DNA from: Phoenix dactylifera
Lineage: Eukaryota > Streptophyta > Magnoliopsida > Arecales > Arecaceae
Assembly: GCF_009389715.1 (NCBI RefSeq)
Contig: NC_052409.1
Coordinates: forward strand, 1,900,001 to 1,964,000
DNA length: 64,000 nt
Reading direction: 5' to 3'
In this document: positions 1-64,000 of the stretch, piece by piece
Layout: every line of letters starts with the position of its first letter
Position numbering within the stretch: the stretch's first letter is position 1
Made by a program: the position numbers and the translations under genes
The notes under the pieces: model-generated
Database searches by the model: none
What the model was told of the DNA's origin: nothing
What the model saw: only the letters and a program-made list of their open reading frames with translations

Positions 1-667
1 GATAAAAAAGAGGTGTATCCAGAATATCATATCATAGATGCATATCTTGAAGACTTTAAAAAAAAAAAAAACTACAGAACAACAAGGCTTGCCATGTCGT
101 ATATCTCAAGGTGCTGGGCAATAAAGGAAATACATGATTTGAAGAAATGTGAATATTGATATGGATATTTGCTAAAACTAGAAAAGATAAAATAAAAAAA
201 TATTAAAGGAGTTGTAAGAGTTGTACAAATTAAGGATGAAGTAACAAAAAATCAACTGAGATAGTATGAACATATACAACAAAAATCTAAAAGGCACCAA
301 TGAGGAAAGATGCGTTGGTTTGCGTTGAAAATGGTAAAAAAAAGGAGAAAAGGACCTAACAATTACATGGTTGGAGGTTATAAAAAAGACTATAGAAAAA
401 CTTGGAATAATATAAGAGATTGGCTTATATAGCAATGCGTGGTGAATAAAAAGTCATAAAGCCAATCCCAAATAGTTGGAAAACATTAGATGCAAGGTTT
501 GTCGTACCAGTCGATGTTGATGTGTATCGATTATACCGTACTATACCAGGTCGAACCAGTATACGGTACTAAGCGTGTACTAACATTCGGTATATTGAAC
601 TAGCTCCTGTAATGGACGTACCGATATTATAATAGGATGGTACCAATACGGAATCTAGCACCGAGAT
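1..667. other. AT-rich intergenic DNA with GTAC-rich dispersed repeat
   Basis: No gene is supported here. Short frames in the first 450 bases are AT-rich and protein-like in no recognisable way. From about 500 to 655 the sequence is dense in GTAC, TACCG and CGGTA words. The same style of repeat recurs near 49080-49400 and 56411-56600, so this is probably a degenerate dispersed repeat family. Confidence 0.4.
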
Positions 668-1184
668 TAAGGGTGGCAATCAGGTCAAAGCACATCAGAT
701 ATAGGTCGAGTCGGATCCGGGTCGGATCAAAAATTCGTCGACCCGAACCCGACAGGTTAAAAGTTTAGATTTGAATCCGACCTGTTTATTAAATTGGTAA
801 CTCGGCCCGACCTATATAACCCGTTTATTAAACAGGTCAAGACAGGTTAAATGGGTTAAACAAGTTTTTAACAAGTAAAATGGATTTAAACAAGTTAAGC
901 AGGTCAGGTTAAACATGTCAAAAATTGGTTAAGCAGGTTTCAAATAGGTTAAACAAGTTTTATACAGGTTAAATGAGTTGGATAATGATCCGATCCAATT
1001 ATTAAATGAGTCAAAACAGATTAAATGAATCAAAGATCTAAATGTGAGCCAAACCTATTCGATAAATAGGTTAGACGGGTTGACCCATTTATAACCGAAA
1101 TTTGTTTATGTCAACTCAAAACCTACTTAAAATGGGTCATTCGCGGGTCAGGTTGACAAGTCGGATTGTAAATTGCCACCTTTA
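668..1184. mobile_element. Non-autonomous hAT-like DNA transposon (517 bp)
   Basis: The element begins TAAGGGTGGCAAT and ends with ATTGCCACCTTTA, which is the inverted repeat with one mismatch (13-bp terminal inverted repeats). It is flanked by 8-bp direct repeats, ACCGAGAT (660-667) and ACCAAGAT (1185-1192), one mismatch apart. Eight-base target duplications are characteristic of hAT elements. The inside has no transposase reading frame and consists almost wholly of short degenerate units related to AGGTTAAACAGGTT and GGGTCGGGTC. The same units occur in the element at 49687-50892 and in the fragment near 58085, so these form one family. Confidence 0.8.
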
Positions 1185-1192
1185 ACCAAGAT

Positions 1193-2119
1193 GGTGAACC
1201 TTGGCTAGATGGTTATGGCTATGGTTATGATCTCCTGATAGTCAACAATCGAAAGTCTGAACATCCTCTTTACTTCCTATAGTCACTACACAAATGTATC
1301 TGATGTTCCTTCCCCTCCAATTACACAAGGCCACAAAGTCAGCATCCTCAGAGACAACACATTAACACAAATTGCATGGCAAGTTACATTTCCAATATCA
1401 GACCCTGAGGTTAACATATTAGGAATAATATAGCCATCAAGTTAATACATGAACAAATTGTCCTGTAACACCACGCTATTGCCATTTACCAATGATCATT
1501 TCTACCCCCTTTGAAGTATAACTGCTTTTGATTCTCCACGAACTGACAATATATAACTGCTTTTTGATTCTCCACGAACTGACAATATAGCTAAGTTGAT
1601 GATCCTATAGAACACTCAACTGTTGAAAAGATGTAATTAACGAAAGAGTTGCATTAAGCCAGATACCAGAAAGAAATAATTCATTAAATTCAATAAAACA
1701 ACCAGCTCTGCAAGATACCAGCAGCTCAAGAACAGGTTCCCACTCAAAAGTTTAGTATTAGTTAAAAAACATTTTTTTCCTGAAAAATCAAAAGAAATCC
1801 GATAATCCAATAAAGAACCACAAAGCAATTCCAGAGCCACGTTTCATGAGTTCTGATCGCAAGACAGTAGCAGCACTTTGTACGAAGATTCATTGACATG
1901 GAATACCAAACAAAAGACTCCAGCCACAATCGCCCTAATCTAATTAAAGAACCACCGAATTCTATATTGATCAATACACGATCATCGGTCAAAGCCCTCA
2001 ACAAAAGGGAGAAGAAACGCACCAGAATTCAAGATCCCGATCGAAGTCCACGGCTCGCGGAGACCGGGGAGAGGCGAAGAAGAACAAGAATCCGTCGGTT
2101 TTACCAGTAGAGAGAAAGA
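1193..2119. other. Intergenic or intronic DNA without a supported gene
   Basis: No coding region is recognisable. A 30-bp unit (ATATAACTGCTTTT..GATTCTCCACGAACTGACA) is repeated in tandem at about 1519-1585. If the minus-strand promoter proposed just to the right is real, this stretch would lie in the first intron or leader of a gene whose body is left of the window. Confidence 0.3.
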
Positions 2120-2710
2120 TCGCCGAAATTCATCTCTTAAACCTGGGAGACGCTGATAGGGGTTTCTTGAGTCGTCAGAAATCGAGGATCGTCCTCGGCC
2201 TCATCCGCTACTCCATCGGCGAGAGCGAGAGCGAGAGCGAGAGCGCGGAGGGGTTTCGTCTGAGGCTTTAAACCGAATAGAATATGAAAAGCCAAGAACG
2301 AAGTGGGAGAAATCAAATATCGATGTTAAAAAAAGATCTGTTTTCTTTAGGGAAGGAGAGAGAGAGAGAGAGAGGCCGCGCTACCTTTATAGATTCTTCC
2401 GCATATAAGTATCTATGCTTGCGCTCAATCTTCCGTCCACTAATGTCGGTTCAAGTAAACGGACGGCAGATCTGTTATCGCATTAAAACAAATATAGGGA
2501 AAGCAGGAATTGATGTTAAAGGGGAGGGAACTTGGATTGGGAATTAAAAGTGGGAAGAATTCTGACCTTCGACTGGACTCGGGATTTAGTGCGCGGCATT
2601 CCAAGAATCCAAGCTCGGAACCGTCCTCCTGCCGCGCTCCCATTCCCATAATACGTTACCGGCCGCCTGGCGAAAGTGAATGGGGCTTTGGACTTGACGC
2701 CACGTGGCCG
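2120..2710 (-). promoter_or_regulatory. Candidate promoter and 5' leader of a minus-strand gene
   Basis: Read on the minus strand there is a perfect G-box palindrome GCCACGTGGC (2699-2708), then a TATA-like CTATAAAGG (2384-2392), then a long CT dinucleotide leader (about 2357-2375), then GC-rich sequence with a second CT/GA-rich run (about 2220-2255) and a possible splice donor CCCAG/GTTTAAG near 2140. This order (G-box, TATA, CT-rich leader, donor) is typical of plant promoters with a 5'UTR intron. No downstream coding exon is found between 2119 and 1, so the gene would continue past the left edge. The call is inference only. Confidence 0.3.
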
Positions 2711-2936
2711 TGGCAGGCTAATGTGGCGGTCTCCACTTTGCTTGCTTTAATACCCCCGGGCGGCACGATAACCCCAGCTAGGCTGCTCTCCCATATAAGC
2801 CGGGTTTAAAGCCGGTTGAGCTTATTGCTTAGCCGGGCTAGCTTAATTTATTGAAACCCCTATTTTGTTAGGTAAAATCTAGGATCGCCACCTATTAAAT
2901 ACAAAAGATATCATATTCGCAAAAGCAAATAATAAC

Positions 2937-3330
2937 TATAATAACCCATGACCTTATCCGAAATGAATAGCCAAAAGATAGTGTTTAGATTTTTTAATTC
3001 TGTATAAATACTTAAAATCGTCTCAATAATTAATCAATATGGAACTAAACACACGTCCGCATGGATCCTCACATACTCTCCCTATTTAAGCTCTGACGTA
3101 CTCATCAAGCTATTTAGGACCCATACTGCAGTGTCTTCTAGTCTACATAGGATATAGACCGAGTTCACTGTAATACCATGTATCACAACTCAGGACCTCC
3201 TCCAAAATGGGAAGTCAAAAAATATTATTTGGATTGCTTGATCCGTTATAAATATTCAAGATCTATCAAACGACTAACTGATGTAGAATTGAACATACGC
3301 CCATATGAGTTCTCACAATAATACATCAAG
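2937..3330. repeat. Two copies of a dispersed ~150-bp repeat
   Basis: Two related blocks, about 2937-3085 and 3177-3325, share the order: GACCT(C/T) .. AAAATGG-like .. TTGATCCGTTAT .. CAAGATCTA .. GATGTGGAACTAAACA .. ACGCCC .. GAGTCCTCACA. A third, better preserved copy is at 20352-20505. No coding content is seen. Family unidentified; it may derive from a retrotransposon LTR. Confidence 0.55.
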
Positions 3331-3680
3331 CATTTAACATTTGTTACCACATGAGCTCATGTTTCCAAATATATCAAGTCAGCCTGTTCATCATATGCAA
3401 ATTATATCAAAACCAGTTGTTTTTACAACTATCGGAAATAACTGCCCATGAATGACCAACGCGAAACCCTGGCACCATAAGAATTCAGGAACAACCTTAA
3501 CTTGAGATGTAGGAGTAACATGAATGTAGTCTTTAAGTACAAAAACTGAAAAACTATGTGAACTATTAGAAAGATAGCTTCAATCTGCTACTAAGCACAT
3601 TTTTTCAAAAAAATTGATACTTATTACAAGTCATATTGCTTCAAAGATGCATAAAAGAGATAAAAAATGGGCAGCGATGA

Positions 3681-4303
3681 GGTCAAGGAAGATTGGCCTC
3701 CGGCCCGCACGTCCAGCGCTACAGAGGATCTGCCGTCCTCTGACCTCATCCCCACCGGTCTCAAATAGCGGAGGCGACTGCTTCTCCTCAGAGGTATTGT
3801 CCGCTTTGAAGGGTGTTTCATAGTCTCTTCCCAACGTATGGTTTTGCCCCACAAAAGGCGCGTCTGAAGAGAAAAGGATAGCCTCCCTCCATTAAGGAAC
3901 AGACCTCTCTGCTATGTAGTCGATGTGGGACTAAGTTCAGACCCTTTATTCCCACAACATAACCCTCGAGGAGAGAGGTCTGTGCCGAGGTCAAGGGCTG
4001 TCAACAAAAGCACCATTGATAAAGTCAAGGGAGATCGGCCTCCGATCCGCGCGTCCAGCACTACGGGGGGATCTATCGTCCTCCGACCTCGTTCCCTTCG
4101 GTCTCAGACAGTGGAGGCAACTGCTTCTCCTCAAAGATATTGTCCGCTTTGAAGGGGGTTTCATAGTCTCTTCTCAACGGACGATTTTGCCCCACAAAAG
4201 GTACATCTGAAGAGAAAGGGATATCCCCCCTCCATTAAGGAACAAATCTCTCCACTATCTAGTCGATGTGGGATTAAGTTCGGACCCTTTATTCCCACAA
4301 CAG
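3681..4303. repeat. Tandem pair of a ~290-bp dispersed repeat
   Basis: Two blocks about 342 bp apart, roughly 3681-3960 and 4022-4303, are clearly homologous. Both contain GTCAAGG.AGAT.GGCCTCCG, a run ending GGCGACTGCTTCTCCTC, TTGTCCGCTTTGAAGGG, TTTTGCCCCACAAAAGG, CCTCCATTAAGGAAC and end with GTCGATGTGGGA.TAAGTT and TTTATTCCCACAACA. The short frames across them are not conserved between copies, so they are non-coding. The duplicated layout could be two insertions of one element or LTR-like ends of a very short element. Confidence 0.6.
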
Positions 4304-6164
4304 GCAGTATCAAAATTGAACAATAGAAATACCTCCATTTTTGGGCAAAAGCAACAATTTGAGAAGAACAAAAGTGCGTCCTCTAATAGTTGAAACCACT
4401 TCTAGCAATTCGACATGCAGAGAAGAAACACGCCAATCGGTAAATATATTGGTAGAAGAAATCTAGGGACCCAATTCCAAATGCGAAGAAAGAAGCGAAG
4501 ACAAATATATATTCTAGGGACCTAAATCTAGTGTACATTTAACATTCAAGATTCTCGTAATTTGAGGCTATGTTTACCCAAAAAAAAGAAGAGGAGAAAA
4601 ATATATATTAATCAAGATTTTTTTCACAATTTTTTATTATGGCTTTAGTACAAATAGGATAAATTGAGAACTAATGAAGGAATATGAAATTTTGGATTGG
4701 GATTCTTCAGAAACATGGCTCTGAACTGAGAACATTTATCGATGAAGATTTATAGTCATTTGCTGATTTTTCTTTACACATAACTACTTCCATGATTTAT
4801 TGATCTTGCAGTGACCTCGCCTAGTTTAAATCCACAAGATGTGGCTCACTTGTTAAGCTACACTAAATCCTTACCTCTAATTAAATAAAGAACCCTCAAT
4901 TCTTGACCTGAAGCAGGATAACTGAACAAAGACTTCCAAACTGCAGTAGGAGGGTCTACCTTAATTCCATTATGCTATACTCAAAGATCTCCATTAACAT
5001 GATTTCTTATAAGGATTCAAGAAGTTAAGCTCCAAGAGCCAAAATCTAGCAGCTTAGCCTCTTCTTATGATTAATCGGCCCAAGAAGCAGTCCTAAAGAT
5101 TTGTGGAATTTTTTTTTTTTGGTACACAAGATTTGTGGATTTCTACTAATCAAGATTCTAGAAAGCTGGAGCTATAAGCGCTCAGAAGGAAAAGAAGAAA
5201 ACATAATTAAGAGATTTCTAATAAATTCCTTAATTACATGTCTAACATCAAAATATTTCACCATCAGGAACTAATGAAGCAATTATAGACAAAAAGAATT
5301 TATTCCCAGAGGATTCTTTAAATCTTTAGTACCAGGCAACTGCCCACAGGAATCGAAAATAACATATTTAAGACCACATAAAACAGAGATTGCACCTTCT
5401 TTCTCCACCGTTTCTTCATCTTGCGAATGAGAAGCAAGAAGAAATCAAAGAAGGCACAGGTAGGAAGCCATTTCGTTCCAGTACTAAGTTCATAAGAAAA
5501 TTTGGCACAAAAGCTATCAATGGCGACAATTTTGAAAGCAAAATAGGTTCCTTGATTCTAACAAGTCCCAGCAAAAGGAAACATTCATACAAGAAGGCAG
5601 GAAAAGACTCCAAGCTTCATCCCTTAACACAACCAACAAGTATGGGGAAAAATACTGACCTTGCCTTCATTCTTCCTGATCCTGGCTAGCCCTCCGAACC
5701 AAGAAAGAGCGTAGAAGAGCACACAGAGGCATCTACAGGAACCAAGAAAAAAAAATAGAGATCTAGGAGTCTTCAGTTCTTTGGAACGTCGACACACCTC
5801 CCTTCATTGTGGGTGAAAATATGAAAATTTGGAGTCGTCATAACAATTGGATACTTCTGCATGAACTCGTCAGATCCAGCTCTTGTGGAAATATGTAAAA
5901 GTAGGGTACTTTTATGTAAAGTCGCAAGACCGGCCGACTCTATAAAAATATAAAACGTGGGGTACTTCTATGTAAAGTCGTCATTGCTTGCCGACTTTAT
6001 TTATTTAAATATGATAAATTGGAAAACTTATATTAAAAATTAGGGTTAATAAAATCTAGTCATTTACCTTGATCGATGCGTGCACAGCCCGTGCTCAAAG
6101 CCATTAGAGAGCGGGGAAGCGGGCCGTATTTTCTCCACTTTCTCTCTCTCCGAGCGGCTCCCAA
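4304..6164. other. Intergenic DNA upstream of the PPR gene
   Basis: Mostly AT-rich with no recognisable protein. At 5904-6000 a roughly 57-bp unit containing GGGTACTT(T/C)TATGTAAAGTCG is repeated twice. At about 5667-5736 and 6068-6104 there are short minus-strand blocks flanked by plausible splice signals, but joining them gives a stop after a few codons, so a divergent coding gene is not supported; a divergent non-coding transcript is possible. From 6130 the DNA becomes CT-rich, consistent with the PPR gene leader. Confidence 0.35.
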
Positions 6165-6299
6165 ATGTATCGTTCCTCTCCGAGCCTCTACAATTCCTCG
6201 TCGCACTACCGGCAGTTAGGTCTCTCTCTCTTTCTTCGATTCTCCCATAGCTCTTTTTTTGTTTCCTGTCAAAGATTTCCAGACCTGAGGGGTTTTGGA

Positions 6300-6398
6300 G
6301 TTAAAATCCGATGGGCAGTTGTTTCTACGGAAAAAATTCGATCTTTGGCGTTAAAATCCGATGGGCAGTTTTTTCTACGGAAAAAGATTCAATCTTTG
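6300..6398 (+). repeat. 50-bp tandem duplication in the PPR 5' leader
   Basis: The unit starting GTTAAAATCCGATGGGCAGT occurs at 6300-6349 and again at 6350-6398 with only a few mismatches. It lies between the CT-rich leader and the start codon of the PPR gene, so it is probably transcribed as 5'UTR. Confidence 0.75.
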
Positions 6399-6584
6399 TA
6401 ATGATTCTGGTTTCTTGACGTGGAATATGGTTTAAATTTGCAATAGAAAAGCCATTTTTGTGATATTTTTCTTCTAGGTTTCTTCTTACAGACTTATCCC
6501 AGTGATGTTTTATTAAGTTTTAGTCTGATGGGAGTTTGCTTGATTCTGGGGTCAGCTGGAATCATCGACTTAGAACCCTACTCT

Positions 6585-8786
6585 ATGAGTAGGGTGCAAC
6601 TGGGATTGGTTCGTCGAGCCCTTCTTGGAAAATTACCATCTCTGGGGCTGTACTCCTCTGCTTCTTCCTTGTCTTGTCTTCATGACCAATATTTTCACCC
6701 AACTCCAACCACTGAATCCACTATCGCGCAAAGAAGTATTACAAAAAGCTTTGATTTTTATGTTGGTAGAGGCCCGACACTTTTCCCCTTTGTTGCCATC
6801 GTAGTGCATACTTTGGATTGGAGCATCGCAAGCGAAACAAGCTTCTCAGAAGCAGTGAGCAAATATGGCTTGGGCCACTCATTAGAATCCTTTGCGGTGC
6901 TTATTCAGACCTTTTCATCTGCTGGAATGCATAGAGAGGTCCAATATTTGATTAGAAGTATTGTGGATTACCATAAGAGTGTTGGCTCCAACTTGTTTGG
7001 ATTGCTTTCTTCATTGGTTGGTCTTTTGGATGGTGTCATGAGCTTGCTGCAAGCCTATGAAGCTGTCATCTGTGTCTTGGCAGAGGCCTCAATGCTTGAA
7101 GATGCTCTTGAAACATATTTGGAGGCTAAGAGAATTGGCCTAAAGCTCAGTATACCCTTGTGCAATTTCTTGCTCAAGTCTTTGGTTGAAAAGAAGGAGG
7201 TGGAGTATGCTAGAAGCTTATTTCATGATATGAAGAGCTCAAGCCCTTCACCTAATGTATACACTTACACTATTATGATGGACTTGTATACTAGAGAAGA
7301 AACATTAGATAGGGATGAAGCTGATGATATTCTTTTTGATATGGAGAGAAATGGTGTGAGCCCAAATGCAGTGACCTATTGCACATATATCCGCGGACTT
7401 TGCCAAGCTGGAGACGTGGATTTTGCATGGAATGTTCTTCAAGACTTGCGATATAAAAGGCTTCCATACAATGATTACTGTTACAATGCTGTCATCTATG
7501 GTTTTTGCCAGAAAGGCCAGTTGAGCAAATCATTGATGGTTTTGGATGAAATGAAGCAATGCGGATTGCCACCAGATGTTTATAGCTACAGCATACTGAT
7601 TGATGGGTTCTGCAAGAAAGGTGATGTAATTAAAGGCTACAATCTGTTTGTTGAAATGGTAAACCGTGGAATAATGCCTACAATGGTCAGCTGTAGCTCA
7701 CTGTTGCATGGATTGTGTGGGATAGGAGAAGTAAAAACAGCAACAAAGTTGTTCCATGAGTTTGGGAATCAGGGTTATGAGCATGACCAAATTGCTTATA
7801 GCATCCTCATTGATGGGTACTGCCAGCATGGGGATTTGGCTGGTGCCTTTGCTCTCTGGGAGGACATGATTCAAAACCATTTTGTTCCAGATGTTTATAA
7901 TTATACCAGTCTCATTTATGGTTACTGCAGACTTGGATGCTTGAAGGAAGCCTTGGAAACATTTCAACTCATGGTTGATAATGGGGTGATCCCCAATACT
8001 GTTACTTGCACTGTGATAATTGATGGGTTTTTCAAGGAACGATCCATAGTGGAAGCTTTTATATTTTTAAATAAAATGCATGATCTGGGCATTATTCCCA
8101 ATTCGTATACATATAAAGTTATCATCAATGGCCTTTGCAAAGAGAGAATACCAGATAGGGCATGGGAAGTTTTTGGAACTTTGATAAAGAGGGGGCCTGT
8201 TCCTGATGTTATTGTCTATAGCACCCTTATTGATGGTTTCACCAAAACATCAAACATGGAGATGGCTTTCATGTTGTATGATAGAATGTTAAAGGGAGGT
8301 ATCACACCCAATATCTTTACTTATACAAGCCTTATAAATGGTCTCTGTCATGATGGACGACTTCCAGAAGCTACAAAATTGTTTGAAGAAATGATTGGAG
8401 TGGGCTTAATACCTGACACGATTGTTTTTACATCACTAATTGCTAATTATTGCAAGCGTAAAAATATGAAGAAGGCCGTGGAACTGTTCAGAAAAATGGA
8501 ACGGAATGGCTTATCTCCTGATGTTTTCACATATACTTGTCTGATAGATGGATATAGCAAGTTACTTCAGATGGATATCGCAGTCTCACTGATGGATGAA
8601 ATGATAAAAATTGGTCTCACTCCTAACGTGGTAACCTATACTGCTCTCATTACCGGATATCGCAAGATGGGAGACTGGGATAAAGCTTACAAGCTATATA
8701 AGATTATGATGAAGCAGGGTATTTTACCAGATGCTTCGGCTTGTCTGTCATTGGGGTTGGACTGTTGTGGAGAGGAGAACAGTTGA
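6585..8786 (+). CDS. P-class pentatricopeptide repeat protein, probably mitochondrial
   Basis: An intronless 733-residue protein. From about residue 200 to the C-terminus it is an unbroken series of 35-residue PPR units with the usual signatures (for example NVYTYTIMMDLY, PDVYSYSILIDGFCKKGD, PNIFTYTSLINGLCHDGR, PDVFTYTCLIDGYSK), about 15 units and no E or DYW tail, so P-class. Such proteins bind organelle RNA in a sequence-specific way for processing, stabilisation or translation. The frame opens at 6528, but the ATG at 6585 starts a sequence rich in Arg, Leu and Ser (MSRVQLGLVRRALLGKL) that looks like a mitochondrial presequence; the 19 residues before it do not, so 6585 is preferred. The stop is followed by an excellent donor (8860) and later exon-like blocks, suggesting spliced 3'UTR. 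A broken, inverted copy of codons corresponding to 8213-8645 lies at 18457-18866. The RNA target cannot be told from sequence by eye. Confidence 0.93.
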   Translation: MSRVQLGLVRRALLGKLPSLGLYSSASSLSCLHDQYFHPTPTTESTIAQRSITKSFDFYVGRGPTLFPFVAIVVHTLDWSIASETSFSEAVSKYGLGHSLESFAVLIQTFSSAGMHREVQYLIRSIVDYHKSVGSNLFGLLSSLVGLLDGVMSLLQAYEAVICVLAEASMLEDALETYLEAKRIGLKLSIPLCNFLLKSLVEKKEVEYARSLFHDMKSSSPSPNVYTYTIMMDLYTREETLDRDEADDILFDMERNGVSPNAVTYCTYIRGLCQAGDVDFAWNVLQDLRYKRLPYNDYCYNAVIYGFCQKGQLSKSLMVLDEMKQCGLPPDVYSYSILIDGFCKKGDVIKGYNLFVEMVNRGIMPTMVSCSSLLHGLCGIGEVKTATKLFHEFGNQGYEHDQIAYSILIDGYCQHGDLAGAFALWEDMIQNHFVPDVYNYTSLIYGYCRLGCLKEALETFQLMVDNGVIPNTVTCTVIIDGFFKERSIVEAFIFLNKMHDLGIIPNSYTYKVIINGLCKERIPDRAWEVFGTLIKRGPVPDVIVYSTLIDGFTKTSNMEMAFMLYDRMLKGGITPNIFTYTSLINGLCHDGRLPEATKLFEEMIGVGLIPDTIVFTSLIANYCKRKNMKKAVELFRKMERNGLSPDVFTYTCLIDGYSKLLQMDIAVSLMDEMIKIGLTPNVVTYTALITGYRKMGDWDKAYKLYKIMMKQGILPDASACLSLGLDCCGEENS

Positions 8787-9891
8787 GCAGTCAAAGAAAT
8801 ATTATTGCTTTTTGCATGTGCGACTGTTCACATACCTGCCAACTATTTATTCTTTTTAAGTAAGTTAGGATTGTTGTGTGATAAATAGCCGAGTTTTTTT
8901 TTTCTTAAAATTTTTGCAAGTGAGAGAATTAGATTACAATCATTACATAATATTTCAAAAAGTCTATGTTACAAAGTATTAAGTGAAACAGAAACATGAA
9001 CGCATTTTACATTTGTTACTCTGAATGGAATGTCATGTTCATTATGTCTAATCTGGTTTCTGCAATTCATTGACAAGACACTTTTAAAGCTGTTGTATTT
9101 CTACTATGGGTGCATATAGTATCATCTAAATGGAATTTTTAGAGCCGGGAAAAGAGAAGATCACCTTAATTCACTCCTTGGATTTCCAAAAATAATAGAA
9201 AGCCAACCTATATTGATTCATAAGCATGGCATCATGGAGGCTTGTGAGTTGTTGGTAATGTTTAACAATTTTCTTGTTTGCAGGCGTATCTATAAAATAA
9301 CATGTTCTGGCAAAGAAGCAGGCAGCGTGATGCAAGATGGCAGTTCTGGAGATCTGGACTCAAATCATCAAAGCCATATCCTCCTTGCCATCATTGTCAG
9401 AGCAGTGCTTTCTCAGGTGAATTTTTTTATACTATCTTTACTTATATTGATGTTTCAGACATTATTCTAATAATTTTTGCATAGGAAATTTTCTTGTTTG
9501 TTTTTTTTCCTCATCATCTTTGAGGAAATTGGCACTAGCAAATGCTGTGCAGCTAGATCAGGATTTTTGGATGCTCATTCCCTGCAGTATCTATAAAGCG
9601 GATTATGCTATTTGAGTTGGAATTAATGTGGATTCTTTTACTTCTTTTCCTTCATACAGGCCTGGCCACCATCATCATTAAATCTTCCGATTTGTCAGGA
9701 AAGCTCCTTTCATTCACCACCATGGATGGCATTGACAATGATTATCAGAACCTAAATCTGTTCCAAGGTGGTTGGGAGTTGAGTTATAGAGAGGCTTTGC
9801 CTCCCCCTAGAAATGTGCCTTTACTGGAGGAAATGGCAGATTTTGTCAGAAGATACAATGCTTTCACATTATTACAGATGACCAAAATGAG
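8787..9891 (+). other. Probable spliced 3'UTR of the PPR gene
   Basis: After the stop codon, 8787-8859 ends at a strong donor (GTAAGTT, 8860). Exon-like blocks with good borders follow: 9284-9416 (preceded by TTGTTTGCAG, followed by GTGAAT) and 9660-9891 (preceded by CTTCATACAG, followed by GTGTAT). They show no protein similarity I recognise and their frames do not connect to the PPR frame. PPR genes in plants often have such alternatively spliced 3'UTR introns. Transcript data would settle it. Confidence 0.4.
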
Positions 9892-12800
9892 GTGTATATC
9901 ACCTGAGTTATATGTTTTTATATATTTTTTAAGTCTGCAATTGCAGGGTGCATAAAATACAGCACTATGTGAAGATAGTATATGTGCACTCCAGCATGAA
10001 TCACCTTAATTATGCCTGCGAATGGCCTGTGGTCTTTAGTCTGCTAAGCATCTTCTCTTTCACTGTCCTGTTCTATGCGAGGCATGAATCTCCTGTCTGT
10101 CTGAAGAAAATAGTAGGTGCCCCTGACATGGTTATGCCCAATTGAGCATGTTTTGCAGATTTTAATGACCTTTTCTGATGTCATTACTAAGAATATTCTT
10201 CTTCACTATCTCTTTGCTTCATCTAAAGGCATCTTGATGTGCATCTGCTGATGATCTAAATAGACTTTATAGGCTATGTTTGAAGTAGTTCTAATGATTT
10301 AGTATTTTTCCTGCTCTATAGATGTCAGATCAGAAAGCTGATTGAGTCCACAGCCCCTGCAGAACCAGACTTGACTCTTAAAAGTTCATAAGTATGTTGT
10401 TATCCTACCATTTCTTAGCTGTACTGCATGATCAGTTTATGTTCTTGAACATATATTGAATAATGTCTTCATACAGAATTATTTATAAACTTTAATATTA
10501 TGCCTCTGTCACTGCTGATAGCGACTATATATATTATTATTACCAACAACAAATGATTGCAAGATTCTGAGTTGGTTTGATACCAACAACAAATGATTGC
10601 GAGATTCTGAGTTGGTTTGGTTTTTCTTATCAGTATAAGAATATAAGGCATCGCTTTAAATGTTTATATCTATGCTCTTTTTGATTTGAAGATGAGTGTG
10701 TCCTTTTGCACCTGTGTTTGAACTGTTTGCTAAACTATGTATTGTTTCTCCTACCACTATGTAATGTCAATTTGTTTTGTTTAGTTTTCTTGAAAAATTG
10801 TGTTATCTAAGTTTCTAATCAAATACTATGATTGATCTTTAGATGCTGGCTTGTAATCTCAACGAAGGGAACCAACCTGCGGTTAGGAGGAGCTTAAAGG
10901 TAGACAATTGATGTCTGTAGGTCTGGGATGTTTGTTGTCAATCTTGAGAAGAAACCTTTTCTGGAATGGTCCATTCTGGTGCTCTGTCCTTCTTTCAATG
11001 GTGAAGAAGACAAAATGTCATTATGGTACAATCAGGATTATCTGTTGCTTATAATGTTAGCTCACACTCTTTTTGTAATCTGCATGTCAGACTAGCAAAA
11101 TAGTTATGTTATTTCTTGCTTGAAACTTTCCAGTTCATTCTTTTATGACTTTCTTTAAGTGGCAGCTGGATTATATTCCACAACCTTAAAGTTGCATATA
11201 TCCTTGTTAGCCAAGGTAGTTACCGAGCTCATACATGAAACTTCAGACGACATTTAATGTAAATGAAAGTTCTTTTTGGAAGTTTATATACTAAACCTTC
11301 AAGAAAACCAAAAAGATCTGTCATGTAATACCTACTCATTCTAAAAGCGGAAGGTTCCAGGTAAATGATCTCTATGGCAAAGTAAACAATTGATTCCCTG
11401 CAATTTAGTATCAGCATTTTTTTTTCTTGTCATACTCTCAAAATTTTTATTGCTTGCATTTATAAATAATGTATGCTTTTTGGTCTTAGAGGTTGAGTTC
11501 TCTTGGGAAGGCTACTAGGAAGGATGTGGACCTGTTAGGACAAAATCTCTTGAGAAGACTACTTTTTTCTTCTTCTTGGCTGAACTCTTAGGAAGGTTAC
11601 TTGGAAGGATGTGGATCTGTTAGGACAAAAACCTGTTGAGAAGATAACACTCTCTCTTTTTGCTATTTGAGGCAGTCTGATGATTTTATGAAATCTTTTA
11701 AAGATAAAGAAACAACAATTGTTCCCTCTTCCTGCAGGCTGAAAGAGCTGCTTTGGAGATGCTAGACAAAGTGGTGATGCTTAGAAGGGTTTTATTGCTA
11801 GATGTTTGAAATTCAAATTCTTGTTGCAACAATCTACAAAAGTCCTACTTTTACAGTATCTAGCTTCCTCTCTTCTATATGCACTGAGTGGAACTACCAA
11901 GGTAGCTGGAAAATGTTAAGCCACTACTTAATGCTTGAAACAAGGTCCTTCGATGTTCTTGGTGAAAAAAACTGCTGCTCCGTATTTTTGTTTCTCCTCA
12001 TACTGCGCGCTTGGATTCCCAGCAATATATCTTAATATTATCCTCTGGATCTTAATAGGGAACCGGAAAGTAGTATATATAGATATGGATGTATCTATCT
12101 ATATATATCTGTATCCATATATTTATATCTAAATGCATAGATGAATGGATGGATAGATTTAGATATACATACGTACATATACACACTAAGCCTCCGAAAT
12201 CATCTCAAACAGCCGTGACGTCAACGATATCATTACTTCAATCCGAGCCTCCAAAATCTTATTGTTATATCCGTTATCATAAAGTTTGATGTTTTTTGGG
12301 GGGAAGATAAAGTTTGATGCTTTATTTTGGGAGACGTTGATGTAAAGACTATAGTCATCTCATACAGCCACGGCGTCACCGATATCATAACATCAACGGG
12401 AAAAAAAAGGAAAAGAAAATTATATCTGTACCTTCGCCATGAAAGGGAAAAAGAATGGAAGCAGGTTTCTTGCAAGGTGTCATGCAGGGAATCCAATGTT
12501 ATCAGAAAGTAAGAACGTCGCTGTCCTCGTGACCTAAAACAAAACAAAACAAGAGGCGGTGTTCCTCTCTTAAAATTCCAAGAAGAAGAGAAATTACCAG
12601 ATGCTAGATTTAATCGGCCATTGAATCATGGTCATTCCTGCCAAAAAAATAAAAATAATCACGGCCGTCCAGTAGACCAAGTATATCATATGGCAGCAAT
12701 ATTTACAAAAACCATAGCACAACAGCTGTGACTCTCCTTCTGTAATTTTAACTTGGCAAATCAAAAATTATTTTTTTTATTATAAGAGATGATTCATACC

Positions 12801-13480
12801 ATTTTAGTATAGGTATACCTAATAAGACCAGAAAACAAGAAATTTTGGAGCGCTCTAAGCAACTCTAATTTTTCAATTCACAAGATGGCTTCGGAATGAT
12901 GAGCCACATACGATGCCATCCAGTCTATAACCTCATTTGTCTTTTGTAATGTAATTTTTTAAGTTGCAGAGCCTATATAAAATCGTTACTTTTTTTTAAC
13001 AGAAATATACATGTAAGCTATGATTTGTCTACCTGAGCATTTATTTTAGAAAAATTATTATATAGATATCAATAAAAACAAAAGTACAATATTGTTTGTT
13101 TATCAAATGAAAAATGATCATATCAAACTGATAAGAAAATTTAAATTCAAAAATTGTATGTTTATTTCAAAATAAAAAAAATCAAATATTAATTATTATT
13201 TTTTAAAAGAATCATTACTAAAAGATCCACTAGATATACATAGTCCATTATATAATGGAAGGTTGTTATAGTAGCTTCTTATAACACTAGAATGGCTGCT
13301 ATATTAAATCTTCATTGCCACTAACTGCATCATTTGGATCATGTAGAATCTATTGTATAGTTTTGTATCTAATGTCATGGTAGATGTATTCTATATCAAA
13401 TAATGAGCATGGGAGAAGGATGGGACATAAAATAGAATAATAATTTATAGGTCCTTTTATGGAATAATCTTTTTCTTAGT
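9892..13480. other. Intergenic / possible 3'UTR intron DNA with small local repeats
   Basis: No gene recognised. It contains a 40-bp tandem duplication (10541-10580 and 10581-10620), an imperfect ~100-bp duplication sharing GGAAGGATGTGGA.CTGTTAGG (about 11484-11573 and 11575-11650), and an ATCTATAT/GATGGATA microsatellite-like run at 12080-12180. The region 12600-13450 is AT-rich and featureless until the leader of the E2 gene. Confidence 0.4.
10541..10620 (+). repeat. 40-bp tandem duplication
   Basis: The unit beginning TACCAACAACAAATGATTGC occurs twice back to back (10541 and 10581) with only two mismatches. It is non-coding and has no other obvious significance. Confidence 0.85.
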
Positions 13481-13633
13481 TTCAATCCCATCCCTTTGTA
13501 GTCTGTGCTGCAAGAGAGAAGGAAAGGGAAGGACTCTATCTTGGGTCACTTCAACTCGTCCTCCGGGCGCCGTCTCATTTGTTCTTCTAATCGATCTTCG
13601 ACCTCGCTTCGAATAGAACGGAAGACAGAAGCC

Positions 13634-16600
13634 ATGTCTTCTCCCAGCAAGCGCCGTGAAATGGACTTGATGAAACTGTGAATATTCGAAAATTCCCATT
13701 CTTTTTTTAATCCCCATTTCTGTGCCATTATTTTTTTATTTTTTTTTCTTTTCTGGCTTGAAGGATGATGAGTGATTACAAGGTGGAGATGATAAACGAT
13801 GGGATGCAGGAGTTCTATGTTGATTTCCATGGACCCAAAGAAAGTAATATCATCGGCCCAAACCTCCATTAAAAGATATCCAAATCGGTAGTTTTGAATA
13901 ATATTGGTGAAATGAGGGCCGATTCTTATTAGTTTTTTCACGATTACTTTGATATGTGGGTTTTTGATGGTGTGATTTATATACTTGATTCAGTTACGTT
14001 GGAAGCTGGAAGAGGGATACATCAATCTCTCGCCCTTCGTCCCTAATTTTCAGGATTTTGGTTGTCTTTTTTAATTTCTTATGTAGTTCCTATGGATCAT
14101 TGAAATTCTCATTTGGTTGGCCGCTCTGATCTCAACTGTGTGCTCGAAAATCCTCCTTTTATCTCTTTGCAGCAATAAAGATATGAACTTGATGCGCTTG
14201 TTCTCATGTTGTATTTATTTTGTCTGTATACACTTGAATTGACCTTGAAATCCACCTTGCAGTCGGGTAGTTTCCATGATCTCTTCTTTTGGTTCTCTTG
14301 ACATAGTGATGCAGAACTTTGATAGTATTGATGATTTTGTGAAATCTCAATGCTGGGATTCATGTCAGTGCTTGTTTAATGTCAATTGGAAACTAGTTCC
14401 TGCTTTTCATGCATGGATGCTTTGACAGGTCTTTATCAAGGAGGCGTGTGGAAGATCAGGGTGGAATTGCCTGGTGCTTACCCTTACAAGTCTCCTTCCA
14501 TTGGATTTGTCAATAAGATCTATCATCCGAATGTAGATGAAATGTGAGTCTTAAGTTAAGATATAATGGTGGGATAGTATGTTTGTGTCATGTTTTTCTG
14601 CAATTCCTTATCGGTTTTATGGCAGTAATTATGAGTTGGAAGACTTTGCAAAGTTCTGATAGTCCTCCTCTATCTTAAATCAGGTCTGGTTCAGTTTGCT
14701 TGGATGTCATCAACCAGACATGGAGCCCCATGTTTGGTAAAGAACTTTATGTTTGCTAATCACTCCATTTTCGTCATTGTGCATGAACTTCATGACTTCT
14801 CTAGATTAGTGGTGCTTATTAGATCCTCAATTTGCAATTATTTAGTATTTACTTTTGGTTATCATAAGTGCTTTTAAAATGTTTGCATCTGTCTTTTCAG
14901 ATCTTATAAATGTTTTCGAAGTCTTCCTTCCACAGCTTCTTTTGTACCCCAATCCATCTGATCCGTTAAATGGAGAAGCTGCTGCGCTGATGATGCGTGA
15001 TCGACCTGCTTATGAACAAAAAGTTAAAGGTGACATGACTCCCAACTATTATGTGCTTAATATATGTGCTTTGATTTTTCATCTAGCTGAAAGGAACAAG
15101 GATACTTAGTTTGTAATATCACTGGCGATTTTTCGTTAAACAGCAAACAGTTGCTGCTTCCTCTTTCAAAAGTAGTTATATTGCAAGTGACCATTGGCAT
15201 CTGAATGTCATTATCGAATGCCTCTTTGGCAAATACATATTTAAAGAAGGCTGAGGTTTTCCATAGTTATTTCATGAGGGATGTGGATGTGTCACATGAA
15301 TTTTGAAACCAAACCACCCATCTGATCACTGCACAATTTTGGAAGATTTCATGATAAATTGTCTTCAAATTCTGTCTGCCAGTGCCACTTGTCTACCAAT
15401 CAAACTAGCTTATGAAGAGCATGTTTTGTTACTAACTGTGAGGGCCATGAGCCAGTGGGAAGAAGAAATAGGAGTCCAAATATAGCACTTTTAGAGGAGA
15501 TGAGTTATTATTTGTAGAAATCTTCCAGAAATGGAACCCCCTTCCTCCAAACAGATGCCACTTTGTGATGCTCAAACAAATTCCCCTGAACTCTATCTTT
15601 ATGCAGTATTGAACCACTAATGTGTCATTGCCTTTTTTTTCTGCCTCTGAATACTGTAGTTGACTCCTGACCTTTTGTCATTTTTTTGGGATTGATGTTG
15701 ATCCCAAAAATGCGATGTTAAAAGAGACATGGAACTGAATACTTTATGTGCATTGACTGTGCCACAAAGACTAAAATAAAGTTTCCTCCGTGAGCTCATA
15801 GTACTAATCTGCTATGAAGTTGAATGCATTTTTCTTTTGAGTGTTGATGATTAGGTTCCGTCCAAATTAGGCATTAAGTCCAATCCTCATGGAGTAGAAT
15901 AAAGAGGAATATCTTAATTTATTCATCTTTTTAGTTCTTCCTGTTCCCACAGCCCAATTCATTTTTTGATGACAGCGCCTTTATGTCCCATCTTAAAGTC
16001 TCTCCTAAATAGCCTAAGGGTGGAGTTTTCTTTAAGAAAATAAAATCACCTTTTCCAATTGCAGCTTCACCTATGAAAAAATATTAGTCCAAGAAAATTG
16101 TTTTGATAAAAGTAAGGGGAATAAGTTTAATTCATGTCTCCTCTTCAATGTACCCCCACTTTTTTTTATAGTAAAACATGTGGTATCAACCACCCTTATT
16201 TAAATGTATAAACCTTATTTCAGTGTATTTTATCTTCCAATGTCAGGTTGTTAGGTCCATGCATGTCCAAGTAAATCTATCTTCTTTCTCCTGAAAGACC
16301 ATATTAATGAAGGATCTTCCATTCATTTTTAGACTCCTTTTCTTTAATTTAATACATCATCATTTCATCTTGATTCTTCAGCTCCTATCCACTTATTATG
16401 TGAAGATGTTAATTTCCACGCCCTCTGGCATTGCTCTTTTGTAAGTAAACGACATTATCTTGCCTAGCGATGCCTCCAACTTTTCAAGAAAAAATATTAT
16501 GGATCCCTCTCTCAGACCTTGAATTTTTTGTTGTTTCTTCTAGTTTTCAATTATTTCTTTGTTCCCTATTTCATCCATGTGTCATATTGAGTTGATGTAG

Positions 16601-17550
16601 CTCTAGCATGAATTATGTATTGCCCTGGTATTTCAATATGATTGTACAAAAGTCATGAACTCAGGCCAGATATTTACGCTTCAGAAGATATTCGGTTCAA
16701 CTTTTGATGGCCGAACAACTCAAGAAGGTTATAAATTTCCAATGAGTTCAAAGAAAAACACAAAATTAATGGGGCACACATGCCTGGTGGTGTGATGATT
16801 TGAAGGATGCAATGGTTAAAAATCCAATGTGCCATTATAACTGATTTGATCTGTATATATTTGAACACTTATGTGTTGCAATCCAATGACGAATCTATAT
16901 GCCAGTCCTTCATAGTACAATGATTGCTGGATATAGCTAATTATACAGGTCTATTTTGAGCTATAAATTATTGACGTTCACGGGATTATAGCAAAGTATC
17001 TTATTATAAATTTATTATACCTAAATATTTAATAATTTAGCATATTTTGATCGAGATCACTAGTTAAGTGGTGACTTTGTCAATTGTACATGCATCTACA
17101 CGGTGGAAATAAGATGGATTCACCAAAGAGCAATTCTTTGATTTAGTTTTGTTTTTACGCATTGAAGTCCTTTCTAAACTTTAAATTAATGATATCAAGA
17201 ATTCTTAACTCGTTCTCACTTTCAAGCACTAATTTATCACTAATTTATCCACAATACTAAGGGTCCGAAAACTGTGACAGCATTTCAACAAGTTTGGTTT
17301 AATGCTTCGAGGAAACAGTTTCATTCATTTATCAAAAGCTAAATCATGCTAGTTACAGTTGGTCCATTAGTTGGAAGATTTCTTTTTTTCTGATATTGCT
17401 CTTACTTTTCCATCAGAATATTGCGAGAAATATGCAAAGCCCGATGATGCTGGTGCTTCCCCAGAAGAAAATTCAAGTGATGAAGAGCTGAGTGAAGATG
17501 AGTATGGTTCCAGTGATGAGGATGTAGTGCCTGGGAATCCAGATCCTTAA
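13634..17550 (+). CDS. UBC4: Ubiquitin-conjugating enzyme E2, UBC4/5/6 (UBE2H-like) group
   Basis: Six exons, all with GT-AG borders and keeping frame: 13634-13677, 13764-13843, 14429-14543, 14684-14736, 14901-15029 and 17417-17550, giving 184 residues. The protein begins [17 protein letters not shown] and contains the E2 HPN motif (74-76), the active-site Cys85 in [15 protein letters not shown], and [18 protein letters not shown]. It ends in the acidic Ser/Asp/Glu-rich tail typical of plant UBC4/UBC5/UBC6, relatives of animal UBE2H. It receives ubiquitin from E1 as a thioester on Cys85 and passes it on with an E3; UBE2H orthologues serve the GID/CTLH ligase, which is family knowledge and not shown here. 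Intron 5 is long (2.4 kb, 15030-17416) and otherwise unremarkable. All key residues are present, so it should be active. The exact paralogue number is uncertain. Confidence 0.93.
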
Positions 17551-18456
17551 GCTTGCATATCCCATCTGATACCCTAATTCCTGTTTGTATCAGTTTATTG
17601 TGTTACTGTGTAGATAAACCTACTTTCTTATCATGTTGTTTTGAATTGTCTTGGTGATGGAAACTTCAACTGGGCATACATGAACTGGAATTGTGGATCA
17701 GTTATGTAACATGTGTGCATATGTCCATGCATGCATTTTAACATGCCCCATGGATACTCTCTCTCAAAAAAAAAAAAGAGTATGCTGAGTTGGACCGAAG
17801 TCTGAGTTTATATTTGACTCAAGTTAAGGGATACTAAAAATCCCAGCAGGACACAAGTTGAGTTTAATGGTTAGGTTTTCATGATTGTTACAGATAATTT
17901 TGGGATTTCAGAATAAAATTTATTATAACAAGAATTCTTGTATTTTTTTTCACTGAAAGAGAGAGATACAGAGAGGCCCATCTGGAAATTTTGTATATGT
18001 TATATGTAGTGCTATCTCGCCTTTTTTTCAGCGCATTCTCTCCCTTTTTATCAGATGTCTATAAAGCAAGCACCAAAACTCTAATTGACCAGGTGCTTCT
18101 ACCATGCCAAGAGATGGAATGTGCATATGCACCAAAGATTTTGAGGCCACTTCCATTTACTTGAAAGGCTAAATCTCAACTCCTTTTTTTTAAAAGCCAT
18201 TCTGATGAGCCTAAACCAAAACAATTTTGTGTATGTTTTAATTGTCTTTTTTCCTTTACATATCAAATAGACAGATGATCATTCTTCAATTGTCGTTAAA
18301 ATATCTCTAGAAATTGGATGTTCGACTAATCTACAGTGTGACCACTGACCATTTGCTCGGATGGCATCAGTCTTGGCTACTTGGACAAGAAGGTGAGAGT
18401 TATGATTCTAGCCGGATTCAGCTTTCCGTGGGTTCAGTGGATGTAGGTAGAAAGGG
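17551..18456. other. 3' flank of the E2 gene
   Basis: Probable 3'UTR followed by AT-rich intergenic sequence. No further gene is seen. A run of A (about 17767-17777) and local T-runs are the only structure. Confidence 0.4.
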
Positions 18457-18866
18457 TTATATCACATTAGGAGTAAGCAAAATTTTTATCATTTCATCCA
18501 TCAGTGAGACTGCAATATTCATCTGAAGCCTATTGCTATATCCATCTATTAGACAGGTATATGTACAAATATCAGGAGATAAGCCATTCCTTCTTAACGG
18601 CTCCACAGCCACCTTCATTTTTTATATGCTTGCAATAATTAGCAATTAGTGATGTAAATACAATCCTGTCAGGTATTAAGCTATCTCCAGTCATTTCCTT
18701 AAACAATTTTATAGCTTCTGGAAGTCGTCCATCATCACAAAGCCCATTTATAAGATTTGTATAAGTGAAGATATTGAGTGTGATATCTTCCTCTAACATT
18801 CTATCATATAACATGAAAGCCTCCTCCATGCCTGATCTTTTAGCGAAACCATCGATGAGGGTGCTG
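18457..18866 (-). pseudogene. Inverted, truncated fragment of the PPR gene
   Basis: On the minus strand this aligns with bases 8213-8645 of the intact PPR gene. The open part reads VYSTLIDGFAKRSGMEEAF and continues through three PPR units; then a small indel around 18610-18640 shifts frame (after IANYCK), and the homology resumes in another frame (LIDGYS, VSLMDEMIKI) down to about 18457. Both ends of the homology are abrupt, it lacks the start and the end of the gene, and it sits in reverse orientation 10 kb away. It is therefore a duplicated internal fragment, not a second gene. No terminal repeats or poly(A) tract that would name the mechanism are clear. Confidence 0.88.
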
Positions 18867-18892
18867 TAGACACACACAGATGACACATACAC

Positions 18893-19859
18893 AGAGGGGT
18901 GCTATAAGTACATCAATATGCATGATGTATGCATGTATATATCATGTATGTATGTATATAATGGAGAGGGGTGGGGATGGAGAGAGAGAGTCTCCAAAGT
19001 ATCATGATGATACAAGCTTGTCTTTTAAATATGATAATGTGATATCCGAATAAAGAAGGCAGCAATAACATTTGCAAGAAGTATACAAGCTATCATGACC
19101 GTAAGCTCCAGAGTCAATTATTATAGTCGCTGTGTGTTTTAGTAGAGATAGGCAAGAATTTAAGGCAATGATTTAAAAACTACTTTTCGTAATATTTGCT
19201 ATCCACACCTTTTTCTCCCTCTTTAATCAACAAAACAATTCAAATATAACTTTTAAAAATGTGGCTGATAGCTTGACAATTTCAAGTTTCGATTCAGGTT
19301 TTACAAGTGAGATCAACCCTTTATGAGATGGATTGATATAATACATGCCTATGACAGGGTTGATACACATTCAAACATCATATTAGAAACAATAAGGAGA
19401 AGGAAAAGCATTTGAAAATCTACTAATCATGGTTGTTGCTCAAAGCCCATGTTGATGTCATGTTAAATCCCTCCTACATTAGCATATTTTTAACTAATAT
19501 GTGAAAATTTGCAAGGCCTGTTGTCTTTGATGCAATTAACTTATATTTGGATCTTCCTCTACTATGTATCTTATGAAAATGAATAGGGATGGCAATGAAT
19601 CGGATAGGCCATTACTTGTACCCATCTCTTACTTGTTTCGGGGTAAGGTGGAGCATGTAGAGTTAGATAAGACAGGTTGGACGGATCAATCCGGATAAAG
19701 CTTAAAAATCAATTTTTTTTTATAAATGCATGCTAATTTTTTTCTTCAACAAAAAAGAAATTCTGAAGAATTATATATATCCGGTTCGAATTTGGGGCAT
19801 GTTTTACCACTACCCATAACCTTTCTAGATCTGTTGTAGGTTGGGTAAAACTTGTCCTA
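18893..19859. other. Intergenic DNA with a possible hAT-type end
   Basis: A short ATGTATGTATAT microsatellite lies at 18920-18965. At 19588 a TAGGGATGGCAAT word opens a stretch with GGATAGGCC and GGACGGATCAATCCGG that resembles the ends of the hAT family at 49687; no matching inverted repeat or target duplication could be found, so at most it is a truncated copy. Otherwise nothing is seen. Confidence 0.3.
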
Positions 19860-20225
19860 TTGAGATTGTGCCAGGTCCACATGGCCTTCGAGTCATCTGT
19901 TCTGGAGGCAGAATTCAAAGCTGCTTGGGAGGGTGTTTCTTATCTGAGACGAGTTCTGTTGGCCTGGTGCATCATCCTGAAGGGGGACTCAGTTGAGGTG
20001 GTAGAGTGGATTCTACAAAAAAGGTCGGGAGTCTTTAATCATCCACTTCTAGAGGACATCCGACGGCTACTGCAGAAATGTAATGTCTTCCAAGTTGGGC
20101 ATGTGTTCTGGGATGCGAAAAGAGCTACTTACTGGATTGCCTCTTTTACTGCTCATCATTCTGCCGAGATTCTCTGGGCCCATTTTGTATGTCCCTCCAC
20201 TGTTGTAGAGTATTTTATCCTTTGA
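19860..20225 (+). mobile_element. LINE (non-LTR retrotransposon) RNase H remnant
   Basis: A 121-codon open frame contains EAEFKAAWEGVSYLRRVLL, ILKGDSVEVVEWI and an Arg/Asn-poor tail. This is the arrangement of the plant-type RNase H (RVT_3) domain found at the 3' end of plant L1-like elements (acidic residues in AEFKAAWEG and LKGDS). No reverse transcriptase lies upstream; hence it is a 5'-truncated insertion. The DNA after the stop (20226-20284) may be its 3'UTR. Confidence 0.65.
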
Positions 20226-20351
20226 CTCAGTAGGCAGCGCTCACGCAAGATTAGTGTGAGCTGCCGGTGTACCCAAAAACAAAAAGTTTGCGCCAGGTGT
20301 CACGCCTCGAACCCAGCACCTGGGTTCGGTACGCGACCTACTCTGATATCA

Positions 20352-20515
20352 TTTGTAATAGCCCAAGACCTCACCCAAAATGGCTAGCCAGAAGGTAATA
20401 TTTTGGGTTCCTTGATCCGTTATTAGTATCCAAGATCTACCTAGCGAATGAATCGATATGGGACTAAACTTACGCCCGCACGAGTCCTCACACCAAGTCG
20501 GGTATTTAATAGGGA
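20352..20515. repeat. Third copy of the dispersed ~150-bp repeat
   Basis: It starts GTAATAGCCCAAGACCTCAC, then carries AAAATGGCTAGCCA, TTGATCCGTTAT, CAAGATCTACCTAGCGA, GATATGGGACTAAACTTACG and CACGAGTCCTCACA in the same order as the copies at 2937-3330. It is the best preserved of the three and non-coding. Confidence 0.6.
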
Positions 20516-21037
20516 GAAATAAATTGCATGGATTCATATCAAACCTCTATTTTTTTTTTTCCAATTTTATATCAAATCACGTTACGAGGAGGAGTGCAAG
20601 AGATCATAAAATGGATTTGGGATCGGCCTCCAACTAGGACCAGCTTCCAAATGAACTAAGCATGGATGTCATAAAGCTGGTACTAACTTGATTTAGTTGG
20701 ATGAAATCCTAGATGACAACAAAATTGAGTGTTTTTTTTTATTTTTTCGAGTAAAGATGGACAAATAAAAAATTTCAGGCACAGTCTTAAAAGCCTAGAG
20801 ACACGGGAGAGCCTACCAAACCCAATTGAAATGCTGCCAAAGCCAATTCAAGCCGGGTCCAGAAAATCCGCGAATCTGCATTGCATTCGCAGAGAATAGG
20901 GATAGAGCCGTTGATGCCGCCAGACGTCTGCTCCGCCGCACGATGTCACGCCCGGACAGGCGTGATCAGAAACCGCATCTCAAAGACACAATACGAAGAT
21001 CAGAACGGTCAGGAAACAACCATGCTCGGTTCCGCAA

Positions 21038-21102
21038 AAACCCTAAATCTCAAACCCTAATCGTTCCACATCTATAAATTGACCCGCCTGTCATAAACCC
21101 TA
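21038..21102 (+). promoter_or_regulatory. Fibrillarin core promoter with telo-boxes
   Basis: AAACCCTAA occurs at 21038-21046 and 21052-21060 and AAACCCTAG at 21094-21102, around a TATA-like CTATAAATT (21072-21080) about 95 bp before the ATG. AAACCCTA telo-boxes near the start site are characteristic of plant ribosome-biogenesis and ribosomal-protein genes and fit a nucleolar protein gene expressed in growing cells. Confidence 0.65.
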
Positions 21103-21170
21103 GTCTTACTGCAGAGTCTCGTTCGTCCGCCGCTCCAACCCTCTTCGATATCCAAAGCGGAGCTGTAGAA

Positions 21171-24100
21171 ATGAGACCTCCAAGAGGTAACCTTTCTCGC
21201 ATTGATTCGCCCCTTCTTTGCCAATCTTCCCTCTTCTCGTTCCCAATCTTCCATCTTCTCGAGGTTATTCTTTTTCCTCTTTAAATGCGATAAAAAAAAT
21301 CCAATCTTTGTTTTTTCCACTCTTCGAAATATATGATTCGATCTTTGATGCGATTAAAAACCATTTTTTTTTTAATATTTCGCTGGAAATTTCGATTTCG
21401 TGAAGTCTGTTCTTGCTTTATTGCTCAAATCTCGGTTATTTTGGTCTTTCATGACTGATGTTTCCTTTCTCCAATTGTCGTTCTTTTGGCCTTTTATGAC
21501 AAAAGTTCTCGTTTCTCTGCTTCAATCTTGGTTCTTTTGGCCTTCTATGACCAATTTTCCTGTTTCGTTTCTTAAATTTTTATTATCATGGCCTCCTATG
21601 AGCAAAGTTTTCCTTTTTTTTGGATCGTAAATCTTGGTTTCTCCGGTTTTTTTATTGATTTGGAGTCGTTCTTAGGTGGTGGCCGAGGTGCTGGCCCAAG
21701 AGGCCGGAGCGATGGAGGCGGAGGTAGAGGCAGGGGAAGAGGATTCGGTGGCCGTGGAGGTGACCGTGGAGGCGGCCGTGGGGGTGGCCGTGGGGGCGGC
21801 CGTGGGGGCGGTAGGGGTGGCCGTGGGGGCGGTAGGGGTGGAATGAAGGGCGGGAGCAAGGTCATCGTCCAGCCACACAGGCACGACGGTGTCTTTGTGG
21901 CCAAGGGGAAGGAAGACGCCCTCTGCACAAGGAATCTGGTCGCTGGTGATTCCGTTTATGGTGAGAAGCGCATTTCGGTTCAGGTAATTAATCTATCACA
22001 GCTCATGGGTTTTTGGTGGTTTTTCTATCATTGATGTTTCATTTGGTCAGGTTCTGTTTTCTGGGTGCAATCTTTTTCTCTCTATCTTAAATTTTATTGT
22101 GGTTGGATGGTCTTAAGTTTGTATTCTGATGTAGATGAAAGTTAGATTTGGCATCCATTATGTTAGCTTTATGATCTTTTCGACTCTCTGCAGAACGAGG
22201 AGGGAACTAAGGTCGAGTACAGGATTTGGAATCCATTCCGCTCGAAGTTGGCAGCAGCCATTATTGGTGGTGTTGACAATATATGGATGGTAATCGCTCT
22301 CTTTTCATCCCTTCGGATTACCTAGCATCTTTTGAAATGGTCATGAAATTGAAGTTTTGAGGTTGTTTTTTTGCCATGTTATTAATTATTTAGTTAGACA
22401 TGGTGAAGTCCATCTATTGCCGTTAGTTATCTTTCTTAGTGTTGGCACTTGAGCCTTTTCTTTTTCGAAGAATCTTTTCTCCTCCTTTTTCCTGCTGGGA
22501 GTCAAGAAAAGCTTCATGGTATATCTGCCTTTTCATTTATTCATTCATTTGCGAGCAGGGATTTTTTGGGAGGGGGATAGTGAATGGTTATAAATCCCTT
22601 TTCACCTGATCTAAGCTTCGCTATTTTATATACCTGTTGGTAGTGAAGAGAAGAATGGTGATATATTTCCCTTTTTTGTTTATTTATTTATTGCTTCATA
22701 CATTCATCCTCTTTTTATTTTATTTTTTTGGATGCATAAATCTGATGTCTACTTTTGACTTAACTACAAATCTGATGTTGATCAGTTATTCTGCTAGATG
22801 TGATACTTATCCTTGTTTTTCGTCATTATGTTACCATAGATTAAATGATCATAATCAGATTTATCTTTGGTTCTGAAGAAGCTTAGTTGTTATAGTTATA
22901 TTGCTTTTGATTTTATGGATTCTTATGGAACAACCTCTTTATAGATCAGTGATCAAATTATCTATGGTTCTAAATAAACTTTATACTTAAGCCTCCTGAT
23001 TGATGTGTTCTTATTAGATGACATGTTTGTATTGTTCATGTAATTTAGTAACTGCTATCTTACCTATCCATGTATGAGTTAATGTTTTGACCTATTACCC
23101 TTTGTTTCCATATTAGATACTACTAATGGCTTTCTTCTTGCTTTTGAAGTTTCTTTTTGCTGCCTATGAATTACCTTTTCTTGTTTGGTTTCCTCATTCT
23201 CCATTTGGTTTTCTGATAATAAGCTTCGCTCTGTTTGCGTGATTATATTTTTACTATTTCTGAGCCAACTCTTATATTTTTAGGGCCCTGGATCTCGAGT
23301 ACTGTATCTTGGAGCTGCGTCAGGGACCACTGTGTCTCATGTGTCTGACCTTGTTGGACCTGTAAGTTCTTTTATTGCAGTAAACATTTTGGAAAAGTGC
23401 ATTGTGATCATGTTATAATTAATTTTGAGTTTCAAGGTAATTATATGTCTTATCTTAAGCTTTTTTGCAGACAGGAGTTGTTTATGCTGTTGAATTTTCG
23501 CATAGAAGTGGTAGGGACCTTGTGAACATGGCAAAGAAGCGAACAAATGTTATTCCCATAATTGAAGATGCTAGGCATCCTGCCAGGTATCGGATGTTGG
23601 TTGGCATGGTGGATGTCATTTTTTCAGATGTTGCCCAGCCAGACCAGGTATGCATGTTTGCCTTTCCATGATTTTATTCTAAATACTCCTGCCTGGTTTC
23701 ATGTTTTTGTGCAGTGTCGTTTTATTCCCCTGATGTTGTGCCTTTGTGATTCATTTCCATGTAGTCAGTTCACCTTAGCAAGTCCGCATCTTTCATCTCT
23801 TTAATATGTGTTATTTCATGTATTCTTATTTAAGTTATATGCAAAAGATTTTGCATATATATTAATATGATCTTGGCCTTAATTTCTATTTAATTTGCTA
23901 GATCTTTTTCTTAATAAAATTAGAAAATTTACCATGATTTACTGATATGTGATGCAATGCATCATTCATTTATATCACTATTTGATATTATATCAGTATT
24001 CTATGTTTTCCTGATTGTTCCCCATATAACGGATAAAGCTATTTGCCTATTTGAATGTGGATCATGCTCTTGGAAGAAATTTCAAATAGCAGTTACAATT

Positions 24101-27100
24101 TCATCCGGGTGATTTTGAAGCATTTTCTTGATTATATATGTGAAAATTATAACTCTTTCCCCTCTCTGGAGACCCAGCATATGATGAACTTACTCGGATT
24201 CCCCTTCAGGACATCATATTGGATGATGCACATTCGAGTTTCTGATGCTTATTTGTCTCTAGTGCATTTTTTTCCTCCCTCCTTTTGAGTCTTCCTTTTT
24301 AATCTTTTTGAGCCACAACTTTTGTACATGTTTATAAAATTGGTATTTGATGTGTAATATTATCTTTAACTATCTTCCTGCTGGCGTATTTATATTTTGT
24401 TGTGCACTAGATTTTCCAGTCTTTGTTTTTAAACAACTTACCTTCAATTAATGTTTTTTCTCATTTCTTTTCTCGATGGTTAAACTCTGGTTTGATGCAG
24501 TCTTTACTAAATTTACCTTTACTTGGGTCTTTGTTCACCACTTCATTGTCTCTAAAGATATGTTTTCAGAACTGTGGAATGGTGTGCCATGGAAGATTAT
24601 CTTATATTGCTCTAATTATTTATTTCTATTAGAACTATTGCATTTAAATTTTCTGATGAATGGTTAGCAGCTCTACGTGTAGTAAGCAAAAATGTTTGCA
24701 TGAAGAAAATTTGAAATATGATAATTTACAAATATGCTTCTGAAGTTGTGAAGGAATAAGATAATCTGATCTATTGGCAGTATCATTCTTGAAGTTGCCA
24801 AAGCATCATTGTCTAATTTATTTCCTGTTGGTTTCAGAAGGGAATTGATTGCAATGTAATATTGGAATGAGTCAGAAAAGCAACATATATTTATTATTTA
24901 TCCTTCATCTTTATTTTTGGTATCCATAACTTTTGACTTTCTTGATTATTTATGTGCGTAACCCTTTTGTCGAGCGATTTATTATATTTGGTTGCTTTGG
25001 AACTAAATTGAAAAACATGCAAATGGGCTTGAACGTTTTTGTTACCTTGATTTCTCCTGTTTTTGTTTCATTTCTTTGTTTTATTGGCAACTCAGCATAA
25101 CCAAAAGATATCAATTAAGCTATAGAAGTAGTATAGTTGATAGTCTAATAACTACTACATGTCATGAGAGATTCATAATATCTGAACTGCATATAAAGCA
25201 TTTTCAAGCCTCAAAGATGTGTATTAGAAGAAGATATATGGGAATTAATGGAACAAAGAATGCAACTGAGGTTATCTAGTTAAGGATGATGGCAAATGTT
25301 AATTTTGGAGTGGCAAATTGTGATTTTGGAGGGCTACGATTTTTGAACTATGGATAAGTTTGGAGATGGAATACCTAATAACTTTGTATTTAAGTGTAGA
25401 TGGATATAACAAGTTACATGCAGCCACTTTAGTTGTGATGGGACTATGCTACTTACCAGGGGCTGATGGTGGTGAAAGAGGAGCATATGACATCTTTTAT
25501 AAAAAAATAACTGAACGAGGTAAAGCATAACATGATGATACTCTGATGATGAGTAGGGACCCATGGCTGAGGGGGTGCATATTGAATTCATTTGGATTAA
25601 CTACTTATTCAATGTGGCTAAGTACATGTTTCATTCATCATAGGTTTTTCATTTACTGTTTGTAATGCCAGAAAAAATAATATTTTTGATATTTTAAACG
25701 TTATTAAGGAAAGCAAGATAGTCAGCCTTGGGAGAGGAACTAAATTTGGTACTAGTAGACGCACATGCAGTGTGGAAAAAGAGAAGTTCAAATCATTTCC
25801 AAATTTTCCAGTGTCCTTTAATTCCATGTACTCGAAAGCTGATAAGGGTATTCTTGTGTTTGAATGTCTGTGTCGTCATTTTTGCCTTTGTGATCATCTT
25901 TTTTGGGGACTTCAAATGTCTGCTTAAATTACAAGAATACTTTTCACTGCTTTCAAGTTCTTGAAATACTGAAGGGTACTGGCATGTTTGTACACCTCTC
26001 TTTCCATCCTATGTTTGTACACCTCTCTTTCCATCCTGTCAGTAACTGTATTATAACTCTGACATGGATGAGGCCCCTTCTGTTCTTCAAAAACCCAATT
26101 TACTAGAAGAAAGGAGGCTTTGAATGGTGTTGAATATGCGGATATTTAATCTTTAAATAATCTTCAATTTCCATTTCGAAATTTTGAAGGTTGACAGAAG
26201 CCAATGACATGATCTCAACATTTTGTCTGGGGAAACATGCATCTTATAGCTGGTTGTGATTTCATCAACTGGAACTTGTTTTAGAGATACGAATGGCCTC
26301 TTACCCTTTGCAAGTGAGATGGAATGCTCCATGCTTTTGGTCAATAAGACTGAGCATTTGCATGATATAGTGGAGAATCAATTATTTGTATGCAAGCATA
26401 CATAATTATTGCTATAATGGGCAAAAGTAAACACCTGAAATATAGTTCTCCTAACTAAACATGGTATCTGCATGCACAGTATTAAAATAAATAATGAAAT
26501 AATCAAATAGTATCGAAGGGCAGTTCATTGTTTTTCCATTCTACAACTAGTGCAGTGTTTCAAGCATGTAGAAGGAACAAAGTTGCATATCTATGATTCA
26601 ATATGGTTATATATATGCATATCATATTGAGTAAATGGTGCATCAAAGCAGTGTTTATGGGATTGTTGGAAGGCCTAGCCAAGTTGCCGGTGGAATTGTG
26701 GGAAGGCTTAGCTAAGTTGTCTGAGGAGCATGGCCACTTACCATGGGCTAAGGTGGCCTGGCCTATTCTAGTATAATATTATATGAAAAAATTGTATATC
26801 ATAGTAAAGAGTAATATTCTTTATCATGCTTTTGTAATGTTATAGTGTATTACATGATTTAATGAAAAGAATATAAATAAATTATATGATAGAGTGATAT
26901 TTTGTATTATAATATTAGCTTTTAAAGTATTATATTAATATAAATAATAATATTATGATATTATTTACTAATTTTTAGTACATAAGTCAACATCATAGAA
27001 CGTATTTACTAAGTCTTAGAAGAGCAATTAATTTGCTATTAGTATTCCCAAGAACACACAATACTGGGGGTCGGTTCAAGTGCATTGTCAAACAGAACTA

Positions 27101-27724
27101 TTCTTTTGTTCCCATGTGATTAAATATGCCATCCATCATTTGCTCATGCGATTGATTTCTTTGGTGCATTTACTGTCTACTTCAATTACAAGATGCTCAT
27201 TAAATGTTTTCTTGGCTATTTCTTTCTGCAGGCAAGGATTTTAGCACTAAATGCTTCTTATTTCTTGAAGAATGGTGGCCATTTTGTGATCTCAATTAAG
27301 GTATCCTATTTATTTGGGTTTTTTTGGGGAAGGATGGCATGGATTATTTTTAGTTTTTAAAGTGTTGCAGGAACTGTTTTTGGAAGTTAAACTAGATGTG
27401 CTAACTGGGAAACAGGGGCCCTCTTATTTATCCTGCATTTTTTTTAATAATCAGGAAGAAGAAACCTGAAACTAGTTCGTGGTTAACGTTTTACCCAATA
27501 GCTTTTTTGGTCACCATCATCTGATTTTGTTCTTTTTTCAGGCAAATTGTATCGATTCCACGGTGCCTGCTGAGGCTGTATTTGCCCAAGAAGTGAAGAA
27601 ACTGCAAGCAGAGCAGTTCAAGCCTGCGGAGCAGGTTACGCTGGAGCCATTTGAGCGTGACCATGCTTGCGTTGTTGGTGGTTATCGGATGCCCAAGAAG
27701 CAGAAGGTAGCCACAGAAAGCTAG
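21171..27724 (+). CDS. FIB2: Fibrillarin, rRNA 2'-O-methyltransferase of box C/D snoRNPs
   Basis: Seven exons with GT-AG borders and continuous frame: 21171-21186, 21676-21983, 22194-22289, 23284-23361, 23471-23647, 27232-27300 and 27542-27724, giving 308 residues, the usual plant fibrillarin length. MRPPRG is followed by the Gly/Arg-rich GAR domain (about residues 6-65). The Rossmann methyltransferase domain contains the SAM-binding [15 protein letters not shown], the acidic [12 protein letters not shown] strand, [12 protein letters not shown], and [13 protein letters not shown]. Fibrillarin binds Nop56/Nop58 and the 15.5K protein in the nucleolus and methylates rRNA ribose at sites chosen by the guide RNA; plant copies have also been assigned to Mediator as MED36. 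Intron 5 (23648-27231) is unusually long and contains a box C/D snoRNA at about 24174-24251. Nothing is broken. The FIB1/FIB2 paralogue assignment is arbitrary. Confidence 0.96.
24174..24251 (+). ncRNA. Box C/D snoRNA in fibrillarin intron 5
   Basis: Box C ATGATGA (24181-24187) and box D CTGA (24242-24245) are bracketed by a terminal stem, AGCA (24176-24179) pairing with TGCT (24246-24249). Inside is a C'-like GGATGATG (about 24221-24228) and a D'-like position around 24206-24210. The segment before D' holds TCGGATTCCCCTT, complementary over 13 bases to AAGGGGAATCCGA, a stretch of plant 25S rRNA that I recall as conserved. Size (about 74 nt), boxes, stem and rRNA complementarity all agree with a C/D guide. 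Arabidopsis fibrillarin genes, as I recall, also host a C/D snoRNA in intron 5 (U60f), so position supports it. Whether it is the same snoRNA is not certain; the guide before box D gave no rRNA match from memory. Confidence 0.75.
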
Positions 27725-30384
27725 GATTAGAATAACGTTTGCCACCATTTGATTTGCTCGTTGTAGTCGAATTTTAGTTTATTATCTACTTCTAAGTAGC
27801 AAACTTGACATCAGGTGAGCCTGGAGATCTGTCATTTGGATAAATTATTACTCACTTGTTATAAAAAATCTACCATAATTCTGCCTGCTTATTATCTGAA
27901 GCCGCGAAATCTTATTATCAAAGGCATCCTAGGCATTCATTTAAGGAGCAATTGATACTTGTTATTGCTTGCAGATCAAAAATTTGCTAATTTTTGATAT
28001 TTTTGATGTTTTGAGAACTGTGGCTGCAGTGCATCAGGTGATGGGAGTAAGTCGAAAAGAAAAAATTCTCTCAATTTTTTATATTGTTTAGGGCAACGAG
28101 TCTGGTTGTTGGGTATTGACGTATATATTCGAAAATAATAGAAATGGATCAAATAAACCACTAAAGTTCCACCTGACTAGTCCAAATGGATGTAAGATTT
28201 CTTTTTTTGGACTCTCCTCTTTGTTTTTGATGCCCCGGGGCGGGCAAAGTTGAGTGGTGTGGGTGTTTTCGATCCTGGGTGTAATGGAGTCAAGTTTCGT
28301 CGATCGAGGCTTATTTGAAATTAATTTCAAGGTTGAACTTGATTTATTTAGGATTATTTTCAGCGCTGTTCAAGCTTAATTTCGAATCTAAGCCAAACGT
28401 GTCTATCCAATCAAGTTGATAACTCGAGATTGAATCAAGCAAAAGCTTGATTTTTGATTTGAAGTTCCCATTCAAAATTTGTTTCAGGTTTAAATCAATA
28501 TTTAATTGATTTGAATAGTGAATAAAATACACTGATTAAACTTTGATCAGTATATTTTATACCCCTTCGCAGGTTTAATATGGCACTGTTAACATTTGTT
28601 ATCACCAAAAGCTCGTTTCGCTGCCATTTTCGGGTCCCTCGCTTCATCTGATAGACATCTCAGCAGAATTCCTGATAAGCCTCTTTTGAATAGCTGGGGC
28701 CGGCAAGTTTCCAAAGAAGACTTGTATTCTAAGACAGCCACTTGTTCACCAAGAATGCTGCTACTACTATTACTAATAATAATCAAACTAAAAAGGTTTT
28801 TTATATAATTTTTTTTTTTAAATTCAAATTTACATAAAAATCCTCTTCAAATTTATATTAACTTATGCACGCACCTTTATAAAATACTATTTTTCCACGA
28901 ATATCCCTAATATAACTTTTTTTTTCTTAATACAGTTAAGAAAAAGTATATTTATTTTAATTAAAAATAATATAAAATTTTAAAATTATCTTTTTGTCCT
29001 ATGTGGCGATCATCTTATAAATATTTTTTTTTTTGCATATCTACCTATTAAAATTCAGTGCAAAATATGACATGATTATAGGTGCAACATTCTTTTGCCG
29101 TGTTACAGGCACAATACAGTTAAAGATGATAATATCAGCAGATTGCCTCTGAGATTTTGGCTGCATGAATAAAGTAAATGGGGGAACTTCCGGTTGCGTG
29201 ATTATTATTTTGTCAGCAAAATGGTTTATATGAAAATGGCATGTTTATTTATATAAATGTTTTGTTACTCTTCCCCCGATTATATATAAAAGATGCACTC
29301 GACTTGCCTTCTTCAAAGACATTTCACTGCTCATTAGTGAACAGTTCTATTCTACGTCCTTTTATCTCAAAACTGTTCTGTATGATTGTAACTAATAGAT
29401 TGGTATAAAGATTGGGAAACATTAGTGCTCCTGGATTTTAGCTAGACCATGTCAGCCATCTGTTAGATTTAGTGTTGAATGTCTTGTTCAGGCATGCGAT
29501 TAATTGTTTGCATGGTAGCCAACCTCAGGCCATCCAGCATCCAACCCTTGCTACAAACTAGTGAAATTATGTATGAAGATAGGTGTAGAAGGCAACATTG
29601 GCACCAGATTTCTGCTAATTCTTGCTTCTGTTTTTGCTTATATCTGAAAAAAAATAGATCCTTGGTTTTAAGTTCATAAAAATTTTTATCGAACTTTTTG
29701 CGAAAGTTAAAAGGTGCAGTCATACCATTGTCCCTAGAAGAGTTTATCTTTTTCTTGGGTCTCCGAAAATAAAAACAATACCAAAAGAATCCTAAGTGAT
29801 AGCATATCACCTGTTATGTTAACGCCATCAAATTTGCTTCACCAATTATACATGCTGATCTAATAAATTTAATAATTAAATAAATAATGATATACAAAAA
29901 ACAAATTATAGCATATATAACCTTATATGAAGGAAATAAATAATAGCCTCTTCATGGCACATATATTCTTTTATGATGAACGAAACAAATAATGAAATGC
30001 GATGAAACAAATCATGGCATATGTCTGTTTTATGGTTAATTAATTATAGCATATCTTTGATATATCACTATAATTATATCTAAAATTATGTAACGAGTTT
30101 TTTATAAAACTTTTATATAATGTTCATTTTCCATCCTATCGACTATGATACCATTGGTATATCACATTACCTTCAATCTCTTTTACTAATCTCTTAATCT
30201 TGTCGGTCCAATATTATTGTTTTTCCTTATGATTGTGATGAAAAATTATTAAGGGAGTTGGAGGAAGAGGTCGGTCGTGAGCATCGACTTCATCGAATGA
30301 TTCTTCTATCCAGATTTTTATATACATTAAAAAAAGAAAAAGCTAACTCCGGATCTGATCAATTTGTCTCCCTGATTGATTAAA
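27725..30384. other. Intergenic DNA downstream of fibrillarin
   Basis: Probable 3'UTR to about 27900, then AT-rich DNA. Short frames at 28589-28808 and 29469-29810 are not recognisable and look like chance. An AT-rich element at 28795-29060 is listed separately. Confidence 0.4.
28795..29060. repeat. AT-rich dispersed repeat, copy 1
   Basis: It shares order and sequence with 59089-59340: ATAAAATA(C/T)T, a CACGAATA word, TTTATTTTAATTAAAAATAA, AAAATTTT.AAATTA, then CTTATAAATATTTTTT. The similarity is over about 250 bp and too long for chance in AT-rich DNA. Probably a MITE-like element; ends are unclear here. Confidence 0.5.
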
Positions 30385-30594
30385 CTGTTGGAGACCACTT
30401 GTCTGTTCCAGATCAGCCAGTGGAATCATTCCGAACGTTGGGAGTTTTTAATTAATTTGTGGACCACATCAACACTTAAATTAAGGTTACTGTTGGAGAC
30501 CACTTGTCTGTTCCAGATCAGCCAGTGGAATCATTTCGAACGTTGGGAGTTTTTAATTAATTTGTGGACCACATCAACACGTGAATTAAGGTTC
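30385..30594 (+). repeat. 105-bp tandem duplication
   Basis: The unit starting CTGTTGGAGACCACTTGTCT occurs at 30385-30489 and 30490-30594 with only about three differences. An open frame passes through both copies because 105 is a multiple of three; there is no other sign of coding. Confidence 0.9.
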
Positions 30595-32307
30595 CGGTAC
30601 GTATACCGCGGGTCCGGAGACTCGCCTGCGATCGAAGCGCGTGTATCCCGCGTATGCTTTTCCGCCATCCTCCGCGGCATATTCGCCCGCGGGTCGCTTT
30701 CTAGAAAGGAGCGCCCCGGCGACCCTCGTCTCCTCCGAGGGTTCTCACTGCCCTCGCTTTAGTAATAAATCACGCAATTGCCACTCCCGGACGTCCAATA
30801 TTGCACGGTGCCTAACCTAGAAGAATTCGCCCTCCTGTTCTTTTATAATTTTATACAATCAGCCTCTTATGCCTAATCTCATGAGACAATCAGCCTCTCA
30901 TGCCTAATCTCCTGAGCAGGTCTAACATGCAACCCAGCCTTATATATATATTAAAAAAATCCATTTAGAACCAATTCATTATTCTCTATATTACCTTTTA
31001 ATCAATTAATTCGGATTATTGTTCTGCCAAAAAGCACAATACTAGAGATGCTTTCGAAGGAAAAATTTCAGTTTTTGATCTAGTATATCAGTTTCTGAAT
31101 ATATTTGTGATCTATTTTTCAAACTTAAGTTAGCACCTACAGTACCATCTTGAGTTTGAGGAAATGTTAACATAATTTTAGAGATTACCAATAACTTGTA
31201 TCGTCCATAATATATTTTTTATCAGCGTGATCATGTATCGGCCTATATTATTATTTTTTTAATATAATTTTGTTAGAGTGATTTTAGAGATCACATAACA
31301 ACCTGTATCATTCATAATATTTTTGCATGACGTATACCGGCCTATTTTATTTTTCTTATACGGAGTCTATACATAAGTATATATATTTTTTTGAGATGTA
31401 CCGAATGTGGTGCAATATAGAAATAAAATTATTTTTTATATAAATATTTTAATATATTTACTACTAAGAATATTAATAAAGTTTATTTAGTTAAAATTAT
31501 AGATTATTATAAATCATATCAAAGAAATCTTACCCAAGCCAACCTATTTGTACTGGGTGACCAAGTCGGACTAATTGGTGATCGGCAGATTGGGTTTAAT
31601 GGTAAAATAAATCGCTTTAAAGTCATGATTATTTTTAAAAAAGGAAAAAAGTGGGAGACTCGTAATTGCACCCACTCCTCCTGTACCCAAGCACTCATGA
31701 CCCTGAGAGGTTGACGCAACCGAGGGGGGCCGCACTAGTTGATCTAACGGTACCCTATTTAGATCACAAAGAAGAAAAGATCACAGCCATTCATAATGGA
31801 TGGTGCGAGATCATAGCTGCCATCAATAATGTGGGGACCGTGTTCCCTCCACATCACTAACCATGTTAATCAGGTCCCACGTGTTACCAGGCGCATGGCA
31901 CTGACCTCCATTGTTCCGCGTCACCATGCAGCGAATCCCTTTCTCTAGACTTGTGTATCGCGTCGAAGCAAAGCATGGAACCGATGGGCCCCGTCTCCGT
32001 CGCCGCCACGAACCTTCTCGCGTCACCTCCCAACCTCTCGCTTTATTTCATGGAAGCTTCTCGATTGTTTATAATACTCGGTGATGGGATTTATCAGCCT
32101 TTCTACCAAAAACACGACCCCGGTCCCAGCCTCGTGGCATTCCCGGAATTACATCCAGAACCCAAGGGGCATTTCCTAAACGCGACCGCCCAATCGCCTA
32201 CGGGATCGCCATAAATCCCCCTTCAATCGCCCCCCACCTCTTCGTTCTCAATCTCTTCTCATCTGCCTGCTATTTTCTCGTTCGAAATTTCTAAGAAATC
32301 CAAAGCG
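30595..32307. other. GC-rich patch and upstream region of the C2-domain gene
   Basis: A CpG-rich patch (about 30595-30770) is followed by a 36-bp tandem repeat (AATCAGCCTCT.ATGCCTAATCTC, about 30857-30926), then AT-rich DNA to 31500. From 31900 the DNA becomes C-rich with TTCTCAATCTCTTCTCATCTG-type leader just before the ATG at 32308. No gene is recognised in the patch. Confidence 0.4.
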
Positions 32308-33174
32308 ATGGCGTCGCGCTACGAGTTGGAGGTGACCATCGGATCGGCGCGCGACCTCAAAAACGTGAACTGGCGTTACGGCGATCTCCAGCCCTACGCC
32401 GTCGTCTGGATCGACCCCGTCTCCAAGTGCTCCACCAAAGTCGCCGTCGACGGCGACGTCAACCCTGAATGGGACGAGAAGCTCGTCCTCTCCTTGCCCC
32501 CCGGCCAAACCCTCGACGACGCCGTTCTCTCCATCGACGTCGTCCACGCCGGCGCCGCCGGTGACGTCAAGCCCCTCGTCGGCTCCACCCGTCTCCCCCT
32601 CCGCGAGGTCATCGACGACGCTGGCATCGGCGGCAAGGCATCCCGCACCCTCAAGCTCAAGCGCCCCTCCGGCCGCCCGCAGGGCAAGCTCGACGTCAGG
32701 GTTGCCGTCAAGGAGCCCTCCCGCTACTACGACCCCTACGCCCAGCCCTACGGCCAGCGATCCGCCTCCCGGGACTACTCGTACGGCTACGGCCAGCCCT
32801 ACGCGGCGGCGCCGCCTCCGGCGGGGTACCCTTACTCCGCCCCGCCGCAGCCGGCGGCGGGATCCGGTTACGAGTACGGGGCACCCGCGCCGGTTTACGG
32901 AGCTCCACCGGTGTATGCGGCGGGGTCATACGGGGGGACGGCGGCGACGGGATCATACGGGGCGCCGCCAGTGGCGGCGGTAGAGGAGAAGAAGAAGTCG
33001 AAGTTTGGGATGGGGACGGGTCTGGCGGTTGGGGCGGTGGGGGGGGTTCTTGGGGGTTTGGCGTTGGCGGAGGGAATAGATTACGTCGAGGACAAGGTCG
33101 CCGAGGATGCGGCGGAGAAGGTGGAGGACGATCTCGCGTACGATGACGGCGGCTACGACGGTGATGACTTCTGA
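32308..33174 (+). CDS. SRC2: SRC2-like C2-domain protein
   Basis: Intronless, 288 residues, strongly GC-rich as is usual for such monocot genes. The N-terminal C2 domain (about residues 4-135) begins [18 protein letters not shown] and includes [25 protein letters not shown] and the VRVAVKE strand near its end. It is followed by a Tyr/Pro/Gly/Ala-rich linker (about 140-230), a KKKSKFGMG basic stretch, a Gly/Ala-rich hydrophobic segment ([20 protein letters not shown]) and an acidic tail. This is the plan of plant SRC2 (soybean gene regulated by cold 2), a Ca2+-responsive membrane protein that in Arabidopsis binds and activates the RbohF NADPH oxidase and traffics from ER to vacuole. Several Asp ligands expected for classical Ca2+ binding are not all obvious, so calcium dependence is uncertain. 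The ATG context and length fit the family. Confidence 0.9.
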
Positions 33175-34534
33175 GCTCTCAGATCAAAATAATAGATAAC
33201 TAAAAGCAAAGCAAGTTTGTGTTCTAATTAGTAATTTCATCTACCCGAACGCTATACCTTTTGTTACATATAACGGTTGGATGTTTTGGAATTAATGGTT
33301 TTATTTCGATCTCGGTGTGGGTTTAATTCATGAGATGGTATCATGTTGTTTTCTTTTTGGGGGCTTTTGAAAGAAGAATGGTATATAGAGCCTTTGCTTA
33401 TGTGTGAAGGGGAGGATAAGCATATGCTTTGGAATTGTGCTTCGGATGCTTATATTGCATCAAATGTCAAGGAATTTGTTTGTATGCTTGTCCGGCGTTT
33501 TATATTTTGTTAAGTTGCTTGTCAGTATGCATGGAGTTCTTTGGATGTGGGTCCAGCTCGACGTCCCAAGGGATCACAATAATTTTTGGGTGGTGGCCGT
33601 CTTCCAAAATACAATGTAGAGATATATGTGACTAGGAGTTACGATCCACAATAATCTTATAGATGAAAAATACCATTAAAATCGAAATAATTTTGAAAGA
33701 CTTGCAAACGTTTGTTTCGTAGTGTTTTTTGGATGTGGAAGTCAAGCTGGACCAAGTTAAATTGTTATGTTTTCTAGACTTGGATGAGGTTGGGTTGAGT
33801 TGAATCTAGTTAGACTGTAAGGTATACGAATGGTGGGTTGTGGGGTCTCAATTTGTGAACCCGGATTTCGGTTGCCTAGGATGGTGAGTTTAGGGCTTAT
33901 CTTGGACTTTGTCTTCCAACTAATAATTAAACGCCCAAAAATAAGATTGTCGATGGGCCGGTCGATCTGAAATTAAGAAAAAATGTTCCTTAAGGGCCTA
34001 AAACCATTGAAGTAGGAAAAGATTGGATCCAATCTCTTAGGATTCATGGAGAAAAGTGGGTCAACAGAAAAATAGAGAGATGTCCATATTTTGTTTGAGC
34101 TTTTATAGACAAGAGGTGAGAAACTAAAGTTCAATTTCCACCGACTAGAAATTAGAATAATATTTTTTTGAAAAGTGCACTTAAGTTTTTATATAGAATA
34201 AGATAAGATTTTTTTCTTTTTTTAAGGGCATAACAAGTTTTTTATACAAGAGTCTTGAGATCGAGACTTCGAGACTATAAAGAAGCTGAAGGAGATAAAA
34301 TTAAGAATCCAATCAAAATAAACACATGAATCAAAACTAATCTAGAAGGCAAAAGAATTTAGGTTTGGATTTGTCTCTTATCTGCTACTCCCCGGGATGA
34401 GACTCCTTCGGCCATGAAGGAAGACGCTTCTAAAAAGGATCCTAGCCCACTCTGGCACCAAAGGTAAGCCAACGGGCTACTTCGGATTTTAGGCTGGCCA
34501 TATTGAAAATTCTCCACTTTTAAAAAACTTCTTG
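33175..34534. other. Intergenic DNA downstream of the C2-domain gene
   Basis: Probable 3'UTR for the first 200 bases or so, then unremarkable AT-rich DNA. Short frames at 33404-33635 are not recognisable. Confidence 0.4.
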
Positions 34535-34864
34535 CCACTAAGGTGGTAGCCTGTTGGTAAGGGTGCGATAATTCCATCCGAGTTGTCCGGATTCGAAACG
34601 CGTGGGCGTCGATTAAATTAGAAAACCGAATACCCCATGCTCGGACGACTCGTTGGCGGATATGTTTTCTTTCTATCTGTACCAAGATGGCACTGGGGTG
34701 ACGTACCTATACGCGAGACGGTGAGCCCACAAGTCGGAGAAGGCACGCGAAAATCTGTGATCTGTATCGAACATTCTCTGATGGAAGGAGAGTCCAGTAG
34801 GAGCTGCTACGCGGATGGGCTGATCCCTCCCCTCCTCTCCTATTTTTTACCAAAAAAAAAAAAA
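34535..34864 (+). mobile_element. tRNA-derived SINE with poly(A) tail
   Basis: It opens with a tRNA-like head: an A-box-like TAGCCTGTTGGTAAGGG (34547-34563) and a B-box GGATTCGAAAC (34589-34599), the spacing of an internal RNA polymerase III promoter. The body is about 250 bp without coding capacity and it ends in a 13-A run (34852-34864). Possible imperfect target duplications (CTTTTAAAAAACTTC before, CTTTAAAAGTTCC after) flank it. This matches a plant SINE of about 330 bp. Confidence 0.7.
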
Positions 34865-35429
34865 CTCCTTTAAAAGTTCCCAGGGTTTGCAAAATGACAT
34901 AAACCATGCTTTGAAAGTTCTGGCTGAAAGTGTAGAAGACAATAAATGCAAAAATTAATTCTCAAAAACCAAATGGAATTACTGAAACTTCAGCAGGTTC
35001 AAAATGCCAGCGGCCAAGGATTATAGTGCATATTCTGTCTTTACATGTACTAGCAATTAGCATGCTGGAAAGTCCTACGGTCAGGAAGAAAACCATTCAG
35101 ATACTGGACTATTTTGACTTGTCCCGTGCGTTCAGAGAAGGAAATCAGCCAGCAGATCGTCCAGCGGCTTTGGGAATTAACTAAGAATTTATTTCTATAG
35201 CTCACTACCTCATGAGATTAGAATGTTGGTGATGGCAGATAAAGCTGCTACTTGTTTCATTAGACAGTAAATTTTCTTTTGTTTTCTTCTTGGATCTTAG
35301 ACCCCTTGTAGCCCTCCTCAAAAAAAAAAAAAAAAAAAAACAGCCGAGTAGATGCTCTTTTCTAGATATAAATTATTATACTTTGTATATTGTCGTTATT
35401 TTTAAATTTTATGAGTAGTTTTTTGCATG

Positions 35430-35434
35430 CAATC
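35430..35434. repeat. Target site duplication of the LTR retrotransposon (left)
   Basis: CAATC at 35430-35434 is repeated exactly at 48941-48945, directly outside the two LTRs. Five bases is the duplication length of Ty3/gypsy integrases. Confidence 0.9.
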
Positions 35435-36782
35435 TGTTGCTGGAAATTGGACCCGGGGGCCGCCACGAAGCCAGGGGAAGGAGGGGCTCCGCCGCAGGGA
35501 CAGTGGATGACCGTGCGCTGGCTGGTGGCGTCCTCCTGGAGGGGTGCAAGTCCGCCGTAGGAGCGGTGGTCGATGGCGTGCCGGCGGGTGGCGTCCTCCT
35601 GGGGGGCGTAAATCCTGCAAGAAAACCGGTGGCCGGGCTCCCCGGCGCCGGCCCTCCGATGCTTAAATCAGAGGGGGCAAATATGTGGAGAGAGCAGGGA
35701 AGAGAGTCTGTGGAGAAGACAGAGAGAATATTTGGATAAGATCAAGAGGATCAGTTTCCTCAATTGTCTGTGTTGTTTACTTCTCTCCACCCGGTCTAGG
35801 AGGGTTCTCTCCAGCTTCGGGTTTTTCCTCCTGTTTTTGGTCCTCTTTTTGGTCCTCTCCCCCTTTTCCCCTCTAGGTTTTCTTTTATAGAAGGATTTTT
35901 GTTACCTGGAAGGTGACAGGAGGTTTGTCCTGTTTTGTAATAATTGGGCACGATTTGGCCCATTAATGGCGTGGTGGAAAATAAGGCCGAATCAGACCGG
36001 AACCAGGGAGTTGTCACGGTCGATCGGACCTGTTGGGGTGGTTGAACCGCCGGCCGTGGTAGGCCTGGGGTCTGTGGATGGTAAGTGCATTTATTACCGA
36101 GTGAACCGACGGTCAGGGAGAGCCATACGCTTTGATGGTTCAGTGATCCGGAGATCGCCTTGAGCCGTGTTCATTAAATGACTGAGTGCATCGGAGACTC
36201 GAGGGGGTCTCATGCATTAATGGCAGGTCGTGCCGAATACCTGCGGAGATCTTTTGCCTTGATGGCTTGGAGATAGCGGCAGGTTGTAGTGGAGTTGTCA
36301 TGTCCCTCAGGCTTAGAGGGTTAGGCGGAAGTTGAACATTTGGTCCAAGGCAATCGGCTCGGCAGGGGTGCCGAGCCGAGCTGGTCGCCCAATGGGGCGC
36401 CCTGTGGCGGAGTTGCTTCATAGTACTTCTGCTCGGCGCCCTTTGGGCGAGCGTCTTTACTTGCGCTCTTTGGTTGGTTTCCTGGTCGGCGCTCTTTAGG
36501 CAAGCGCTTTCTCTGGTCGGCGTTCTCTAGCCGGGCACCCTGCTGATCGGCACTCTTCGGTCGAGCGCCTTTCTGGCCGAGCATCCCTACTTGGTCATTT
36601 TGGTTGGGCGCCTCTTCTTGGCGCTCTCTCTGGTCGGTGCTCTCTAGCCGAGCACCCTGCTGGTCGGCACTCTTCGGTCGAGCGCCTTTCCGGTTGGCAC
36701 TCTTTGGCCGAGCGCCTTTCTGGCCGGCGCCCGTTGGCCGAGCGCCTCCGTGACGGTATGACTTGGGGTTTTTCCCCCAACA
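35435..36782 (-). repeat. 3' LTR (left)
   Basis: 1348 bp, TGTTG...CAACA. The U3 part (about 36400-36760) is a run of degenerate ~22-25-bp units around GGTCGGCGCTCTTTGG.CGAGC. A TATA-like CTATAAAA lies on the minus strand at 35883-35890. Confidence 0.95.
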
Positions 36783-36797
36783 CTACCCCCCGATTTC
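36783..36797 (-). other. Polypurine tract
   Basis: Directly upstream (minus strand) of the 3'LTR is GGAAATCGGGGGGTAG, a purine-rich stretch where plus-strand DNA synthesis starts in LTR retroelements. Confidence 0.75.
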
Positions 36798-37295
36798 CGA
36801 GTTCCAGTTGGCTACCAGCTGAAACGTGGGAAGTAGCTTCAGTTGGGTCATTACAGATTCCGAAAATCCTAATTTATTGCGCGTTTTGAATTATCAAGCG
36901 CTTCGAGGTGTCTTTAATAGGTGGCGTCTCTTCCTTCCCAAAAAGTCTCATTATTGGGACGCTTTTTGCGAAGCGTCCTCGCGTCGTGGGCTCATGATGG
37001 AGCCGCACGATCCGATGGGGCGCTTCGGCGTCCGAAGCACTAGCCCTAATTAAATGCGTCGTTCTGTCTTTTGGACCGACACGCGTCGTCATCTAAACAG
37101 GATACAGCGTTTTTCTCGCTGATCCGGGCCGTTGGGGAGGTCTATTTAAACTCTCCCCTGGCCCTCTGTCCTCTTCCTATTGTTTTCTGCTTCCAGCTTT
37201 CTATTCTTCCAGTCTTCCTCAGACCGAAGTCCCTTTTCTCCGGCATCTTCCCCAAATTGTCCTTTTTGCTTTTTTGATCCTTTTCTTCCCCTACA

Positions 37296-39577
37296 ATGGG
37301 TTCTCTCCCCAGTGAAGTCGTATCCACCATGAGCGTTCTGGAGGTCGAAATGACCGAAGAGTGGTTTTTCCCTCTTCAGGGGTTCCGTTTGGAACCCGCC
37401 AGGCGAAGGGATCGGATAACTGATCCTCCGGTAGGCCGGATCGGAGTGCACCAGGAGTCACTCTGGGCCGGCCTCCGATTTCCTCTTCACAGCTTCGTGA
37501 ATGAGTTGCTGACAGTATGCCGGTTGGTCCCGGCGCAACTCACTCCGAATGCTTGGAGGACAGTGATGGGTTTCCTGTCACTGTGTTTATTGCAGGGGAT
37601 TCCGACCTCTATTAACGTTTTCCGGCGACTTTTTGTCTTCAAGTCGAATCCGGAAGACGGGGAGTGGCTTTACATCGCCCTTCGGGCGGGTCGGCCACTC
37701 TTCCATGGTGCCCCTTCGTCCATTCATGGCTGGAAGGAGAAGTTCTTCTTCCTTGGCTCTGAACGGTCCTGGGGGTTTGACCCCAGGTGGGGGCCTACCC
37801 ATCTTAAGTAAGTCCATCAACAGGCCCCCCCAGCTTTCTCCGCGTGAGCAGGAGACCCTCGACACCATCCGCGGCCTTGGGGACGGGATCTTGCTGAACG
37901 GCCTCATTAGTGAGGATGCTCTGATGAACGTGGGGCTGAGCTCGGCACGTCCTCAGGGTAAGGATAATAGCAACGCCTCTTTCATTTCCTTAATTGTTCT
38001 AATGTTCTAATTTTGTTCGTCTTTGCAGACATCGCCAAGATGGTGACCAAGAGCGAGGTCCTCTACGCCCGCTATCAGAAGAGGGCAGCCGAGCTCTCGG
38101 GTGAGCCCACCGAGCCGAGGAAGAAGCAAAAGGTCTCGGCAACCTCGACTCCCTCGGCGGCGGCAGTAGCCGAGGCGGGTCCTTCCCGCCCCGCGCATCC
38201 CGAGGCGGGCCCCTCTCGTCCCGCACATCCCGAGGCGGGCCCTTCTCGCCCCGCGCGCCCCGATGCTGGTCGGGGGGACGGCGCGGATTCCGGGGGCTCG
38301 GGCTCCAGGGGAGCCTCAGGGGCGCCCCCGTGCCCGGCGCCTTTAGCGCAAGTTCCTGGTCGGCAGGATGCTTCAGTTGCCGATCAGGGGAGGAGATCCG
38401 CGGGTCCCGTGCTTGCACGGCCCGCTATAGTCGTGCGGCGGTCAGATCGGCCGCTCGTCCGACCCCAGCCCCCTAGCTCCGAACCAGGGAGCAGTCAGGG
38501 AGCTTTGGGGTTGGCTCCACCTAGGCCAGCCGACGCTGGCCTCCCGAGTTCGTCAGGCTCGGAAGAGCGGGTGCCTTTTGCACCCACTTGGTCGGTGTTC
38601 GAGGGCGATTCAGCCCTCGAAGATCCTCGAGTAGCGCGCGAAGTATTTCGGCTCGCGCTGCTCCCGGCTGACCGGGCCGCGATGCAGTCCATGAGCTACA
38701 ATGCTTTCATGGACATTACTCGCTGCAACGCCGTTCAGGTAAGTAAAATTTTCCTCCTGTGTAATCTGTATAGATTTTTTACTAGTGGCGCCTCACGTTT
38801 TTCTTTTCGTCTCTTTTATAGCATTTGCACGAGACGGAGATGCTGATGCACCTAGTCCAAGAATACCGGGAGAAGGCCAGGAGGTGCCAGCGCAGTTACG
38901 ACGAGGCCCAGGCGAGGTACCTAGCCGCCGAGGCGAAGTACCAAACCGCCGAGGCCGAACGTCAGGTGCTCCAAGGAAAAGTTGGAGCATCCGAGGAGGG
39001 AGTCCGAGCTCTGACCGCAGAGCTTGAGAAGGAGAAGGGCGCGCACGCATTGACGAGGTCCGAGCTGCGCGCCGCAGAAAGCCGCCTGGCCAAGGCCGAG
39101 CAGGCGCTGGCCGCCCGCGGGCAGGAGGTGGAGAATGCCCGCGGCCGCCACTTAGAGCTCGAGCGGGGGCTAAGGGACCTTGAGCGGAAGGCCGCCTATC
39201 ATGAAGCCCGGGAGCTCGAGGCTCGAGAGCAGGCTCAGAACGTGGTGAGGCTCTTTCGCGAATCGGCGGAGTTTCGCAACCTCCTAGAAGAGGAGGGCGT
39301 GAATGGGCTAATCCAGGGCTTCCGGGATTTCCGCAACCAACTGCGGCAGCTCCTCCCGGATTTTGATGTAAACCTGCTCCAGCCGGGAGCAGGGGTCGAA
39401 AGGCCGGCTGCGGAGGCAGAAACTCCGGGGACCGAAGCGGCCGTAGCCGTCCCCGAAGTGACCGAGGTCGCCTCCGAGGCTACTCCTATCGCTGCCAAGG
39501 CCACCGAGGGGGTCCCGGCTGCTGAGCCAACCACTCCTGGCACTGCTGAAGCCGAAGTGGTCGAGCTCGAATCTTAG
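37296..39577 (+). pseudogene. Spliced antisense ORF of the Tat retrotransposon
   Basis: It lies on the strand opposite to pol and has three exons with GT-AG introns: 37296-37957, 38029-38738 and 38822-39577. Exon 1 codes for the domain listed in Pfam as putative gypsy-type transposon (Transposase_28): note FPLHSFVNELLTVCRLVPAQ, NAWRTVMGFLSLC and SIHGWKEKFFFL. Exon 2 is Pro/Ser/Ala-rich with a tandem AGPSRPAHPE motif. Exon 3 is a long Ala/Glu/Arg coiled coil followed by an acidic, Pro/Thr-rich tail. In exon 1 the frame breaks at about 37800: the first part ends at a stop, and the conserved continuation (INRPPQLSPREQETL) is in another frame, so one indel disables it. The function of these antisense proteins is unknown; they are typical of Tat elements such as Grande and Retand. 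Confidence 0.8.
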
Positions 39578-40189
39578 TGTAATTTTTGCTTTATTTTGTT
39601 TAAGTCGGGATGGCCCCCCATACTTGTAAGGGCCAAACCCGAATTTTCGTACTTAGCCTACGGGCTTTTTGGAATGAATATCTTTTTCAGAAACTCGCCT
39701 ATTGTAGTCCAAGTTTCTCTGCTCGGATCCGTTTTAGGTTCCGAGGATGTGGGCTCTAGGGCCTCAGCTTTTACCCGCCACAGGGCTTTTAGGTTCGGCT
39801 TGCCGAGCTCCGCTGCTCGGTCTTTCAACGCTTATGCCAAAGGGATTTGGTCTCGGAGAGTCTTTCCGAGCTTAGTCCAGAATTCGACCAAGCCCTAAGG
39901 CGGCCTCTAGGACTTAAATTTTAACGAAGTTAGTGAACTTTGGGTCCGAGCCTCGAGTTACCAGGGCGGACCAGATTCTTTCCCACCAATTGGGTTGAAT
40001 ACTCGTCAGCTCGTGACAAGGATTCACCATAGTATAGTAGTTTGGTGTCGTGAGCATTCTTTCGCCGAGGCGATTGAAAATGCTCTTCTGCTCGGAGTCC
40101 ATTTTTTGAGGACGTCGGCAGAGATCCGAGGACAATAGATAATGTAAAAACATTAATGTAAAAGCATAAATGGGTACCTTGTACCGTGT

Positions 40190-42000
40190 GCGTCCTCGCG
40201 CCGAGGCGACTGAAGACGCTCCTCTGCTCGGGGTCCGTTCTTCAAGGACGTCGGCAGAGAGAAGTCCAAGAATAAAATAATGTGAAGACATTAAATAAAT
40301 GGGTACCTGGTACCAAGTGCGTCCTTGCGCCGAGGCGACCGAAGACGCTCCTCTGGTACCAAGTGCGTCCTTGCGCCGAGGCGACCGAAGACGCTCCTCT
40401 GCTCGGGGCCCGTTCCTCGAGGACGTCGGCAGAGAGAACGAGCCGAGCTCGTGGGTTGAAGTCGGTGGAGAACGAGCCGAGCTCGTTTGGTCAATGAAGA
40501 CCACGTCCCAACGTATTGGGGCATCCCGGTAACCGGGGCATCCCGACGTCTCGGGGCATCCTGACCGTAGTCAAGGTAGGCGAACGAGCCGAGCTCGTCT
40601 GGTCAGAGAGGACCGCAACTCATAGTCGGGGAGCACGAGCCGAGCTCGACGGTGGAAGCCGATGGAGAACGAGCCGAGCTCGTCTGGTCACCTAAGACCG
40701 CACCCCGACGTCTCGGGCCATTCCGGTAACCGGGGCATCCCGACGTCTCGGGGCATCCTGACCAGGGTCATCTTGACCGTGGTCAGGGTAGGCGAACGAG
40801 CCGAGCTCGTCTGGTCAGAGAGGACCGCAACTCATAGTCGGGGAGCACGAGCCGAGCTCGACGGTGGAAGCCGATGGAGAACGAGCCGAGCTCGTCTGGT
40901 CAGAGAGGACCGCAACTCATCTCGACGTCTCGAGCATCCCTTTAGCCGGGGCATCCCGACGTCTCGGGGCATCCCGACAGATCGGGGCATCCCGACGTCT
41001 CGGGGCATCCTGACCATGGTCAGGGTAGGCGAACGAGCCGAGCTCGTCTGGTCAGAGAGGACCGCAACTCATAGTCGGGGAGCACGAGCCGAGCTCGACG
41101 GTGGAAGCCGATGGAGAACGAGCCGAGCTCGTCTGGTCACTTAAGACCGCACCCCGACGTCTCGGGCCATCCCGACGGATCGGGGCATCCCGTTGTGGCA
41201 GGGCATCCCAATATATTGGGGCATCCTGACGTCTCAGGGCATCCCGATGAATCGGGGCATCCCGACATCTCGGGGCATCCTGACCGTGGTCAGGGTAGGC
41301 GAACGAGCCGAGCTCGTCTGGTCAGAGAGGACCGCAACTCATAGTCGGGGAGCACGAGCCGAGCTCGACGGTGGAAGCCGATGGAGAACGAGCCGAGCTC
41401 GTCTGGTCAGAGAGGACCGCAACTCATCTCGACGTCTCGAGCATCCCTTTAGCCGGGGCATCCCGACGTCTCGGGGCATCCCGACAGATCGGGGCATCCC
41501 GACGTCTCGGGGCATCCTGACCATGGTCAGGGTAGGCGAACGAGCCGAGCTCGTCTGGTCAGAGAGGACCGCAACTCATAGTCGGGGAGCACGAGCCGAG
41601 CTCGACGGTGGAAGCCGATGGAGAACGAGCCGAGCTCGTCTGGTCACTTAAGACCGCACCCCGACGTCTCGGGCCATCCCGACGGATCGGGGCATCCCGT
41701 TGTGGCAGGGCATCCCAATATATTGGGGCATCCTGACGTCTCAGGGCATCCCGATGAATCGGGGCATCCCGACATCTCGGGGCATCCTGACCGTGGTCAG
41801 GGTAGGCGAACGAGCCGAGCTCGTCTGGTCAGAGAGGACCGCAACTCATAGTCGGGGAGCACGAGCCGAGCTCGACGGTGGAAGCCGATGGAGAACGAGC
41901 CGAGCTCGTCTGGTCACTTAAGACCGCACCCCGACGTCTCGGGCCATCCCGACGGATCGGGGCATCCCGTTGTGGCAGGGCATCCCGACCGTGGTCAGGG
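40190..42000. repeat. Palindrome-rich tandem array between pol and antisense ORF
   Basis: From 40190 to 40430 a ~60-bp unit (GTGCGTCCT.GCGCCGAGGCGA) repeats three times. From 40430 to 42000 there are dozens of copies of CGAGCCGAGCTCG and of GGGGCATCCCGACGTCTC, organised in a higher-order unit of 507 bp: 40832-41338 and 41339-41845 are near-identical, and a third partial copy ends at 41985. Many units are inverted palindromes (CGAGCTCG, CGACGTCTCG). The frames seen across the array are by-products of the repeats. Tat elements commonly carry tandem repeats in this region. Confidence 0.9.
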
Positions 42001-42369
42001 GAGGAGAGATAAACCTGACACCATGAGATAATCAGGAGAATCGGTGAGCTCGGAAATCATAAATTAATTATGAAATGAAATCCATAGAATGAAATTCAAT
42101 AATCGAATAATGAGGAACCCCTTGGGGTTCTACTGATGGTACACGCGGAGATTTTTAGAGCTCCAGCTCCGCGGAATGAGAGTCCCGTCTAGGGACTCTA
42201 GCTGATAAGTCCCGGGTCGGCGGATGCGCGTGACTCGGTTTGGTCCTTCCCAGTTCGGGGCCAGCTTCCCTTGCTCAGTTGGTCGGGAGGCTTCAGCTCT
42301 TCTGAGGACAAGCTCCCCTGGTCTGAAAGATTTGACTTTGACCCTCGCGTTGTAGTACTGAGCTGTCTT

Positions 42370-45300
42370 TTACTGGTACCTCGCCATACGAACTCGGGCG
42401 ACCTCCCTTGTTTCCTCGATCAGGTCGAGGTTGCTTCTGAGCTGCGAAGAGTTGGAGCTGGCATCGTGGTGCTCGACTCTTGGAGAGGGAAGTCCAATCT
42501 CCAGTGGAATGACGACCTCCGTCCCATAGGTCAAGTTGAAGGGAGTCTCGCCGGTGGGGACGCGGAACGTAGTCCGGTATGCCCACAGGACATTGTATAG
42601 GTCTTCGACCCATTGCCCTTTGGATTTGTCGAGCCTGGCTTTGAGACCCTGCAAAATAGTACGATTTGTTACCTCGGTTTCTCCGTTCGTCTGAGGGTGC
42701 GCGACCGAGGTGAAGCGATGGTCGATGCCAAGCTCGGAGCAGAACTCTCTGAAATGGATGTTGTCGAACTGGCGACCGTTGTCAGAGATAAGGATGCGGG
42801 GAAGCCCGAATCTGCAAATAATGGACTTCCAGACGAAATCCCGCATCTTCTGCTCGGTGATCCGGGCAAGGGGCTCGGCTTCTACCCACTTAGTGAAGTA
42901 GTCGATGGAGACGACCAGGAACTTCCTTTGTCCGGTGGCCAGTGGAAATGGCCCGAGAATGTCAATTCCCCATTGGGCAAAAGGCCAAGGGGATCTGATA
43001 GAAGTCAAAGGAGCCGAGGGCCGGCGTTGAACATTGGTGTTCCTTTGGCACCGGTCACATCTTTGGACGAAGTCCATAGCATCCTTCTGGAGTGTCGGCC
43101 AATAATATCCTTGGCGCAGAATTTTGTGGGCCAATGCTCGCCCTCCTAGATGGTTTCCGCAGATTCCTTTGTGGACTTCGCGCATGGCGTAATCAGCCTC
43201 CGTTAGGCGGAGGCATCTGAGGAGGGGAGAGGTGAAGGACCTCCGATAGAGCTTTCCCTCGTACAGTATGTACCGGGTGGCGAGGCGCTTGATTCGGCGA
43301 GCCTCTTGTTCATCAGTGGGGAGGACTTCATCTTGCAGGTAGCTGGTGAGCTCGTCCATCCAGCTTGGCTCGAACTCGGTGCAGAGGGTCTGCTCGGGCT
43401 CGTCTGTACTGGGCTTTTGGAGATATTCCAGTACCGCCTCTTTGGGAAGCTCGCTCATGCGAGAGGACGCCAGCTTTGATAGCTGGTCGACCCTAAGATT
43501 CTCCGACCTTGCAATATGTTGAATATGAAAGGATTCCAAGGTCGAGGCGAGATCCCGTATCTTCTGAAGATACTTCTGCATGGTCGGGTCTCTGGCTTCG
43601 AAGTCGCCCGCAATTTGGTTGACGACGAGCTGAGAATCACTGAAGGCCTTCAAGTCCTTTATTCCTAGCTCTTTGGCTAGCTTGAGCCCGGCGACAAGTG
43701 CCTCATACTCCGCTATATTATTTGAAGCGGGAAACTCAAGGCGCAAGGCTTGCTCGGCGACCACCCCCTCCGGGCTGGTGAGGATGAATCCTGCTCCGCT
43801 ACCCCCCGAGTTTGAAGAGCCATCGACATGCAGAGTCCATGTCAAACTCGGGGTCTGCTCCGTGGGTGGCTCGGGCTCGGGCTCGGGCTTGGCCTCATCT
43901 GGTATAGTGCACTCGACGATAAAGTCTGCGAGCGCTTGTGCTTTGATCGCCGGTCTGGGTCGGTACTTGATGTCGAATTCTCCGAGCTCGATAGCCCATT
44001 TGGTAATCCGACCCGCACGATCTGATTTCTGTAGGATCTGCTTGACCGGCTGGTCGGTCAGCACAGCCACTGTATGAGCTTGGAAGTAGAGTCGGAGCCT
44101 CCGAGCCGAGATGACCAAAGCATAGGCAGTCTTCTCAAGCTTGGAGTATCGGGTCTCGGCGTCCCTCAAGACCCGGCTGGTATAATATACTGGCTTCTGG
44201 AGTTTGCCCTCCTCTCGGACCAGGACCGAGCTTACTGCAACAGGGGAGACAGCTAGATATAAGTAGAGGAGCTCACCCCGTTGAGGCTTCGTGAGCAGGG
44301 GAGGGGAAGCCAGTAGGCGCTTAAGCTCTTCAAAAGATTGCTGGCACTCGTCCGACCACAAGAAGTTCTTTGGCTTCTTGAGGGCTGCAAAAAATGGAAG
44401 GCAGTGCTCGGCCGAGCGGGAGATGAATCTCCCGAGGGCTGCCACTCGGCCCGTGAGCCGCTGTACCTCCTTGACCGTCCTAGGAGGCGTCATCCCTTGG
44501 AGGGCTCGGATCTTCTCTGGATTGGCCTCAATTCCTCGTTGTGTAATGATGAAGCCGAGGAATTTGCCGGAGGTGACCCCGAATGCACATTTGGCTGGAT
44601 TAAGCTTCATCCGGTACTTTCGGAGTGTGGAGAATGCTTCCCTGAGGTCGGCTATATGGTCTTGCGCCACCTTGCTTTTCACCAGCATGTCATCTATGTA
44701 GACCTCCATGTTTCGGCCTATTTGGTCTTTGAAGATCCGGCTGACCAGTCTTTGATAAGTTGCCCCGGCATTTTTTAAGCCGAATGGCATCACCTTGTAG
44801 CAGTAGGTTCCCCCGTCGGTGATGAAGGCTGTCTTCTCCTCATCTTCTGGCGCCATGCGGATCTGGTTGTATCCGGAAAAGGCGTCCATGAATGCCAGCA
44901 GCTCGTGACCCGAGGTGGAGTCCACGAGCTGGTCGATGCTGGGGAGTGGGAAGCTGTCCTTCGGGCAGGCTTTATTCAGGTCGGTGTAGTCCACGCACAT
45001 ACGCCACTTCCCGCTGGCTTTCTTGACGAGGACCACATTGGCGAGCCACTCCGGGTAGGCTATCTCCCGGATGAAGCCGGCCTTAAGGAGTTTGCTGACC
45101 TCCTCGGCTACTGCTTGCTGTCGTTCAGGGGCAGCGCCTCGCTTCTTCTGCCGCACGGGCTTACTGGTTGGCTTTACTTGGAGCCGGTAGACCATGATCT
45201 CGGGATCTATCCCCGGCATGTCTGCAGGCGACCATGCGAAAACATCCATGTTGTCTCGCAGGAAGTTGACGAGGCAACCCCTCTCGTGCTCGTCGAGGCC

Positions 45301-47559
45301 GGAGCCGACCTGCACGGTTAGCTCGGGAAAGTTCTCTCGTAAGGGAACTTGGATCAGTAACTCACCAGGCTCTACCCGCTCTTTCTGGGGGTTGACCCGT
45401 GCCTCCATAACCTCAGTTGTGGGCTGGTCAGTTGCTGGGGCAGGCACCTCGGCTGATCGTCTTGCCTCGTGGGTCGCCAGGTAGCATCGCCTTGCTACCA
45501 TTTGGTCCCCTCGAACTTCGCCGACTCCCTGGCTGGTGGGGAATCGCATAAGCAAGTGGCGAGTTGAGACCACCGCTCGGAGGGCGTTGAGGCCTGGCCT
45601 TCCGAGGATGGCATTGTAGACCGAGGGAAGGCGTATTACGAGGAAGCTCATCCCCACAGTACTTTCGCGGGGGGCGAGCCCGGCTGTGACCAAAAGGTCG
45701 ATCTCGCCCTCTACTGGGACTGAATCCCCAGTAAATCCAACTAACGGGGCATTCATCCTCCACAGCTGTTCTTTGGTCATCCCCATTTTACAATATGCAC
45801 CAAAGTACAAAACATTCGCCGAGCTTCCATTATTAACTAAGATGCGTTTTACATCGAATCTATTTATAATCATGGAGATGACCACGGCATCATCGTGGGG
45901 AGTTTCGACTCCCTCTAGGTCGTCGTCTGAAAAGGAGATGGCTTCAGAGGCGCGCAGGCGCTTTGAGGAGGTTTCTTCCTCCGAAGCTTCTCCAGCCGAG
46001 GCCCCACCTCGGATAGTGTTGATGACGCCGGCGATGGGCCTGTTGGCATTCGAGCCTTCAGGCTGTGCTGCTCCTTCGGCTGGCCGCTTCTCTTCACGCT
46101 GGCCTTGCACGAATCGATCGAGCACCCCTCGGCGGATGAGTGCTTCGATCTCATTTCGGAGCTGGTAACACTCCTCGGTATCATGTCCGTGATCCCGGTG
46201 GAAGCGGCAATACTTCCGGGGATCACGCCGGATTCTGGTGTCTGGCTTCGGAGGTGGGAGCCGGATGTGATCCCGACTCTCAATCTCCATGAGGATTTCA
46301 GCCCGAGGAGCGTTGAGGGGAGTGTATCTTTCATACCTCCTTTCGGGTGCACGGGCCTGCAGTGGGAACTTCGGGCGGAGGGGTGACCTCTGCTGTGGCG
46401 GTCCCCTCAACCGGGGTGGACTCTTTGGGCGGGGCGGATTCTTAGCTCGCCGCGGAGACGGGCTTCTGGGCTGGCCGCGCTCCTCGCGGCGTCTCTTCTT
46501 GGAGTTCTGCTCGGTTCCGCCCCGCCTAGCTGCCACGGCTTCTTCCGCCTTGGCGTATTTTCGCGCCCGAGCGAACATTTCAGTGAGGTCCGCGGGGAAA
46601 TTCTTCTCAATCGAGAAGAGGAATCTATAAGACCGGGCTCCAGTCTTCAGTGCTGACATGGCGATGGACTGGTCAAGCTCCCGGACTTCCCATGTTGCGG
46701 CGGTGAACCGATCCAAGTACTCCTTGAAGGATTCTCCCTCCTTTTGTTTAATGTCTAGGAGGGAGTCGGACGTCCGCCGCTGGGGTTGGCTGGCGGCAAA
46801 GTTGCCAGCAAATTGTCTGCCAAGCTGCTCGAAGGAAGAGATAGTACTCGGCTTCAGCCCGGTAAACCAAAGTCGGGCTGGCCCTCGGAGCGTCGCCGGA
46901 AAAGCTTTGCACATCATGGCCTCCGAGGCTCCTTGTAGGGCCATTAAGACCCGGTAATTTTTCAGGTGGTCAAGGAGATCAGCCTTGCCGTTGTAGGGCT
47001 CCACCTGGGGCATCTTGAACCGTAGCGGAACCGGTTCATCTTCAATCTCCGGGGAGAAGGGCGACTTCGTAGTAAACTCAAAGTCACCATCACGCCCCGA
47101 CTTCCTTCCGTGGAGTGCCTGGATTTGGCGCTCCAACTTCTCGACCTTCTTGTCGAGTTCATCATTCTGGAGGATTGCTGCAGCGGTTCGTTCGAGCGCA
47201 AGTTGCGCTAGAACCGACTCAGCTTCTGAAGGCTGTGGCCAGCCTCCGTGGCCCCTGGCTGGGTGCTTTCTCCAGAGGGAGGCCTGGACTTGGGAGTCCT
47301 GACCTCGAAGGGGAAGTCCGCTTGTAGGAGGCTCCGGTTGAACTGGAGCCGGAGGAGGCGGTGCCGCTGGAATGCCCCTGGGTTGCAAGCTTTGGACGGC
47401 GGTAGCCAACGCCTGCACTTGCTGCGCCAGGGCATCAAACTGCTCCGGTCGAACTTGAGGTGCTGACTCGGCCGGAGGTGGTGAGTTCCGAACGGAACGT
47501 TCTGGACTTGGTGGAGGACGTCGAGAGGCGTTGGAAGCCCCTTTGCTTCTTAGCTTCAT
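42370..47559 (-). CDS. Gag-pol polyprotein, Ty3/gypsy Tat lineage (defective)
   Basis: A single frame of 1729 codons from the ATG at 47559 (the upstream ATG at 47625 lies inside the LTR, so is not used). Order: coiled N-terminus, gag capsid (about 47030-46530), Arg/Pro-rich region, zinc-knuckle-like YCRFHRDHGHDTEEC (46215-46165), protease (about 45860-45560), reverse transcriptase with YIDDMLVKS near 44700, RNase H, a second RNase H starting LHVDGSS (about 43840-43440), and integrase with HHCC zinc finger (about 43200-43050) and catalytic Asp/Asp/Glu core (about 42985-42600, SDNGRQF). Two defects: the protease motif DxG reads NNG, with Asn in place of catalytic Asp (45832-45834), and a UAA at 42370-42372 stops the protein 80 codons before the next in-frame stop (42130-42132), whose tail still reads as integrase C-terminus. 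Confidence 0.92.
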   Translation of the reverse strand: MKLRSKGASNASRRPPPSPERSVRNSPPPAESAPQVRPEQFDALAQQVQALATAVQSLQPRGIPAAPPPPAPVQPEPPTSGLPLRGQDSQVQASLWRKHPARGHGGWPQPSEAESVLAQLALERTAAAILQNDELDKKVEKLERQIQALHGRKSGRDGDFEFTTKSPFSPEIEDEPVPLRFKMPQVEPYNGKADLLDHLKNYRVLMALQGASEAMMCKAFPATLRGPARLWFTGLKPSTISSFEQLGRQFAGNFAASQPQRRTSDSLLDIKQKEGESFKEYLDRFTAATWEVRELDQSIAMSALKTGARSYRFLFSIEKNFPADLTEMFARARKYAKAEEAVAARRGGTEQNSKKRRREERGQPRSPSPRRAKNPPRPKSPPRLRGPPQQRSPLRPKFPLQARAPERRYERYTPLNAPRAEILMEIESRDHIRLPPPKPDTRIRRDPRKYCRFHRDHGHDTEECYQLRNEIEALIRRGVLDRFVQGQREEKRPAEGAAQPEGSNANRPIAGVINTIRGGASAGEASEEETSSKRLRASEAISFSDDDLEGVETPHDDAVVISMIINRFDVKRILVNNGSSANVLYFGAYCKMGMTKEQLWRMNAPLVGFTGDSVPVEGEIDLLVTAGLAPRESTVGMSFLVIRLPSVYNAILGRPGLNALRAVVSTRHLLMRFPTSQGVGEVRGDQMVARRCYLATHEARRSAEVPAPATDQPTTEVMEARVNPQKERVEPGELLIQVPLRENFPELTVQVGSGLDEHERGCLVNFLRDNMDVFAWSPADMPGIDPEIMVYRLQVKPTSKPVRQKKRGAAPERQQAVAEEVSKLLKAGFIREIAYPEWLANVVLVKKASGKWRMCVDYTDLNKACPKDSFPLPSIDQLVDSTSGHELLAFMDAFSGYNQIRMAPEDEEKTAFITDGGTYCYKVMPFGLKNAGATYQRLVSRIFKDQIGRNMEVYIDDMLVKSKVAQDHIADLREAFSTLRKYRMKLNPAKCAFGVTSGKFLGFIITQRGIEANPEKIRALQGMTPPRTVKEVQRLTGRVAALGRFISRSAEHCLPFFAALKKPKNFLWSDECQQSFEELKRLLASPPLLTKPQRGELLYLYLAVSPVAVSSVLVREEGKLQKPVYYTSRVLRDAETRYSKLEKTAYALVISARRLRLYFQAHTVAVLTDQPVKQILQKSDRAGRITKWAIELGEFDIKYRPRPAIKAQALADFIVECTIPDEAKPEPEPEPPTEQTPSLTWTLHVDGSSNSGGSGAGFILTSPEGVVAEQALRLEFPASNNIAEYEALVAGLKLAKELGIKDLKAFSDSQLVVNQIAGDFEARDPTMQKYLQKIRDLASTLESFHIQHIARSENLRVDQLSKLASSRMSELPKEAVLEYLQKPSTDEPEQTLCTEFEPSWMDELTSYLQDEVLPTDEQEARRIKRLATRYILYEGKLYRRSFTSPLLRCLRLTEADYAMREVHKGICGNHLGGRALAHKILRQGYYWPTLQKDAMDFVQRCDRCQRNTNVQRRPSAPLTSIRSPWPFAQWGIDILGPFPLATGQRKFLVVSIDYFTKWVEAEPLARITEQKMRDFVWKSIICRFGLPRILISDNGRQFDNIHFREFCSELGIDHRFTSVAHPQTNGETEVTNRTILQGLKARLDKSKGQWVEDLYNVLWAYRTTFRVPTGETPFNLTYGTEVVIPLEIGLPSPRVEHHDASSNSSQLRSNLDLIEETREVARVRMARYQ

Positions 47560-47574
47560 GGCAGCGAACTCGGG

Positions 47575-47591
47575 CCCTTCCTCTAGCGCCA
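47575..47591 (-). other. Primer binding site
   Basis: Two bases inside the 5'LTR, the minus strand reads TGGCGCTAGAGGAAGGG. It starts with TGG, the complement of tRNA CCA, at the correct position for minus-strand priming. The tRNA species was not identified. Confidence 0.65.
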
Positions 47592-47593
47592 AC

Positions 47594-48940
47594 TGTTGCT
47601 GGAAATTGGACCCGGGGGCCGCCACGAAGCCAGGGGAAGGAGGGGCTCCGCCGCAGGGACAGTGGATGACCGTGCGCCGACTGGTGGCGTCCTCCTGGAG
47701 GGGTGCAAGTCCGCCGTAGGAGCGGTGGTCGATGGCGTGCCGGCGGGTGGCGTCCTCCTGGGGGGCGTAAGTCCTGCAAGAAAACCGGTGGCCGGGCTCC
47801 CCGGCGCCGGCCCTCCGATGCTTAAGTCAGAGGGGGCAAATATGTGGAGAGAGCAGGGAAGAGAGTCTGTGGAGAAGACAGAGAGAATATTTGGATAAGA
47901 TCAAGAGGATCAGTTTCCTCAATTGTCTGTGTTGTTTACTTCTCTCCACCCGGTCTAGGAGGGTTCTCTCCAGCTTCGGGTTTTTCCTCCTGTTTTTGGT
48001 CCTCTTTTTGGTCCTCTCCCCCTTTTCCCCTCCAGGTTTCCTTTTATAGGAGGATTTTTGTTACCTGGGAGGTGACAGGAGGTTTGTCCTGTTTTGTAAT
48101 AATTGGGCACGATTTGGCCCATTAATGGCGTGGTGGAAAATAAGGCCGAATCAGACCGGAACCAGGGAGTTGTCACGGTCGATCGGACCTGTTGGGGTGG
48201 TTGAACCGCCGGCCGTGGTAGGCCTGGGGTCCGTGGATGGTAAGTGCATTTATTACCGAGTGAACCGGCGGTCAGGGAGAGCCATACGCTTTGATGGTTC
48301 AGTGATCCGGAGATCGCCTTGAGCCGTGTTCATTAAATGACTGAGTGCATCGGAGACTCGAGGGGGTCTCATGCATAATGGCAGGTCGTGCCGAATACCT
48401 GCGGAGATCTTTTGCCTTGATGGCTTGGAGATAGCGGCAGGTTGTAGTGGAGTTGTCAGGTCCCTCAGGCTTAGAGGGTTAGGCGGAAGTTGAACATTTG
48501 GTCCAAGGCAATCGGCTCGGCAGGGGTGCCGAGCCGAGCTGGTCGCCCAATGGGGCGCCCTGTGGCGGGGTTGCTTCATAGTACTTCTGCTCGGCGCCCT
48601 TTGGGCGAGCGTCTTTACTTGCGCTCTTTGGTTGGTTTTCTGGTCGGCGCTCTTTAGGCAAGCGCTTTCTCTGGTCGGCGTTCTCTAGCCGGGCACCCTG
48701 CTGATCGGCACTCTTCGGTCGAGCGCCTTTCTGGCCGAGCATCCCTACTTGGTCATTTTGGTTGGGCGTCTCTTCTTGGCGCTCTCTCTGGTCGGTGCTC
48801 TCTAGCCGAGCACCCTGCTGGTCGGCACTCTTCGGTCGAGCGCCTTTCCGGTTGGCACTCTTTGGCCGAGCGCCTTTCTGGCCGGCGCCCGTTGGCCGAG
48901 CGCCTCCGTGACGGTATGACTTGGGGTTTTTCCCCCAACA
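47594..48940 (-). repeat. 5' LTR (right)
   Basis: 1347 bp, nearly identical to the left LTR. Most differences are transitions. The minus strand has CTATAAAA (48042-48049) as a likely promoter TATA box, and the U3 part (about 48560-48920) carries the same ~22-25-bp degenerate repeats. Confidence 0.95.
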
Positions 48941-48945
48941 CAATC
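48941..48945. repeat. Target site duplication of the LTR retrotransposon (right)
   Basis: CAATC, identical to 35430-35434. It confirms that the whole element between is one insertion and not a recombinant of two. Confidence 0.9.
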
Positions 48946-49079
48946 TATAATACTAAAAATGTAACAAATAACCGAGTTCTACCCAAAACGTGATTCAATA
49001 CTCGGTCTTCTTCCGCTCTAATATTAGGTCCAGATATAGAATTTTAATTGAGTTTAGGTTTGGATTCAGGGTTTGCTAT

Positions 49080-49400
49080 ATATTATGGTATAAACTAAGA
49101 TTTGCCGTACCACTCCATACCATCAGTCCAAGGGTGTACCATATATAAAAAAAAATTGGTACGAAACTCAACTTTAAAATGGTACAAATCTTGTATCATC
49201 CTGTACTATTCCGTACTAAGATGTACCGATATATATTAAGGCACACTAAGATGCGAACTATATAAGAAGAACCATGATAAAAAATAAAAAAAATGGCTAA
49301 AAAATTATTTTAGTATATGATGCATATCATACCATATCGACTATATTTTACCAAATTGGTAAAATACTAACATGGTATTCAATATCGAGATTGTAGACTT
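49080..49400. repeat. GTAC-rich dispersed repeat
   Basis: Dense TACCA, GGTAC and GTACCGATA words, similar in style to 500-655 and 56411-56600. It is non-coding. The copies are too diverged to define ends by eye. Confidence 0.4.
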
Positions 49401-49619
49401 TGGTATAAAAGAATCATGGAAAAGCAGGAAAAAATAGTAATTCATCGACTTGTTCTTTCGGTAGTAGAAGCTCAGACAAGTAGGTGATCCGAGACGGATT
49501 ATAATTGACACCTTGCTTTTCTGATAATGATGTGGGTTCCGCAAGTTCAGCTGTGTGGGGGTAGGTTCTTTTTCCTTCACTATCGAAAAGCGGTTCCCTC
49601 TTGGTGCTGGTCTCGGCCT

Positions 49620-49659
<40 letters not shown>

Positions 49660-49686
49660 TTGAATTGTGTCCGAAACCGGTTCAGC

Positions 49687-50892
49687 TAGGGGTGACAATC
49701 GGGTCGGGTCAGACATCAACGGGTCGGGTCAGATATAGGTCGGGTCAGAAAATCATAAATCTGAACCTGACCTGTTTATTAAATAGGTCAGAAATTACAA
49801 CCTGAATCCGATCTGTTTATTAAACAGGTAACCCGACCCGACCTGTTTAACATGTTTAATAAACTGCCCAACCCATCCCCACCTACCTAACTCGACCCGA
49901 CCCGTTTAACAATTGTGCTCGGGGACCTCGGCAGCTTAAAAAATTTCAACAATTGTGCCCGTCGTCGGGCTTCACCGATCGGTTCACCGATCGGAGGAGA
50001 TGGGAGAGGCGAGATGGGTCCTCTGCTTCACCGCTTCAGTAGACCTCCGGTCGTCGCGGCTCCTCTTTCGTCGCCGGCGGGCTCCGATCGGTTCGGCAAC
50101 GGCAGCATCTGGCTCCGAACCCCAAGCCCCCGCGGAGATCGCGCCCCGGGAACCCAAATGCCATGGCTTCGCAAAAGATCACGGACGAAGGGATGATCCA
50201 GATCCTTGGAGGAGATCTAGAGTTAGGGTTTCATACCTCGCAAAGATCCGAATCCTTGGAGGAGATCTAGAGTTAGGATCCCAGCAAAGGGGGTCCGGCC
50301 GTAGAGAAGCTCGTAGAGGAGGACGCAGCGCTGCCATGGGATTGTGGGAGCGGCAGGTGGCGACCTCGTGGGCGACATACTCGTGGGTGCCGACGAAGGA
50401 GCAAGACCGGGGCGGCGACTAGCTCGGCGACGAATCGCCGGGAGGGGAGGGAGGAGGCTAGAGGCCGGCTTGCAGGGGCGGAAGAAGAGGTCGGGGAGGC
50501 AGGAGGGGTCGGCGGCGCCGTCGGAGGGGTCGGAGGCAGCGGGCTTGAGGGTGGGTTCAGGTTGAACCAAACCGAAAAAAAAGCGCAGCGATGCCCAGCA
50601 GCCCTGGTGAACTTGGAGAGAAGGTTTTAAACAGGGGACGGCCTGACGGGTCTTTGTGGGCTGTAGGCCGTGGCCCTTATCCAATCTGACCCATATATTA
50701 AACAGGTTATTAAACGGGTTATACAGGTTAAATGGGTCAGATATCTAAAATCTGTATCCGACCCAATTAATAAATAGGTTAAACAGATCAACTTGTTTAT
50801 GACCCGAACCTGTTTAGGCTAAATCCAAATCTATTTATGGTGGATCGAACATGAGTCGGATTGACGGGTCGAATCATATTTTGCCATCCCTA
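49687..50892. mobile_element. hAT element carrying captured gene DNA (Pack-type)
   Basis: It begins TAGGGGTGACAATCGGGTCG and its other end is the inverted TAGGGATGGCAAAAT. It is flanked by a perfect 8-bp target duplication GGTTCAGC (49679-49686 and 50893-50900). The outer ~220 bp on each side consist of GGGTCGGGTC and TTAAACAGGTT units as in the element at 668-1184. The centre (about 49915-50640) is different: GC-rich gene-like DNA including a protein-kinase fragment. No transposase is encoded, so it must move in trans. A 28-bp direct repeat (about 50200-50228 and 50250-50277) lies beside the kinase piece. Confidence 0.88.
50280..50565 (-). pseudogene. Captured fragment of an AGC-VIII protein kinase (PINOID/WAG-like)
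   Basis: On the minus strand two frames hold consecutive pieces of the same kinase: SFVGTHEYVA (50371-50400), the activation-segment motif of plant AGC-VIII kinases, then after a frame change LLYELLYGRTPFAG (50280-50321), the segment after the DWW region. Before them a Pro/Ser-rich stretch beginning PEPTLKPAASDP resembles the intervening insertion of WAG/PID kinases. The 15-20 codons between the two motifs are shortened, and the catalytic Lys and HRD parts are absent, so it cannot be an active kinase. It lies wholly within the hAT element. Confidence 0.75.
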
Positions 50893-51120
50893 GGTTCAGC
50901 TATCCACTTCCAATATTGGGCTCGGACTTGATTAGTTATAAACTGTGCTTTGGGGAAAGAAAAGACTCCAGCTTCGTCTCACGTGGACTGCACGTGTCCA
51001 TCTAAGGTCCCGGTTAAAATGCCACTGGGAATCCCGTAGCTTTGTCGGGAGGTTTTCCTTTGCCTCGGGGTTTGCAGGGGAAACTCCGTCTTCTTCTTCC
51101 ATCTCCTGCCCCTTTTATTG

Positions 51121-51557
51121 CCGACACGGAGAGGATTTCTCTTTGAGGTACTCTGAAACGTTCTTGGATTCAATTGAACGGATTTTGATCGATGTTGTTT
51201 CAAATTAATCTTTCGATTTTTCTTTTCTGGGTTATCTTCATATAATTTAGGGTTTGATCGGTTTTGTTTTGGTTTGTAGATGAAATCTTTAGGTTATCTG
51301 ACTGTTTTTTTTTTTTGATTATTCTTTCAGCTTGGTTGGATTGGTTTGAATAACCGTATTTGATCTGCGTGAAGGTATCTTAGGGGATTTGTTTTTAATT
51401 TAACTGTGGGTTTCTATACGCAGAAAAGATGATCTTCTTAGAACATGGTTCTTAAATTAGGTTTTTATTCTGATATTCTATTTACATGGTTCTTATGGAC
51501 GACGCTTTGTTCTTTCTATATATCTATACTTGTGTGATTTTGTGCTCTAAAAATTTA

Positions 51558-51588
<31 letters not shown>

Positions 51589-52669
51589 TTGTTTTTGAGA
51601 GAGAGTTTTTTTTGGGAGCTTTGCATTATAAGATACGTTATTTATGTTTTCTTAGTTCATTTACCAGAACTCAAAAATCTTTTTTTGTTTATTTGTCTCC
51701 TGTGTGTTTTTCACTTGAAAAGGTGTAACCTTCGACAGGAGTGCCATGTTGAGTTTTGGGTAGCAATTTAGAATTCATTGTCTCAAGTTTTTCTTCCCGG
51801 TTTTATATGTATGCGCCATTTTTTCTTTATGGTTTGTCTATGTAGAAGATATATATGTTCTTAAGAAAAAGAAAAACAGGTAAAAGAAAGCGCAACCATT
51901 GGCTAGTTACATCCACAAGCAGAACCCAAAGCAACCCAAGTAAAAAACAGGTAAAAGATGTATATGTTCTTAAGAAAAACAGCTAAAAGATATATTTGTT
52001 CTTAAGAAAAAGAAGAACAGGTAAAAGAAAGTGCAACCATTGGGTTAGTTACATCCAAAAGCAGAACCCAAAGCAACCCAAGTAACCGCAACACCTTAGA
52101 ACAGGGCATATCAAACCTAAGCCCAAATGGAGTCCAAACCTGGTAGAAAGGGAAGTATTTGTTGCTATATATTACTCAATTTGATGGGATAAGTACTTTT
52201 ATTGCTTGTTTATCTTTATCATTTTATAAGGTATAGGGGAATATGATATTTTTAGCTTGTGGGATCTAACTGCATGGTTATTTTAAACTTAGATGGTAAA
52301 TGCATTTGTTGCTGCTTTTTGATTGTTCTATTTAAGTTCCTTCTCTGATTTTTACCTTTGACAAAAAGTTGATGGAAATTTCTTATTTGGTTTTCCAGTT
52401 AATACAACAATTCTTTTATTTTAGGATTTTTTTTGTTTACTCCCTGCATCTCTGGTACGCGATAGTCACAATGATCCGATATTTCTTTTATGTATTAGCT
52501 GATAATTTCTTGATTGAGTTGGGTTTCTGCTGACATATTAATTGAAATAAGTGTTCATCTCTATCTACCGGGTTTTGATAAGCATCTAGTTTTTTATTTC
52601 ACCTTATTTGTATTTGCAAGTCTGACTCCAATATGCCTGGTTTTATGTTAGAGCTTGAGTTTTGGAAAA
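51121..52669 (+). other. 5'UTR and 5'UTR intron of the ATI-like gene
   Basis: CT-rich leader around 51080-51150 ends CTCTTTGAG/GTACTC, a good donor; the acceptor is probably TTATGTTAG just before 52650. The intron holds (CT)n at 51563-51590 and a ~100-bp duplication (51848-51948 and 51989-52085). Confidence 0.45.
51848..52085 (+). repeat. ~100-bp direct duplication, 141 bp apart
   Basis: GATATAT.TGTTCTTAAGAA followed by AACAGGTAAAAGAAAG.GCAA and CAGAACCCAAAGCAACCCAA occurs at 51848-51948 and again at 51989-52085. It lies in the putative 5'UTR intron. Confidence 0.8.
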
Positions 52670-55600
52670 ATGGCACACAACAAGAAAGAGGACAAGGAGA
52701 CCTCTCTCCATGGAGCTGACTGGGAGGTTGTTTCTCTCACAGCATCCATGTATGCTGCTGCACCTGGTCCAAAACAATATGAGCCAACAGATGAGAGTAT
52801 AACTCAGGACTTTGACAATAATGAACCAGAATTTCCTGAAACAATGTTCATGTCCAGTCACTTTGGTTTCCCACCAAGCAAACATGAGAAATTTCCAATA
52901 GAACCTGACTACAGTGAAATTGACAATGAATTCAGGGATCAAGATGTAAGCCATGCTGAAGAGTATGGTAATGGGCCCAACAAGACCCATAAAGAAAGTT
53001 GCAAGGATAAGTCTGATGACAGCCTACATGGTTTTCAGTTCTTCTTTGACAATGGAAAGGGTCTGTCTGTCAGTGATATGGAGTTTGGGGAGGGCAAGTC
53101 ATTACAAGATTTGAGCTTGGTTGGTGAAGATTCAGTTATACTTGATGCTTACCATGCAGAAACAGATACAAGTAGCTCGATTATCTGTAGTGAGAGCTCT
53201 GACATTGCCAAGCCCAATAATCCTTCTTACCAAAATCCAGATTCTCCAAATTTTACAAATGCTTCAGAGCGGAGCGAAGAAAACAAAGAAGATGCCTCTT
53301 ACCTTCCATGTGAAGCATGGTGGAAGAGGAAGGCAGTACTTCTGTATAATCATGTGAAAGAAACGAACACATTTTGGTCTGTCTTTGTGGCTGCTGCTAT
53401 GATGGGGCTTGTGATTTTGGGACAACGTTGGAAGCGAGAGAAGTTGCAGATTCAGCAATTTAAATTACACTTTAGAATCAACAGTGAGGTATGTTGGTTT
53501 TCTTTCAAGAATTTATGCCATGATGTGCTCATCAATTTAACTATTACCTTTTCAACTTGAAATGTTCGTTGTCCTAATATTCTTTCAAACATCCCTTTGT
53601 AGTCACACAAACACCTTAGTCAAGTCTAAAATTGCATTCGGTTAACCCTAATGATAAGTTAACTGAGGCCTTTTTTTCATGTGTCATATATGAGTGCCAT
53701 GTTGTGTTGTGCGGGCATTGTAGCGAGGAATCTTATTGTCAAGAGGGGTGCCCTATTGGAGAAGCAGGAAAAAACCTGAGAAACAGGGGAGATAGTTAAG
53801 CTACCTAATTCTATCTTGTGAATGAATGAAAAGAAAATAAACGAACTGTTCATGAACCATGAGTAAATTTATGACAATTTTGAATCGATCATGTTACAAC
53901 CTTCGCCCCAAACAAGATGTTCAAGAAGAAAAATGAGAGCTTGATGATCGTAGAGAGAAAATAAAAGAAAGAACACAGAAAAGCACAGTATTTGATGGTT
54001 TAGTGTCAAATGGGATATTTGCTTGACGTATATCATCATGATATAACCTGATCTAGCATGACTAAAGCACTCGAGTTCTGACAGTATTTGATGGTTTAGT
54101 GTCAAATGGGATATTTGCTTGACGTATATCATCATGATATAACCTGATCTAGCATGACTAAAGCACTCGAGTTCTGACAGTCTTCATTCTTAATGCTTGA
54201 TATGATTTTAACTCGTAAATGCACTTTTTAACACCTCAGTACTTTTTTGAAGTTGTTTAAGTGGTATATTTCTGTTCGTTTGACAATATGGCATGGTCTC
54301 CACCAAAAATTAGCATTATTATTGTTGAATTCTTCTAGACACTGCTAACTATCAGGTGGCTGGTTAACTTAAAGGCTTGTAAAATACTTTTAAGTTCTGC
54401 CTGAGGTTTAACTTGTTTAGGAGAAGCATGTGGTGCCTCCTTTGATATCTTGCCTCTATTCTTTTTGTTTTCCTCTTTTTTTTCTATCCTCCCAAATAAT
54501 GCAAGTGGTTATTCTATAAATATCTAAATGATACTTTCTTATTGTTATTTACTTAGTAACTCATCGTTTTACATTCTGATGGACTCAGTGGCACATGCTG
54601 TCAACACTTCTGAGGTTTGACATGTCTATATGGAAGCCTGTAATTCCTCCTTAATTCTCCCAATTTCTATATTTTCTGTCAGGTTCTTGGCTTGGGGAGG
54701 TTGTCAAGATGTGTATAGCATGCATTCTCTTATGTAGGAATTGACTGTATCATCAGATTAACATTTTAAGTTGCAGTTTGGTACAAATGTGGCTCTTGTC
54801 TTTTACTATTTTACTCATTTTTTAAAAAATTTCTTAAATGTCTATCTGATCATGCCTTCTATTTTTCTTTTCCTGTATTGCAGACTTCCTCTTATGCTTA
54901 TAATTATATAGCAATAATTCAGTTGTTACATAAAGTTTTAACATTAGGTCTTATGCTTGTCACTTGAATTTATTCAATGATGTGCTTGATAACAAACTCC
55001 TTTTCCTTTTCCTTTTTTTTTTTTTTTTGCTTTTCCTGTCAATAAATCAAATTGTGTAAATTTTCTCTTATTCCTTTAGTCAGATGCTTTAGCAACTCTG
55101 TTTGATTCCTGAAATACTAGAATGTGGCACGTGCAATGTATGTCTTGTTTTATTTTTCTAATAAAAAAATACTTGAATAAATCATGGATGCTAGTAGGAC
55201 TTGAACATCTGACCTTCTGGCTAACAGCCACATGAAGAAAAGGAAAAGTACAGATAGAACATGCGATAGGGAGAAGCTGTACGAGGAAATGTGCAGGATG
55301 AGAAAAGGTGGGGTGAGGAAAAGTTGACAGTTAGACATGCCTCATGCACAGTTACAATAGGGGGTTGGCATTTTATAATAGAATAGATATAATCAAGCTC
55401 GTCAACTTGTTCTAAATTACCTCGTGAGATGGGAAAAGCGGGTGAGAAAATGTGGACTGTCAGACATGCCTCGCCCATGGTCACAGTAGGGGAGTTAGCA
55501 TTATATAGTAGAATATGTGAAACATATGTGAATACCTAGAAGCTGCTCTAGTGCTTTTCATAACCTTGGTCATATGGATTGTATATTAGCTTATTTGCAT

Positions 55601-57676
55601 CAAAAAAATATCATAGTTTTTATTGCGATATATCTGAAAATGTTTAGTTTTGATTTTGATGTATCTTATAAGCATTTCCTTTTGGAGAAATAAACAATGA
55701 CCTGCAAGTGCCTTGTTTTTGTCCATCTGTTATGATTGTATGATTCAATCCTCTTTTTAAAGAGATTGGTCTAGCCAGTGGAAGTTTTTTTGGATGGTGG
55801 GTAAGTGTGACATGCTAAGATGTCTAGTAGCATCTTACCGGTCAATCCTCACCTGTCTAATTATTTTCTGTAGTGCTCACCACTGTTCTTGGACCTATGT
55901 GTCATCTATTAAGCCTAGCATATGGAGTAAGTCAAATCTATGGATATCTATGGCCACCTAATCTTCAAGAGGAAATTCTGGTATTATTCGTGTTTGTTAG
56001 AAAAGCAGAATCTATGCTATATTTGTGTGGTGTAGAAGCTGCTGGTGATGGCTTACAGGAAACGTGCAAAATATATAGAGGCTGATAGTTGAGTTTTATG
56101 GTCATCGGTGGTTGAGATAGGAATAAAATAAATTGTAATAAAACTTACATGCTTACCTTAATCCAGCCTCCTGTAACTTGCCCATTAAAGCATAACAAAA
56201 TAAACTAAAGGATAAAGACAGATCAAAATATGCCTTCTAGGCGGACTTGAAATCCTTATTTGGAAAGGATTTTACAGTCCTAAATTAAATTAATTATTCA
56301 TGGAAAGGTGTTGGTCCACTTAAAATGCTCTTTTTGTTAGTTAATTCTTAGACCCAGTATTTCCTAAAATACCTGGACAAAGAGTAAGAAAAACTATTGC
56401 AGCCAAGGTTTGCAAACCTACTATCAGACCCTGTACCGGTGCGCAACCGGTACATCCCTTACCAAGTGTCGGTACGGTATATACCTTGGTACCGACACCC
56501 TATACGGGAGGCATACCGAGTCTCAATACCCTATTGATATGGTACAGTACATCCTGTACCAAGGGCTACTGTCTGAGATTGCAAACCTATTTTCAGCTCT
56601 AGAAACCTTGCTCAAATTTGAGAAAGAAGCCTCTATGAGTTGGCGAGCTTTCTGGTTTCATTATATCCTAAACAAAACCCAAAAATTTAGGCAGCCATCC
56701 CTTGGATTTTTATTCTCTCTCTCTTTCCTCTTATAAGATATCTAGAGTTGAAATCCAAGATACTGGGGAGGTGGGCAAGTAACTACCGCCCCCTTTTGCC
56801 TCGTGGCTCCCCCTGCGATGCTTATTGCGGTTGTTATTGGCTTATTGCTACTCTCTAGTGCTCCTCATGCTCTGCAACCTTCTCTCTCTATACTGTTTAG
56901 GACTTGCATTGCAATCTCTTGATTATAGCAACACTGGCTGTTCTTTATTTTAGCATTTTTTGCAATTTAATATCTGGATTGCATGTGGACAAGATAGATC
57001 ACTTTGTGGATCTCCATGTGGCAATATAACACCATCATTCATCAAATTTGCAGGTTTACTGCCTTGATTTTTGAGCTAGATATCATAAACTATGTGCTCA
57101 AATTTGGAATGCGTGCCAGATTATTGTGAATTATTTTGGTTGAGTGATGCTGACTTGTGATAATGAGTTTGGTTTTTCAAAACAGTTAATCCGAATAAAT
57201 GAATGATTAGTTAATCTCTAGGGATAATGAACTGCTTTTTGGTTTGATTTTTTTTTCCCCCACTGATCAGCATTTGCAATAAATTGATGGTGAGTATTCG
57301 TAAGTCCAAGTTTTCCTCCTCCTGACTTATGTATTGTTTCTGTTTGTTTTGTGGCTGCATTACTTTATTAAATGTTTTACATGTCATTAATTATTCATCT
57401 ACTATTGACACACTTTTTTATATTAAGAAAATAGGGCAATTCTGAGCTCTCTCAAGTCAGCATGCTCTATGTTGCAGTAAATGGTGAATACAAGTTTTTA
57501 TCAGTCTTATGTCAAGTTCTCTTGCCATTAAGTTGAATCTTATTTAGTCTCGACAACTTTTGATGCAACAGGGTGTAGGCTGGAAATCAGGACCAGTTAG
57601 CCGGTTTAAAGACATTCTGGTAGGTGAACATGAACACGGTCCACAGATCTGTGGTAATGCTGTATTCAACCGTTGA
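52670..57676 (+). CDS. ATI1: ATG8-interacting protein, ATI1/ATI2-like
   Basis: Two exons, 52670-53488 and 57572-57676, joined in frame across a 4.1-kb GT-AG intron; 307 residues. The N-terminus has DWEVVSLTASMYAAAPGP, where W18-E-V-V after an Asp fits an ATG8-interacting motif (W-x-x-L/I/V). FMSSHFGFPPSKHE follows (60-73). The C-terminal part has LPCEAWWKRKA, one membrane segment (about residues 234-252, TFWSVFVAAAMMGLVILGQ) and, in exon 2, GPVSRFKDILVGE. This is the layout of Arabidopsis ATI1/ATI2, plant-specific ER and plastid-associated membrane proteins that bind ATG8 and take cargo to the vacuole during carbon starvation. A frame opens 15 bases earlier with TTG; the first ATG, at 52670, is used. 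The 4.1-kb intron contains several local duplications. Exon 2 is slightly longer at its end than I expect, but matches well. Confidence 0.88.
53985..54180 (+). repeat. Perfect 96-bp tandem duplication
   Basis: 53985-54080 is repeated exactly as 54081-54176, starting ACAGTATTTGATGGTTTAGT, with the first four bases occurring a third time. I see no mismatch. It lies within the ATI-like intron. Confidence 0.95.
55160..55260 (-). mobile_element. Possible SINE head remnant
   Basis: On the minus strand, GGCTGTTAGCCAGAAGG then GTTCAAGTCC resembles a tRNA-like region with a B-box. The A-box is poor and no tail or duplication is clear. Weak call. Confidence 0.25.
55314..55517 (+). repeat. Imperfect ~75-bp duplication, 129 bp apart
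   Basis: TGAG.AAA..T.GAC.GT.AGACATGCCTC followed by GTTAGCAT-like and AT.GTAGAATA words occurs at about 55314-55388 and 55443-55517. It is intronic and non-coding. Confidence 0.6.
56411..56600. repeat. GTAC-palindrome dispersed repeat with direct ends
   Basis: TGCAAACCTA at about 56411 and again at 56579 brackets a stretch rich in GTACCGGT, CGGTACGG and GGTACC palindromes. The same style occurs near 500-655 and 49080-49400. Intronic. Confidence 0.45.
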
Positions 57677-58084
57677 GATGTTAGCTGATGTCAATAATGA
57701 TGTTGACGAAAAAATATTAGTAGGGTAAAGAGGGCACAGGGTTTGCAGGGAGCTTTGGGAATATAATTACTATTGTGCCTCTGGTAGGATTGCCATGATT
57801 GTGTTAGATGCGACTGGCTTTTCAGATGGTGTTGTTGCATGTTGTGTGGATATGTAAACTCTAAGTAGTATTTTGAATATGTAAATATGAGAAAGCTGTA
57901 TATAAAAAGTCAGTAAATAATCCAGTTCCAGTTGGACGTTATGCTGCAATCATGTTATTTCTTATCTCGACGGACGGATGTTGTAAGTTAAACCTAGGAG
58001 ATTGATTGATAACAATAGGTTCAGAAGACAGCGGGGACATGATTACTGGACGGCGTGATTCTTTGATTGTTACCGAGGGTGGTA
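57677..58084 (+). other. 3'UTR and flank of the ATI-like gene
   Basis: Probable 3'UTR; it contains several AT-rich stretches, and no further gene is seen. Confidence 0.4.
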
Positions 58085-58440
58085 ATTGGTTGGATTAAAA
58101 ATTTGTCAATCCGATCTATTCATTAAGTCAAATATTTAGATTTGAATTTAATCTATTTATTAAATAGGTGAAGTTAGGGTATATAGATGTAAATGGATTA
58201 TATATATTGAGCAGGTTGGATTAAGTAAAACAAAATTGGATTAGGTAGATTTTAAATGGATTAGATAGGTATTAAACAGGCTTAATATTTAATTATTAAA
58301 GTGGTCAAAATGGATTAAATATGTTAAAGTTAAGCAGGGATAGATAGGCTATCCGGTTTATAATTTAAATTTATTTATATCAAATCTGAATTTACTTAAA
58401 ATAAATTATTTTTGGTTTGTACATTAATTTAATTTAAAAA
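58085..58440. repeat. Degenerate copy of the TTAAACAGGTT hAT family
   Basis: It starts GAGGGTGGTAATTGGTTGG and continues with TTATTAAATAGGTGAAG, TTAGATAGGTATTAAACAGG and similar units, in the same style as 668-1184. A matching inverted end or target duplication was not found, so it is probably old or truncated. Confidence 0.5.
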
Positions 58441-59088
58441 TAATAATTTTGGTTCATTGTGCGGAAGGATTTTTCGACATGGAAACCTGTGGTCTCAAGA
58501 ATATAATATGGTTGGTCCGCAGCTGAAGTGCAGAGGACTGTTTACGACTTCAGTAGAAACACAACGGTCATGAATAAACGTCCTCCCGATGAAGCAATAC
58601 TTCGCGATAGTCTTTTTCTTTTTGTATTTTATTTTATTTTATGTTGAGGTGAGTGGAGACTTCACGACGGTCCTTTCGCACCAAGTGCGTTCACTGTTTT
58701 AGGTTTTGAAATAAAAAGTTGGGAGAAAACTGTACTTGAAAAAACTGACACTCAATGGGAAGGGGGGAAGGGCAGAGAGGAACCGGTGTGCATCATGTAT
58801 ACGAAACAATAGCCCTTCCATTCCCATTTTCGCTCACTGTACTGGGAAAGTGTTATATAAACCGTAAATTAGCCAAAATTATTGGTATAGCTTATTAATT
58901 TATATAAATAATACAAAAAAAATTCAAAGCAATCCGTGCCTCTTCCCCACGTGCGTCTCCCAAACATCCTGTGCCCTGTGAAGCCCGGACGGAGCATCTT
59001 CCACCCTTTTTTTGGCCGAGAGCATCTTCCACTTCCACGTGTCAGTCTGGACAGAGTGAAAGCAACAATCTAGTTAAAAAAAAATAAA

Positions 59089-59498
59089 AAAGAATTTTTT
59101 ATATAAATATCTTCCTAAAAATTTAAATTTATATAAATATTTTTTAAAATTTATATTTATTTCTATATTTTTATAAAATATTGTTTTTGCACGAATACCG
59201 ATTTTTCTAATTCTATTAATAAAAATTATATTTATTTTAATTAAAAATAAAATAAAATTTTGAAATTACTTTTTATCGTTCAGATCGTCTTATAAATATT
59301 TTTTTTATATATTTACTATTAAAAATATTTTAACCATCTTAATTTGAAACCATTAATTTTTTTAACGGTACTAAATGGCGTGAGTAAAAATAATATAGTA
59401 AAACAAATATTTTATCAGAATATATATAAAAATATTAATTTTTAAAAAATATTTATGTAAAATTTTATATTGAGGATGGTATTCATAAAAAAAAAATC
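59089..59498. repeat. AT-rich MITE-like element with long inverted ends, copy 2
   Basis: The first 60 bases (TTTTTTATATAAATATCTTC... to TATTTTTTAAAAT) and the last 60 (read in reverse: TTTTTTTTATGAATACCATC... to TATTTTTTAAAAAT) are inverted copies with roughly 70% identity. The middle matches 28795-29060. No target duplication was identified. Confidence 0.5.
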
Positions 59499-59536
59499 TA
59501 AAAAAAAAACAGAAGTCAAGAGGGGCTGGAGCTGTT

Positions 59537-59815
59537 ATGCTCTCTCTCTCTCTCTCATATCCAACATTCTTACTGCGGTTGAGAAGCCGACTCATTTATC
59601 AGATCGGGCTGGGGTCTGATCGAATCCTCCACGATGTTTTATTAACCCGATATTTTTACCTCGTTTTTACAGCCTCCACCCGCCCGGAGACACAGAGGGG
59701 AGATCCCTCCCTCCCGAGTCCCCACCTCTTCCCCGTCCGCTGCCGCGAGGAGCTGTCGCCGGCAGCCACCGACCCCCCGAGTAACTGGTAAGTCCTCTCC
59801 TTCTACCTCTCCCTT

Positions 59816-59859
<44 letters not shown>

Positions 59860-60833
59860 TGCTTTGCCTCCTCCCTCACCCCCTCCTCCTGCGGCGTCGC
59901 CGTCGTTCTGTCTCCAACCTCCACCATCATTCTTTCTCCGATCCTCGCCACCCTGCCCCTCCGCCCTATCTCGGCCCCACTTCCGCCCTCGTCCGCACCC
60001 TCAATTGGAGCCTGTCACACCTCTTCGTCCTCATAACCCGCTCCGCCTTCTTCGACCTCGGCGTCGCCCAAGAAATCACCTTCTTTAGGGCCAGGAGGGC
60101 TCCGACAAAAAGCCTAAACCCTAACCCTAACTTTAGTTTTAGCAATAAGCTGGCTCAAAGGTCGGGATTGGAAACCTAACCCGGATCGGCTTTGAAGCGC
60201 CTCTTTGCGCACCTTTGATACAATCGATCTCTGAGAGGGATAATAGTTGCAGGAAGAAACATGTTTAATTCCCTCTTCCAAGGAAAACCCTCGGTTCGAA
60301 GCGCAAAAGAATGCATTATTCATTGATATTTCTCTCACTGATTATAAATTCCCTTTGTTCAACCACCCTGCTAATCTAGGAAATCAAAAGAAAAAAAAGG
60401 ATACTAAGACAAATCACCCATTAAATCAGGAAATAAGTGTCTAAAGTATGATGATCGGGAACCTGCCGGTCAAGTAATTGAAATAGTAATAATTGCATTA
60501 TAGAAGACCCATACATTAAAGATTTCTCTCTTTTTGTGTGTCACGGTGGTCTGAATTCAAGGGGAGAGTTGCTGGCGTCGTGATTTTTGGATCTTTGCCG
60601 CGTATGCTGCCGTTTTGCTAGTATTTAAAAATTATGGATCTTGTTATTATAATTCATTTTAGTTTTCTCAGTTTCATTGTGGCAACAGGATGGGGTGTAT
60701 CTACTAGGAAATTTGTTGTTATTTGTGATGTAAAAGTTATTAGGGCTAGAATTGATTTCAATTAACTGTCAATTTGTGCAATTATGCATCAGAATTCTGA
60801 TGGAGTCGCATGTAGCAGAATCTAGATGAAAGT
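59537..60833 (+). other. Promoter, 5'UTR and 5'UTR intron of MTB
   Basis: A (CT)n leader (59537-59558) leads into GC-rich sequence ending GTAACTG/GTAAGTCC at about 59787-59789, a strong donor. An acceptor GCATGTAGCAG lies just before 60821. The intron holds a long (TC)n microsatellite (59820-59854). Frames crossing the leader and intron are not conserved proteins. Confidence 0.5.
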
Positions 60834-63800
60834 ATGGATGTTAGGTACGGTAAAACTGAACAAAATGAAGACCGGGAAGGCACCGATGAGAGGAAGCATC
60901 GGTCAAGCAAGTCACAGAAGCACAGTAGTGTAAAAGAAGCTCAGAAACGGGATAGTGGAAGGAAAAGAATCTCTGGAGATAGGAATGATGCTAGGAAAAA
61001 GTCAATCAGCTCAAGCAGTGGAGATGAAAGTGAGTATGACAGGAAAAGAGAATCACATACCAAAACTCCAAGAAAGAATCCGGATGAGAGAAGTGAAAAG
61101 AGATCGAGTGAAGGGTATTGGGAAATAGAATCAGAGAGGAGAAGCAGGTATGAAGAGAATGAGAGGCATTCTTCTAGGAAATCAATCATGAAACCTTCTG
61201 AAAGTAGTTTTGTGGAGGAATCTGATTCAAAAGGTGGGAAAGCTGCTGACCATAGTAAGCATGGGTTTGCTAGGGATCGAAAGCAGGATCATGGAAATGA
61301 ATTAAGTGACTCCAAATGTAAGGTTGTGGATTCTAGTGCTGATAAGGGTTTCAGGTCCAGTACCAGGGAAGAGAAAAGAGAAGATAGAGAAACTTATAGA
61401 AGTAGGGGAAGATTAATTGGTCAAGATGAAGATAATATGTCAGTCAGTGCACCTTATGAAGCTAGGCCAGATGTACATGAAGATGATAACTGGAGAAGGG
61501 TGTTCGAAAGATCAGCTGAGGTGGCAGGAAATGAGAATTCCCGCAAGTATAGCATCAGCGAACCACATGAGCAGAAATCTGAGAAATATAGACAACAACA
61601 AGACTCAGCATATGGCAGTCATGATGAAGTTCAAAGCCAGGAAGGGTCTGTTACTAGGGATGGAGAGATGAGAGAGAGAATTGGGAGGGAAGTTAGATAT
61701 ACCAAAAGGTCACGAACACCTGAGAGAAGTGGAAGGCGTCGTAGGGAGCAGGATGACCATAACCGAGGCTATTCAGAATCTGACGATGAAAGAAATATTG
61801 GGCTTAAGGGTAGAGAATGGGAAAGAGAAGGGTACAAGGATGATAGGCCTTCCAAGGGAAAAGATAGGAGCTGGAATGACGAAAATGGGGATTGGGAAGC
61901 TTCAAAAGACCACTGGAAAGGAAATCAGACTAGGCAAGATTCCAAAGATAGGGAGAGTGAATCTGGTCATGTCAAGGAGTGGGATTTGCAATGGCGTGAG
62001 CAAGAAATGGTGGACAGTGAGAATCTTCACAGCAAACCTGGCTATAGAAAAGCTGCTAGAATCAGGCTGGATGGTGTAAAAGCGTCATCAGCCTCTAGGA
62101 ATGCTTATGAGAGTTCTGATTCAATAGAGATCAAACCCAACAAGAATCTTGACTTTGGGAAAGAGGAGACTTCTTCCATACATTTTGGGCAGACAGCTGA
62201 ACCGGGTTCACAGCAGGATGTCACTTCAGGAGTAAATGTTGGAACAGGGGATTATCCACCTGAGAAAAAGGGTAAAATAGCATATGGCTATGGAGATGAA
62301 TTACAGGTAAGATACCAAGATCACGGTTCACCTATGGATCAAATGTCCACAAGGAATTCTCTTGATTCTCATGCCAAAGAAGGACGAGGACGGGATGATA
62401 CAAATTTTAATCGTACAGGACTGAGCCAAAGCAATGATTCACAGCATCCATTTGGGAATATTCAGGGATCAGGTTCTGTTAATAGGCCTCCACAACAGGG
62501 ACCAAAAGGGGGCAGGCCTGCAAGAGGAGGAAGGGGAAGGCTAACTGGGAGGGATGCTCAACGGGATGCAATTCCATTGTCTATGATGGGCCCTTCATTT
62601 GGTCATCTTGGCTTGCTGCCAGGACCAATGCAGTCAATTGGACCAAATATGCCGCACTTACCTGGCCCACCAATTCCCCCTGGTGTTTTCATTCCCCCAT
62701 TTCCAGGACCGCTCATTTGGCCTGGAGCTCGAGGTGTTGATATGAATATGCTAGCTGTCCCTCCCAGCCTTTCTCCAATTCATCCACCTGGGCCTGGAGG
62801 ACCTAGGTTTGCACCTAATATGGGAACTGGCCCTAATCATGGCATGTACTTCAATCAGCCAGGCCCAGGAAGAGGAGTACCCGCTAACATGTCAGGCCCT
62901 GGTCTTAATGCGATGGGACTAGGTGGCCGTGGGATGCCACAAGATAAAGCACCTAGCAGTTGGGGTCCACAAAGAAATAGTGGGCCTTCTAAAGGTCCTT
63001 CAAGGGGAGAGCAAAATGATTACTCTCAAAATTTTGTTGACACTGGTATGAGACCGCAGAATTTCATCAGAGAGCTGGAGCTCACTAGTGTGGTGGAAGA
63101 CTATCCAAAGCTGAGGGAACTAATACAGAAGAAAGATGAAATTGTTGCCAAGTCTGCTTCCCCACCCATGTACTATAAGTGTGACCTGCGTGAACATGTA
63201 CTCTCTCCCGAGTTTTTTGGCACAAAGTTCGATGTTATTCTTGTGGATCCTCCATGGGAGGAATATGTTCATCGAGCTCCTGGTGTTACTGACCACATGG
63301 AGTACTGGACATTTGAAGAGATAATGAATTTGACGATCGAGGTGTGCTTTTTTATCTTTGTGCTCATCTCTTGTGTTTATTAAGTGATATGCTTGCTCTT
63401 TATTTGATATTTCCTGTATGCATGCTTTAAGTGTCTTAATTGGCACACCTAGTAATTCTGACTGTGCTGAATTTTACTCTTGTTCCTAAGCCTTCTCTGT
63501 TCATGTTGTCAGGCAATAGCTGACACTCCTTCATTTATCTTCCTATGGGTTGGTGATGGTGTGGGACTTGAACAGGGCCGTCAGTGTTTAAAGAAGGTAT
63601 GCCACTTTAGTTCGGTATTCTCCTACTTTGTATGCTAATTAGAAGATCCAGTTTTGATCTTGTTACCAATTTGAGTAATACTATGATTGCAACACTCTTC
63701 CCAAATTTTGGTCCAATTTTTGGAAGGGGGAGAGCAATGTGGTTGACGTGATGATAACAGGCAATAGCCTATTGGAAAGTGTGACGCACTTGAGCTTTAT

Positions 63801-64000
63801 GGGATATTGTGGCAAAGTCTTGTGCAGAGGGTTTTATTCTTCCAAGTTGCATTACAGGGAGGGGGAAACAACAGAGAGAATATGACAGTGTAGTTTCAGT
63901 CGTTCAATGATTGACCATTTTTCATGGGGGTTATAACCTGTTATCCTTTTTTATATATATAGTGGGGATTTCGGAGATGTGAGGATATTTGTTGGGTGAA
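60834..64000 (+). CDS. MTB: m6A methyltransferase subunit MTB (METTL14 orthologue), 5' part
   Basis: Exons 60834-63341, 63513-63596 and 63963 to the window end, all with GT-AG borders; the gene runs off the right edge. The first exon gives 836 residues. About 1-420 is highly charged, Ser/Arg/Glu/Asp-rich and likely disordered (RS/RE-like); 560-580 is RGG-like (GGRPARGGRGRLTGR); 590-730 is Pro/Gly/Met-rich. The methyltransferase fold begins near 770 (IRELELTSVVEDYPKLRELIQKK is just before) with FDVILVDPPWEEY (DPPW at 805-808), and exons 2-3 give AIADTPSFIFLWVGDGVGLE and WGFRRCEDICWV, the METTL14 core. MTB pairs with MTA in the nuclear m6A writer that methylates mRNA adenosines; METTL14-type subunits bind RNA and are considered non-catalytic. 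Plant MTB retains DPPW where animal METTL14 has EPPL. No defects seen. Confidence 0.93.

Follow-up and report, generated by a model that had tools for sequence, protein, structure and literature searches.

The question raised by this locus is whether the fibrillarin gene of date palm carries, within one of its own introns, a guide RNA of the particle whose enzyme it encodes and, if so, which guide this is and which base of the rRNA it would serve. The window (the whole 64-kb stretch of DNA analysed here) had been described in a first-pass annotation as containing a fibrillarin gene with a box C/D snoRNA inside its intron 5. Both the host and the position were corroborated. The splice model has six introns within the coding sequence, all of them GT-AG, with the frame open through 308 codons, and the element falls in the fifth. 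The deduced product comprises a glycine-arginine-rich amino end and a fibrillarin domain (Pfam Fibrillarin PF01269, E 5.9e-108), and its closest solved relatives in a PDB sequence search are chains named fibrillarin and Nop1; a Pfam match of the same product to GCD14 was below its cutoff. The features of the host gene are:

21171..27724, + strand: fibrillarin gene, coding part (308 aa plus stop; splice model, Pfam and PDB sequence matches)
21171-21186, 21676-21983, 22194-22289, 23284-23361, 23471-23647, 27232-27300 and 27542-27724, + strand: the 7 coding exons of fibrillarin
23648..27231, + strand: intron 5 (3584 bases, 33% G+C)
21038..21102, + strand: promoter region, with telo boxes AAACCCTA at 21038, 21052 and 21095 and TATAAA at 21073

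The telo boxes and the TATA element lie directly upstream of the fibrillarin start codon, and telo boxes commonly occur in the promoters of plant genes that serve ribosome biogenesis or host snoRNAs, according to passages of PMC3022908 and PMC4660826. The only site II core found between about 20300 and 21300 (as the reverse complement, AGCCCA) is at 20360, about 810 bases from the start codon. The snoRNA has the same orientation as the host gene and is preceded by 527 and followed by 2982 intron bases, an arrangement (fibrillarin host, sense-oriented intronic snoRNA) that is the one of the fibrillarin-hosted U60f. A repeat search of intron 5 turned up two inverted pairs and a single direct family, all of them weak.

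Four other regions of the window are described here for their own sake: 1) An ORF at 60834-63383 (+), for which no Pfam family was found, contains near its end the stretch DPPWEEYVHRAPG, which we take to resemble the MT-A70 m6A methyltransferase subunit MTB; its location about 33 kb from fibrillarin, another gene for an RNA methyltransferase, is probably a coincidence. 2) A 1751-aa open frame at 42370-47625 (-) looks, by eye, like a gypsy-type retrotransposon polyprotein. 3) The region 37296-37811 has a Pfam match to Transposase_28 (putative gypsy type). 4) The ORFs 40662-41144 and 41193-41651 (+) have repeated peptides in common, which points to a DNA repeat array spanning 40662-41651.

The intronic element was identified through Rfam, a search of which had been proposed in the first-pass annotation as a check on a C/D snoRNA drawn at 24174..24251. 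The search gave a match to snoR60 (RF00339) at 24175-24249 (+), with 91.4 bits and an E value of 3.4e-19, extending over the full length of the model (1-72 of 72) and scoring 51 bits over the gathering cutoff of 40 bits; it was the sole above-cutoff Rfam match in the window. The snoRNA was thereby borne out with slightly narrower bounds, and the Arabidopsis U60f, which had been named as its counterpart, belongs to this same family. Three other candidates near the locus were rejected, MIR827_2 (26.7 bits against a cutoff of 67), rhtB (20.5 bits against 55) and TtnuCD32 (20.2 bits against 100), and a tRNA scan gave 0 genes. We conclude, with a probability of roughly 96%, that 24175-24249 is the plant box C/D snoRNA snoR60 (U60f), lying in fibrillarin intron 5 and bearing a D' guide to 25S rRNA. 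Its parts are:

24175..24249, + strand: snoR60 / U60f box C/D snoRNA (full-length match to Rfam RF00339)
24176..24179, + strand: 5' arm AGCA of the terminal stem, pairing with 24246-24249 (same pairs in the Rfam alignment)
24181..24187, + strand: box C ATGATGA (exact RUGAUGA consensus)
24194..24206, + strand: D' guide TCGGATTCCCCTT, antisense to LSU rRNA AAGGGGAATCCGA (13 Watson-Crick pairs)
24207..24210, + strand: box D' CAGG, degenerate, placed here as the bases next to the guide from which the D'+5 rule leads to a G
24223..24229, + strand: box C' ATGATGC (6/7 to the box C consensus RTGATGA)
24230..24241, + strand: segment before box D ACATTCGAGTTT, lacking a convincing rRNA target
24242..24245, + strand: box D CTGA (exact consensus)
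24246..24249, + strand: 3' arm TGCT of the terminal stem, pairing with 24176-24179 (4 bp)

Box C, box D, the 4-bp terminal stem and the C'-like box, all named in the earlier description, were found both on reading the sequence and by script. The element thus has the marks of the box C/D class, namely a box C (RUGAUGA), a box D (CUGA) and a terminal stem, together with internal C' and D' boxes. When both strands of the window were scanned for this architecture (stem, RTGATGA, 30-99 nt, CTGA, stem), one site was obtained, which was the 24175-24249 element. Sixty simulated windows (first-order Markov) yielded a mean of 0.17 such sites per 64 kb, with 10 of the 60 having one, and the boxes and stem taken alone are therefore suggestive. 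This frequency would allow for a C/D-like stretch arising in the intron by chance, as would the fold of the bare 75-nt RNA, which is not more stable than that of shuffled versions (z -0.95, with 31 of 200 shuffles matching it). The identity of the snoRNA is nevertheless settled by the E value of the covariance-model match, because of which a chance match is rejected, and the 13-base match of the guide to LSU rRNA (see below) also argues against it; we give a chance origin next to no probability.

The alignment with RF00339 contains a single insertion, consisting of 3 bases between D' and C' of the date palm copy. Together with the degenerate D' box, this insertion could be taken as a sign that the intron holds a decayed, silent relic of snoR60, the guide being supplied by another locus. 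In monocot genomes the number of fibrillarin genes ranges from 1 to 4, with a mean of 1.8 (in the portion consulted of PMC7608942), so that the active snoRNA could be that of another copy. Decay is opposed, however, by the state of the element, in which box C, box D, the terminal stem and all 13 nt of the guide are preserved within an A+T-rich intron of 3.6 kb, and by a score so far over the gathering cutoff. Furthermore, the D' box of the RF00339 consensus is likewise degenerate, with the same UUCAGG around D'. A relic is extremely unlikely on these grounds.

The rRNA in which partners of the guides were sought was taken from eukaryotic rDNA contigs in other collections, which were found by short conserved patterns. 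Two such patterns led to four contigs, all of which match eukaryotic LSU rRNA, and two other LSU pattern scans gave no matches. Among the four, L003 and L004 are filed as bacterial MAG contigs and L001 and L002 as viral; since L003 and L004 match SSU and 5.8S in addition to LSU, they are probably mis-binned eukaryotic rDNA. The scan covered the LSU of both L003 and L004, together with 5.8S of L003 and SSU of L004.

Watson-Crick pairing of the snoRNA was longest, at 13 bases, between 24194-24206 and AAGGGGAATCCGA of the L003 LSU. Of 2000 dinucleotide shuffles, 5 attained a run of 13 against 4381 bases of rRNA (partial LSU and 5.8S of L003, partial SSU of L004), and the energy of the duplex between guide and LSU is -24.0 kcal/mol. 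In the eukaryotic LSU consensus of Rfam the target site has the sequence ACaAGgGGAAUCcGACUG, which agrees with the pairing of the guide. The LSU sequences of L004 and L001 are altered within the target stretch, and that of L004 offered no Watson-Crick run of at least nine with the snoRNA. The perfect pairing with eukaryotic LSU, as represented by L003 and the Rfam consensus, shows that the 13-base match to LSU rRNA before D', noted in the first-pass annotation, is real. What is established for this locus is thus that its RNA belongs to the snoR60 family, which gene and intron hold it, and that it is complementary to LSU rRNA of eukaryotes.

The guide is complementary to LSU around AAGGGGAAUCCGA, and C24202, the fifth base before D', faces the third G of the target. 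The site table of PMC8053127, as far as it was seen, assigns 25S G2125 to U60 and A2127 to SnoR12. Since an A stands two bases after the third G in AAGGGGAA, just as A2127 stands to G2125, the third G is consistent with Arabidopsis 25S G2125, the number being that of PMC8053127 and the site being placed on the rRNA of the eukaryotic contigs and on the Rfam consensus. In a table of PMC6461891, which uses another numbering, LSU-G2114/U60.1F is set against the predicted nucleomorph site of GtNM-R10, and in the part of this table that was available the site apparently has no counterpart in human.

The segment before box D had been left without an assigned target in the first-pass annotation, and our scan of L003 and L004 rRNA likewise gave no convincing partner. 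Its longest Watson-Crick match to LSU was 10, in L003 only of the two LSU sequences scanned. This candidate (GAAACTCGAA, at about 2880) was rejected, as it occurs in one of two LSUs and includes a base of box D, and as the eukaryotic LSU consensus differs there, reading GAAAAuccga. With G-U pairs allowed, runs of 12 (L003) and 15 (L004) were obtained, both extending into box D; these were rejected as targets, being at unrelated places in L003 and L004.

Expression and processing of snoR60 and methylation of its target in date palm would be expected by analogy with Arabidopsis. The snoRNA would be i) transcribed as part of the fibrillarin pre-mRNA, under a single promoter, ii) excised from its intron, with trimming at the terminal stem to a length of about 75 nt, and iii) packed with 15.5K/Snu13, Nop56, Nop58 and fibrillarin, and iv) its D' guide would then pair with 25S rRNA at AAGGGGAAUCCGA, placing the third G for 2'-O-methylation. 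As to excision, most vertebrate intronic C/D snoRNAs, though not all, keep a fixed spacing upstream from the 3' splice site, as described in a part of PMC8162545; unlike this usual placement, the date palm snoRNA is 2982 bases from its 3' splice site, but plants need not obey the vertebrate spacing. The sequences flanking the snoRNA contain a possible external stem:

24166..24173, + strand: 5' arm CTGGAGAC of the possible external stem (pairs with 24255-24262 at 8 positions, including a single G-U)
24255..24262, + strand: 3' arm GTCTCTAG of the possible external stem, pairing with 24166-24173

A stem of this length was reached in 6 of 2000 composition shuffles, and the 99-base fold that includes it has a z of -2.20, with 4 of 200 shuffles as stable. 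In a positional control within intron 5, an equal or longer run was given by 348 of 3467 equally spaced flank pairs; because it failed this control, the external stem was downgraded to a lead. As a lead, it could bring the ends of the snoRNA together far from the 3' splice site. A splicing-independent route requiring an extended external stem is described for U74 in the part seen of PMC12205218.

Since a guide of the particle lies within the gene for the particle's own enzyme, here as in Arabidopsis, the two might form a feedback pair, in which fibrillarin loading on the nascent intronic snoRNA alters the splicing of its own pre-mRNA. It is this arrangement that suggests the idea, with which the possible external stem is also compatible in that it would suit excision before splicing. 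However, that stem fared poorly in the positional control, none of the features tested points to feedback, and plain co-expression suffices, as ribosome-biogenesis genes are common snoRNA hosts in plants (passages of PMC3022908 and PMC4660826). Such feedback is very unlikely in our judgement. It is also quite unlikely that flowering plants as a whole have retained snoR60 in fibrillarin for a regulatory reason, with assembly of the particle competing with or timing the splicing of its own host and the external stem allowing splicing-independent excision from a very long intron. The reading of the locus as a snoR60 guide carried in fibrillarin intron 5 is the one compared below with known systems.

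In Arabidopsis, one intron each of FIB1 and FIB2 harbours U60.1F and U60.2F (PMC8053127), and the finding of U60.1f and U60.2f in the two fibrillarin genes is credited to Barneche et al. 2000 in the passages seen of PMC8053127 and PMC8351944. According to the same portion of PMC8053127, U60.1F is not expressed in fib1-1 and methylation of 25S G2125 falls, whereas in fib2-1 U60.2F is kept and the G2125 site is unaltered. Methylation of rRNA is lowered generally in both mutants, more so in fib1-1 (PMC8053127), and because of this general effect the drop at G2125 is not specific by itself; the contrast between fib1-1 and fib2-1, as described there, is a better argument that U60 targets G2125.

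The date palm snoRNA resembles the Arabidopsis U60.1f/U60.2f (RF00339) in belonging to the same family, in lying in a fibrillarin intron, in having the family-consensus D' guide and in having a target consistent with G2125. The Arabidopsis copies presumably also lie in the fifth fibrillarin intron. From the RF00339 consensus the date palm copy differs by the three extra bases between D' and C', and its host intron measures 3.6 kb. The vertebrate U60 (SNORD60), which is likewise a box C/D guide and bears the same number, is a separate RNA directed at another 28S target. U60.1f and U60.2f are called plant-specific in the part seen of PMC8351944. A literature match for a fifth intron (PMC4140647) was discarded, as it concerns another gene.

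Rice intronic snoRNAs and snoRNA clusters, in ribosomal-protein and other genes, are likewise nested in ribosome-biogenesis hosts with telo-box promoters, going by the excerpts of PMC3022908; they differ in having other hosts and in often forming clusters, whereas the date palm locus contains a single snoRNA. In the literature searched, in so far as its text was available, no statement was found on a fibrillarin-intron snoRNA in rice or other monocots; since the rice snoRNA survey was outside the scope of that search, this silence is not evidence that the monocot linkage is unpublished. The words U60 and snoR60 are absent from the main text of a plant snoRNA phylogeny (PMC5122169) in the form available, and the word snoR60 occurs in the available text of a paper on cotton grafting (PMC11222342) and of one on potato virus Y (PMC5513076).

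The family, its target and its fibrillarin host are thus known already from Arabidopsis, in which the biology has been described even to the drop in target methylation that accompanies a fib1 mutation (PMC8053127, in part), and the date palm locus is one more plant example. It extends a known case in which a single transcript would yield both the methyltransferase and a guide for it, and placing it on the plant phylogeny could date the linkage between fibrillarin and snoR60.
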